Of a stretch of DNA of 64,000 bases, positions 1 to 64,000 are shown piece by piece. How positions within the stretch are numbered: the stretch's first letter is position 1; each line of letters opens with the position of its first letter. The translations under genes were made by a program, and so were the position numbers. The notes below the pieces were generated by a model that saw only the letters and a list, made by a program, of their open reading frames with translations, ran no database searches and had not been told where the DNA came from. Source of the DNA: Antedon mediterranea (lineage: Eukaryota; Echinodermata; Crinoidea; Comatulida; Antedonidae); assembly GCF_964355755.1 (NCBI RefSeq), contig NC_092670.1, forward strand, positions 21,141,201 through 21,205,200, given 5' to 3'.

Positions 1-505
1 GTATGTGATTATGTTAACTGCATGTGCTTTAACTACATGTGATTACATTAACTGCATGTACTTTCTTAACTGTATGTGATTATGTTAACTGCATGTGCTT
101 TATTAACTGTATGTGATTACATTAACTGCATGTGCTTTATTAACTGTATGTGATTATGTTAACTGCATGTGCTTTATTAACTGTATGTGATTATGTTAAC
201 TGCATGTGCTTTATTAACTGTATGTGATTATGTTAACTGCATGTGCTTTAACTACATGTGATTACATTAACTGCATGTACTTTCTTAACTGTATGTGATT
301 ATGTTAACTGCATGTGCTTTATTAACTGTATGTGATTACATTAACTGCATGTGCTTTATTAACTGTATGTGATTATGTTAACTGCATGTGCTTTATTAAC
401 TGTATGTGATTATGTTAACTGCATGTGCTTTATTAACTGTATGTGATTATGTTAACTGCATGTGCTTTATTAACTGTATGTGACTATGTTAACTGCATGT
501 GCTTT
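1..505. repeat. 37-bp tandem repeat with ~219-bp higher-order period
   Basis: About 13 copies of a roughly 37-bp unit (GTATGTGATTATGTTAACTG followed by CATGTGCTTTATTAACT). A variant stretch with ACTACATGTGATTACATT and CATGTACTTTCTTAACTG occurs near 30 and again near 250, giving a higher-order period of about 219 bp (six units). The array runs off the left edge of the window. Confidence 0.9.
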
Positions 506-576
506 CTCTCTTTGGCTGGATTTTTAAGCAATGTTAAAAATAGTTTATTCCATTATTTAAATTTGTTTTATTGTAG

Positions 577-677
577 TCCTCAAGCAAATGTAGATGAACA
601 TACAGTTTGTTTACAGAATTTGTGAATATGTAGATGGAATCTTCAATTCTTTAAATAAACCATTTGTTTGGTTGATG
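577..677 (+). other. weak candidate exon(s) on the plus strand
   Basis: There are two mutually exclusive readings. (1) The acceptor TTTTATTGTAG at 566-576 opens a short frame ending at TGA 623-625, with an AATAAA near 652, as a last exon would. (2) The acceptor TTTGTTTACAG ending at 616 and a GTGAGT donor at 678 bracket a 61-nt open exon with 20 codons. I recognise neither peptide and see no partner exon. A gene entering from the left is possible. This is a guess from splice-like signals only. Confidence 0.2.
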
Positions 678-859
678 GTGAGTGTTTTTGTGAAACATGT
701 CCAATCAACAGCTGCGTGTTGTTTTGTATCTCAGTACAGCAGCTGGAATAGCCACAACCTTACTCATCAATTTAAACAAGGTAGCTTAGGACCGAAACAA
801 CATTTATATTTCCAAGATGATTTTACAGTGCACTTCAGGGAATAATTTCGCCAGTGTAG

Positions 860-1887
860 CATAGCAAAAAGCTATACAAAACAACCTTTTTGCTACAGAT
901 TTTTAAATTTGTGTAGCAAAAAATACAATTCAAAACTATGTTTCTTGACTTAAAAATCAGTTTGATTATCAATATTGCTAAACAAAATTTTAAAATGAAA
1001 TTTTCCCCATGCACTTTAAATATAGCAATACTGAATATACTGAAATGCTTTTGTTTGTTACCAAAAACAGAAACTCTTCTTAAAGATTGCCAAAAATTAA
1101 AACAATTACAAACATATTACTGTATATTGTTTATATAATACACACACATTATTGCATACTAATATATTGCATAATATTAGTTCTGTGAAATGCAGTTAAA
1201 AATAAACTGTGTATGTGGACTGAATTAGGTTCCTAAGATCTTTATAATCTACAAATTGTTAATACTACTGTACAGTATAATACCAGAAGATCCACTGATG
1301 TATACTGTGCTATTATTACATTGTTTTAATCATTTTCATATCCACAATTAATAAATGAATCAAATGTCAGATTCTCCTCTGTCCATCCAAGGCTATGGAT
1401 GGATATTTTGAGACAGTTTCTTGTTCTTGAACAAATGAATAATGTGTTTGAAATGTTTTTTTTATTGATATTAATTACAAAACATACAAACAATCATTAA
1501 TTACCGTGGCAACAAAGTTACACCTGATACATGAAGGACAATAAGAACCAATTCAATATTTATGTTTTGTCAAAAACATACTTTTGGTTTGTTTAACAAA
1601 GCGATCATTCTAAATTTATCACATTATCTTGTTTTCGCGTGACAACATCAGCTTGCATCTGGAGTAAAAAAAAACCATGTCAACACACATTAGACTCAAT
1701 TAATGACTTTGTTACCGACTTATAATTAGTCATCAGAACACACAGACCTGCTGGTTGTTTGTTACTAATGACTTACCTGTTAATAATACATACATAGAAA
1801 CCCTTTTCATCAACACCTTCCTAGTCACAAATAAAACATGAAATACATGTATACTGTTTGGCACAAAGAAACATCTATTTTGTCCAG
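860..1887. other. AT-rich sequence, no gene seen
   Basis: AT-rich non-coding sequence with short chance ORFs on both strands. I see no splice-bracketed reading frame, RNA gene or clear element. Confidence 0.5.
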
Positions 1888-3205
1888 GCATTGAACAGGG
1901 GGCTCGTACTAGACATTGCACAGGGGGCTAGTACTAGACATTGCACAGGGGGATAGTACTAGACAATGCACATGGGGCTAGCACTAGACATTGTACAGGG
2001 GGCTAGCACTAGACATTGCACAGGGGGCTAGTACTAGACATTGCACAGAGGGCTAGTACTAGACATTGCACAGTGGGTTAGTACTAGACATTGCACAGGG
2101 GGATAGTACTAGACAATGCACATGGGGCTAGTACTATACATTGCACAGAGGGTTAGTACTAGACATTGCACAGGGGGATAGTACTAGACATTGCACAGGG
2201 GGCTAGCACTAGACATTGTACAGGGGGCTAGCACTAGACATTGCACAGGGGGCTAGCACTAGACATTGCACAGGGGGCTAGTACTAGACATTGCACAGTG
2301 GGTTAGTACTAGGACATTGCACAGGGGGCTAGTACTAAACATTGCACAGGGGGCTAGTACTAAACATTGCACAGGAGGCTAGTACTAAACATTGTACAGT
2401 GGGCTAGTACTAAATATTGTACAGTGGGCTAGTACTAGACATTGCACAGAGGGTTAGTACTAGACATTGCACAGAGGGTTAGTGCTAGACATTGCACAGG
2501 GGGCTAGTACTAAACATTGTACAGTGGGCTAGTACTATACATTGCACAGAGGGCTAGCACTAGACATTGCACAGGGGGCTAGCACTAGACATTGCACAGG
2601 GGGCTAGTACTAGACATTGCACAGTGGGTTAGTACTAGGACATTGCACAGGGGGCTAGTACTAAACATTGCACAGGGGGCTAGTACTAAACATTGCACAG
2701 GAGGCTAGTACTAAACATTGTACAGTGGGCTAGACTAGACATTGTTCAGTGGGCTAGTACTAGACATTGCACAGGGGGCTAGTACTAGACATTGCACAGG
2801 GGGCTAGTACTAGACATTGCACAGAGGGTTAGTACTAGACATTGCACAGGGGGCTAGTACTAAACATTGTACAGTGGGCTAGTACTATACATTGCACAGG
2901 GGGCTAGTACTAGACATTATACAGGGGGCTAGACTAGACATTGTTCAGTGGGCTAGTACTAAAAATTGTAAAGTGGGCTAGTACTAGACATTGTACAGTG
3001 GGCTAGTTCTAGGCATTGTTCAGCACTTGGGCTAGTACTAAACATTATAGTGAGCTTTTGCTAGACATTGCAATGGGCTAGTACTAGACATTGTACTACA
3101 GGCTAGTACTAGACATTGTACAGCAGGCTAGTCTAGACATTGTAATTTGTAATATGGGCTAGTACTTGACATTGTACAGAACATCACCGGGCTAGTACTA
3201 CAATA
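1888..3205. repeat. 25-bp tandem repeat containing the palindrome CTAGTACTAG
   Basis: About 50 copies of a 25-bp unit (CAGGGGGCTAGTACTAGACA plus TTGCA). Each typical unit carries the 10-bp palindrome CTAGTACTAG. Variants (CTAGCACTAG, GGTTAGTACTAG, TAAACATT) recur in blocks, for example 1975-2040 and 2205-2285, or 2290-2400 and 2610-2720, which indicates segmental amplification inside the array. Copies decay toward 3,000-3,200. Confidence 0.9.
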
Positions 3206-3575
3206 CTCTCTGCTGCCAGGCTAGACGAAATCAATCCCTGGAGATCTGAATTGTTTACTGAAAAATGAATTAGATTGCTGTCAACAAGATTTGGTTCAAT
3301 TGTTATTTATTACTTGTTTGCGGTCTACATATTTCGTTGCCAGCAAAATATTAATTACCTGCAATACGAATACTGATTAGACGACTCGGCATAACAATAA
3401 CAAAAGCATTAGGCAGTGTAGATATCTAATTTTACGATTAATCATAAAACTACTGATAATAACAAACTATCAAATTTAATTTGGTTTTGAATAACAAATT
3501 AATTCAGCTATTTAGCCTTTTGCAGTTAATCAATAAAGTCAAAAACATCTTCAGATAAAATAATAATGCAATTGA

Positions 3576-3752
3576 AGGAGGGTTGGGAAGCGGACCAGGG
3601 AGTAGGAGGGGTTTGAGAGCAGGGTCGGGAAGAAAGAGGGGTCGGGAAGAAAGAGGGGTGGGGGAGTGGCGTCGGAAAGAAAGAGAGCAGGTCAGGGAGC
3701 GGGGTCAGGGAGCGGGAGGGGGGTGGGTGTCAGGCAGTGGGAGAGAGTTGCT
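3576..3752. repeat. G/A-rich purine tract
   Basis: About 175 bases of nearly pure purine on the plus strand, with repeated GGTCGGGAAGAAAGAGGGG-like segments and many G runs of three or more. It could form triplex or G-quadruplex structures. The 69-codon frame through it is low complexity and not a credible protein. Confidence 0.7.
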
Positions 3753-3910
3753 TTCTAAACATGGTAGTTCAATATTTTTTAGTTTTACTTAATAATACTA
3801 GGAAACAAAACATTTTGGAGTTGTCATGATAAATAGATTGTTGCGATTGCGTTGAGTATGCTTTTTTTTATTGGCATTAACATTTTTTTTATTCTTAAAT
3901 CTTATCTTAG

Positions 3911-4019
3911 TGAGTACTCAAACCAGGCCTACAATAGACCACCACTGGACGAACAGCTGTATTTAGTGGAAATTGTATGCATGAGTAATTTTTCTATAGC
4001 ACCCTCAATTTTTGTTTAG
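3911..4019 (+). other. weak candidate exon (terminal or internal)
   Basis: Follows a good acceptor (CTTAAATCTTATCTTAG, ending 3910). The frame starting T|GAG stays open for 35 codons to TAG at 4017-4019 and begins EYSNQAYNRPPLDEQLYLVE. A GTATGC donor at 3975 would instead make a 64-nt internal exon. The piece is more GC-rich and protein-like than its surroundings, but I do not recognise it and find no connected exon. Confidence 0.22.
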
Positions 4020-4180
4020 TACTTGCCGAGTGTAGTACATTTTTTGGTAAGACTAGAGTCCATAGTAATAACACAAAATCATGGAAAAATATATTTGATG
4101 ATGTGCTTGGGCAACAGTTTTTTTTTTTAGACTTAATATCCAGAGCTTCACAGATTCAACAAAATGAAAATGTACTTTTA

Positions 4181-4312
4181 CAGTTCTGTCTACACTATCA
4201 AACTAGTTTGACAAAAAAAGTGTGGTGTGCCCAAATATGGTAGTGATATGCTTAAATATGGTAGTGATGATCTTCATTTCAATCACATTGTTTTGTTGCA
4301 TAAAGTTTGATT
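4181..4312 (+). mobile_element. MITE family A, copy 1 (eroded)
   Basis: Family A is a 120-165 bp non-autonomous element with inverted ends close to AAGCTCTGTCTACACTATCA and internal AAATATGGTAGTGATATG. This copy has a clear left end (TTCTGTCTACACTATCAAAC) and a decayed right end near 4,300. Confidence 0.7.
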
Positions 4313-5310
4313 GATTTCAAACTAAATGTAATTAAACACTCCTTGATTTTAAACATTAATTAACCATGATGATGAAAAGGTCTTGTGCTGCATGTTTTAC
4401 TGTTATCGTCATTCAGTGAATACACCAAAACAAAAATATGTTATTAAATTTAATAATACAATTTCTGAACCAATTTTTAAGTAAACGCTGTTGTATGTAA
4501 ATATACTATGATACTGTACTAGATACTAAATTTAAGCCAAAGTTGTATATTTTTGAACTGCTAGTAGTATGCCATATGCCATTCATTCATTTTTTATTTT
4601 AATAAATCACCTACAGTACAGTATTGTGTTTTTTATAGCCAGATCAATGCAATTTGGTGAATTATGAGAAAATCAATTTTAGACTTAAACTTCTGTATTT
4701 TGCTTGTTGTCCAGAGGGCACATTTAAGTCAGATTTAACATGGAACAGTAACTAGTTAGTTTAAATGAATATTTACCTTCAAAGTAGTAGTACGGTAGAA
4801 CAGCGCAAGTTTGTATAACATTGATATACTAATATTTCTTCATTTGAAAATTGTTATTTCATTTTTATTCCAGTACAGAGTACAGTACATTATATAAATT
4901 TGCTTCATGCTGACAATATTTATATATAATTAATGTATAAATAAAGGTATCAGAATTCAAAACTTAATATCCCAGCAGGTACTATAGTTGTTATTAGTGC
5001 ATACTTAAAATACCTGTAAAACCTTGTGTTGTTTTGTCAGATTTGTGGAGATGGTTGCAACAATGATAAATAAATAGATTTGTTGCTATGGCAAAAAACT
5101 AAATGACAAGGAGCAGCTGGTGTTTTTGTAAATCTTTTTACATTTAATAAACAAGTCGGAGTATTTTCTATCCAGCTGAGTTTATTTCAGTGTATGATGG
5201 TCGTGGGCCCTTAGGGCATATGATAAAATTCTGTAGACTGGGGTAGCTCAGCAAGGTCAAAAGGTGGAAAGCATAAGAAACTGGGTGGGAGGAAGAAATT
5301 AGAATCAAAG
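4313..5310. other. AT-rich sequence, no gene seen
   Basis: No credible coding frame, RNA gene or structured element was recognised here. Confidence 0.45.
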
Positions 5311-6012
5311 TTAAGGTATGTTCAGACTCACAGCGTTACGGTGGAGTTATGTAAGCGGCGTACATATTTTTGTGTCTGAACCAAGCCGCGGATTAACGTT
5401 AGGGAGCTATAGTGTTGCGTCCCGCCAGTGGCGTTAATAACCCTAACAGGAGAGGGTAGATTTAATAACGCTAATCCAGTGACGCATCAGTGATTTAAAC
5501 CTTAACTAATGAAAAGACACGACCACGATTAGCAGACAGCAACTACATACTTGTACCCTAGTTTATGACAGTGAAATCACCAGCTATGTCAAATGTATTT
5601 TCAGGTTTTCAATTTTAAAGAACAGTAAAGTTGCCGTTAGTGATATGATATTTTCATAAATTAAATCAATTAATCAGATAATTTTCCGTGTAATAATTAC
5701 ATTTTAAATTATTTTGAATTAAAATGCAATTCTACAAGTAGTAAGAAACAAATCAGTATATTTAAATAAAGGTATATAAATAAAAATTACAAAAAACTAT
5801 TTTACGATGTAAACTTTCATGCATTGTCATGAATGTATACATATACTCTGTTACTAGTCCTATCTGTTTTGACCTGATCAGAGTGTTTTAAACGCAAGGC
5901 ATCGGAATGTTGATAGTTGTGTCTGAACACCTTGGCCTTTAACGCTACGGATTACCGTACGCCTTGCGTAGGTAGCGCTACCTTAACGCCGTGAGTCTAA
6001 ACATACCCTTAG
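5311..6012. mobile_element. ~700-bp TIR element, PIF/Harbinger-like, non-autonomous
   Basis: The left end TTAAGGTATGTTCAGACTCA pairs with the right end GAGTCTAAACATACCCTTA as an inverted repeat of about 28 bp. TTA/TAA at both edges fits the 3-bp target preference of PIF/Harbinger elements. There is no transposase frame inside. The interior near both ends is CpG-bearing (GCGTACG, AACGCTA), unlike the AT-rich flanks. Confidence 0.7.
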
Positions 6013-8668
6013 GCTACAGTGCACACCTTGGACCAATAGAACAAAATCTAGGTCTACAGTAAGCTTACTAGAGTGTATGCTTATAATCACTCCTTAAAAG
6101 CCAGATCACCAAATTTTTATAATAAATTTCAATTTAAACTTGACCTGTATATTCTCAAAATAATCAATACACACTTTCCCCATGTCTGGAAATTAGTCAA
6201 TTATTATTTAATTAATTAGTTAATTATTAATTAACATTACAATTTATCAAACTTAATGAGGAACTCGCTGGCAACAGTAACAAAACAAATTCAAACATTT
6301 ATTAGTCGACTAATTAATTAGACAGGAGTAATAATGGGTTGAGTAATTAATCTATAATAATTAGCAATATTATATAATTATTATATATTAATAATATTAA
6401 TAGAAATTGTTATGAAACACATAAAATTCCACTGATTAAACTCTAGAGGGCGCCAGAGAGAAAAACAATGTTGGCAGCAGAATAATTAGGAACTTTGAAA
6501 ACCATCATTCAAAGGTTGAAAATAAAAAAAAAATATTTTTTATATAAAATTGGTTTTCTTTCTAGGAATTTAGATTAAAGATATATTGTCCTCCTGAAAA
6601 ATAATAAATATATATATTTTGCTAATATGCCATTTTAATGTCACATACTGTATTTGTAATTCACTTTGACCAAATATTTGATCAAAAAAAAAATGTTTAA
6701 ATTACCTAATGTACAAATTCCTAACAAACATCAAACACAATATCGGAAAAGTAGTTTCAGTAAATAGTGGAAAGAATTTTAGGAATGAGAATGCAATCCA
6801 AAATGACTTTCACTTTTTTTACTGACCTCAGAAAGGGTTGTGACCTTTTAAAAACATGACCTCTTTTAGAAATAGAAGTGACCTGTTCATGACCTCTGTT
6901 GATCATGAATGGTGCATTAAACTTTGTTCAGGAAATCCTACTTCTTCAAAATATATTTTTGTTGTAAATAATTAAAATTTAATAAACACTTTGTGTAATG
7001 AATAACAAGGAGTAGTCCGAGTAAACAGATTAATTTAAAAAAATTGAACTATTATCAATATTTTGGTCATATTTTCGGAGGAAAAATTCATATCTTCTTA
7101 CCGGACAGTCGTATGGGCAACATTTGACTGTAAAATGTTCTTGATTAAAAGATTAACCTACATAACTGTGTAATTGAAAAAATGTGCTAATTTTTTTCAC
7201 CTCCACTGAAAAAAACAACACAGTGTATAAATGTGTTTACACTGTGGTATTTTTTCGATGGATTTTAAGTGGAGAACAAAATGTTTCTAACTTTTTTCAA
7301 TCATACAGTGAGGTTTAGGCCATTCTTTTAAGAACGTTTTACAGTAATTTTTTTTTCTCATACGATTAAGAAGTTATGATTTTTTGGTGTCCTGAAATCC
7401 CCTGAAATCTCTGTTATTTCTGTTGGTTATCTTCCCTCTGCACAGCATTGTTTTTCATCGATCAAAGATGACTTCTGTTTCGTCAAAAGGCTTATAGTCA
7501 AATACTAATAATAGTGTTATCATCCATTTTAAGGTCAAATTAAGAACCATTGTCTACAGTAGGATTTTAACCTTTTTTTTATGAAGAGCTTCACTAATTA
7601 GTTAATAATCAGTATAATAATTAGCTATTGTGATGTACCAACATAAGTGAACAATATTACATGATGATGAGCCCGGTCGCTGTGTACGCACATCAGTCAG
7701 AATTATCGACTAACAAGATCATGCAATTTTTGTTTGGAAAATTGAGTTATTCTTCAAAACAGTACTGTAGTAAAACTGGAAAATAATCGAAGATATAAAA
7801 AATAGAATGTTTTGATAAGATATATGTTTTGATATTTTGTAGGAAATGCATATCCACTATAAGTGGATGAAATGTCAAAAGCCTGCTCCTTATTAAATAA
7901 AGTAGGGCAGGCAATCCAACAGGAAAGTGCAACAAAAATGTTATTATACACATATTATATCATTGTTGGAAATCTAAAACTTAAAACGAAAGTATTCTAT
8001 TTTTGTACCTTTTTTGGTAATAATTAACAAATGCTTCTATGGGACTCCTCTACTGTACAAGCACATATCTTTATCAGGTCATATTGCTTTGGAAGATCTA
8101 TCTAATATTTAGTGCATTTTTTGCCCATCAGAAAATAACTGTAACTTATTGGGGTCAAGGGGTGAAAAAGATAGAAGGAAGGGGATGGTTAATTCACATT
8201 TTTTCTCTTATATTTAAAAATGAGAAAGAACATGACAAATTAAAATTTAAGTTACCGTAACTGTATTTTTTCACAGAAACTGGTTGGGATTTTTTAATAG
8301 TTCATTTGTATAGCCTGTTGTATTATTATGTAAAATCTAAATAACAAAGTGCATGAGGCACATGCTAACAAACCAATTTAAATTACCATTTGTGCTTGCT
8401 TCCGAAAATAACTTTCTGAATCTTGGTAAATTGTTTATGATAAAGAGTTATAATTATATGTAAAAACATGTTTTTTATAGCTTTCATATTCGGCAGGACT
8501 TTGTGTTACCGAATTAGCAAACCATAGATTTTACTAACTGCAAAACTAATTAATTTTGATTGATATAATTTCCTGTTTTTGTTCTATTTATTGTAAAGAT
8601 CATTTTTTGTATACAATTTACTAATGTGGGGAAAACAATGTTTTGTTTCTATGAACCTATGCAATATA
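6013..8668. other. AT-rich sequence, no gene seen
   Basis: Mostly AT-rich. 6,574-6,690 resembles one end of the piggyBac-like MITE family found at 21.3, 38.6 and 41.8 kb (ATTAAAGATATATTGTCC, then ATATGCCATTTTAATG and CACTTTGACCAAA). The rest shows no supportable gene on either strand. Confidence 0.45.
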
Positions 8669-8785
8669 AAGCTATGTTTACACTTATCAAACTACTGTAG
8701 TATGACAAAAAAAGTGTGATGAGCCCCAATATGATAGTGATATTCCCAAACATGGTAGTGATATGACATCGTCATGTCATCATTT
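8669..8785 (+). mobile_element. MITE family A, copy 2 (fragment)
   Basis: Left end AAGCTATGTTTACACTTATC with internal GTGTGATGAGCCCCAATATG and ATGGTAGTGATATGACATC. The right terminal repeat is missing. Confidence 0.6.
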
Positions 8786-8805
8786 GCGATGGGGCGACTT
8801 TTATT

Positions 8806-9156
8806 TTTGTTTTATTTTATTTTATTCAATTGAAACCAACAGTGATAATTACCGCCACTAACAGGTTTGATACAAACAAAGTCAGGACTGTTTAAAGCAC
8901 CTTGATTGGTCCTAACATTGATCAAGGGCTTCTCTCGTCCAGTGCCCACCTTGACCAGAGGTCTGAGGCAGATACTAGATGTAGGGGCTGCCATAAGAGT
9001 CAGCAGTGCTGATTTCAAATGCCTAACGGGACCCCAGCTCCATATACAGCACCCACTATTCCCAGATGGTCTCCCATCCAAGCTCTAACCAGGCCCAACG
9101 TTGCTTAACTTTGGTGATCTGACGAGAACCGGTGTTTCAACATGGTAAAGCCGTAT
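8806..9156 (-). mobile_element. 5S rRNA-derived SINE (SINE3-type)
   Basis: Read on the minus strand, 9,156 to about 9,040 matches the 5S rRNA gene in order: TACGG start, CTCGTCAGATCACC, AAGTTAAGCA, GGGCCTGGTTAG, TTGGATGGGAGACC and GGGAATA, then GGGTGCTGTA. These are the internal promoter regions (A box, C box) of 5S genes. The head is followed by a roughly 230-bp unrelated body and an A-rich tail of ATAAA units. A body-plus-tail copy lacking the head lies at 45,755-45,905. 5S-headed SINEs are known in several animals; I infer that this is one. Confidence 0.85.
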
Positions 9157-9605
9157 TTTATTTGACTGGATCCCCTGCATCATGCTCATATTATTATTGT
9201 CAATAAAAGTAAAATGATCAATATTTACTTCAATTCAAAGTATGTCTATTGTTATGTATTATTATTATGGTTATGACGCTTTCAAAATGAAAAAAAAATA
9301 ACAATAAAAGCAAATGATCAATGTTGAATTCTCTGAATATTATTGATCATTTTTTTTAGTTTTATTGACAAGTAAAAAAAACAAATTAAAAATGAAAACA
9401 CAAAATTATAATAGGAGATAAATATAAATGTAAAAATATATATAATATTTAGTGCGACCAAAATAAACATGTATGAAACAGCGTATAGTATATAGCGGCG
9501 CTCCATAAAAAAAGACCGAGAATATTATTACTACTTCTTTGTCTGGTAAGATATTTTCCATACTTAGCCACAAAATATTAATACAAAATCATATTTGAAT
9601 TTAAA

Positions 9606-9830
9606 AGTAAACTATTTTAACGTAAAAGGGCGACATTGCGAGGGGGCAACTTGGAGCAATTTTGAGATAGGGCGATTTTGCAATAGGCAACACTGTCGGG
9701 GCAACTTTGTTTTAGGGCGACTTTGTTTTAGGGCGACTTTGTTTTAGAGCGACTTTGCGATGGGGCGACTTTGTAAGGGGCGACCGTGTATGGTATGGGG
9801 GTGACTTTGCAATGGGGCAACTTGACTGGA
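9606..9830. repeat. degenerate ~16-bp repeat of GGGCGACTTTG(TTTTA)
   Basis: About a dozen imperfect copies of GGGCGACTTTGTTTTA, GGGGCAACTT and related units. It ends in CTTGACTGGATCCCCTG, and the same edge also flanks the 5S SINE at 8,785 and 9,163. Confidence 0.75.
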
Positions 9831-10393
9831 TCCCCTGGTGTTATGCTGCATGCATCATGAATTCTGAAAAGGTTTTTGCTGGTGTCTGTGCATATGGTTG
9901 CAGAATATCTTTTAGTCACCAATCTCTCATGTGCTCATATTCTCCTACAGTACTGTATATGAAACCCACAAATACGTCACATTAATATGTCTAGGCCTAA
10001 AATTCCAAAATTAGAACAAGATTGCAACATGTCTTGTCAATGAAAGTTATAAAAAAAATGATATCTGCAAAACACAAATAAAAACTAAAAAATATCAGTT
10101 AAATTAATTATAAAACCTATATAATACTTATGGATGATTAAACCTAGTTCGAAATTCGAATAAACAGTTAAGAAAAGAAACCGGCACAGCCACATTTTGA
10201 ACAAAATGCTAGCCAGACGACCAAGCCAATTGACCAGTTTCATCCCCACACGACAGCCTAGAAATTCCCAATCCCCGGCCTCTACGAGATGGCTGTCAAA
10301 ACAAGACAATTTCCTGGTTCACTGTGTAAAAATACAAGTACATATTTTAACCATTTTGAAATAAAAACAAGAAGAAATAATGTGTGAACTTAC
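9831..10393. other. no confident gene; possible downstream exon of the 10.4-kb minus-strand gene
   Basis: On the minus strand a good acceptor (TTGTCTTGTTTTGACAG, ending about 10,291) is followed in phase 0 by an open stretch reading PSRRGRGLGISRLSCGDETG, then a stop after seven more residues unless a donor comes first. No convincing donor was found. The remainder shows nothing. Confidence 0.2.
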
Positions 10394-10417
10394 AGTCTCC
10401 GGCTTAACGCTAGCCAT
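10394..10417 (-). CDS. possible first coding exon of an unidentified minus-strand gene
   Basis: The minus strand reads AACC-ATG-GC (a strong Kozak context), then eight codons (MASVKPET) and a perfect GTAAGT donor (10,393-10,388). It lies 80-100 bp downstream of a CpG-rich, NRF1-like patch, as a first exon should. I cannot name the protein, and the later exons are not convincingly visible between here and the left edge. The gene could have long introns or start a non-coding transcript. Splice and start signals are seen; the gene itself is inferred. Confidence 0.35.
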
Positions 10418-10439
10418 GGTTAAATTTTCTTAACAAATT

Positions 10440-10575
10440 GGTTTTTCGTGACTGCTTTCTCAACATGTAGCCATTTTCACCGAGAGAACCTTTAGAGTGC
10501 GCGAGTGCGCATGTGCACACGACCTTGAGTCGATCGCGAGAGTTTGTGTGTGGTGGTGGTGGTGGTACAGTAGTA
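10440..10575 (-). promoter_or_regulatory. CpG-rich promoter-like patch with NRF1-like site
   Basis: A short GC/CpG-rich island in AT-rich DNA. It contains TGCGCATGTGCA (10,504-10,515), one mismatch from the NRF1 palindrome YGCGCAYGCGCR, plus GTCGATCGCGAG and a (GGT)n run. It sits just upstream of the candidate minus-strand first exon at 10,417. Confidence 0.4.
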
Positions 10576-11212
10576 CATGGTATATTGGTGTCGAAGGTGA
10601 AAACCAAACCTCTATATTGAAAAAAAAATTAATATAATAATATATTAATTATTAATATACTATATATTAATCACTCTATTTTATCTAACACTATTTTATA
10701 GAAATACAATAGTATACTACATTTATGATTCGTTAAATGCTGGTAAAAACAATCAAAACAATTCCTACCGACCATGGAGTATTTTTGACGGAAAACCCCA
10801 GAATGTGTTGGTTATATGTATTTAGGCCTATTAGCGATTATGAGCACAAGGTTGCGCACGATTATGCGTAATAAGGAATTGGAAAAAAAAGCTTCTTTTC
10901 ATTCTCTGAAAAACATTATTACCAGTGATTCAATTTAAATGTGTTTTTGATGAAAGTGATGTGACAGATTTGGATACCAGGCAAGACCTCAGACCCACTG
11001 ATGGTTGTGTTTTGGGAAAATAGACCATATATTTACCAAGTATTGGTGTATGTTGGGGAGAAAAATGTATTCTTCCCAACATACACTAATAAAGACCAAT
11101 TAGTTACCGCATAAGCGACACAAGGCTTCTAATTATACTGTCGAAACTGCTGCTGACATCATGGATTAAAAATCCATGCTGACATCGAATGTTTTTTTTT
11201 TATTTTATGTCT
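10576..11212. other. AT-rich sequence, no gene seen
   Basis: Contains a short imperfect inverted repeat (ACCAAGTATTGGTGTATGTT near 11,036 facing AACATACACTAATA near 11,079). No gene recognised. Confidence 0.4.
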
Positions 11213-11480
11213 TTAGGCAATGTGGCCAAGGATTACCAATAGTGAATTAATCACTGTCCTATCAGATAGGTGGTAATCCCCCTGATACAGGGGCTATTGT
11301 GTGAACCAGTTCACCGGGGTAACCCCCTACTCTTTTTCGAATAATGAACTGGGTTTCTTTAAAGTACACACAGGTTATAACTGTGTACACTGGACCTACG
11401 GTTTATAGTCCTTATCCGAGAAGACTTGTTCTACCACCAGAACTAGGAGCGAGTCGGCCTCGAACCCATGCCGATGTTGC
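11213..11480 (-). mobile_element. tRNA-derived SINE, family B body with shared core tail
   Basis: On the minus strand it has a box-B-like GGTTCGAGGC, the body ATAAGGACTATAAACCG, and GAGTAGGGGGTTACCCCGGT, all shared with the plus-strand copy at 17,008. It then ends in the core also present at 17,716 and 31,009 (CACTGTCCT...GGTGGTAAT...CCAAGGAT as read on plus). Confidence 0.65.
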
Positions 11481-12310
11481 TGTTGGCTCTTTAGGTACGT
11501 GTTTTCGCTGGCCTGTGACCGGGAATTTCCATTTATACACGCATCTTACAAACACGTAAAGTCGTGACATGCAAACGGTGAGATAGTAGAACAGTGGTGA
11601 TGCCGTAAGCTTTAGAGTTTGCAGTGACTTTTTTTTTTAAAAAAACAATGAAACGCGCGAAATCGGAATACTTGAAATAAAATGTGCTCGTAATCAAATG
11701 AAAAGACCTAATTGTACTGACTGTTAACATTTTTTTTAATTACGCGTTTCACGTTGGTATTAATACATTATGGAATAGTTTGTTAAATAATATAATCATT
11801 CAAATCGCGATTAACTGTAACAATTATTACTCCATGCTTTGCCTTTAGTACACACAATAAATACTGACAGTATTAAGGCCACTTAATAGGCCTACCTGGG
11901 TCTCGTATATCCGTCGTTTAATTAAATCAAACTATTATTTTGAAAGTATATTATTATTATGCGTTACTGATACCATTGATAATATTTCAACAACGATCAA
12001 TCTGATTATTGATTGAAAATTTTGAAGTACTAAACTAATTAATTGAAGCTATTGCATAAAACAGGCCTGGATAATGAGGATAAGGTTTATAATAGATGAG
12101 GTTCATAAATAATATCATGGTATAAATACTCTAAAGCCTCCTTATATCACTAAAGTAAGATATTATGTTGAATTGAATATTTCTAAAATAAAATAAATTT
12201 ATTATGCGATTGGTAATAAAAGTATTAAAAACTCATTTAATTTTTGTATTTTTTGTGACTTTGTACAGTATGTATTTTCATTAAAAAAGTGAGCCCCCTG
12301 GATGGTATTT
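11481..12310. other. no gene seen upstream of ATP5PD
   Basis: AT-rich, with no credible exon or element apart from the promoter-proximal YY1-like site annotated next. Confidence 0.4.
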
Positions 12311-12321
12311 TTCTACGAACA

Positions 12322-12333
12322 GCCGCCATCTTG
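12322..12333 (-). promoter_or_regulatory. YY1-like site in the ATP5PD promoter
   Basis: GCCGCCATCTTG reads CAAGATGGCGGC on the minus strand, a full match to the YY1 core. It lies about 70 bp upstream of the ATP5PD start codon. YY1 sites close to the start are common in animal nuclear genes for oxidative phosphorylation; binding here is inferred. Confidence 0.55.
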
Positions 12334-12399
12334 AATTTCGCCCGGTGTGTAAGAATAGTTCTATTTATCCAGGACTAATTAATTAAGATAAACGTAGTT

Positions 12400-15300
12400 A
12401 TGGCGGCGAAAAGAGTAGCCCAGAAAGCTGTGGATTGGGCAGCTTTTGCGGAAAGAGTTCCACCTAATCAAAAAGTACAATTTAATGCTTTAAAAGGAAA
12501 ATCAGATGCAATAAAGGCGAAGTAAGTTTCGATCAGGTAGCTAGGATAGGAGGCCTAGCTAGGCTAGTGACTAGGCCAGGCTAGGCCACACATAAGACCG
12601 CACAGGACACACACATGCCTGCTGAACGCATGACTGAGCACTAGGGCCCAGCTTTCTAGCTAAGCCTAGGATAGGCGTTGTGGTCTGCTCTAGGTAGCCA
12701 CACGGACTTTTTAGCATTATTTTTCAATACATTTTAATTAACTCACCGCAACGCCACCTCAATTTAATAAAGTGGCGTATATTTTTATTATCATCAGATT
12801 CACTATTATTTAGTAGGGCCTAGGCCTATTAGTATTAATAAGTATTATCAATAACATAGACATAGTTGTCAATAATTAATCAATACAATGTTTGGCGCTA
12901 GTTTCGTTTCGCACCTGTTTTTATTTCGGATTCCTTTTGTCTCCAAATTGTTAAGCAACTTATTGTGAATACCACACCTTAAAATTGGGCCTCATAATGC
13001 ACTTGTCAATTGTATGACCCACTATACGACCCCCGGGAGAGGTGCGTCATGGGTGCGTCATTTACAAATAATTACTGACGCAGGGGTGCGTCAAAAAACC
13101 TAGATGGTACGTCACATCAATGAACAAGGTGTGTCAATGTCCGTCACTTTACCACCCACCATATCATAAACAACATGGTCACAGTGCGTCAAAATGGGTG
13201 CGTCATGGTCACCTAAAGGTACAGTAAGTCACCTTTTTGACGCACGGGTGCGTCATGGTATTCAAAAGTATGACGCACATCGGACAAATGACGCACCTCT
13301 CCCGGGGGTCGTATAGTGGGTCATACAATTGACAAGTGCATAAGTACTTTTATGAAGAAGAATCACATAAAAAGTAACTAATAAATCCTTAAATTGATGA
13401 TTTTACAGACATGTTTTTCGCATACCGTTCGCGAATTTAGCATACTCGAAGTTCAATATTTTCGTTTCTATGGAGCGCCAAAAGAGCAACAACAATAGAT
13501 GGTTAAAAACTCAGTGGAATGCGTCTTCTTTTAATGCATTTATTATTGAAATACACGTTTGATTTTAATATATTTTGTCAATAAAAATGCTGTAACATTT
13601 TACTGCTAATAATTTGCTGTTTTCAAATAGCAACCAACCCTAGACCTAAGAGTAAGACTAAGACTAAGAGGAATATTATTTAGATCAGGTATACCCCTAC
13701 AGTACATGTAATATGATGATGAATTTGTCGATTTTCATTCCTAAAAGTTCCTGCAAAAACCATGTACAGTATCAACAGTAATATTTTTGTTGCATTGACA
13801 TTGACAAAATATGATAAAATTGAACGTAATTTTCACCAATAAATGCATTAAATATACGCAATTTATTGAGTTTTTAGCCCTCTATTATGATTCCTCTTTT
13901 GGCGGTCCATAGAAACAACAACATTGAACATGGAGTATGCGAAATTCACAAACCGATGTGCGAGAGAAACACACCTGTAAATTCATCAATTTAAAGGATT
14001 AATTTTTTACTTTTTGTGTGATCTCCTTCGTAAAAATATTTTTGAGGCCTAATTCTAAGGTGTGGTACTCGCGATAAAGTTATATTAACCAATTTTGAGT
14101 CAAAATAAACGACAGGTGCGAAACGGAACTAGCGCCCAATGTTTTAACTAGCCTAGGCCTAATAACTATTATTTATTCTGTTTTACCTTTCTTTAATTAT
14201 TAGTTTGAAAGCTTCCAAAGTACAGTATTTTTTTTATGTATTCATTTTTCATACATTTTAATTAGTTGGCCTATTTCATTTTAATGTAGATTTATGATGA
14301 CACCAGAAAAGCCACCAGCAATTGACTGGGCCTTTTACAAAAACAAAGTTCCTGTTGCAGGACTGGTTGACAAGTTCCAAAAGCAGGTATTTTTATCATC
14401 TATCTATATAATTCCTATATTTTTTTTTTATCATCAGAATGAACAATCAAACATAGTTGTCAATTATCAATGTTTTTAACTAATAACTATTCTGTTTTAC
14501 CTTTAATTATTAGTTTGAAAGCTTCAAGGTACCATATCCAACAGAGTCTGTTACCCCTATGATTGCTGACCAGGAAAAGCAAATGGTAATAACTATGACA
14601 ATAATTTTATTGCAGTAATCATCAGCAATAGTACTACATGTTTTGTTTTATGAAAATTATTCCAGTCCTAATAGAGACACTGATAAATTTAGAAGCAATT
14701 TTGCTCTTATCTACCACCGATATGCCTTACTTTCTATAAAGATCTGTTGACACTATCAAGCTAGTTTGACAAAAAAATGTGCCAACAAATATGGTAGTGA
14801 TATGATGTCATCGTGTCGATATATGGGCACATGACCTAAAGTTTGACATGGCATAAGATTTTCAAGAAGAGTAGTTGAAAAATGTTCAAACTTGTGTTTA
14901 GCAACTGAAGTGCTTGAAAAAACATGTATGATGAATGTGATTATACTGTTTTAATTAATTTATAATTTGATTGTTTACCTACAGGACAAACAAGCATCAG
15001 ATTTTAAAGTTGAGTCTGACAAGCGAGTTGCAAAATATGAACAAGAGGTAAGAAACACCAAGTGTAATGTAATATAACATTAATGCTGTTTGGTATTACT
15101 AATGTACAATCTTGCTGTAAACCAATTTATAGCGTAAATCTTCTAATAGTAACCCACACTCTATTAGTAACCCTTCTTCTAATAGTAACCCCTCTTCTAA
15201 TAGTAACCCCTCTTCTAATAGTAACCCCTCTTCTAATAGTAGCCCACCTTATAAGTCAATCTCTAATAATAACCCACTACACTCGAGTCACAAAAACGTA

Positions 15301-15891
15301 TGATGCAGCCATATTTTGAAAATAAGGAGATAATGCATGTTAATCTCGGGAGTGGGAAGGATTGAGTGTTTTTTAGATTAATAAAATAAAGTTAGAGTTC
15401 AAACAAATTTGTTTATTCGTACTGTTTTATTATTTTTCTATGAGTTTCTGACCGGAAAAGTTGGGGTGGGTTACTATTTTCAGGTGCCTAATTTAAGATT
15501 AGTAATAGGAACCCACTACTCTAATAGTAACCCCCTTCTAATAGTAACCCACCCTAAAAAACAATCAAAGAATAATAACCCAGGGTTACAATTAGAAGAT
15601 TTATGGTACAGAGTCTAAAAAAAGCATACCTATTATAAAGTGATATATAGTGCAAATGAATGTATAACCATACATCGTGATCTGTAAGTTTATGGCATGC
15701 ATATTAACCTTATTAATAAATATTGTTTCCATTTTGTTTCTTTCTTGTGACAGATAGCAAAGCTGAACAGCATGATCCCATTTGAAGAGATGACAAAAGA
15801 AGAATTTGTAGAATATTTCCCAGAGAGTGTTGATTATATAAAGAAATATCCATACTGGCCACATAAGCCAATCTGGGAGCAGAAGGCATAG
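12400..15891 (+). CDS. ATP5PD: ATP synthase subunit d, mitochondrial (peripheral stalk)
   Basis: Subunit d of the F1Fo-ATP synthase stator stalk in the mitochondrial inner membrane, which holds F1 against rotation. Five coding exons with GT-AG introns: 12400-12521, 14290-14386, 14514-14585, 14985-15047, 15754-15891. The phases join cleanly to give 163 aa, the usual length (about 161). Family landmarks seen: AVDWAAFAERVP near residue 11, AIDWAFYKNKV in exon 2, and the C-terminal MTKEEFVEYFPE and YPYWPHKPIWEQ. There is no cleavable presequence, as expected for this subunit. The start ATG sits in GTT-ATG-GCG, 70 bp below a YY1-like site. Intron 1 holds a hAT-like element with a nested MITE and a partial copy of the exon-3 edge; intron 3 holds a MITE family A copy; intron 4 holds an 18-bp repeat. 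AATAAA follows at 16,164. Confidence 0.95.
12785..12893 (+). repeat. duplicated ATP5PD intron-2 sequence, left part
   Basis: Contains TTATCATCAGATTCA and ACATAGTTGTCAAT, matching 14,410-14,480 (TTATCATCAGAATGA, ACATAGTTGTCAAT), the DNA just upstream of exon 3. It continues after the inserted hAT-like element at 14,137-14,225. Confidence 0.65.
12894..14136. mobile_element. hAT-like foldback element (1.24 kb) with 8-bp TSD
   Basis: Ends in GGCGCTAGTTTCGTTTCGCA and its inverse TGCGAAACGGAACTAGCGCC, flanked by the 8-bp direct repeat CAATGTTT (12,886-12,893 and 14,137-14,144). Long inverted arms continue inward: ACACCTTA...GGCCTCA, AAATTGATGA, CATACTCGAAGTTCAATATT and GGAGCGCCAAAAGAG, each facing an inverted partner. 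No transposase frame. An 8-bp TSD is the hAT hallmark. A second MITE is nested in its left arm. Confidence 0.8.
12997..13341. mobile_element. nested palindromic MITE with TAA TSD, Harbinger-like
   Basis: A 345-bp element whose first and last roughly 54 bp are perfect inverted repeats (TGCACTTGTCAATTGTATGA ... facing TCATACAATTGACAAGTGCA) and include CCCCCGGGAGAGGTGCGTCA. It is flanked by TAA on both sides and interrupts the left arm of the hAT-like element; the uninterrupted counterpart is GGCCTCAAAAATATTTTTAC-like sequence in the right arm (about 14,030). The interior is a run of GGGTGCGTCA / TGACGCAC repeats. Confidence 0.85.
14137..14225 (+). pseudogene. partial copy of ATP5PD exon 3 with its acceptor, inside intron 1
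   Basis: ATTCTGTTTTACCTTTC...TTAATTATTAG followed by TTTGAAAGCTTCCAAAGTAC copies the real intron-2 end and first 15-20 bases of exon 3 (14,488-14,535). The copy keeps the AG acceptor but decays after about 15 exon bases and lies upstream of exon 2, so it is a non-functional duplicate. Confidence 0.75.
14739..14857 (+). mobile_element. MITE family A, copy 3 (eroded, ATP5PD intron 3)
   Basis: GATCTGTTGACACTATCAAG at the left, internal ATATGGTAGTGATATGATGT and CATATGACC-type sequence, and a degraded AAAGTTTGACATGG right end. Confidence 0.65.
15145..15275 (+). repeat. 18-bp tandem repeat in ATP5PD intron 4
   Basis: Six or so copies of TCTAATAGTAACCCCTCT and variants. Three further scattered units (CTAATAGTAACCC) lie at 15,518-15,555 in the same intron, so the repeat has spread locally. 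Confidence 0.8.
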
Positions 15892-17006
15892 GCACAACAT
15901 GCATCCATTGTCAACAAGAGATAGTGCCAATTAAGACTCCTCTGGTAAACTATTTGAAATATAAAGCACCCATGTTGTTAAAAGAACCACTCTTAGCAGT
16001 TAGGAAAACATTGTAATGGCAATATTGTTTACATATCTCTTGTTTCAATATAATTTAGTACTGTAATTCAGGACTAGGCTAAGTAAAAACGTGTTTGAAG
16101 TGTGTCACTAATAACTATTCTCTACAAACCTTTACCTAGAATGTTAAATGAGTAACAGATATGAATAAATGAAAGAGTTATATTATTCATTGTCTGTGCA
16201 TGGATTTATGTTAATGTAAAGTCTATATTTATTGTCTTTTTTTGTTAGTCCACCATTCAGCGTTTCAATAATTGTATGACGTATGAAACGCCATTTGTGT
16301 CAAATATTTATCTTTTTGCTAATAATAATCAACAGTCTAGACTAAGCAGAATAGGAGTATAGGAAATAACAAAAATGGAAAGCAACCTAGCTTAAACAGC
16401 AGTGAAATTATACTATTCCTGGTGACTTGTTAACCATAGTTTGATGTGAACGTTACTAATGTGATTATTCCAGTGATTAACCTGTTCATCACACCTGGCA
16501 GGTGGCATAACTTGTTTATTTTGGACATGTTCTAGTTTTATCTAGGTTTAGTGGACATGTGACAGATGACATCATCAAAACAGGAAGCGAATCAAGGTAA
16601 ACAACTAATGATTCCAATGAGTAACATGTGTATGAAAAAAAAAATATAAGATATAAAAATAAACTATTTAAATTAACGCCATGGGTATTCTTCTGACATG
16701 TGTACCCATGCCATGGCAAGCATTTCAAATGAACAACAGGGAGGTACTTATAAAGGATAAAACCACACCCACCATAATTAGGAGCTAAGGTGTACAGTCT
16801 TCCTAACTTGGAAAATGAAATATCGGTTGGTTTTATTAAACTATAGAGGGTGTTATAATACTACATCAATCCATAGAGGGCACTTATAATAAAAATACTG
16901 CATATAGGGAAAGTACCTGATGACAGCTGGTACACCACAATGTTTGTTGTACATTTTACAGACTACGAGTAGGCTAATATCACATTACTATGTGCGGACA
17001 CAAGAC
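15892..17006 (+). other. ATP5PD 3' UTR and downstream DNA
   Basis: The likely 3' UTR runs to the poly(A) signal AATAAA at 16,164-16,169. Beyond it there is no gene. At 16,285-16,302 a short stretch TATGAAACGCCATTTGTGT resembles part of the large foldback's outer repeat, too short to call. Confidence 0.5.
16164..16169 (+). terminator. poly(A) signal of ATP5PD
   Basis: Canonical AATAAA 270 bp after the stop codon. Confidence 0.55.
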
Positions 17007-17007
17007 T

Positions 17008-17325
17008 GTTGAGTGGCCGAGCGGTTAAGACAGTGGAACCGTAATTACGTAGCCATAACATCGGCAGGGGTTCGAGGCTCACTCACTCCATGGTAGAACG
17101 AGTCTAAGATAAGGACTATAAACCGCAGGTCCAGTGTACACATCCAGCTCGTGTGCACTTTAAAAAACCTAGTACATCTTTCGAGACGAGTAGGGGGTTA
17201 CCCCGGTCCGGTGTATTAGTACATCACAGTCACTGATCATAACTGGGCCCTCTGGGAGACCAGTCTTTGACAGAAGAAGTTACCCAGTATAAATAAATAT
17301 TTCAATCAATTTCAATCAATGATTA
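17008..17325 (+). mobile_element. tRNA-derived SINE, family B (Leu/Ser-like head)
   Basis: The head GAGTGGCCGAGCGGTTAAGA is a class-II tRNA A box and GGGGTTCGAGGCTC is a B box. A roughly 190-bp body follows (ATAAGGACTATAAACCGCAG, GAGTAGGGGGTTACCCCGGT), then a TTTCAATCAA repeat tail. Related minus-strand pieces lie at 11,213-11,480 and 31,540-31,630. Confidence 0.8.
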
Positions 17326-17715
17326 GCTTATAAATGAAGACTCACTCAACATAAACGATCACATAATGGAGTAGCGTTTTATATTTATTTTGTTCTTTAA
17401 AAAAAATTATGAAATAAATAGTTTATAGTTTAAATTACACATAACCTTTCACCTAAATAATTTCAATTCATAATTGTTCATTCTATAATTCAATTTTCAA
17501 ATCAATTTTATATTAATATACTTTGTCCATAATATATAGCCCGTCACATATCTTTCAGTTTTTGTTCTGTTTCCAGCACCATGTATTTAATAGAAAGATA
17601 TTGACCTCAAATGGGCACAACCAGGTTTATCAAACTAAATTTGTAATTATAAATCATTTGAATGAATGATGGCGATTATTTAACTGATATTTATAATTCT
17701 TATTTTATATATTTA

Positions 17716-17950
17716 GGCAAATTGCCAAGGATAACCATAAGCGAATTCATTCACCATCCTTCTTAAAGGTGGCAATCTTGTTCACAATGCAAACATATAC
17801 ACAAGATGCTCTATTAAACATAGTCTTATTGTTATTTCAAGTCTTTGTGAGTAGAGTTAAAATTAGAACAAATCCCGACACTGAAAGGATTTGAACCCAG
17901 TACCCTTGGATTGGTAGCCAAGCATCATAACCACCAAGCGAAACTCCACC
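17716..17950 (-). mobile_element. tRNA-derived SINE, family A
   Basis: The minus strand from 17,950 reads a tRNA-like head (TTGGTGGTTATGATGCTTGG as A box, GGGTTCAAATCC as B box) and ends leftward in the core ATTGCCACCTTTAAGAAGG ... CCTTGGCAATTTGCC. The same core is at 31,009-31,075 and, diverged, 11,213-11,275; a similar head is at 44,300-44,390. Confidence 0.65.
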
Positions 17951-18192
17951 CCAAATATTACATTATCTCATATTTTCAACTAATATACAATACAACCCAT
18001 TATATTTCAATTAAAATAAAATATAATCTTTAAATTTAATGTTTTAAATTTAGTCAAATATTCTATAAGAATATCAGAATGTAAATAGATATGTTTTGCA
18101 TTCTTAATTTAAATTTTTAATTAAATTATAATTCGTTATCATAAGAATACCAATTCATTGTAATGGGTTAAAATATAACAGTAATATACTAG
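17951..18192. other. no gene seen
   Basis: Very AT-rich DNA between SINE A and the segmental duplication; nothing recognised. Confidence 0.4.
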
Positions 18193-18550
18193 TTCATGAA
18201 ACAAAATGAGATAAACAAGTAGAAAATATTATTATTATTAGATTCAATTTGAATTTGTTGGCTTCTCCCTATGTCGAAATTATGGAACAACATATGCAGT
18301 CACTGTGAATATGAATTGTTGACACCTACACCTTGTGATGCATTGTAAAAAATATTTTTAACTCTCTGACCAACTTCTAGTACCGACTTAAAAAATGTGA
18401 AAGTTCATACAGCTCTATCTACACTACCAAACTAGTTTGACAAACAAAGTGTGATGTGCCCAAATATAGTAGTGATATGACATCATCGTATCCATATATA
18501 GGCACTTCACATTTGTTTGTCACTGAAGGTTTGATAGTGTAGACAGAGCT
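18193..18550. repeat. segmental duplication, copy 1 (partner at 24.9 kb)
   Basis: About 340 bp matching 24,909-25,253 with few changes (AAAATGAGATAAACAAGTAG, GAATTTGTTGGCTTCTCCCT, TTGACACCTACACCTTGTGA). Both copies include a MITE family A element at the same place. Confidence 0.85.
18411..18550 (+). mobile_element. MITE family A, copy 4
   Basis: Both ends present: AGCTCTATCTACACTACCAA and TTTGATAGTGTAGACAGAGCT. Part of the duplicated block shared with 25,141-25,253. Confidence 0.85.
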
Positions 18551-19053
18551 TTATTTGCTCAAATAAATTATGACAAAAATATATTAAGTCCTACCCCAGG
18601 AAAAATAGCAATTTTTTCAATTGTAAGCATTCTCATACAGTATGTAGTACACTATAGTTTATGATGCAAAATTCAAACTCAAGTAACAAACATATTATTT
18701 AAAAGTTAAAATAATTAAAATAAAATGTATGTAAATATTAAAATGTTTACTTTTCAGTTACTCTTGATGCACCGAAAAAAACAAACAAACTTAAACTAAT
18801 ACTGCAGCAATACTATAGAAAAATAATGTAATAAAAATTACAAGTATTTGATCCAAAAATTTAAAAAAAGATTCGATGGGCATAGATGAATATTCTTCAA
18901 ACATAATGTGATTGAATACAAATACAGATACAAAGGGAAATGAATGAATGAAAGCTAAAAAAAGAGACCAAACTAACATGTACACAGTAGAGGGTGGGAT
19001 AAAGGATACACAAGAAAATTGCACTTGTTGTCAACATAACTCTTTAACACAAA
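18551..19053 (-). other. probable TMF1 3' UTR
   Basis: Sequence downstream (leftward) of the TMF1 stop. A minus-strand AATAAA (plus TTTATT, 18,550-18,555) could be the poly(A) signal, right at the edge of a MITE. No coding frame of substance. Confidence 0.35.
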
Positions 19054-22000
19054 TCACTTGTTTCGAATTAAATCTTCAATCTATAAAAAAAAAATAAAAA
19101 CAAATTAATTTAAATACCTTTTGCACTGGTTGAATTAAAAGCACTGCAAAAAAACATGTGTCCACTTAAAAGTAGCATTAATCTAAATGCCAAATTGGCT
19201 ACCAGATGTCTCTATGTAGATGGTTACCTGTACCAGTACCAGTACATTAGTGTATAGGACTTAGATTGTCTGTTGCTTTAACACCATAGGCAAATTCTGT
19301 AATACAGTAACACATATGTACTATGTATGGGTCACCTAAATTATTTTAAGGTTAGTGATTAGGCTTATGGCCTATGATATGGTGTCACATATGATACAAC
19401 TGTAACACTGTATTACAGGATTTGCCTAGGATACTTGAAAAATTATAGATACAGTACTGAGAATTCATCGTGTGCCACCTGTATTATAGTAAGGTTAGGA
19501 ATTAGGCTTATGGCCTATAATGTTTCACATATGATACCTATGTAATACTGTATTACAGGATTTGCCTATGATACAGGACAAATTATAGATACAGTACCGA
19601 GAATCAGCATGTATAGGCTTTTATAAACAGAATCAATAATGAAATGTACTAAAACTTACCTGTTGTCTGTACATTGACTTTACATCTTGGAGATCAAGTC
19701 TCAATTCCTCAACTTCCTCTGCCTTCTCGCCGTACATCTGGAGAACAGCATTGTAACGATGCTCCAAATCCTACAAAAAAGCAAAATACATGATCAAAAC
19801 CTTAACATATGGTTTTCCGTTTTTAGTAAAGCTCCGTCTACACTATCAAACATTATGTGACACAAAAATGTGATGTGCCCATATATGGACATGATGATGT
19901 CATACCACTACCATATTTGGGCACATCAAACTAGTTTGATAATGTAGGCAGAGCTTGAGAAAGAATTTGGGACCTTTGAGGCCGCACTTTTATCATTCTG
20001 CCTAAACAAAAGTTTTCCATCATTTTGATTTGGCTATATTTGATCAAATATACTGTTTGTTATGTTTTTAACTTACATTTAATTTCCGTTTAAGCTCTGG
20101 AAGTACTTTGACCTCATCCTCAAGTTCTTCTTTCTGATTGGCTAGATTTACGATCTCTTCAGCCATTGACCCCCTTGTTCGTTCTAACTGTACAATCTCT
20201 CCCTGAAAACATCATTAAATATATCTCATTTTCATATCATATCTGCCAATTATCATCTTTGTAGTATAGCACAACCTAAAGCTCTGTCTACACTATCAAA
20301 CTGTATGTGACAAAAAAAATGTGATGTGCCCATATATGGACATGATGTCATATCACTACCATATTTGGGCATATCACTACCATATCTTTTTTTGTCAAAC
20401 TAGTTTGATAATGTAGACAGAGCATAAGCAAAAACTACTTGTTCTATTAACATCCCTACCTGATACTGTGTTATCTCTCCCTCACGCTGTTTTAACTGCG
20501 ATTGTAAATTCTCCATTACTGATGTTGCTGAGCCTGCAGCAACACTGTCATAAACATTAGAAATACCACCCCCCGTGACTGAAATGGTACGTTCCAAAAT
20601 TTCACCCTATAAAAGAGAATATATTGAAATTTTAACTACCAAAGGAAGAGTACAATCTGGTTTTTTTATAGTAAATCATCATTTTTCTTGAGCCTCTGAC
20701 TTGATTTGGAGAATTCTTTAGTTACTTATAATAGACAACTTATTTTACCTTTTAACTTGTATATTTCTTTTTTTTCTGGCACATTTTCTGTGCATTGTTA
20801 AGTACATTGAGACTTTAGTATAATGCCTAAATTATTATCATAGAAGATGGTGTTTTACTGACCTGTGATGGTGAGAACATGTAAGGTGAATGATGATAGT
20901 GATTTTTGTCATCTTTGGTTGGTGTACTTGAACGGGATGTATGACTTTGTGAACTACTGCTATCATCCATCTGTGCCCTCTTTTCCTAAAATGCAAAATA
21001 TAATACAAATTAAACTTTTTTCTTGCTTCATAATAACAAAAAAAGAAAATTGGAAAAAATATTATTATTACCAGGGTAATCCAACAACAGGACACTGAGC
21101 TCGCCTTGCCAAGATAGGAACTTTAACAGTCCTTTGATCTTATGTCTGGCTGCGACAAATACCAACAGTACTGTACTATGTACATATTCTCTGTGGCACC
21201 TGGTGTCTATTAAGGGGTATGGAACTGATTGTTTTGCAGCCACAGATAAACCCTTTAATCTCCGGAGCTCAGCATTCTGTTGTTAGATTCCCTTACTATT
21301 ACTTAAAGTTCTAATATTAAAGATGTATTGTCCCTTGAAACACAAAAAATGGAAAAAAAAATATTCTAAATTTAAATTGGCCATATCAAAGTAATATTAA
21401 AGTTATTCACTTTAAGTCGAAAATTTGAGCCAAAAACAACAAGTTTACGTAATTAACAGGTAAATTAATTTGATTACATTTCGTCTGGGAAATCGTCGCA
21501 AGCGAAAGTAACCAAAGATTTAAAACCATGAGTATGCATTATGCATGATGCTAATTAGGATTGTTTACAACTCGTCACGGTTGAGAAGGTGTTTTCACAC
21601 AGATCGCGAGGAAGTTTTATGATTATGCATACAGAGTAGCCAAACAAGCGCATTGCATTACGAGATATGTTTTGATTGAAAACTTTGACTGGAAGTCAAA
21701 GTTATTTTTGAACAAAAAAACATCTGTATTTCGGTTAAATTATTTTTTTTTTCGACTAATTTTTGGTGAAAGTTAATAACTATTATGATACTTCAAAATT
21801 ACCCACTTTTTTTCGAAATAAAAAAAAAAGTTTTTGGGGAATTAGTCAAAGGGACAATACATCTTTAACATTTAACTTGGTGAATTTCAAGATTACCTTT
21901 TCCTTGATGGTATCCTGGGCAATCAGAAGTTTCTTGTGTTCTGTTTCCACCTTCATCTTTTCCACTTCCAGCTTTTTCTCTAACAATGCTTTATCCTTCT

Positions 22001-25000
22001 CTAACTCTTCCAGTGCTTTGGTATATGTGGCACGCTGTGCATCAATTTGAAGAGCATCTCTGTTGTTGAATGCAAAATAATTAAAAATTGGCAATTACAT
22101 AGAGAACACCGATCTCCAAGAAATCGCCCTGTTGTGTCAAGAGCAGTTATTATGTTTGGGCTCATGCCTATCACTTGCTCCTGGAAAATTATATACTTGT
22201 TTTGAACTTGCTGAATAAATATCATTATTATTAAGTCCACCAGATACATCACAAGTGAACCCCAATACTGATGTTCATAAAGTTGTTGTGCAAATCTATT
22301 TATCTGAGGTATTGATACAATGGAATAAATAAGTACAGGTCTCCAACCAAAAAAACACTTTTGGGACCCCGGTTTTAGTAGTAGTTTTGGATTCTCAATG
22401 GAATAATCTGTATTTGTATTTATTCTTTCACATTTAAAGTCTTTCTGACTGATATGACCCCCCCCCCCCCCCCCCCCACCAGATTACTTTATTGTATTTA
22501 TTATCCTGTATGTTATATATTGTGGAAATTAATTAAATTGAAATTGAATTACAGGATGAAAATATAGATATAAATATAAAAACACACATATAAAATTAAC
22601 AAAAGGAAAATCCTAATAGTTTATCTAATCTATAGATTGGCAGCAGTGTTAACCAATTCTTGGACATGTGTACAGTACATCTCTCCAACCACTGATTACT
22701 TACCTATTAACTGTATCTTCCAGTGTCTGTAGCTTAGCTTTCTCCATTTCTAGTGCAGTCACATATTTTGTCTTTTCCTGTCTAAGCAAAGCTAACTGTG
22801 ATTCTAGCGATGCCAGCTTAGAGTTAGCATGCAATGATCCCTCAGCTGCTAGTCGTTCCTTCTCAGTGGCTACAGCTAGTTGTGATTGGCATTCCATCAG
22901 CCTCTCTGTAAGGCTTTTTTCTACCTGTTCCCATGTGTTGGATTGAGCGTTAAAGGTAGCTTGCAGGTTTTCAATTTGTCGAAGCAGAGGCTTAGTTGCT
23001 ACAAGAAAATAAGCTTCATGTTAACACATTATTTTTATTAATTTACCATGTATTAACATCATTTTAAATACTCTGCAGATGTAGAATAGGACCCCTCCTT
23101 TGAAACACTCTTTTCAGGGTGATATATTAAGGGGACATTTTATGTGAAACACTATGGCCAATCTCTATTCCGGGAAAACTTTGTTGGGTCCTGAAGATGT
23201 TCCCTTAAAAGGGGTTCAACTGTATTTATAAAATATATATTTTCAGGACAGGAAAACCAACATTTTTAACACATTTTTTTGCTTTTAAGCTTGTTTTTGT
23301 TCGATCTTACCTGCCGAGACATTTTGACTGAGTTCTTGATTCCTGTCTTCCCCTTCTTGCATGCATTGTTGTAAGTCACTTATTTCTTGTTTCAAACGTT
23401 CTTCTTTGCGTGCATACTTCTGTTCAGCTCTTGACAAGCTCATTCTCAAATCATTCACCTAAAAAAATCACACACAAATCAATGAGGATTTTGGAAATTC
23501 TTTTTAATGCATATTTAGAGGGTAGAAAAACACAATAAAACTCTGTCTACACTATCAAACTAGTTTGAACAAAAATATGTGATGTACCCAAATATGGTAG
23601 TGATATGACATCATCATGTCTATATTGGCACATCACATTATTATGTCACATAAAGTTTGATAGTGTAGACAGAGCTTAAGAAAAGGCTCAATTACTACAC
23701 TACTTCATCGTAAATATAATTCAAGAAAATTAGAAAATTTGAGAAACGGTACGATATGTTTCAAATTCATTGTAACTTTATTCATCCAATAAAAAACTAA
23801 CCTGAAGCGCGAGACTTTCCTGGTCCATGCGAGATTCCTGATGGGCTCTTTCTAATGCAAGTCTCATAGACTCTTTAGCATTCATTTCAGCACTCAGTTG
23901 ACTTTCCTGGACTATGCTCTCTTTCGATGCTATCGCTTTGTTTAATTCTGCAATTTCTCTGAAAAAAAACCAATTTTTCTTTAAGTTAAGAGTTGCAAGG
24001 TTTTGCTACGTACCATAACTCATTAATTGATATGTATTGTTATTATGCTACTACACATAATATAGCCTCTAGTTCCCACCATGGTGGATATAATTAATAA
24101 GCACCACTAGCTTTTTTATTCAATGGGCCTTGTTTGGTTCCTTGTTGTAATTTGGTACCCCAGTATTTTTAAGATAATTAATAAGTGAATGTTTTGAGGT
24201 TTTTTATTCATGTATGTTTTCTTAATTCATGGTACGATATTTAATTTTAATAGGATGTTTCTATTTTTATAGCAATTTTAACTAATTTTTATACAGTTGT
24301 AATGCAATTCATTTCAGTCCTTGACTGTCGTTTTGTAATATATTTTTAATATACCGAATAAATAAAAAAGCAATTTATAGTTCTTTCTCTCATAACCTAC
24401 TTGTATGAGCCATCAAGAGCAGCTTGTGTACTTCTAATCTTCTCCCGTGATTCCTCGACCTCTAATCTCAAAGAGGTCAATTCTTTCTCTTGTCTTTCAA
24501 CGGCAGAATTCAATACTTTGATGCCCTCTAAATGACAAAATTACAAAAAGTATGTAAAGAGAAATGTAATACTGAATTATACTTTGATATACTGTATATA
24601 ATATACAGATATCCATTCTTACTATGTTACATTATGTTATTGTTTTCCAAGTGGGAAAAGGAAACTTCTCTTTGCTTTCTTGTGATCAGGGTATCTTTGC
24701 GCAATTGTTTTTGGTTGTAATGATTGTTATATTCATGTACAGTTATTTTAATTAACCTTGATTGGTAAAGATAAAGAAACTGAAACACACTACACATAAT
24801 ATAGTAATGTTTCTGTCAATAGAAATACAGTACCTTTGTTTTTCTTTTCAACTTCTTCTTTTGCATCTAAAACCTCTTCAAGATGTTTCACCCTTTCCTG
24901 TGAATCTTTTAGTTGTTCACTAAAAATGAGATAAACAAGTAGAAAATATTATTATTGGATTCAATTTGAATTTGTTGGCTTCTCCCTATGTCAATATTAT

Positions 25001-28000
25001 GGAATAACAAATGCAGTCACTGTGAATATGAATTGTTGACACCTACACCTTGTGATGCATTTTGGAAAATATTTGTATCTTCCTGCAAACTCCTACATTT
25101 AAGTGACCAACTTCTAGTATGGACAATTTGAAAGTTCCTAAAGCTCTGTCTACACTACCAAACTAGTTTGACAAAAAAGTGTGATGTGCTCAAATATGGT
25201 AATGATATGACATCATCCCATTGCATCATCATCATGATGTGTAGACAGAGCTTAATAGTTATTGTATTTAAAACTTTTTTGGTGTTTTTATCTTATATTT
25301 TTCAAATAAAAAAAAAAGTCCCTCACTTTAGATTTTTAAGGACTCCTTCTGTCTCCTTTTCTTTGCTTCTTAATCTCTTGATCACTTTTGAATTCTGTAA
25401 CTGTTGCTTTGATAGTTTCTCACCTTCAGACAATAGCTCCTGAATCTGTGTATCTTTTTCTTTTATCATCTCAGCCAGCTTTGTATCCCCTTCCCTGAAA
25501 CGATACAATATCAAATAACTAAAAACAACATCAATAACTATGTATAGGCAAAAAAATGTTCATGTGTGTGAAGTAACACGACCAAATATAGGCAAAATGT
25601 GATCATATATAACTATCCCCTTCCCCGAAAAGATACAATAATATCAAATAAGTAAAACAACATCAATGACCATATATAGGCAACGGAATAAATGCAGTAA
25701 CATGACCAAATATAGGCAAAATGTAAGAAAAACAATGACATCAATAACATAGTCATATATAGGCAGAATATACGGCCATATATAGGCAAACCATGGCCAT
25801 GTGTGTAGTACCATGACCAAATATAGGCAAAACATTACCATATATAATTCAAGATATAGCATAATAAAAGTGTTTTTACCAAGTATAAAGTAGCTTTGTG
25901 AAATACATTAAGCTGTACAGAATATTATATATATGATGAATAATTTGGTAAATGTACATTAATCAATGTCATAACATAGAGCAAAGGAACAAAGTGTATT
26001 CAGAAGTGTAAACAAAACAACTGTTATACATTATATGTATAGACAAGCAAATATTAATAATTTAAAGACGGATATTGAATTTAAGTCTTAAGGAGATACA
26101 TGAACTGATAAAACTATCTTTCTAGGTTGACACACTAACCCTCTCACCAACACATCTTTTATTTTAACCTATTAGTGCACATTAAATAATTATGACTTGC
26201 ACAACAGGTGCAATAATCCATCTATATAACGCCTAAATAAATTCCTGTCATTTGATTGGACAATTGTGGGTCACATGGCGTGCAATAGTACGCACTATTA
26301 AACGATTGTTTAATAGTACTTTTTTAACATTTTTGTGTACGAAAAAAAAATGTTTCGCGGATGAAAAAAAATCTAGTATACAAAAAGTACTGTAAAATAC
26401 AACAGCGCCACCTGTTGTCCTGCCTCTGTTTGTAAATACCACCGCGAGATATGCAACAGCAGCAGATTTTTGTGTACGATTTGGAGATATATATGTACTA
26501 ATTTCATTCAAAAAGGCATTTAAATTAGCTTTAGATCGTTTTTAGGAGTTTGATTAATTAATGGGGACATCCCTACAAGACGTGGAATCGTTGGAAAAAC
26601 CATAATTAGCCTAGATAAGTTCCAATTGTCTGTCGAAGTTTTGCCTTTCAGCCAAGCTAGTACAACTACCAGGTCTAGCCTAGCTAGGCCTGTTAGTATT
26701 AGGCTAAGCCTAGGCGTTTTAGCCTTGCTAGGCCTAGGATTGTTTGGTCGTTTGTTGAAATAATTAACACTAAAGTAGGTGTGTTTATAAAATCCATATA
26801 AATATAACATTTAATATAATATTAAAAACCAAATGTTACTGTTTTAATCAATGTGAATGAAATGTAGGCCTCTTGGGTAGGGCTACCTTTTATTTGATTC
26901 AAATGACAGGAATCTATTTAGTGTTATATAAAACAAATAATGAATGTTTTATATTCGTGTAATGGTACAAATAATGGCATTTGGTAAATTATGAAAGGTT
27001 ATATCAACTCAGCATTGCCTCGTTGATATAACCTTTCATCATTCACCTCATGCCATTATTTGTACCATTACACTAAAAAACATTCATTATTTGTATAACA
27101 GCATATAACAGCAACTGTTATTCATATTGTCATCAAATATGGTCAAAATATAATTCATAATATAAGAAGAATATCATGTATCGTTGCATTAAACGGAATA
27201 AATATTATTACCTTTCTTTTAACAAATTCTGTGTTGATGTTAATTGCCTCTTGAGGTTATCTCGTTCCTAAATAAATAAAAAAATGTGAATGTTATTTGA
27301 TCAACACAATGCATTGAATTTTTTTAGTGTGTCTTGTTGAACAGGTGACAGACATATGGTATTATCTAGTAGCAGCTAGCTATAATACTTTTGTACTTTG
27401 TGACAATTCTATGTTATCCAAAGGGTGTTCAAAATGATCAGGTATATTAAAACCCCTTCTAGAGTGTACCCACCTTCTGTGAAGACTGTAACTTGGTTTC
27501 CATGGACGCCAATCTATCTGTGAACTCTGTTGTTAAATTATTAACATCTTTTTGTTCTGTTTCACGTAGTTCTTCTGCTTGCTTCAGTTGACTAAAAATA
27601 GAAATAAATGTTAAACACTGTCAGTATCAGTGGCTTTGACTTTGTGGGCGAGACAAATGGTATACAGTATTCCAACACTGGACTCCTATAATCCTTAGTG
27701 TTTCCAGGACTTTTATGCATACTAACCTGCGAAGGATGTTGTTAGTTTCTTGTAAATCAACTGTCTGGCTGCTTAGTGTCAAGATTTGTCGTTCTCTGGC
27801 TTGTAATATTTCTGCATGCTCTGCTAGCTTCTATACACAAATCATGAAGAAGAAATTGTTAAGCAATGTTTTTTATAGTAGCTACTGTTGCAAAAATATG
27901 TACACATGAGCATTTTCAGTGAATATGTGATATATAAATTTGTATTATTTTTATGCTAAATATAGGAATTATAGACATTTTAATACTTGTAATATTTCTG

Positions 28001-30011
28001 CATGCTCTGCTAGCTTCTCCAACAAATAATACAGAAGAAATTGTTTAGCAATGATTTTTTCAACTGTACTGCTTAGTAGTTACTGTTGCAAAAAATATGT
28101 ACTCTTGAGCATGTTCAGTGGATATTTGCGCTATATACATTTTAATTTTTTTATGCTAAATAGAGAAATTATAGACATTTTAGGTTTAGTTAGGAAAAAG
28201 TACATAAAGATCAGCTCTAACCTTTAATAATTTTTCTGACTCCAAAGGATTGTGGTTGGTTTCATTTGAACATGTCTCTACTTTTGTATCTTTTGTCCTT
28301 GTCTGGTCTTCTAATCTGGAAGTATCTGTAAATAATATTAATTTATTTTGTATATATTCTGTTGTGTAAATACAATTTGAACTATCTTGACTTTCCATGA
28401 TAACTATATACAGTATACACTTCAAATTCAATATAAAATGAGACTTAAAATTATTTTATTTAGTATAATTATTTATTGATTTTAATTTACCCATCTCATT
28501 TGTTTCTGTTGTATTCTTGTGTTTTTTCTCTTTTTCAGCAATTTTTAACAAACCCTCTTGTAATTTGATCTTCATTTTAGGGAGTGAATCTTCCACGCCC
28601 TTTTCCCCGTCTCCGTTCTCATCACTGCCAAGTGGAGTTGGTGTGTGTCGCCCTCCATGGTCACTAAGGCTGGGAGAAGATTTCTCTGATTCTGTGTCTG
28701 CAGAATATGATGGTGAGAACCTTTGTGAGAGTGTCACAGGATTTTTGTGCAAGACTGTATCTATTGGCAGACATTCATGCATCTCGCTTAGTTTTCCCTC
28801 GGATATCACGCTAAAATCGCTGTCTGGACTTCTCTTTCCGTTCGACGAACACGACATATTTTTTGGAGAGGACACAGTGGACGACTGTGGTATATCATAC
28901 ACAGAGGACAACTCGCTTCCGTTCCAGTCACTGATTACTACAAAATCGCTATCGCTCTTCAATGACAAATGGTCATCACTAGGATCCGATTGGTCAGATT
29001 TGCCATCAGATGGTGATTCACTTGACCTTCTGTGCAATTTTTTTACGTCATCTTTTGATTTGTCCTTGATATTTTTTCGAAGGAGTGCCTTCGGTTTCGA
29101 AAGATTAACATTGTCAGAGCTTGACTGAGAATGGTCATCAGAGTCGGAACATTTTAAATCAGCATTCACGACTAAGTTTTTCGTTTGTGACCTTTGCTCT
29201 GAATCAGGGAATTTCTTATTATCATTCAACTTTGACCTATCAGTTGTTTCTATAAAATTGTCCTCTGCCTCTTTCTTAGATTCGTCTTCTACATTTTTCT
29301 CTGAGAGCTTCTTTCCTTCTTCACTAACATCCTCTTCCTTATTTTGCTTTTTCTTTTCTTCACTCTTTGATTTGACCAATGTTTTTGCTTGTTTTGTCTT
29401 TGGTCCGGAGGTTGACCTGCGTAAAGGTGATCGCGTTTTTGTTGGTTTTACTTCTGGTGAAGAAGAACCACCGGAGTCAAAGAATTCATCAAAAAAGCTA
29501 TCAGAGCTCGCACTTGATCTACCGGATCTGATTGATGTCGAGGAAGATGATTTATTTGGCAGCTTGTCAGTTGAAGTGGTACCTCTTGAATCTGAAAAAA
29601 TACATATACAGTACTTTCTTGATTATAAATTATAATAATTATAATTATTAATAACTGCAGACAGTATTTGTATTGTAATGTATAAAATAAATTATATGTT
29701 TATGATTATCTAGTGACACACTGTGCTATCTAATTCGAGTTTGAAGGTATTAACTATAACTAGTATTAGTAATGAGGCTAGGCCTAAGCTATTAAGTATT
29801 ACGGTACATGGCAGCAAAGTATTAGAGTAGGCCTACCCTTCTTATTCCCAGATTCATTTGTCACTTTTGCTGACGTTGGTTTGGCCTGGCGTTCATTTGG
29901 TTGGTCCTCTTCATTTTCGTCGCGAATGTCAAGCGCTCGATCAATTGATTTCTGAGCGTTGGAAAGCGCCGATTTCGCAAAACTAGAAAACCCAGAATCA
30001 AACCAACTCAT
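19054..30011 (-). CDS. TMF1: TATA element modulatory factor 1 (golgin TMF1/ARA160), 18 exons
   Basis: Golgi coiled-coil golgin that binds Rab6 in vertebrates and was first found as a TATA-element binding factor. Coding exons, 5' to 3' on minus: 30011-29837, 29591-28491, 28325-28222, 27830-27727, 27591-27474, 27267-27212, 25494-25327, 24919-24834, 24527-24401, 23958-23802, 23458-23311, 22998-22704, 22059-21897, 20985-20863, 20606-20460, 20202-20077, 19770-19660, 19080-19054. All phases agree, giving 1,111 aa (human about 1,093). Start chosen at MSWF, the family N terminus (SSFAKSALSNAQKSIDRALD follows); an ATG two codons upstream is in frame. Exon 2 is Ser/Lys/Glu-rich and disordered, with the acidic DSFFDEFFD. 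From about residue 440 it is coiled coil with family signatures EGIKVLNSAVERQEKEL, KPLLRQIENLQATF and YNAVLQMYGEKAEEVEEL; the last about 110 aa are the TATA-binding/Rab6-binding region. Introns carry family A MITEs, a piggyBac-like MITE and a partial exon-4 duplicate. Confidence 0.95.
19290..19600. repeat. ~150-bp imperfect tandem duplication in the last TMF1 intron
   Basis: Two units share AAGGTTAG...ATTAGGCTTATGGCCTAT, CACATATGATAC, CTGTATTACAGGATTTGCCT and AATTATAGATACAGTAC. Copies start near 19,345 and 19,490. A partial inverted stretch (AGGCAAATTCTGTAATACAG) precedes them. Confidence 0.8.
19829..19956 (-). mobile_element. MITE family A, copy 5 (TMF1 intron 16)
   Basis: Complete ends AAGCTCCGTCTACACTATCA and TTTGATAATGTAGGCAGAGCTT, in the opposite orientation to copy 4 judging by internal ATGTGACA and CTACCATATTTGGGCACATC. 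Confidence 0.85.
20279..20426 (-). mobile_element. MITE family A, copy 6 (TMF1 intron 15)
   Basis: Complete ends AAGCTCTGTCTACACTATCA and TTTGATAATGTAGACAGAGC; internal duplicated CACTACCATAT. Confidence 0.85.
21071..21293. mobile_element. ~220-bp TIR element (TMF1 intron 13), copy 1
   Basis: CCAGGGTAATCCAACAACAG at the left faces CTGTTGTTAGATTCCCTT at the right, with GAGCTC just inside both ends. A second copy in inverse orientation is at 32,888-33,091 in a TOP3A intron. Confidence 0.7.
21321..21864. mobile_element. piggyBac-like MITE, copy 1 (TMF1 intron 13)
   Basis: Ends AGATGTATTGTCCC and GGGACAATACATCT are perfect inverses, flanked on each side by TTAA (21,317-21,320; 21,865-21,868), the piggyBac target. 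544 bp, no transposase. The interior is palindromic, with a TATGCATT / ATGATGCTAATTAGGATTG middle. A full second copy lies at 38,567-39,073, and diverged copies at 41,788 and 6,574. Its right end is about 30 bp from the exon-13 splice donor. Confidence 0.85.
22458..22477. repeat. poly-C run (20)
   Basis: Uninterrupted run of 20 C in a TMF1 intron. A similar run of 18 C is at 41,801-41,818. Confidence 0.95.
23538..23677 (+). mobile_element. MITE family A, copy 7 (TMF1 intron 10)
   Basis: Ends AAACTCTGTCTACACTATCA and TTTGATAGTGTAGACAGAGCTT, internal AAATATGGTAGTGATATGAC. Confidence 0.85.
24909..25253. repeat. segmental duplication, copy 2 (TMF1 intron 7)
   Basis: Matches 18,193-18,550. The similarity begins at or just inside the exon-8 acceptor (24,920) and ends with MITE family A, so this copy is probably the source and the block beyond the TMF1 3' end the derived copy. 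Confidence 0.8.
25141..25253 (+). mobile_element. MITE family A, copy 8
   Basis: AAGCTCTGTCTACACTACCA at the left, shortened interior, GTGTAGACAGAGCTT at the right. The right TIR lost its inner part. Confidence 0.8.
25530..25855. repeat. degenerate repeat of ACCAAATATAGGCAAAA
   Basis: Eight or so imperfect units of CATGACCAAATATAGGCAAA with spacers, plus a duplicated TCCCCTTCCC(T/C)GAAA..GATACAATA segment (25,486 and 25,615) that copies the exon-7 acceptor edge of TMF1. Confidence 0.65.
26223..26930. mobile_element. ~700-bp TIR element (TMF1 intron 6)
   Basis: TATATAACGCCTAAATAAATTCCTGTCATTTGATT faces ATTCAAATGACAGGAATCTATTTAGTGTTATATA in two inverted ends of about 34 bp. Interior without a credible coding frame; a CCTAGG-rich segment at 26,660-26,745. 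Confidence 0.75.
26933..27094. mobile_element. 162-bp near-perfect palindrome (hairpin MITE)
   Basis: ACAAATAATGAATGTTTTAT ... GAAAGGTTATATCAAC faces GTTGATATAACCTTTC ... CATTCATTATTTGT, with a loop of only about 16 bases. It abuts the TIR element at 26,223-26,930. Confidence 0.85.
27807..28185. repeat. TMF1: ~180-bp tandem duplication including the start of TMF1 exon 4
   Basis: 27,807-27,984 and 27,985-28,180 are tandem copies: TTGTAATATTTCTGCATGCT, GAAGAAATTGTT, TTACTGTTGCAAAAA and TATGCTAAATA recur. The distal copy keeps the first 25 or so bases of exon 4 on the minus strand (AAGCTAGCAGAGCATGCAG) with an AG before it, but no donor. Confidence 0.85.
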
Positions 30012-30110
30012 ATTCAAAATAAATTTACGATTTTAATTACAAGATTTTATTAAAATACACCTCGGACACGTAACAACCTACATCATATCATTCGTCGACG
30101 AGTCGGAGGT
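29999..30110 (-). promoter_or_regulatory. TMF1 5' end / promoter region
   Basis: Upstream of the TMF1 start, with CpG-bearing ACCTCGGACACGTAAC and TCGTCGACGAGTCGGAGGTCGACG. No TATA box recognised. The tRNA-Ile gene begins about 390 bp away in the opposite direction. Confidence 0.35.
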
Positions 30111-30397
30111 CGACGTTTTGTATACAAATTTCTATAACCTTTCATCCGTGACCAAATTTACATCCTCGTCCGTTTTGTGTCATAAACTTCACAATATTTT
30201 CTCTAGGCCTAGGCTAGCCTATTGTAGTTTAATAAATGGTTTAAAACATATAGACTATAAATGTTTTAAATTCAAATATTCTAAAAGAACACAAAATGCA
30301 TTAAATATAAAATATTTAAATTCCCAAGGCTATTTCTTTTGTATCCAATTTTCGTTTTATAGTACAATCATCTTATAGCCGACAGAATCCTTCAGCT

Positions 30398-30508
30398 TCC
30401 CCAGTGGCTCAGTCGGTTAGCGCGCCGTACTTATAAACAGTACATGGCTTCGCCTTTACTACTGCTTAGGAAATGCGGAGGTCGAGAGTTCGATCCTCTC
30501 CTGGGGAA
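30398..30508 (+). tRNA. tRNA-Ile (anticodon UAU) with a 37-nt intron
   Basis: Acceptor TCCCCAG pairs with CTGGGGA. D arm GCTC-AGTCGGTTA-GCGC; anticodon stem CCGTA/TGCGG with loop CTTATAA (anticodon TAT at 30,432-30,434); T arm GAGAG-TTCGATC-CTCTC; discriminator A. The intron is 30,436-30,472, directly after position 37, the usual site; the mature tRNA is 74 nt. The internal A and B boxes are intact and a T6 terminator follows at 30,512. Introns are the rule in animal tRNA-Ile(UAU). Flanking single-copy sequence and intact stems argue for a real gene rather than a SINE. Confidence 0.9.
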
Positions 30509-31008
30509 CTATTTTTTACTTACTGATGGAAATTACTATTTTTTATAATATCTTTTTTACCAATCAGAAAGAAATTTTTTCAATCAGATATATAGTATAT
30601 ATTTATTATTTAAATTGCCGGCCAAGGCATTTTTCTCAATTTTAAGTTCCTCTTTCGGACTACAGTACATAACAATTAAACAGCGGCGTCATTACTAATT
30701 TTTATATAAAATATTAATTGAATCATATAATTTGAAGTATTCATTTCCAATAATATTAACAATAATAATGCGTATAAAACCATTTTTATATACATCTTGG
30801 TTTTTATCAAATATCTTTGTACATACTATGTACGTGAACGTACCAAAACATTGTCATATTATTATTATTTATTTTTTTTTTTAATTGCATTAAAACTGAT
30901 TACTAATGGTTTGTAGAATCAGGCATACGATGAACAATTAATTGAATATTTTGGACTTTAATATATCTGATTAAAAGGCATCTTATATTCATTTACCATT
31001 TAGTCATA
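30509..31008. other. AT-rich sequence, no gene seen
   Basis: Starts with the tRNA T-run terminator; otherwise AT-rich without recognisable features. Confidence 0.45.
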
Positions 31009-31200
31009 TTGCCAAGGATAGTCAGCGAGTTCTTTCACTGTCCTTCTAAAAGGTGGCAATCGCGTTCTCAGACAAATGTATACAACATACAATGCTCTAC
31101 ATAAAATAGTCTTTGGGAGTGGAGTATAATATAGCAGAATTTAATATCACCCCTATCCTCGTCCAACCACCATAGAGGTGACAAGCCATAGTACAGACTT
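31009..31200 (-). mobile_element. SINE fragment, shared core
   Basis: ATTGCCAAGGATAGTCAGCGAGTTC...TCCTTCTAAAAGGTGGCAATC matches the SINE core at 17,716. Its tRNA-like head is decayed. Confidence 0.55.
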
Positions 31201-31539
31201 ATAAAACAACAGGCTCTATAATATAATATATATATATGAAGGGCTAGTGTTGCCCGAAAACTCTGCTAACTTTTCTGGCTGTTTTACTTTATCGTTTTGA
31301 TTTAGCTGTTTGCTTTTTTTTTGTATCTCCATTGAGATCTAGCCACTGATACCCACAGCATTGTAAATTTTTCAGTAATTTGCCTTTGGATTTATATATA
31401 TGTAATAATATATAATGCAACATTTAGCGCTATTTCATGAAGATCAGAGCGCTGTGGACTTAGATGTTACACCTTTTCAACAACATTTCTCCCCTAAGGG
31501 TCACATTGTGTCATCTGCAGCCAATTACAGCGCCATTTC

Positions 31540-31645
31540 GTCTGTCCACGACAATGTGTGTGAACTAGTACATCGGGGTAACCCCCTACTCGTCTCGAAA
31601 GATGTACTAGGTTCTTTAAAGTTCACACAAGCAATATGTATTTTG
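31540..31645 (-). mobile_element. SINE family B fragment
   Basis: GAACTAGTACATCGGGGTAACCCCCTACTCGTCTCGAAAGATGTACTAGG is the inverse of the 17,150-17,220 body of SINE B. Confidence 0.7.
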
Positions 31646-31780
31646 TAAACACTTGAACCAACAACCATGTGATTGGTAGGGATAAACTGTTCAATAATAG
31701 TTAGTAAAATTGCTTTGTTGCCTATTCAATATCAGCACCTTTCATTATTTGTTTTGAGCTCTTATACTTGAATAAATTGT

Positions 31781-34700
31781 TATTTTTTAGGGCAAGAACG
31801 CCTTGTATGTCCTGCAAAATAGAGCAAATAAAAACATTTCAATTGTTACTAGTAAATTAATTAGTGGAAAATTACTTCCATTTATAAATAAAACTTGATT
31901 ATACCTTGTACACCACAAACACCACATGTTGGCTTCTTCCTTTTTGAATTGTCTTCACTCCCACTATTACTGCTACCACGTCCTAATTAAAACAAAATAA
32001 AGTGTTTATAAACGCCTCTATAATTTATAAAACCAAAATTTATGGTTCAAATGTATGTAAACTTACATTAATATGCATATATACAGTATATAAGTATTTA
32101 GACTAAAAATATGATACTTACTTCTTGAAGTAGCACCTCTGTACGACCCTCTTCCTCCTCTTGATGCTAAACCACTTCCTCCACCCCTTCCCCTTCCCCT
32201 TCCTCCTCCTCCTCCTCCTCCTCCTCCACCATTATTGCCAATACCGTCAACCCATTCAAAAAAGCCACATTGACTTTCTCTAGGTTTTGAACAAGTATAG
32301 AATTGCCGGCCCTGGTTGTCTCCTTCCTTCTGCACTGTTCTCCTGCCAAAGTGTATAAATATTCGTAATGGCTAATGCATATTCATAATGGCTAATACAT
32401 ATTCATAATGGCTAATGCATATTCATAATGGCTAATACATATTCATGAATTACATAATCTTCAACAATAGTCAACAAGATAATTTATGTTGTTATTAAAT
32501 GTAATTGACGTCAAGAAGGAGAAATAAAAACTTACGTAACAGCAGTTGCATTACACTTGCAGACAACTTCTCCCCAGACATTGGAACTAGAATTCTCATC
32601 ACGCATCTCATTACTGGAACTATTGGCGCCACCACTAAAACTACCACCAAATCCTGGATCAAAGTTCTGTGTGCTAGAATTCCAATTGCTTCCTGATGAG
32701 GTTGAGGGCGGTTTATTAGCATCCGCCCACAAGAAGAAGTTACACGTTCCTGATTGACACTTGTAAAATTGTTTACCTTGAACATAAAGAGTCCTGCATA
32801 TTATATTAATATTCAAATATGTAAACTTGCTAGATAGATGGATCTAAGTTAAATTTGGATAATTAAAATGCAATATCTTAGTAAAAGCCAGGCAATCTAA
32901 CAACGGGATGCTAGGCTCTGGAGATCAAAGGTTTATTTGTGGCTGAGATCAGTTTCACACCTCTTAACAGAAACTGCGCGCGGTGGAGAATATGTACATA
33001 CACAGTACAGTGTATTGTTGGTATTTGTCACAGCCAGACATAAGATCAAAGGACTGTTACAAGTACCTATCATGGCAAGGCGAGCTCAGTGGGTTTTCTA
33101 TCTCTCTACCTCGCACCTCTCTCTGCTCATGGCTCTCTCTACGCACTCATCTATCCTTCACACAACCTACTCTACCCGTTACTCCTCTCCCTCTCCCTAT
33201 GCACTCATTTATCCCTCACACTACCTACTCTAGCCTTTACTCCTCTCTCTACTCACTCCTCCCCCTCTCCACTCATGATTCTTTCTACTCACTCCTTCAT
33301 CTACTCATGACTCTCCCTACGCATTCATCTATCCCTTACACTACCTACTCTACCCTTTACTGATCCTCTCTCTATGCATTCATGCTTATTTATATACCTG
33401 TATTTGGACCTTCTTTCTATGCACTCATCTATCCCTCACACTACCTACTCTACCCTTACTCCTTTCTTATGCACTCATCTATCCCTCACACTACCTACTC
33501 TACACTTACTCCTTTCTTATGCACTCATCTATCCCTCACACTACCTACTCTACACTTACTCCTTTCTTATGCACTCATCTATCCCTCACACTACCTACTC
33601 TACCCTTACTCCTTTCTTATGCACTCATCTATCGCTCACACTACCTACTCTACCCTTACTCCTTTCTTATGCACTCATCTATCGCTCACACTACCTACTC
33701 TACCCTTACTCCTTTCTTATGCACTCAGCTATCCCTCACACTACCTACTCTACCCTTACTCCTTTCTTATGCACTCATCTATCCCTCACACTACCTACTC
33801 TACCCTTACTCCTTTCTTATGCACTCATCTATCCCTCACACTACCTACTCTACCCTTACTCCTTTCTTATGCACTCATCTATCCCTCACACTACCTACTC
33901 TACCCTTACTCCTTTCTTATGCACTCATCTATCCCTCACACTACCTACTCTACCCTTACTCCTTTCTTATGCACTCATCTATCCCTCACACTACCTACTC
34001 TACCCTTACTCCTTTCTTATGCACTCATCTATCGCTTACACTACCTACTCTACCCTTACTCCTTTCTTATGCACTCATCTATCCCTCACACTACCTACTC
34101 TACCCTTACTCCTTTCTTATGCACTCATCTATCGCTTACACTACCTACTCTATCCTTACTCCTTTCTTATGCACTCATCTATCCCTCACACTACCTACTC
34201 TACCCTTACTCCTTTCTTATGCACTCATCTATCGTTTACACTACCTACTCTACCCTTACTCCTTTCTTATGCACTCATCTATCCCTCACACTACCTACTC
34301 TACACTTACTCCTTTCTTATGCACTCATCTATCCCTCACACTACCTACTCTACCCTTACTCCTTTCTTATGCACTCATCTATCCCTCACACTACCTACTC
34401 TACCCTTACTCCTTTCTTATGCACTCATCTATCCCTCACACTACCTACTCTACCCTTACTCCTTTCTTATGCACTCATCTATCGCTTACACTACCTACTC
34501 TACCCTTACTCCTTTCTTATGCACTCATCTATCGCTTACACTACCTACTCTACCCTTTACTCCTTTCTTATGCACTCATCTATCCCTCACACTACCTACT
34601 CTACCCTTACTCCTTTCTTATGCACTCATCTATCCCTTACACTACCTACTCTACCCTTACTCCTTTCTTATGCACTCATCTATCCCTCACACTACCTACT

Positions 34701-37700
34701 CTACCCTTACTCCTTTCTTATGCACTCATCTATCGCTTACACTACCTACTCTACCCTTACTCCTTTCTTATGCACTCATCTATCCCTCACACTACCTACT
34801 CTACCCTTACTCCTTTCTTATGCACTCATCTATCCCTCACACTACCTACTCTACCCTTACTCCTTTCTTATGCACTCATCTATCCCTCACACTACCTACT
34901 CTACCCTTACTCCTTTCTTATGCACTCATCTATCCCTCACACTACCTACTCTACCCTTACTCCTTTCTTATGCACTCATCTATCCCTCACACTACCTACT
35001 CTACCCTTACTCCTTTCTTATGCACTCATCTATCCCTCACACTACCTACTCTACCCTTACTCCTTTCTTATGCACTCATCTATCCCTCACACTACCTACT
35101 CTACCCTTACTCCTTTCTTATGCACTCATCTATCGCTTACACTACCTACTCTACCCTTACTCCTTTCTTATGCACTCATCTATCCCTCACACTACCTACT
35201 CTACCCTTACTCCTTTCTTATGCACTCATCTATCCCTCACACTACCTACTCTACCCTTACTCCTTTCTTATGCACTCATCTATCCCTCACACTACCTACT
35301 CTACCCTTACTCCTTTCTTATGCACTCATCTATCCCTCACACTACCTACTCTACCCTTACTCCTTTCTTATGCACTCATCTATCGCTTACACTACCTACT
35401 CTACCCTTTACTCCTTTCTTATGCACACATCTATCCCTCACACTACCTACTCTACCCTTTACTCCTTTCTTATGCACTCATCTATCGCTTACACTACCTA
35501 CTCTACCCTTTACTCCTTTCTTATGCACTCATCTATCCCTTACACTACCTACTCTACCCTTTACTCCTCTCTCTATGCATTCATGCTTATTTATACCTGT
35601 ATTTGGACCTTCTTTCTATGCACTCATCTATCCCTCACACTACCTACTCTACCCTTACTCCTTTCTTATGCACTCATCTATCGCTTACACTACCTACTCT
35701 ACCCTTTACTCCTTTCTTATGCACTCATCTATCCCTCACACTACCTACTCTACCCTTTACTCCTTTCTTATGCACTCATCTATCGCTTACACTACCTACT
35801 CTACCCTTTACTCCTTTCTTATGCACTCATCTATCGCTTACACTACCTACTCGACCCTTTACTCCTCTCTATATGCATTCATGCTTATTTATATACCTGT
35901 ATTTGGACCTTCTTTCTATGCACTCATCTATCGCTTACACTACCTACTCTACCCTTTACTCCTTTCTTATGCACTCATCTATCCCTTACACTACCTACTC
36001 TACCCTTTACTCCTCTCTCTATGCATTCATGCTTATTTATATACCTGTATTTGGACCTTCTTTCCTAACAGTTAGTGTCACTGCATTGTTTCCACAGTTA
36101 CACACAACTTCATTTCCACCGTCACTGTTCTGAGTTGGCAGCGATGACAGAGGTTGCCTTGCCATTGATGAAAATGATGATTGATTTTGGAATGATGAGG
36201 ATGAAAAAGAGGATGATGACGAGCCATATCCGGATGATGATGAACCATATCCTGATGATGATGATGCTGATGATGAGTTGGACATAAATGATGACATATT
36301 TCTTTGACCTTTGAAAAAAAAAAGAAATGTTTTTCATTTCTGTGACTTCACTTTTACAGTTTTATAGAGTTGATTAAAAAACAATTCTATATATTAAATA
36401 GAGTTTGAATGAGCATTGTTTAAGGTTATTCAGTATATAACTCACCTCTGTTGCTACCAGACCCCCTAGATGAGGTACCATTGTTGTTCCTTGAAGAGTT
36501 GTTACCACCGCGCCCTCTCCGTGCGCCTCCCTGTGTGGGTAAACGTGTTGTTGTAGAGACACCTATAAATTAAAGTGTCTTTATTATTACACTTCATACC
36601 AATGCATTTTGTCTACAAAGGCTTAATAATGATTGAATGATTCTCTCCAGAATAAATTAGGTAAGTGATTACCTGTTCGAATTGATGGCTGTTTGAGGTA
36701 CGTCATGTTGAGGTCAAGGGCTTCGACAAGGTCTTTGTCACAGCCTCCGAGACAACTCACATACTCTGTCGGTATGTAGGGCGGTATAGATCCCCGTTTG
36801 AATGTGAACTTCATTAACTTCACTGGATCCTCACTACACTGAAGGAAAAAGAGTAATGGAAATAGGAGTGGAAGACACAGAAACTGTTTCTAAGGCTTAT
36901 CATTTAATAATTGATGGAGTTACATAGGAGCAGTTATTCTGCTTGGAATCATGTTTTATACTTACTGTACTCCTGGTAAAAATGTAGGCCTACTTTTCAA
37001 CTTGCTGAATAAAATATTAAATTTTAAAAATGTTAAAGACCTACATTGTTACAAGTTTGATCCATAAGCTCCACAGTCAAGACGTTGTTTGGCAAGAATA
37101 GTGCTGCCTTACAGTCTGGGAAACCCATACATGACATCATGTACCCGCCATCTTTCTTAGTCTTAAGGACCATGTGCTCTCCACATTGAGGGCATTTTCG
37201 AACTGGTAGCACGGCATCTTGTTGAGCATTGACCTGGTTTGTGGCTTCATGGGGGTCTTGTTGGAAGTAATGTCCAAGTGCTTGGTCTAAACTGATAGCC
37301 TATGAAAAAACGTGTAACATGAACAAATTACTATATTTGTGAATAACAAATAAATTAACTCAAATACAGGAAAAATTAAATTAAATTTTAATTGAAATAT
37401 TAATGGAGACAATTCTAAAGGGAGAACATTTACCTTTTCAGCAGCTTCAATATAAACCTGTTTGTACTTGGCCACCTGTTCTCTGAGCACCACTTCTGCA
37501 TCTTTCTCACCAACGCATATCCTACGAAATATGTTCACAAACTTATTATTATAAGAGATGTATTGTAAAAATACAAACATTGATCAGGCCATTTCGCTTC
37601 CTAAACAATATTACAAACACTGTATTAAAGCATGCTTGCTATATGCCTAATTTAAAACTATTGTATCATACCATAGTCATACCTTTTCAAATCAGCTTCT

Positions 37701-40700
37701 AATTCTGCCCTTAGATCAGGCTTGGACAACTCGTACCCCATGTTATCATAGCCTTCTACAAGGCCCATTCCTAGCTCTCCCGGGACTAGTTTACCATCTG
37801 GCCTAGTCCCCACATACATCCTTGATTTAATGGTTTCAATATGCTCTGCATGCGTTGCATCGGTGCCTGTGGAACAAAAATGTTTGTTGCAGATACAGCA
37901 CATTTATCTAGCATTAGTATGCTTTTTTTATTTATATTTCATTTCACTTTACTGATAACTTAAATAAAGTGGAGGTGCCTAAATGAAAGCATGTATTGTA
38001 ATATATACTCTTTGGTAGCAAAATAAATTGATTTAATTTAATAAAAATTTTAAAACACTATTTACCAATGCCATGTTTATCCATAAGAGTGATAAGATCA
38101 GCTTCAGTAAGCAACGGAGGAGGACATGTCTCCCCATCTATCATCTACAAAAAGACAATAAATGAAATAAAAGAGTGCAAACCCTGGTTTTCTAACTTTA
38201 AAGTTAAAAACAAGACAAGCTGTGTAATAAAGATAAAAAATATTTTATAGCTGAGCAAATTTCAGCATAGATACAACTCATATTAATCCTATAAGTGGTA
38301 TATATATATGGTATATTACAAATCTGCACCATGCCTACAATAAGAGAGTTTGTAGGTTCAAATCGAAATGTTTCAATTTTTACCAAATAAAGATTTACAG
38401 ACAAGATCGCTTTAAGTCATCTTCCTTTGTTTTAATTAACTCCTATCTGTTTTTGAAAATTTGATTCTTTAAATCAGTAATTTGTTTGTTTGTTTGTTTG
38501 TTTGTTTGTTTGTTTTATTCGGTACTCAACAACAAAAATACCAGGATTCAAATTTACTGTTTTTAAAGATGTATTGTCCCTTTGACAAATTCCAAAAAAA
38601 TTTTAAAAAAAGATTTTAAAAAAAAGTGGGTCATTTTGAAGTATCATAATAGTTATTAACTTTCACCAAAAATTAGTCGAAAAAAAAAATCATTTAACTG
38701 AAATACAGACATTTTTTTTGTTCAAAACATATCTCATAACACGCTTGTTTGGCTACTCTGTATGCATAATGATAAAATTCCTCGCGATCTGTGTGAAAAC
38801 ACATTCTCAACCGTGACGAGTTGTAAACAATCCTAATTAGCATCATGCATAATGCATACTCATGGTTTAAAATCTTTGTTTACTTTCGCTTGCGACGATT
38901 TTCCCGACAAAATGTAATCAAATTAATTTACCTGTTAATTTACGTAAACTCGTTGTTTTTGGCTCGAATTTTTGACTAATAGTGAATAACTTTAATATTA
39001 CTTTGATATGGCCAATTTAAATTTAGAATATTTTGACCTTCATTTTTTTGTGTTTCGAAGGGACAATACATCTTTAATGAAAACAATAAATATTTCTATT
39101 GCCATACCTCTAAGACAGTTGGATTGAAGGTATCACCAACGTTATAGACAGGAATAACTTTAGCAAACCACTTATCATACGGGTAGACGTCCAGATAGTT
39201 ACGAGCAATGATCATTAATCCCTGCGCTGTGAAGTTCTCCTTTGCCAACTCAATTTCTACAGTAGTTTCCTTACCTTGTGCGTCCTTTATAAAACACATT
39301 CACATATTTTAAGTAGAAGTTAATTTTTTTATCTGAAACTTTACTCATACAATATAGTATATAATAAAATTAAGAAGCATCCAAGAGTACAATGTCTTGT
39401 ACTTGTGTTAAAACTATGACAAATATGACTAGAAAATTCGGGAATAGTGAAAATATAAGTTTTCACTAGCCCAAGATGACGTAAAGTTTGGCAAGCAAAA
39501 TGGCATGTGGGCTAGTACAGTCTCGTACAGATAACTAGTCCAGTTTCCTTCTACGTTTAATTTATTAGTCTCCTTCGAAAATTCTGGAATAGTGAAATTT
39601 TAACACAAGTTTTCACTAGCCCAAGATGATTTAATGTTTGGACAAGCAAAATGGCATGTGGGCTAGTACAGTCTCGTACAGCAAATAGTCCAGTTTCCTT
39701 CTACTTCTCAATACAAAAGGAACAACACTAGTTATATATATTTCTATCCTTCGATTTCTGGAGGCTTTTTTTTTTTGAATAAAATAAAATTGAAATATTA
39801 CCTGTGAGCAGCAAGCCAAGAAATGCCTACAAACAAGCTCATAAATGCGGTGGTCGTCTCCTTGCAGCGTTCCTGTGTATTTGGTTGGATGGATTGGGGG
39901 ATGAGCATTGTCAGTATCTTTACCTCTCCTCGGCGTCGGTCCGCTCCGTAGCAGTTCAGCTGCAAAACCTGTTGGACAAGTATCGTATCATTTATTTCGG
40001 CAATTTTCAAATACTGTACAATGTAAGGCATAAAACAGTACAAAAGTAAATCAATGAGGCAGGATCACCTAAAAGTTATAAATAAAAATAACCGTGGAAA
40101 GGCTCTCCACATACTTACATAAAATGAATTACATACATAAAAAACATGTGTTTTTATGTTTACGGTTTATATATACAGTATATATAAATTGAATTATCAA
40201 ACGCGAATAAAATAAAATGTAAGACATATCATAAACGACTTACCACCCCATTGTCTATCCTGGGTCTGTTCCTGAATAAGCGGAATTAAGTCCAATTCCT
40301 TGGGGAAAATGTTTGTTTCTGTACGTGGATAACTGATGAACCTAGAAAAAATTACAATTAAATGAATACTTGGTTTTTTCCATGGGGTGGAGGGTGGTTG
40401 GACACCCAGTTGGTACTAAAAATAAAAACCAACTAGTTCAGGAGAACCAACGTTGGCCATCCAGCAAAACCCCGCCAGTCTCAAGAAAAGATAGGCACCA
40501 CTGGGAGATATGGCTTATGCCAGTGTATCGTATCATGATGAGTGCAACTACTAATTCCCCTATGAAAGGACTTTGCACTGTATCTCATCTGCGTCATGGG
40601 ACGACTAAAACTAGAATATTTGATTGAGAATGAAGATTTAGACAAAAGATCTAATGTACTCTATCAATATTAATTTAATACTTTAATATTATTGGTACTA

Positions 40701-43700
40701 TGAGATACACTTACCCTTTTGTGTACAGTTTTTCAGCTATTTTCATCGTTTCCTTTGGACTAATCTTCAGTTTTCTTGAAGCAAGTTTTTCTAACTCCTA
40801 AGATATGTAAAATACAATTTAGAAGTTACACAACTTGGCATTGAGGACCAATTGGTTAAAGTAATGTCTGTAATTATTTAGTTTTATATAACAATAAATG
40901 AAACTATTAAAAAATATTCAACTAGTAAATTTAATTATATAGTGATTGAAAAGTGTTTTTTGGTTAACATTTTATCTTGTTTTTATCATAATTGTTTATA
41001 TAGCTTTTGGATATCAAGTTTTCCAAGCTCTCTTTCATTTTATCAATTATTATTTGTTTTATCCAATGTAAATGTTTTAACATGATGAATAAACTTGAAT
41101 TGAAAAGAAGGACACTGAATAGCCATTCTTCAACACTGGGCTTTTTCATCTATTAGCATTACCATGATGATAACAAAGTAAACCTACAACTGTGTTCATT
41201 GGTGTAGGTCTCCATTTGCTTTTATCTCGACTTCTGACATCAATGACCTTTGCCAAAGGATTCTGCAAAAGAGATAAATTTAATTTGTCAAACGTAAATA
41301 TTGACTGCCTCTCGTAGGTGGATCCGGTCAGCTGGGACGATTTATCCTAAATTTTGATCAGTACAATGCAAGGTCTGTCTACACTATCAAACGTTATGTG
41401 ACAAAAAATGATGTCATATCACTACCATATTTGGGCATATCACTACTATATTTGGGCACATCGCACTTTTTTTGTCAAACTAGTTTGATAGTGTAGACAG
41501 AGCTGAAGGTTAAGTTTGAACTTCATTTGATACACTTTTAAGTTTACATGTTTTAAATTATGTACCGACTAACCTCAACACAGACTTCAAATAAAACCTG
41601 ACATGCCAAACGATCAAATAACCTGTGTCGCTTCCAATTGAATTCAACTTTATCTTCGTCTCTCTGATGCATAACTAGATATGAAGATTAATTATAACAG
41701 AATAAAATAAACAAAGAAAAATATGCTTTATTTATAATACAATAGTACCGGGAGTTAAGAAAAAGGCTCCTTTGGTGGGTCCTTTAAAGATGTATTGTCT
41801 CCCCCCCCCCCCCCCCCCAAAAAAATGAAGACTAATAAAATCAGACTCTAACTAGGCTATTTTGTAGTTTTAATAGCGTTATTCACTTTAGTGAAAAAAA
41901 AACAAAAAGAATAAATATTTCACTTATAAAAAGACAAACAAAATGGTTAATTTTAACCAAATTGTATGTGACAATTTTGCTGCCAATTCATTTTTTTTTT
42001 TATTCAGTTTTTGGTCAAAGTGGATAATTACAGTATTATGTGTCATTAAAATGGCATATTCAACAACAACAAATGTTTACGGGGACAATATATAAGAAAG
42101 AGGCTCTTATGGTGGGTCCTAGGTGACAAATAAGCTGTATGGTATGGCCTAACCTAACAATAAACTGTTAATGAGTTAAGTGAACACTACTGTACCTCTA
42201 ATCTTGTAAAACACCTCAGGTTGAAATGCCTCGACTTGTTTATAACGTTCAACAACAAAACCTAAGGTGGGAAACTGACAACTACCAAAACTGATGAGTT
42301 GATTTTCCAAGATTGCAGGAAAAACCTGTCTCAGACGCAACGTCTGAAAACGTGTAAATGCAGCTCCTGAAAGAAATTAAATTATAAAACAAAGTCTGAT
42401 TTGCATACAAGTGTTTAAAATTACAATGGCTATCAATACAAAGTCTGATTTGCATACATGTGTTATATTAAAATTACAATGGCTATCAATACAAAGTCTG
42501 ATTTGCATACATGTGTTATATTAAAATTACAATGGCTATCAATACAAAGTCTGATTTGCATACATGTGTTATATTAAAATTACAATGGCTATCAATACAA
42601 AGTCTGATTTGCATACATGTGTGCTATTAAAATTACACTGGCTATCAATACAAAGTCTGATTTGCATACAAGTGTTATATTAAAATTACACTGGCTATCA
42701 ATACAAAGTCTGATTTGCATACAAGTTTTATATTAAAATTACAATGGCTATCAATACAAAGTCTGATTTGCATACATGTGTGCTATTAAAATTACAATGG
42801 CTAAAAGAATACAAATGATGCTATATTAAAATTACACTGGCTAAAAGAATAAAGTCTCATTTACATATTTGTGTTACCACTGGCTATAAGAATACAAGTC
42901 TCTTTGCCTATATACAATGTTTCATTTGCATACAAGTGTCCACATTAGCTTTGTGGATTTATTAACCTGAGCAGAGAAAGCAGTAAGCTCACCGATTCTA
43001 AGGTCCAATTGTTGTCTGACGTCAACAGCGGCTGATACTAGGTGGTTTGGTTCCACCAAATTTTGACAAGTTCTAGCAATTGACCTAATTTATAAAAAAA
43101 AATGTCATGACATGTTGTGTTTCTGACTCTTTACAGAGATGTTCTATTGCACTATAATAGAGAGGTTTTGCAATCTTACAAATACGATAACGAAAACGGA
43201 TACATCACACACACGTATTCACTTTCGTAAGTCAGTAAAAATGTGTTTCGCATGGCAACAAAATATTGAGGGCGCCTCCCAAAATATGACTGCAGTAAAT
43301 CTGAGCGAAGCGCAGGTACGTGTTGCTTGGCTGCCTAGGCCTAGCGTAAGTGAAGGACTTTAAAAACTGCTATTTATCAAAATTAACCTGGCATTTTAGT
43401 AAATTACTTTCAATTAATCTATAATTATACAGTATTATAATCATGAATCATTCCTGATTCAAATGCAAAATGTGCAAAATAGATCAAAAACTATACTTGT
43501 TTTGTAGTTACGAATATGACTGGTGATATTCGTCAACACGAATACACTTTACAAATATGAAATGAAAATCAGCTCAAAAGTTTCACAAATGTGTGACGTA
43601 TCCGTTTTTGTTATCGTATTCGTAAGGGTGCGAAACCTCCCTATTAAAGCTCAATGTACACACATATCTGATTAGTAGCTCCATTCTGACATAAAATTAC

Positions 43701-46700
43701 TGTACTGCAATTCATTAATTACACTTAAAAATAAAAACAATACTTCACTGTGGAGTTATTTCAGAAAATCTTGCTCTGTAAACTTGTAAATTTCTTTTCG
43801 CTGTTAAAAAAATAAACAAAAACACATTTCTAAGTAATGAATAGCAATGCAATTTTGCTGGTTAGGGTGAAGTTCCTGTTCATGCATCTAGTCTAAAGCT
43901 CTGTCTACACTATCAAACTAGTTTGACAAAAAAAGTGTGCTGTACCCAAATATGGTAGTGATATGCTCAAATATGGTAGTGATATGACATCATCATGTCC
44001 ATATATGGGCACATAACATTTTTTGTCACATAAAGCTTGATAGTGTGGACAGAGCTTAAGAAGCTTCTAGATAAACACAATACTGAATGTCTTACCTGCT
44101 ATACAAGTGTCAATGATTTCAAAGCCAATATTTTCTCCTTCTCTGTCACCATCTGTCCATATGATAAGAATGTCACTTTGTTTAGCTTCTCTTTCTAAAG
44201 TCCTCTGAAAATTAAATAAAAACAAAATTATACCACTATTTTACAGTTTATCGTGCTTATAAAGTCTCATTTGAGTCTAAGGGAGTGGACTTGAAAGAGT
44301 CGTGAGTTACAACCTTGGCACTAGGTCAGGATTGAACCCCGAACCTTGGGATTGGAAGGCAAGCACGTAAACCACAAAGCTACAGCTACACTACATTTAC
44401 AATATAAATAAAAACAGCCTGGAATATATATCTTGAGACATATTTTGATTTGGAATATTATTTTTTGTTAATTATTTTACTCACCTTAATATCTTTGAAA
44501 TTATCTGGACAGACTTTATTAACCTCAGCATCAAACAACACAACAGGATTCCAAGAATTCCTAAAAAAAGATTAAAAGTTTAAAATGAAAAGTTTAAATG
44601 TCATGTTTCTGTCATGAAGGGAGAAAAGTCTTTATTGATGAAGATAATGACAGTTCTAGAAACAGTTATTGACCTAAAATATGTTGAGAAACTTTAATAT
44701 AGAGTTTTGAATAGTGAAAATGATTTCGTTAGGTGTACTATGAACAATCTGTTACGATCTTAAAGTCTCTTCTAAATGGGAGAAAATCCTATTTAGTGTG
44801 ATTTTCTGTTTTGTATTGTTTGTTGTATATATGGAACTTCTATTCTGAAATAAAGTGATCAATCAATCAATCAATATTGATTAGCTGTAGAATTAAATAG
44901 AATAATCCAGAAATCTATAAATCAAGTAACATAACTTACCAATTTTTATAAATAGCTTTAAAAGCATAATTTAGCAGATGGCCCGACACAGAGGTCATCT
45001 TCATTAAACATTGTTGGTTTAAGATATTGTATTCGAATTCATATATCTTGTTGTACTTGGAAAATCCTTCACGCTACAGAAAAAAATATTCAAATACTCA
45101 TTAAAATTTGCAAATTGTTTTTATCTTACCTTCATGGTTGCAGTGGCCTATAATGGTGTAACTTGTGAACGATACTACTGTACAATATAAATATCTTAAT
45201 AAAGTATAACGTAGCTCAATGTTCTCAATGTTGTTACATAATCAAAAGTTAAAATTAAAATAAAAGTGTATAGTACCATGGTATACTATGTAAAAAAAGG
45301 GGGACAAACAGTAAGGTCAACGAGCCTCTTTGGATAAACTAGTGTATGAAGGAAATGATAAAGCTTAAAAGAAAAGCATGGTTCAGGTATAACTATTGGC
45401 CAAGCAGATCTAATAAAGCAAAATTTAAAGATGCTAGAAATAAAGTAACATCTATGAAAAGGAAGGCCATTTGGACTTTGAAAAAATGATTGCTTCCGAA
45501 ATAAAACAGAAACCCAAATCATTCTAGCGATATGTAAACTCCAAAACCAAAGTTAAAGCGTGACTGCCATCCCTGAAAGATGAGAACAATGTGACACAGT
45601 GATGATCAGTCCAAGACTGAGATACTTAATACATTTTTCTCTGCAGTTTTTGTAAGGGAAGATATTGATAACGTACCAGAGTTTCAAAGAGTTTTTGATA
45701 CAGTTTGTTCTGAAGTTAAAATATCATCCTAAATCGTTGAAAAATAGTATTTGCCTCAGACCTGTGGTCAAGGTGGGCACTGGATGAGAGAAGCCCTTGA
45801 TCAATGTTAGGATCAATTAAGGTGCTTTAAACAGTCCTGGCTTTGTTTGTATCAAACCTGTTAGTGGCGGTAATTATCGCTGTTGGTTTCGATTGAATAA
45901 AATAACATTTTTTTAAATGTGACTAAGAGTCCAGGACCTGATGGTATTCACCCTATGATTTTAAGAGAGTGCAGAGCTTATATTTCTGAGTCGCTAAGTA
46001 AAATGTTTTCATTTCATTTTTAAAAAAGGAAGCAGGGTGGAAGTAAATAATTATCGGCCTGTTAGCTTGACTGTTTGTTGTAAAGTTATGGAAAGCATCA
46101 TTAGAGATTCTTTAATTAAGCATTTTGTCAACAATAACTTATTATCGGAACATCAACATGGCTTTAGGTCTGGTAGATCTACAACAATGCAATTATTAGA
46201 GATAGTAGAACATTGGTCTAAGCTTTTAGATGATGGGCATGATATTGATGTGGCATATTTGGACTTGCAGAAGGCCTTCGATTCTGTACCTCATATGAGA
46301 CTGTTAAGGAAGGTTAAAGCTTATGGTATCTCCGGTAACGACTATAATTGGATTCATTCAAGACTTGTTAAAAGGTAGAAGACAATGAGTAATGTCAAAT
46401 GGGACTCTGTCGAAATGGTCGGATGTGATAAGTGGTGTTCCCCTTGGTCCAATTTTATTCTTACTCTTTATCAATGATTTACCTGAAGTTGCACTATCAG
46501 AAGTCAAGATGTTCGCTGATGATACTAAAGTTCATGATTATGGGGAATCCAAAGAAAAATTGCAGATCTCACTTGATAATATGTTCAGCTGGTCAACCAA
46601 ATGGCAACTACCAAAGTTTCAATGCCAACAAGTGCAAGATGTTGTATATGGGGAAAACCAATGAGAAGAATGAGTACTTTGTAGATGTAAAAGAATAAGA

Positions 46701-47846
46701 TAATGTTAAAACTGAAGAGACTGCTATAGAAAAGGATCTCGGAATATACTTTGATCATAAATTGAACTTTGATTATCATATAAATTGCTTTGTTGCTAAG
46801 GCAAATAAAATAGTGGGTCTCATCAAAAGGACTTTTTGTTATCCAACGATAAGGATATGTTTCTTAGTCTATACAAGTCTATAGTCCGCCCTATCTTAGT
46901 ATTCAACTGTTGTGTCAACTGAAAATGGAGTCGGTTCACCGAAGCGCTACCAAGTCATTGTCAGAAATAAAACATTTGGCTTATCCGTATAGATTGAAGT
47001 TTTCGGGTTTACCTACACTGGAGTACAGACGATTAAGAGCGGATATGATCCAAATCTGCAGAATTATAAATGGTCTTGACGTTATAGAAAGCAGGAAGTT
47101 TTTTACATTTGTTGGTTGTCATGGAACTAGAGGTCATGAATACAAGTTGTATAAAAACAAGTTAAGGCTTAATTCCAGGAAGTTTTCCTTCAGTTGTAGA
47201 GTTGTGGACTCGTGTAATAGCTTACCATCTAATGTTGTAAAAGCTTCAAATTTAAATAAATTTAAGTCACTACTCAATGATCATTGGAAGTTTCTTGACT
47301 GCAAGTTTACTTTTTCACACTTCAGAACATTGTGTGTACACCCTAAGCATCTACATTATGATAATCTTGAGTTACAAGAAGGGAAGGTCATAGACATATA
47401 GCCTATAAGCTATATTTAGCTTGTCAACCGACCCAATAACATCAAGAAAGTATCAAGCAAGTATCCATCAAAGTCAATAACGGCCATGTGCATGTGTCAG
47501 AATCAATGTACAACAGTATGTGATGTAATAATATTGTTGAATTATTGAATGAATTGAATCGATTGTATGTAAAATAATTGAAATAACTAACCCTCCGAAA
47601 TCTACCACCAGACATAATTTCTGATATACACTTTGCAGCGTCATTTTTTTCTGCCACATTCAAAACCCTAGGCATTTTTGAGTCTCGACGATCTGTTAGT
47701 TCGCGGACGCCTAGGCCCACACAATTTGTTGTGGAGCCTGAAGGTGAGTATGGGAGAAAGACGTCTCCTTTCTGCTGCCTTGAAAATTCTGATGAGAATC
47801 CCAACAGCCTAGAAAATACCCGTCTTGAAAAACATTGAAAATACAT
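31781..47846 (-). CDS. TOP3A: DNA topoisomerase III alpha (type IA), 24 exons, one frame break
   Basis: Type IA topoisomerase that dissolves double Holliday junctions with BLM/RMI and decatenates mtDNA. Exons: 47846 (or 47675)-47592, 45073-44940, 44560-44485, 44204-44096, 43800-43749, 43084-42993, 42366-42196, 41675-41574, 41262-41188, 40797-40715, 40341-40244, 39968-39802, 39284-39108, 38144-38066, 37866-37683, 37521-37434, 37299-37045, 36838-36673, 36562-36446, 36308-36045, 32776-32536, 32342-32122, 31982-31905, 31812-31781. About 1,047 aa from the inner ATG (human 1,001). TOPRIM DGDREGE near residue 116; catalytic Tyr about 330 in ISYPRTET (codon 40,331-40,329); [12 protein letters not shown]; zinc ribbon [17 protein letters not shown] in exon 17; two GRF fingers (exons 20-21, 21-22); CCHC knuckle [14 protein letters not shown] at the end. 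The upstream in-frame ATG at 47,846 adds a presequence. Exon 8 has one extra base at 41,640/41,641. Any repair would be a sequencing question. Confidence 0.95.
32140..32235 (-). repeat. Gly/Arg-rich linker (GGA/CCT repeat) within TOP3A exon 22
   Basis: (CCT)n on plus encodes a run of ten Gly and then GRGRGRGGG after the second GRF finger. It is coding low complexity, RGG-like, and a likely length-variable site. Confidence 0.8.
32360..32446. repeat. 20-bp tandem repeat in TOP3A intron 21
   Basis: Four to five copies of AATGGCTAATGCATATTCAT, alternating GC and AC at the variable site. Confidence 0.85.
32888..33091. mobile_element. ~220-bp TIR element, copy 2 (TOP3A intron 20), truncated
   Basis: CCAGGCAATCTAACAACGGG at the left, with an interior matching 21,071-21,293 in inverse orientation (ATGTACATA..CAGTAC, GACATAAGATCAAAGGACTG, GGCAAGGCGAGCTCAGTG). 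The right end is replaced by the 50-bp satellite. Confidence 0.7.
33105..36044. repeat. 50-bp satellite array in TOP3A intron 20
   Basis: About 50 copies of a 50-bp pyrimidine-rich unit (ATGCACTCATCTATCCCTCA then CACTACCTACTCTACCCTTACTCCTTTCTT). Copies are degenerate at 33,105-33,400 and near-identical from 33,420. A point variant (ATCGCTTACAC versus ATCCCTCACAC) recurs in blocks. The unit is not a multiple of three yet stop-free in all three plus frames because it is almost all C, T and A. Longer units near 33,375, 35,570, 35,870 and 36,015 carry ATGCATTCATGCTTATTTAT and a copy of the TOP3A exon-20 3' end and splice donor. Confidence 0.95.
37909..38065. other. TOP3A intron 14, nothing notable
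   Basis: Ordinary AT-rich intron sequence. Confidence 0.4.
38487..38514. repeat. (GTTT)n microsatellite
   Basis: Seven TTTG/GTTT units in TOP3A intron 13. Confidence 0.9.
38567..39073. mobile_element. piggyBac-like MITE, copy 2 (TOP3A intron 13)
   Basis: AGATGTATTGTCCC at the left and GGGACAATACATCT at the right, with TTAA on both sides (38,563-38,566; 39,074-39,077). The interior matches 21,321-21,864 in the opposite orientation. It ends about 34 bp before exon 13. Confidence 0.85.
39425..39712. repeat. ~150-bp tandem duplication in TOP3A intron 12
   Basis: Two units share AGTTTTCACTAGCCCAAGAT, AAGCAAAATGGCATGTGGGC, AGTACAGTCTCGTACAG and TAGTCCAGTTTCCTTCTAC (for example 39,461 and 39,611). 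Confidence 0.9.
40985..41110. mobile_element. possible non-LTR retroelement 3' tail
   Basis: ATTATTTGTTTTATCCAATG then ATGATGAATAAACTTGAATTG resembles the 3' ends of CR1-type LINEs in many animals. No coding part is attached. Weak call. Confidence 0.3.
41370..41504 (-). mobile_element. MITE family A, copy 9 (TOP3A intron 8)
   Basis: AAGGTCTGTCTACACTATCA and TTTGATAGTGTAGACAGAGCT ends, internal CACTACCATATTTGGGCATA. Confidence 0.85.
41788..42095. mobile_element. piggyBac-like MITE family, diverged copy 3 (TOP3A intron 7)
   Basis: TTTAAAGATGTATTGTCT then an 18-C run at 41,801; the right end GGGGACAATATATAAG is degraded. The interior (CATTAAAATGGCATATT, TTTTTGGTCAAAGTGGATAA) matches the 6,574 fragment. 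Both sides carry a diverged direct repeat GGCTC(C/T)T..GGTGGGTCCT. Confidence 0.65.
42380..42930. repeat. 53-bp tandem repeat in TOP3A intron 6
   Basis: About nine units of AATACAAAGTCTGATTTGCA followed by TACATGTGTTATATTAAAATTACAATGGCTATC, decaying after 42,790. The array starts within about 15 bp of the exon-7 acceptor (42,367). Confidence 0.9.
43155..43646. mobile_element. ~490-bp TIR element (TOP3A intron 5)
   Basis: TAATAGAGAGGTTTTGCAAT...CTTACAAATACGATAACGAA faces TTGTTATCGTATTCGTAAGG...GCGAAACCTCCCTATTA; inverted ends of about 60 bp. No transposase. Confidence 0.8.
43896..44057 (+). mobile_element. MITE family A, copy 10 (TOP3A intron 4)
   Basis: Full copy: AAGCTCTGTCTACACTATCA to CTTGATAGTGTGGACAGAGCTT, with the internal ATATGGTAGTGATATG doubled. 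At 162 bp it is the longest in the window. Confidence 0.9.
44290..44392 (-). mobile_element. tRNA-like SINE head fragment
   Basis: Minus strand: TTGTGGTTTACGTGCTTGCC (A box) and GGGGTTCAATCC (B box) with the same spacing as the SINE A head at 17,880-17,950. Confidence 0.6.
44590..44880. mobile_element. LINE 3' end with TCAA repeat tail
   Basis: Ends in CTGAAATAAAGTGATCAATCAATCAATCAA, a typical short-repeat tail of CR1/L2-type LINEs, preceded by non-coding sequence. No coding part left. Confidence 0.4.
45286..47400 (+). pseudogene. decayed non-LTR retrotransposon (CR1/jockey-group LINE) in TOP3A intron 1
   Basis: Plus-strand reverse transcriptase fragments in several frames, antisense to TOP3A. 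They include the pre-RT linker (45,340-45,730, stops), [10 protein letters not shown] at about 45,925, NYRPVSLT at 46,050, [12 protein letters not shown] near 46,255, [17 protein letters not shown] at 46,432-46,482, and the catalytic FADDTKV (YADD equivalent) at about 46,510. The C-terminal tail follows ([18 protein letters not shown]-like, RGHEYKLYK, 46,930-47,330). Multiple stops and frame changes make it dead. No endonuclease domain is visible, so it is 5'-truncated. A SINE tail sits inside it at 45,755-45,905. Confidence 0.9.
45755..45905 (+). mobile_element. 5'-truncated 5S-SINE body inserted in the LINE
   Basis: CTCAGACCTGTGGTCAAGGT, GGGCACTGGATGAGAGAAGC, TGATCAATGTTAGGATCAAT and the tail TTGAATAAAATAAC match the inverse of 8,808-8,965. 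It splits the LINE linker from the KSPGPDG motif. The 5S head is absent. Confidence 0.85.
47676..47846 (-). other. TOP3A: mitochondrial targeting extension of TOP3A (alternative start)
   Basis: The reading frame of exon 1 stays open upstream of the inner ATG (47,675). An ATG at 47,846 begins [17 protein letters not shown], rich in Arg, Phe, Leu and Ser with no acidic residue in the first 18, as a mitochondrial presequence should be. Animal TOP3A makes a mitochondrial and a nuclear form from such paired starts. Further in-frame ATGs lie at 47,870 and 47,894. Confidence 0.55.
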
Positions 47847-47899
47847 ACATAAACGACCACAATATACCATAAATACAAAGTACAAAACAAACAACTGCT

Positions 47900-48047
47900 A
47901 CACGAGGTAAAAGACGTAATCCAACTTATCAAAATGGACAGAAATCAGTAGACAATTTTTTTAAACACAAAATCAACATTTCAAAGTTTATTTGGTTCGC
48001 GGGTTGCTAGACTTAATGATCCAGATTTCACTTCACTTCCGGAGAGG
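47900..48047 (-). promoter_or_regulatory. TOP3A proximal promoter remnant
   Basis: The 150 bp between the TOP3A 5' end and the foldback TSD include CACTTCCGGAG (48,034-48,044), a core ETS/GABP site (CTTCCGG), frequent in TATA-less promoters of housekeeping and mitochondrial genes. Confidence 0.4.
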
Positions 48048-48056
48048 CATTTTGAC
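48048..48056. repeat. target-site duplication of the large foldback, left
   Basis: CATTTTGAC, repeated exactly at 61,220-61,228 just outside the opposite terminal repeat. Confidence 0.85.
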
Positions 48057-48209
48057 GCTTGTGTCAAGCTAGCCGACAATAAGCCAGCCGACAATAAGCC
48101 AGCCCACTTTTATTTTTTCCAGCCGACAATAAGTATGAAACGCCGTTTGTGTATTTTTCACATTTTCAGTATTGCTTAAGGTTTTTATAGTATTAGAAAT
48201 TCAATATTT

Positions 48210-51200
48210 GTGAGAAAATGGTGGATTGCTCCTGGGAGTCACTTGGTGGGATTATACTAGGGGACCTCCTTAATCGTCAAGTATAAGTTAGAGTAGAACC
48301 GCTGGTCCTGTTTACTCAGCCCTCATCTTTTAAATCTGAGTGTAACTCAATTACGATTTCTAATATTATAGTGAAATTTGATACTGTATTTGTGAGAAAA
48401 TGGCGGATTGCTCCTGAGAGTCACTTGGTGGGATTATACTAGGGTACCTCCTTAGTCGTCCAGTATAAGTTAGGGTGGGACCACTAGTCCCGTTTACTCA
48501 GCCCTCATCTTTTAAATCTGAGTGTAACTCAATTACGATTTTTAATATTATAGTGAAATTTGATACTGTAATTGTGAGAAAATGGCGGATTGCTCCTGGG
48601 AGTCACTTGGTGGGATTATACTAGGGTACCTCCTTAGTCGTCCAGTATAAGTTAGAGTAGGACCACTGGTCCTGTTTACTCAGCCCTCATCTTTTAAATC
48701 TGAGTGTAACTCAATTACGATTTTTCATATTATAGTGAAATTTGATACTGTATTTGTGAGAAAATGGCGGATTGCTCCTAGGAGTCACTTGGTGGGATTA
48801 TACTAGGGGACCTCCTTAATCGTCAAGTATAAGTTAGAGTAGAACCGCTGGTCCTGTTTACTCAGCCCTCATCTTTTAAATCTGAGTGTAACTCAATTAC
48901 GATTTTTAATATTATAGTGAAATTTGATACTGTATTTGTGAGAAAATGGCGGATTGCTCCTGGGAGTCACTTGGTGGGATTATACTAGGGTACCTCCTTA
49001 GTCGTCCAGTATAAGTTAGAGTAGGACCACTGGTCCTGTTTACTCAGCCCTCATCTTTTAAATCTGAGTGTAACTCAATTACGATTTTTAATATTATAGT
49101 GAAATTTGATACTGTATTTGTGAGAAAATGGCGGATTGCTCCTGGGAGTCACTTGGTTGGATTATACTATGGTACTTCCTTAGTCGTCCAGTATAAGTTA
49201 GAGTAGGACCGCTGGCCCTGTTTACTCAGCCCTCATCTTTTAAATCTGAGTGTAACTCAATTACGATCTTTAATATTATAGTGAAATTTGATACTGTATT
49301 TGTGAGAAAATGGCGGATTGCTCCTAGGAGTCCCTTGGTGGGATTATACTAGGGGACCTCCTTAATCGTCCAGTATAAGTTAGAATAGGACCGCTGGTCC
49401 CGTTTACTCAGCAGCCCTCATCTTTTAAATCTGAGTGTAACTCAATTACGATTTTTTATATAGTGAAATTTGATACTGTATTTGTGAGAAAATGTCGTCC
49501 TTAATCGTCAAGTATAAGTTAGAGTAGAACCGCTGGTCCTGTTTACTCAGCCCTCATCTTTTAAATCTGAGTGTAACTCAATTACGATTTTTAATATTAT
49601 AGTGAAATTTGATACTGTATTTGTGAGAAAATGGCGGATTGCTCCTGGGAGTCACTTGGTGGGATTATACTAGGGTACCTCCTTAGTGGTCCAGTATAAG
49701 TTAGAGTAGGACCACTGGTCCTGTTTACTCAGCCCTCCTCTTTTAAATCTGAGTGTAACTCAATTACGATTTTTAATATTATAGAGAAATTTGATACTGT
49801 ATTTGTGAGAAAATGGCGGATTGCTCCTGGGAGTCACTTGGTGGGATTATACTTGGGTACCTCCTTAGTCGTCCAGTATAAGTTAGAGTAAGACCGCTGG
49901 TCCTGTTTACTCAGCCCTCATCTTTTAAATCTGAGTGTAACTCAATTACGATTTTTAATATTATAGAGAAATTTGATACTGTATTTGTGAGAAAATGGCG
50001 GATTGCTCCTGGGAGTCACTTGGTGGGATTATACTTGGGTACCTCCTTAGTCGTCCAGTATAAGTTAGAGTAGGACCGCTGGTCCTGTTTACTCAGCCCT
50101 CATCTTTTAAATCTGAGTGTAACTCAATTACGATTTTTAATATTATAGTGAAATTTGATACTGTATTTGTGAGAAAATGGCGGATTTCTCCAGGGAGTCA
50201 TTTGGTGGGATTATACTAGGGTACCTCCTTAGTCGTCCAGTATAAGTTAGAGTAGGACCACTGGTCCTGTTTACTCAGCCCTCATCTTTTAATTCTGAGT
50301 GTAACTCAATTACGATTTTTAATATTATAGAGAAATTTGATACTGTATTTGTGAGAAAATGGCGGATTGCTCCTGGGAGTCACTTGGTGGGATTATACTT
50401 GGGTACCTCCTTAGTCGTCCAGTATAAGTTAGAGTAAGACCGCTGGTCCTGTTTACTCAGCCCTCATCTTTTAAATCTGAGTGTAACTCAATTACGATTT
50501 TTAATATTATAGAGAAATTTGATACTGTATTTGTGAGAAAATGGCGGATTGCTCCTGGGAGTCACTTGGTGGGATTATACTTGGGTACCTCCTTAGTCGT
50601 CCAGTATAAGTTAGAGTAGGACCGCTGGTCCTGTTTACTCAGCCCTCATCTTTTAAATCTGAGTGTAACTCAATTACGATTTTTAATATTATAGTGAAAT
50701 TTGATACTGTATTTGTGAGAAAATGGCGGATTTCTCCAGGGAGTCATTTGGTGGGATTATACTAGGGTACCTCCTTAGTCGTCCAGTATAAGTTAGAGTA
50801 GGACCGCTGGTCTTGTTTACTCAGCCCTCATCTTTTAATTCTGAGTGTAACTCAATTACGATTTTTAATATTATAGTGAAATTTGATACTGTATTTGTGA
50901 GAAAATGGCGGATTGCTCCTGGGAGTCACTTGGTGGGATTATACTAGGGTACCTCCTTAGTCGTCCAGTATAAGTTAAAGTAGGACCGCTGGTCCCGTTT
51001 ACTCAGCCCTCATCTTTTAAATCTGAGTGTAACTCAATTACGATTTTTAATATTATAGTGAAATTTGATACTGTATTTGTGAGAAAATGGCGGATTACTC
51101 CTGGGTGTCACTTGGTGGGATTATACTAGGGTACCTCTTTAGTCGTCCAGTAAAAGTTAGAGTAGGACCACTGGTCCTGTTTACTCAGCCCTCATCTTTT

Positions 51201-54200
51201 AAATGTGAGTGTAACTCAATTACGATTTTTAATATTATAGTGAAATTTGATACTGTATTTGTGAGAAAATGGCGGATTGCTCCTGGGAGTCACTTGGTGG
51301 GATTATACTTGGGTACCTCCTTAGTCCTCCAGTATAAGTTAGAGTAGGACCGCTGGCCCTGTTGACTCAGCCCTCATCTTTTAAATCTGAGTGTAACTCA
51401 ATTATGATCTATAATATTATAGTGAAATTTGATACTGTATTTGTGAGAAAATGGCGGATTGCTCCTCGGAGTCACTTGGTGGGATTATACTAGGGTACCT
51501 CCTTAGTCGTCCAGTATAAGTTAGGGTGGGACCACTGGTCCCGTTGACTCAGCCCTCATCTTTTAAATCTGAGTGTAACTCAATTAAGATCTTTAATATT
51601 ATAGTGAAATTTGATACTGTATTTGTGAGAAAATGGCGGAATGCTCATGGGAGTCACTTGGTGGGATTATACTAGGGGACCTCCTTAATCGTCCAGTATA
51701 AGTTAGAGTAGGACCGCTGGTCCCGTTTGCTCAGCCCTCATCTTTTAAATCTGAGTGTAACTCAATTACAATTTTTTATATAGTGAAATTTGATACTGTA
51801 TTTGTGAAAAAATGGCGGATTGCTCCTGGGAGTCACTTGGTGGGATTATACTAGGGTACCTCCTTAGTCGTCCAGTATAAGTTAGAGTAGGACCGCTGGT
51901 CCTGTTTACTCAGCCCTCATCTTTTAAATCTGAGTGTAACTCAATTACGATCTTTAATATTATAGTGAAATTTGATACTGTATTTGTGAGAAAATGGCGG
52001 ATTGCTCCTAGGAGTCACTTGGTGGGATTATACTAGGGTACCTCCTTAATCGTCCAGTATAAGTTAGAGTAGGACCGCTGGTCCCGTTTACTCAGCCCTA
52101 ATCTTTTAAATCTGAGTGTAACTCAATTACGATTTTTTATATAGTGAAATTTGATACTGTATTTGTGAGAAAATGGCGGTTTGCTCCTGGGAGTCACTTG
52201 GTGGGATTATACTAGGGTACCTCCTTAGTCGTCCAGTATAAGTTAGAGTAGGACCGCTGGTCTTGTTTACTCAGCCCTCATCTTTTAATTCTGAGTGTAA
52301 CTCAATTACGATTTTTAATATTATAGTGAAATTTGATACTGTATTTGTGAGAAAATGGCGGATTGCTCCTGGGAGTCACTTGGTGGGATTATACTAGGGT
52401 ACCTACTTAGTCGTCCAGTATAAGTTAGGGTGGGACCACTGGTCCCGTTTACTCAGCCCTCATCTTTTAAATCTGAGTGTAACTCAATTCCGATTTTTAA
52501 TAATTATAATGAAATTTGATACTGTATTGGTGAGAAAATGGCGGATTGCTCCTGGGAGTCACTTGGTGGGATTATACTAGGGTACCTCCTCTGTCGTCCA
52601 GTATAAGTTAGAGTAGGACCGCTGGTCCTGTTTACTCAGCCCTCATCTTTTAAATCTATCTGAGTGTAACTCAATTACGATTTTTAATATTATAGTGAAA
52701 TTTGATACTGTATTTGTGAGAAAATGGCGGATTGCTCCTGGGAGTCACTTGGTTGGATTATACTAGGGTACCTCCTTAGTGGTTCAGTATAAGTTAGAGT
52801 AGGACCGCTGGCCCTGTTTACTCAGCCCTCATCTTTTAAATCTGAGTGTAACTCAAATACGATCTTTAATATTATAGTGAAATTTGATACTGTATTTGTG
52901 AGAAAATGGCGGATTGCTCCTAGGAGTCACTTGGTGGGATTATACTAGGGGACCTCCTTAATCGTCCAGTATAAGTTAGAGTAGGACCGCTGGCCCTGTT
53001 GACTCAGCCCTCATCTTTTAAATCTGAGTGTAACTCAATTACGATCTTTAATATTATAGTGAAATTTGATACTGTATTTGTGAGAAAATGGCGGATTGCT
53101 CCTGGGAGTCACTTGGTGGGATTATACTAGGGGACTTCCTTAATCGTCCAGTAGAAGTTAGAGTAGGACCGCTGGTCCCGTTTACTCAGCCCTCGTCTTT
53201 TAAATTTGAGTGTAACTCAATTACAATTTTTTATATAGTGAAATTTGATACTGTATTTGTGAGAAAATAGCGGATTGCTCATGGGAATCACTTGGTGGGA
53301 TTATTATACTAGGGTACCTCCTTAGTCGTCCAGTATAAGTTAGAGTAGGACTGCTGGTCTTGTTTACTCAGCCCTCATCTTTTAAATCTGAGTGTAACTC
53401 AATTACGATTTTTAATATTATAGTGAAATTTGATACTGTATTTGTGAGAAAATGGCGGATTGCTCCTGGGAGTCACTTGGTGGAATTATACTAGGGTACC
53501 TCTTTAGTCGTCCAGTAAAAGTTAGAGTAGGACCACTGGTTCTGTTTACTCAGCCCTCATCTTTTAAATCTGAGTGTAACTCAATTACGATTTTTAATAT
53601 TATAGTGAAATTTGATACTGTATTTGTGAGAAAATGGCGGATTGCTCCTGGGAGTCACTTTGTGGGATTATACTTGGGTACCATCTTAGTCGTCCAGTAT
53701 AAGTTAGAGTAGGACCGCTGGCCCTGTTGACTCAGCCCTCATCTTTTAAATCTGAGTGTAACTCAATTACGATCTTTAATATTATAGTGAAATTTGATAC
53801 TGTATTTGTGAGAAAATGGCGGATTGCTCCTGGGAGTCACTTGGTGGGATTATACTAGGGTACCTCTTTAGTCGTCCAGTAAAAGTTAGAGTAGGACCAC
53901 TGGTCCTGTTTACTCAGCCCTCATCTTTTAAATCTGAGTGTAACTCAATTACAATTTTTTATATAGTGAAATTTGATACTGTATTTGTGAGAAAATGGCG
54001 GATTGCTCCTGGAAGTCACTCGGTGGGATTATACTAGGGTACCTCCTTAGTTGTCCTGTATAAGTTAGAGTAGGACCACTGGTCCTGTTTACTCAGCCCT
54101 CATCTTTTAAATCTGAGTGTAACTCAATTACGATTTTTAATATTATAGTGAAATTTGGTACTGTATTTGTGAGAAAACGGCGGATTGCTCCTGGAAGTCA

Positions 54201-55065
54201 CTCGGTGGGATTATACTAGGGTACCTCCTCAGTTGTCCTGTATAAGTTAGAGTAGGGCCGCTGGTCTTGTTTACTCAGCCCTCATCTTTTAAATCTGAGT
54301 GTAACTCAATTACGATTTTTAATATTATAGTGAAATTTGATACTGTATTTGTGAGAAAATGGCGGATTGCTCCTGGGAGTCAACTGGTGGGATTATACTA
54401 GGGTACGTCCTTAGTCGTCCAGTATAAGTTAGGGTGGGACCGCTGGCCCTGTTTACTCACCCCTCACCTTTTAAATCTGAGTGTAACTCAATTACGGTCT
54501 TTAATATTATAGTGAAATTTGATACTATATTTGTGCGAAAATGGCGGATTGCTCCTAGGAGTCACTTGGTGGGATTATACTAGGGGACCTCCTTAATCGT
54601 CCAGTATAAGTTAGAGTAGGACCGCTGGTCCCGTTTACTCAGCCCTCATCTTTTAAATCTGAGTGTAACTCAATTACAATTTTTTATATAGTGAAATTTG
54701 ATACTGTATTTGTGAGAAAATAGCGGATTGCTCCTGGGAGTCACTTGGTGGGATTATACTAGGGTACCTCCTTAGTCGTCCAGTATAAGTTAGAGTAGGA
54801 CCACTGGTCCTGTTTACTCAGCCCTCATCTTTTAAATCTATCTGAGTGTAACTCAATTACGATTTTTAATATTATAGTGAAATTTGATACTGTATTTGTG
54901 AGGAAATGGCGGATTGCTCCTGGGAGTCACTTGGTGGGATTATACTTGGGTACCTCCTTAGTCGTCCAGTATAAGTTAGAGTAGGACCGCTGGTCCTGTT
55001 TACTCAGCCCTCATCTTTTAAATCTGAGTGTAACTCAATTACGATTTTTAAATATATAGAAATCC
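48210..55065 (+). repeat. left arm: ~37 direct copies of a ~182-bp unit
   Basis: The unit runs GAGAAAATGGCGGATTGCTC ... GTCACTTGGTGGGATTATAC ... CAGCCCTCATCTTTTAAATC ... GTGAAATTTGATACTGTATT. Unit variants (GGGGACC versus GGGTACC, AGTATAAG versus AGTAAAAG, a 5-6 bp deletion giving TTTTTTATATAG) are shuffled along the arm. A three-unit block is repeated at 546 bp (50,181 and 50,727). Open frames of 60-86 codons from ATGGCGGAT are by-products: most units have an in-frame TAA. Confidence 0.95.
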
Positions 55066-55074
55066 CCCGTTTTC

Positions 55075-58000
55075 TCACAAATACAGTACCAAATTTCACT
55101 ATAATATTTAAAATCGTAATTGAGTTACACTCAGATTTAAAAGATGAGGGCTGAGTAAACAGGACCAGCGGGCCTACTCTAACTTATACTGGACGACTAA
55201 GGAGGTACCCTAGTATAATCCCACCAAGTGACTTCCAGGAGCAATCCGCCATTTTCTCACAAATACAGTATCAAATTTCACTATATAAAAAATTGTAATT
55301 GAGTTACACTCAGATTTAAAAGATGAGGGCTGAGTAAACGGGACCAGCGGTCCTACTCTAACTTATACTGGACGATTAAGCAGGTCCCCTAGTATAATCC
55401 CACCAAGTGACTCCCAGGAGCAATCCGCCATTTTCTCACAAATACAGTATCAAATTTCACTATAATATTAAAGATCGTAATTGAGTTACACTCAGATTTA
55501 AAAGATGAGGGCTGAGTCAACAGGGCCAGCGGTCCTACTCTAACTTATACTGGACGACTCAGGAGGTACCCAAGTATAATCCCACCAAGTGACTCCCAGG
55601 AGCAATCCGCCATTTTCTCACAAATACAGTATCAAATTTCACTGTAATATTAAAGATCGTAATTGAGTTACACTCAGATTTAAAAGATGAGGGCTGAGTC
55701 AACAGGGCCAGCGGTCATACTCTAACTTATACTGGACGACTCAGGAGGTACCCAAGTATAATCCCACCAAGTGATTCCCAGGAGCAATCCGCCATTTTCT
55801 CACAAATACAGTATCAAATTTCACTATAAAATTAAAAATCGTAATTGAATTACACTCAGATTTAAAAGATGAGGGCTGAGTAAACAGGACCAGTGGTCCT
55901 ACTCTAACTTATACTGGACGACTAAGGAGGTACCCTAGTATAATCCCACCAAGTGACTCCCAGGAGCAATCCGCCATTTTCTCACAAATACAGTATCAAA
56001 TTTCACTATAACATTAAAAATCGGAATTGAGTTACACTCAGATTTAAAAGATGAGGGCTGAGTAAACGGGACCAGTGGTCCCACCCTAACTTATACTGAA
56101 CGACTAAGGAGGTACCCTAGTATAGTCCCACCATGTGACTCCCAGGAGCAATCCGCCATTTTCTCACAAATACAGTATCAAATTTCACTATAATATTAAA
56201 AATCGTAATTGAGTTACACTCAGATTTAAAAGATGAGGGCTGAGTAAACGGGACCAGCGGTCCTACTATAACTTATAATGGACGATTAAGGCGTTACCCT
56301 AGTATAATCCAACAAAGTGACTCCTAGGAGCAATCCGCCATTTTCTCACAAATACAGTATCAAATTTCACTATAATATTAAAGATCGTAATTGAGTTACA
56401 CTCAGATTTAAAAGATGAGGGCTGAGTAAACAGGACCAGTTGTCCTACTCTAACTTATACTGGACGACTAAGGAGGTACCCTAGTACAATCCCACCAAGT
56501 GACTCCCAGGAGCAATCCGCCATTTTCTCACAAATACAATATCAAATTTCACTATAATATTAAAGATCGTAATTGAGTTACACTCAGATTTAAAAGATGA
56601 GGGCTGAGTCAACATTGCCAGCGGTCCTACTCTAACTTATACTGGACGACTAAAGGGGTACCCAAGTATAATCCCACCAAGTGACTCCCAGGAGCAATCC
56701 GCCATTTTCTCACAAATACAGTATCAAATTTCACTATAATAATAAAAATCGTAATTGAGTTACACTCAGATTTAAAAGATGAGGGCTGAGTAAACAAGAC
56801 CAGTGGTCCTACTCTAACTTATACTGAACGACTAAGGAGGTGCCCTAGTATAATCCCACCAAGTGACTCCCAGGAGCAATCCGCCATTTTCTCACAAATA
56901 CAGTATCAAATTTCACTATATAAGAAATCGTAATTGAGTTACACTCAGATTTAAAAGATGAGGGCTGAGTAAACAGGGCCAGCGGTCCTACTCTAACTTA
57001 TACTGGACGACTCAGGAGGTACCCAAGTATAATCCCACCAAGTGACTCCCAGGAGCAATCCGCCATTTTCTCACAAATACAGTATCAAATTTCACTGTAA
57101 TATTAAAGATCGTAATTGAGTTACACTCAGATTTAAAAGATGAGGGCTGAGTCAACAGGGCCAGCGGTCATACTCTAACTTATACTGGACGACTCAGGAG
57201 GTACCCAAGTATAATCCCACCAAGTGATTCCCAGGAGCAATCCGCCATTTTCTCACAAATACAGTATCAAATTTCACTATAAAATTAAAAATCGTAATTG
57301 AATTACACTCAGATTTAAAAGATGAGGGCTGAGTAAACAGGACCAGTGGTCCTACTCTAACTTATACTGGACGACTAAGGAGGTACCCTAGTATAATCCC
57401 ACCAAGTGACTCCCAGGAGCAATCCGCCATTTTCTCACAAATACAGTATCAAATTTCACTATAACATTAAAAATCGGAATTGAGTTACACTCAGATTTAA
57501 AAGATGAGGGCTGAGTAAACGGGACCAGTGGTCCCACCCTAACTTATACTGAACGACTAAGGAGGTACCCTAGTATAGTCCCACCATGTGACTCCCAGGA
57601 GCAATCGGCCATTTTCTCACAAATACAGTATCAAATTTCACTATAATATTAAAAATCGTAATTGAGTTACACTCAGATTTAAAAGATGAGGGCTGAGTAA
57701 ACGGGACCAGCGGTCCTACTATAACTTATAATGGACGATTAAGGCGTTACCCTAGTATAATCCAACAAAGTGACTCCTAGGAGCAATCCGCCATTTTCTC
57801 ACAAATACAGTATCAAATTTCACTATAATATTAAAGATCGTAATTGAGTTACACTCAGATTTAAAAGATGAGGGCTGAGTAAACAGGACCAGTTGTCCTA
57901 CTCTAACTTATACTGGACGACTAAGGAGGTACCCTAGTACAATCCCACCAAGTGACTCCCAGGAGCAATCCGCCATTTTCTCACAAATACAATATCAAAT

Positions 58001-61000
58001 TTCACTATAATATTAAAGATCGTAATTGAGTTACACTCAGATTTAAAAGATGAGGGCTGAGTCAACATTGCCAGCGGTCCTACTCTAACTTATACTGGAC
58101 GACTAAGGGGGTACCCAAGTATAATCCCACCAAGTGACTCCCAGGAGCAATCCGCCATTTTCTCACAAATACAGTATCAAATTTCACTATAATAATAAAA
58201 ATCGTAATTGAGTTACACTCAGATTTAAAAGATGAGGGCTGAGTAAACAAGACCAGTGGTCCTACTCTAACTTATACTGGACGACTAAGGAGGTGCCCTA
58301 GTATAATCCCACCAAGTGACTCCCAGGAGCAATCCGCCATTTTCTCACAAATACAGTATCAAATTTCACTATATAAGAAATCGTAATTGAGTTACACTCA
58401 GATTTAAAAGATGAGGGCTGAGTAAACGGGACCAGCGGTCCTACTATAACTTATAATGGACGATTAAGGCGTTACCCTGGTATAATCCAACCAAGTGACT
58501 CCTAGGAGCAATCCGCCATTTTCTCACAAATACAGTATCAAATTTCACTATAATATTAAAGATCGTAATTGAGTTACACTCAGATTTAAAAGATGAGGGC
58601 TGAGTAAACAGGACCAGTGGTCCTACTCTAACTTATACTGGACGACTAAGGAGGTACCCTAGTACAATCCCACCAAGTGACTCCCAGGAGCAATCCGCCA
58701 TTTTCTCACAAATACAATATCAAATTTCACTATAATATTAAAGATCGTAATTGAGTTACACTCAGATTTAAAAGATGAGGGCTGAGTCAAAAAGGCCAGC
58801 GGTCCTACTCTAACTTATACTGGACGACTAAGGGGGTACCCTAGTATAATCCAACCAAGTGACTCCCAGGAGCAATCCGTCATTTTCTCACAAATACAGT
58901 ATCAAATTTCACTATAATATTAAAAATCGTAATTGAGTTACACTCAGATTTAAAAGATGAGGGCTGAGTAAACAAGACCAGTGGTCCTACTCTAACTTAT
59001 ACTGGACGACTAAGGAGGTGCCCTAGTATAATCCCACCAAGTGACTCCCAGGAGCAATCCGCCATTTTCTCACAAATACAGTATCAAATTTCACTATATA
59101 AGAAATCGTAATTGAGTTACACTCAGGTTTAAAAGATGAGGGCTGAGTAAACGGGACCAGCGGTCCTACTCTAACTTATACTTGACGATTAAGGAGGTCC
59201 CCTAGTATAATCCCACCAAGTGACTCCTAGGAGCAATCCGCAATTTTCTCACAAATACAGTATCAAATTTCACTATAATATTAAAGATCGTAATTGAGTT
59301 ACACTCAGATTTAAAAGATGAGGGCTGAGTAAACAGGACCAGCGGTCCTACCCTAACTTATACTGGACGACTAAGGAGGTACCCTAGTATAATCCCACCA
59401 AGTGACTCCCAGGAGCAATCCGCCATTTTCTCACAAATACAGTATCAAATTTCACTATAATATTAAAAATCGGAATTGAGTTACACTCAGATTTAAAAGA
59501 TGAGGGCTGAGTAAACGGGACCAGTGGTCCCACCCTAACTTATACTGGACGACTAAGGAGTTACCCTAGTATAATCCCACGAAGTGACTCCCGGGAGCAA
59601 TCCGCCATTTTCTCACAAATACAGTATCAAATTTCACTATATAAAAAATCGTAATTGAGTTACACTCAGATTTAAAAGATGAGGGCTGAGTAAACGGGAC
59701 CAGCGGTCCTACTCTAACTTATACTGGACGATTAAGGAGGTCCCTTAGTATAATCCCACCAAGTGACTCCCAGGACAAATCCGCCATTTTTTCACAAATA
59801 CAGTATCAAATTTCACTATAATAAAATTAAAGATCGTAATTGAGTTACACTCAGATTTAAAAGATGAGGGCTGAGTAAACAGGACCAGTGGTCCTACTCT
59901 AACTTATACTGAATGACTAAGGAGGTACCCTAGTATAATCCCACCAAGTGACTCCCAGGAGCAATCCGCCATTTTCTCACAAATACAGTATCAAATTTCA
60001 CTATAATATTAAAAATCGTAATTGAGTTACACTCAGATTTAAAAGATGAGGGCTGAGTAAACGGGACCAGTGGTCCCACCCTAACTTATACTGGACGACT
60101 AAGGACGTACCCTAGTATAATCCCACCAAGTGACTCCCAGGAGCAATCCGCCATTTTCTCACAAATACAGTATCAAATTTCACTATAATATTAAAAATCG
60201 TAATTGAGTTACACTCAGATTTAAAAGATGAGGGCTGAGTAAACAAGACCAGCGGTCCTACTCTAACTTATACTGGACAACTAAGGAGGTACCCTAGTAT
60301 AATCCCACCGAGTGACTTCCAGGAGCAATCCGCCATTTTCTCACAAATACAGTATCAAATTTTACTATAATATTAAAAATCGTAATTGAGTTACACTTAG
60401 AATTAAAAGATGAGGGCTGAGTAAACAAGACCAGCGGTCCTACTCTAACTTATACTGGACGACTAAGGAGGTACCCTAGTATAATCCCACCAAGTGACTC
60501 CCAGGAGCAATCCGCCATTTTCTCACAAATACAGTATCAAATTTCACTATATAAAAAATCGTAATTGAATTACACTCAGATTTAAAAGATGAGGGCTGAG
60601 TAAACGGGACCAGCGGTCCTACTCTAACTTATACTGGACGATTAAGGAGGTCCCCTAGTATAATCCCACCAAGTGACTCCTAGGAGCAATCCGCCATTTT
60701 CTCACAAATACAGTATCAAATTTCACTATAATATTAAAAATCGTAATTGAGTTACACTCAGATTTAAAAGATGAGGGCTGAGTAAACAGGACCAGCGGTC
60801 CTACTCTAACTTATACTGGACGACAAAGGAGGCACCCTAGTATAATCCCACCAAGTGACTCCCAGGAGCAATCCGCCATTTTCTCACAAATACAGTATCA
60901 AATTTCACTATAATATTAAAAATCGGAATTGAGTTACACTCAGATTTAAAAGATGAGGGCTGAGTAAACGGGACCAGTGGTCCCACCCTAACTTATACTG

Positions 61001-61075
61001 GACGACTAAGTAGGTACCCTAATATAATTCCACCAAGTGACTCCCAGGAGCAATCCGCCATTTTCTCACAAATAT
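55075..61075 (-). repeat. right arm: ~33 inverted copies of the same unit, with an 8-unit higher-order duplication
   Basis: Inverse of the left-arm unit. A block of eight units is tandemly repeated at 1,453 bp: the variant AACATTGCCAGCGG is at 56,611 and 58,064, and TAGTATAGTCCCACCATGTG recurs about 1,450 bp apart (about 56,119 and 57,569). Confidence 0.95.
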
Positions 61076-61219
61076 TGAATTTCTAATACTATAAAAACCT
61101 TAAATACTGAAAATGTGAAAAATACACAAACGGCGTTTCATAGTTATTGTCGGCTGGAAAAAATAAAAGTGGGCTGGCTTATTGTCGGCTGGCTTATTGT
61201 CGGCTAGCTTGACACAAGC

Positions 61220-61228
61220 CATTTTGAC
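61220..61228. repeat. target-site duplication of the large foldback, right
   Basis: CATTTTGAC, identical to 48,048-48,056. Confidence 0.85.
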
Positions 61229-61518
61229 GACGTATTTACACGTCTATGATTTCAATGGAAACTAAAGAGGGGAGCAAACACAATTTACCAATCATCACAA
61301 AAAAGTGAAATGACTATTTTCAGTCGGTAGGCCTAACTTCACATCGAAGATTCAGTGGTTTGAATATTGTTTATTTTATCCAACGCTCATCTATGTTATT
61401 AATTAGGTAATATATGTGTACCTACGTTTCTTTGGAAACATAATATTTATCCGTACATAACCATCAAGCACAAACACACGTGCGTTTCTTCCGTACAAAT
61501 CAACATGACCGCGACGAG
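61229..61518 (+). promoter_or_regulatory. UQCC4 upstream region
   Basis: Sequence between the foldback and the candidate UQCC4 start. It contains GACGTATTTACACGTC (an imperfect palindrome with an ACGTC half CRE) right beside the insertion and CACACGTGCG at about 61,476. Promoter activity is inferred from position. Confidence 0.3.
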
Positions 61519-62285
61519 ATGAAGCGGACACCACCCGGCCTAGCCGCCGCCCGCTTATACCTCAACTCAATATTAATTATTATACGGTAGAGAACCTAGG
61601 CCTAAAATCCTACATGCACGTGGTACTTCTTTCCGATATAAATCAGTATGATATATTATTGTTATTTGTTTGTATAGAAGAATGGCTGGCTTTTAGCAAT
61701 TGTTTTTGTCTTGTTATATAATGTATAAATATACCGTGATCATGCGCTCCTCCTCCTCCCGGCCCTGTCTGTGCATGATTTTCTGTCTGGATAAATGATC
61801 CAGACATGTACAGCATACAGGACAACTGCTCAGTATATACTGTATGTAATAAATATAGTACTGTGGTACAATTTTTCTATTTCTCTAGGTTTAAAGCACT
61901 TCATCAAATTTGTAAGCATGGAAGATCCCTAACCAGACTAAGCACAAACTCTCTGGCAACATCTGCAAACAGTTACTGTAAAAATACACCAGAAGATGAC
62001 GAGGATCCAAGTAGGCCGCTTGCTTATACAAAAACCAAGGCTTCAACAATGCGTGTTAGTGAATCATTTGGTGCCAAACACAAACGGCCATTGAAGAAGG
62101 TGTTGCCAATTTGTGTGTTGGGCATTGCTGCTTTGATTTGGATTTTTGTTCGTGAAGAGACTGAAATTGACAAAAAGTTATCTGGCGAATTTTACGATCA
62201 TTTTCCTCTGGTGCCTGGTTCAACAAATTCAAAGGAAGATGAAGAGGAGAAAACCCAAAAAGATACAAAAGCAGAACTTTCATGA
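61519..62285 (+). CDS. UQCC4: UQCC4/CCSMST1-family mitochondrial membrane protein (complex III assembly factor)
   Basis: Small inner-membrane protein of the CCSMST1 domain family; the human member helps assemble the cytochrome bc1 complex. Exon 2 is certain: acceptor TTTCTATTTCTCTAG, then 61,889 to TGA 62,283-62,285. It carries the family signature EDPSRPLAYTKTKA, GAKHKRPLKKVLP, one TM segment (ICVLGIAALIWIFV) and REETEIDKKL, then an acidic/Lys tail. Exon 1 is a candidate: ATG 61,519 to 61,586 with a CG|GTAGAG donor, in phase, giving 22 basic-hydrophobic residues suited to a presequence and a 154-aa protein (human 132). It is head-to-head with TOP3A across the foldback. The ATG at 61,806 is in frame but lies in the intron. 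Confidence 0.75.
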
Positions 62286-62315
62286 TACTGTACATGCAGT
62301 ACAGTATTATTTATT

Positions 62316-62321
62316 AATAAA
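62316..62321 (+). terminator. poly(A) signal of UQCC4
   Basis: AATAAA 30 bp after the stop; another possible one is at 62,364. Confidence 0.5.
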
Positions 62322-62557
62322 ATTTAACTATTACTACAGTACATTTTGTAGAAAGTAGAAAGGCAATAAAAACATTATTTAACAAAATGATTGTGGCATT
62401 TTTAAGCATTCATATACTGTACAATACAAATTTGATGAAAATTGCATCAATAATCAAATTTTACAGTACTGTACACTACAGATAGGACTAGACGAAGTGT
62501 ATGTACACACATGTTTTGGGTGTCTAGAAAACTAAGATACAGATCTTATTGTGATGG

Positions 62558-63675
62558 TATGGAACGCCTCCTCTGCCTTCAGTTCACATTTATCATGCAG
62601 TACACACCAATCGTCATGCAGTACACACCAATGGTCATGCAGTACACACCAATGGTCATGCAGTACACACCAATGGTCATGCAGTACACACCAATCGTCG
62701 TTCACATTTATCATGCAGTACACACCAATGGTTATGCAGTACACACCAATCGTCATGCAGTACACACCAATGGTCATGCAGTACACACCAATCGTCATGC
62801 AGTACACACCAAACATCATGCAGTACACACCAATCGTCATGCAGTACACACCAAACATCATGCAGTACACACCAATGGTCATGCAGTACACACCAATTGT
62901 CATGCAGTACACACCAATCGTCATGCAGTACACACCAATCGTCATGCAGTGAAATATTGCGTAATTTATACCGCCACCTATCGACAAAATCGAATATCAC
63001 GTGACGTTTATTAGACGGCTGTAAAACTAGGCCATCGACTCTAAGATTTCTTTTATGTTTGACATACTGTACTTATTTTAACCGCTACACATCTCTGTGA
63101 ATGCTCTGTTTTTTATATATACAATAATTTATTATGCGAGACACAGGCGCGGCTAGGAGGCCATTGCAATTATTGAATTCCATAAAAGAAGTTTAAATAG
63201 TCTTAGTTTTACAGCCGTCTAATAAACCTCACGTGATATTCGATTTTGTCGATAGGTGGCGGTATAAATTACGCAATATTTGACTGCATGACGATTGGTG
63301 TGTACTGCATGACAATTGGTGTGTACTGCATAATGTTTGGTGTGTACTGCATGACGATTGGTGTGTACTGCATGACGATTGGTGTGTACTGCATGATAAA
63401 TGTGAACGACGATTGGTGTGTACTGCATGACAATTGGTGTGTACTGCATGACCATTGGTGTGTACTGCATGACGATTGGTGTGTACTACATGACGATTGG
63501 TGTGTACTGCATGATGTTTGGTGTGTACTGCATGACGATTGGTGTGTACTGCATGACGATTGGTGTGTACTGCATGACCATTGGTGTGTACTGCATGACG
63601 ATTGGTGTGTACTGCATGACGATTGGTGTGTACTGCATGATAAATGTGAACTGAAGGCAGAGGAGGCGTTCCATA
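62558..63675. mobile_element. 1.12-kb foldback element with 21-bp repeat arms
   Basis: Inverted arms 62,558-63,058 and 63,181-63,675. Outer ends TATGGAACGCCTCCTCTGCC and GGCAGAGGAGGCGTTCCATA; then a tandem 21-bp unit (CATGCAGTACACACCAATCGT, about 16 copies left and 17 right); then a unique inverted part (CGCCACCTATCGACAAAATC facing GATTTTGTCGATAGGTGGCG, TTAGACGGCTGTAAAACTA) and a spacer of about 120 bp. TGATGG lies directly outside both ends (62,552-62,557 and 63,676-63,681), a possible 6-bp TSD. No transposase; long frames in the array only reflect that 21 is a multiple of three. Confidence 0.85.
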
Positions 63676-63681
63676 TGATGG

Positions 63682-64000
63682 TGGGTTGTACCACTGTATA
63701 TTTTTAGGGACTTTAAAATACAGTAGTTAGATTATGCTATTACTGTACCATTAAAGGGATTTCTATGATTTTACGAGGTTTTCTATTTTCTGTCGTTGAA
63801 GGTCCTTTCTTGTCTACACATATACACACACAATTTCCAAAAAAGTATGCTGTAGTAAAGTACAGCATTTATATCCCAAGTACAGTACTTTTGTATTGTA
63901 TTCTGGGTGAACAATTGTGCCAGGGGTACACATCCAAAAATTAAGAAAAGACAAATCAGTTTTAAACATTTATTACTGGTTTTTTCTTCCTTCACAAATG
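63682..64000. other. no gene seen at right edge
   Basis: AT-rich with a few TACAGTAC words. Short frames only. Confidence 0.45.

Follow-up and report, generated by a model that had tools for sequence, protein, structure and literature searches.

The 13-kb palindromic block at positions 48057 to 61219 of the window, the 64,000-nucleotide stretch of Antedon mediterranea DNA that we analyzed, is a genuine mobile element, one of 27 checked that carry the same ends, and consists nearly entirely of two satellite arrays in opposite orientation. Terminal inverted repeats (TIRs) of ~147 bp delimit it, and it moves as a whole and makes 9-bp target site duplications (TSDs). Very likely it is a foldback DNA transposon, non-autonomous, that belongs to a Rehavkus-like (MULE-related) family of cut-and-paste elements. 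Array limits were set by Blast of a 182-bp unit over the window, with the period of 182 taken from TRF, and the element was resolved into the following features.

48048-48056, no strand: left TSD, CATTTTGAC, perfect 9 bp
48057-48204, + strand: left outer TIR, non-array part, 148 bp
48071-48132, + strand: three AGCCGACAATAA copies in the left TIR (starts 48071, 48086, 48121)
48205-55057, + strand: left arm, 6,853 bp, ~37.6 copies of the 182-bp unit
55055-55060, no strand: centre, where unit orientation flips, practically spacer-free
55058-61074, - strand: right arm, 6,017 bp, ~33.1 copies of the 182-bp unit, with duplicated multi-unit blocks
61075-61219, - strand: right outer TIR, 145 bp, with three AGCCGACAATAA motifs at mirrored positions
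61220-61228, no strand: right TSD, CATTTTGAC, identical to the left TSD

Positions 48057 to 61219 form one complete foldback element of 13,163 bp, with the long inverted tandem-repeat arms and little or no core that mark the foldback class. The array, TIR, and TSD mapping bore out the original prediction of a complete foldback with near-identical inverted ends, about 37 direct and 33 inverted units (37.6 and 33.1 counted), almost no spacer (the arrays abut at 55057/55058), and a perfect 9-bp duplication at both edges (CATTTTGAC at 48048-48056 and 61220-61228). The outer TIRs, put at about 170 bp, are near-identical as described, but they measure 148 and 145 bp when free of array; the longer figure takes in the first array bases. 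Blast of the unit left zero unmatched bases where the + array passes into the - array, and the two arms share 93.5% identity in an end-to-end alignment.

The original prediction had proposed a genome search for inverted TIR pairs and a list of their TSD lengths, and this search yielded 27 pairs with 8- to 9-bp TSDs. The terminal 18-mer, allowing ≤1 mismatch, was searched against 354 Mb in 18 contigs, with the reversed pattern as a control. Since the 18-mer gave 75 genome matches and the reversed pattern 0, the TIR match is not due to chance; a 39-base version of the terminus led to largely the same places. The 27 inverted pairs checked spanned 7.5 to 33.2 kb, plus one of 78.9 kb. Exact 9-bp TSDs flanked 19 of them, 18 found by script and one, at C3:32277395, by eye; the others comprised four matching at 8/9, three with exact 8-bp TSDs, and one at 7/9. 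The script had scored C3:32277395 at 1/9 owing to a partly duplicated left tip, and its TSD read by eye, GAAGATCAT, lies outside the 10-bp tip duplication. Among 702 mispaired-flank controls, the best match was 7/9 and none reached 8/9. No common sequence was obvious among the TSDs of the checked pairs.

Each TIR begins with GCTTGTGTCAAGCTAGCC, at 48057 in the left copy, and the inverted copy ends at 61219; the tip is an imperfect palindrome, GCTTGTGTCAAGC, present at both outer ends. Within the window, AGCCGACAATAA occurs three times per TIR and in the TIRs only. Termini across the genome fell into two subfamilies, G (AGCCGACAATAA, the type of the window copy) and A (AGCCAACAATAA), which differ at a median of 16 positions in 160 bp and are identical over the first 18 bp. 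The motifs of both types, AGCC[G/A]ACAATAA, are candidate transposase-binding sites. Among the A-classed termini, 33 of 36 have ≤1 difference per 160 bp from the right end of the autonomous copy described below (that end itself counted), which argues that the A subfamily spread recently.

A search for a MULE transposase gene with the same ends, also proposed in the original prediction, succeeded: a 33-kb copy on contig C3 carries an intact gene that encodes a PHD finger together with a MULE-like DDE core. This 33,174-bp member (C3:8279859-8313032) has A-type ends and a perfect TSD, ATGTGCGAG. Its left array runs to 8289865 and its right array starts at 8305569, with the same unit on both sides (8284001-8287999 left out), and the 15.7-kb core between them holds the gene. 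Two open reading frames (ORFs), 8298808-8302131 (1,108 amino acids [aa]) and 8302388-8304709 (774 aa), are joined in frame by a GT..AG intron (GT at 8302121, polypyrimidine-AG before 8302464) without an internal stop. The predicted spliced protein, counted from the first in-frame position, is ~1,850 aa, and an additional upstream exon is likely.

Domain content of the C3 protein comprises a PHD finger, a MULE-like DDE core, a USP deubiquitinase, and a Ulp1/SENP protease. Pfam gave PHD (E value of 3.5e-5, just above the cut-off), UCH (1.7e-20), and Peptidase_C48 (9.8e-19). Aligned to SENP1, the C48 part retains the catalytic His, Asp, Gln, and Cys; aligned to USP46, the UCH part is weak near the Cys box and better near the His box, with both residues present. 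By direct reading, the region between PHD and UCH contains D-A-T-G, M-D-R, H-x-C-x-x-H, and E-G-x-x-N-x-L-K motifs in MULE order. A profile of this region compared with four MULE exons from this genome scored 28.1 in hhalign, versus ≤21.4 in 300 column shuffles; the C3 DDE core did not reach the Pfam MULE family (PF10551), and comparison of the A1 profile with solved structures returned no relative. We therefore assign a MULE-type DDE core to the predicted protein with moderate confidence. The stretch that separates the PHD finger from the DDE core includes an acidic repeat of 117 bp (39 aa) in about ten copies (C3:8299470-8300617; L099/L105). Genome-wide, the C3 protein has one intact copy; its relatives at C4:12.43 Mb are decayed, and distant relatives occur on C2, C4, and C10; the diverged relative at C2:17927650 has its PHD finger upstream of the DDE core, as in C3. 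No autonomous copy of the window's G subfamily was found in the genome.

Two other types of partner were considered. Ordinary MULEs were ruled out, as no PF10551 match in the genome lies near any TIR. The partner gene had no Pfam match to THAP, and a Galileo-type (P superfamily) foldback was set aside since the gene combines PHD with a MULE-like core and lacks THAP.

The foldbacks might instead be moved by an unrelated or lost transposase, with the C3 gene a passenger captured in one copy. The remoteness of the DDE core from Pfam MULE, the survival of the gene intact in one copy only, and the presence of non-array DNA inside some other copies would fit such capture. However, a PHD finger with a MULE-like DDE core is the published hallmark of a transposase group that has 9-bp TSDs and minisatellites adjoining its TIRs (PMC6446971), the diverged C2 relative has kept both parts in unchanged order, and the gene sits centrally, flanked by two arms of one unit. 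We consider capture improbable; the C3 enzyme probably moves the satellite-armed foldbacks in trans. The original prediction of a non-autonomous foldback mobilized in trans thus held for the foldback structure and the non-autonomy, while the trans step we still infer, the autonomous copy belonging to a sister subfamily.

A sister copy of the window element is found at C10:3232243-3245223. The left arms were compared over their first 1,600 bp and the right arms over their last 600 bp, 2.2 kb in total, and proved identical throughout; the C10 copy has a different TSD (CCCTCGCAC, as opposed to CATTTTGAC). Because the C10 copy is identical where sampled, even though the two arms of the window element differ from each other, and lies between another TSD, the whole foldback must have transposed recently. 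Total lengths are 13,163 bp for the window copy and 12,981 bp for the C10 copy, a difference of 182 bp or exactly one unit, so that one unit was probably gained or lost between them, given the 2.2 kb compared. In the right arm of the window element, some units are found again farther along in identical blocks, a pattern that unequal exchange or slippage would produce. These block duplications and the sister copy one unit shorter support growth by internal amplification, as had been predicted.

Every copy whose centre was read consists of a + array followed by a - array. The junction varies by element: the orientation may change abruptly, across 64 bp of spacer (L042), or at the short palindrome TTTGTGAGAATTTTCTCACAAA (L044). 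In the C5:10024166 copy (L013), the right arm has only ~270 bp of array. As centre junctions and arms differ between elements, independent core losses are suggested, by a mechanism that we infer.

Such inverted structures could in principle be assembly artefacts, with foldback reads giving a spurious inverted duplicate or the array being mis-assembled. Assembly of long inverted arrays is difficult, and foldback reads are a documented artefact (PMC12870357); the exact unit numbers in the arms could be off. The arms are unequal and ~6.5% apart, and TSDs flank 27 independent loci. An artefact yields neither diverged, unequal arms nor TSDs at 27 loci, and this explanation is therefore very unlikely.

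A 50-mer from the unit had 192 exact matches in the genome (139 forward and 53 reverse). Of the ~100 places listed for it, almost every one falls within a TIR pair or next to a lone TIR, the exceptions having 1 or 2 copies each, and none is a large free-standing array. That the block is ordinary dispersed satellite DNA, inverted without transposition, is extremely unlikely: its body is indeed a 182-bp tandem array, but common TIRs and TSDs occur at 27 places, and the unit is nearly always TIR-associated among the places listed.

Three further sets of relatives were noted. The inverted TIR pair at C6:18981631-19060520 is 78.9 kb apart, its TSD matches at 8/9, and each end has a unit array; its interior, as sampled, contains tandem repeats, an unidentified 333-aa ORF, and what we take to be a retrotransposon-like reverse transcriptase fragment. 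The pair may be one unit or may carry later insertions. The TIR-bounded copy at C7:23903809-23935298 (31.5 kb; L100, L103, L104) has a different tandem array in its right part and a right TIR reduced to ~44 bp. No transposase was seen in the parts read of either pair. In older relatives (L083, L084, L086, L089), the ends follow a shared sequence like CATAATCATGGAAG; one of these relatives is the 548-bp copy at C5:10442726.

Elsewhere in the window, a smaller foldback-like structure lies 1.3 kb from the element (62555-63674); its ends are TATGGAACGCC, its arms are built of a 21-bp unit, and it has an inner inverted repeat and a possible 6-bp TSD, TGATGG. An ORF at 61806-62285, ~590 bp to the right of the element, has a CCSMST1 domain (Pfam PF15013, E value of 5.6e-14) and is apparently a host gene exon. 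Two minisatellites were also seen, one of 52 copies of 50 bp (33413-36030), with one strand open in three frames, and one of 50 copies of 25 bp (1889-3142).

In the mechanism that we propose, the C3 protein, or a close one absent from the assembly, would bind the AGCC[G/A]ACAATAA motifs of the TIRs and mobilize the foldbacks in trans. Because the window copy belongs to the G subfamily, its transposase may be an A-type protein acting across subfamilies or a G-type protein that was lost or not assembled. The foldbacks would descend from autonomous elements that lost the core, with a centre junction particular to each, possibly through foldback template switching or faulty gap repair. Afterwards the arms would gain or lose single units or groups of units through unequal exchange or replication slippage. 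The USP and Ulp1 proteases may, speculatively, shield the transposition machinery from ubiquitin/SUMO control. We tentatively suggest, at a little less than an even chance, that one spliced MULE/Rehavkus gene combines transposase, deubiquitinase, and SUMO protease and feeds recently active giant foldbacks that carry only arrays, dispersing the satellite as their main cargo.

The partners of foldbacks are often unknown, as for Tetris. Here, a probable partner, many near-identical non-autonomous copies, and sisters differing by one unit are found in one assembly, which makes the origin, growth, and movement of the arms directly testable. The arms, at 6 to 10 kb, are much longer than in the published cases compared, and the transposase gene carries ubiquitin/SUMO protease domains.

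The FB/NOF foldbacks of Drosophila have repeat-built inverted arms, 9-bp TSDs, and a MULE-related transposase, but FB arms are far shorter than those of the window element and have short repeat units. TU elements of sea urchins also have repeat-built inverted arms, with a TSD reported as 8 bp. The original prediction had pointed to FB and TU elements; the published features fit Rehavkus better than sea urchin TU. Tetris of Drosophila virilis is likewise a non-autonomous foldback, with ~220-bp tandem TIR units that vary in number and TSDs of 8 to 10 bp; unlike the family here, it has TIRs of ≤1.7 kb, a middle domain, and three complete copies, and its autonomous partner was not identified (PMC4079207). 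Tetris units also build larger satellite arrays (PMC4079207), whereas none was seen for the 182-bp unit among the ~100 places listed. Tm1 of root-knot nematodes shares foldback-like composite TIRs, 9-bp TSDs, and non-autonomous copies with a MULE partner, but its motifs are ~14 bp and its transposase carries FLYWCH (Phantom type), not PHD (PMC3169594).

Rehavkus elements, according to a survey of MULEs, have 9-bp TSDs, TIRs of 26 to 400 bp, one ORF, a PHD finger, and a minisatellite; few are known, from arthropods and annelids (PMC6446971). Rehavkus-1_TC of Tribolium (Repbase), 9.5 kb long, has inverted termini that contain a satellite with a 164-bp unit, mostly as 5 and 8 monomers (PMC10218199). 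In the transposon family described here, 19 of 27 pairs have an exact 9-bp TSD (others 7/9, 8/9, or 8 bp), the TIRs are 148 and 145 bp without arrays, 182-bp arrays lie directly inside both, a PHD finger is present in the autonomous C3 relative (the window copy has no such gene), and profile comparison indicates a MULE-type DDE core, with 300 of 300 column shuffles beaten. Since all testable published features of Rehavkus were found, we file the family as Rehavkus-like, in foldback structural form, a match made by description. It resembles Rehavkus in its 9-bp TSD, PHD finger, and minisatellite adjoining the TIR and departs from the description in its 33 to 38 units per arm, its 33-kb autonomous copy, and the USP and Ulp1 domains of the C3 gene, which that description does not mention (PMC6446971); also unlike Rehavkus, most copies here look like pure foldbacks without a core. 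Matched to Rehavkus by description, the family is a known kind of element in a new and very large form.
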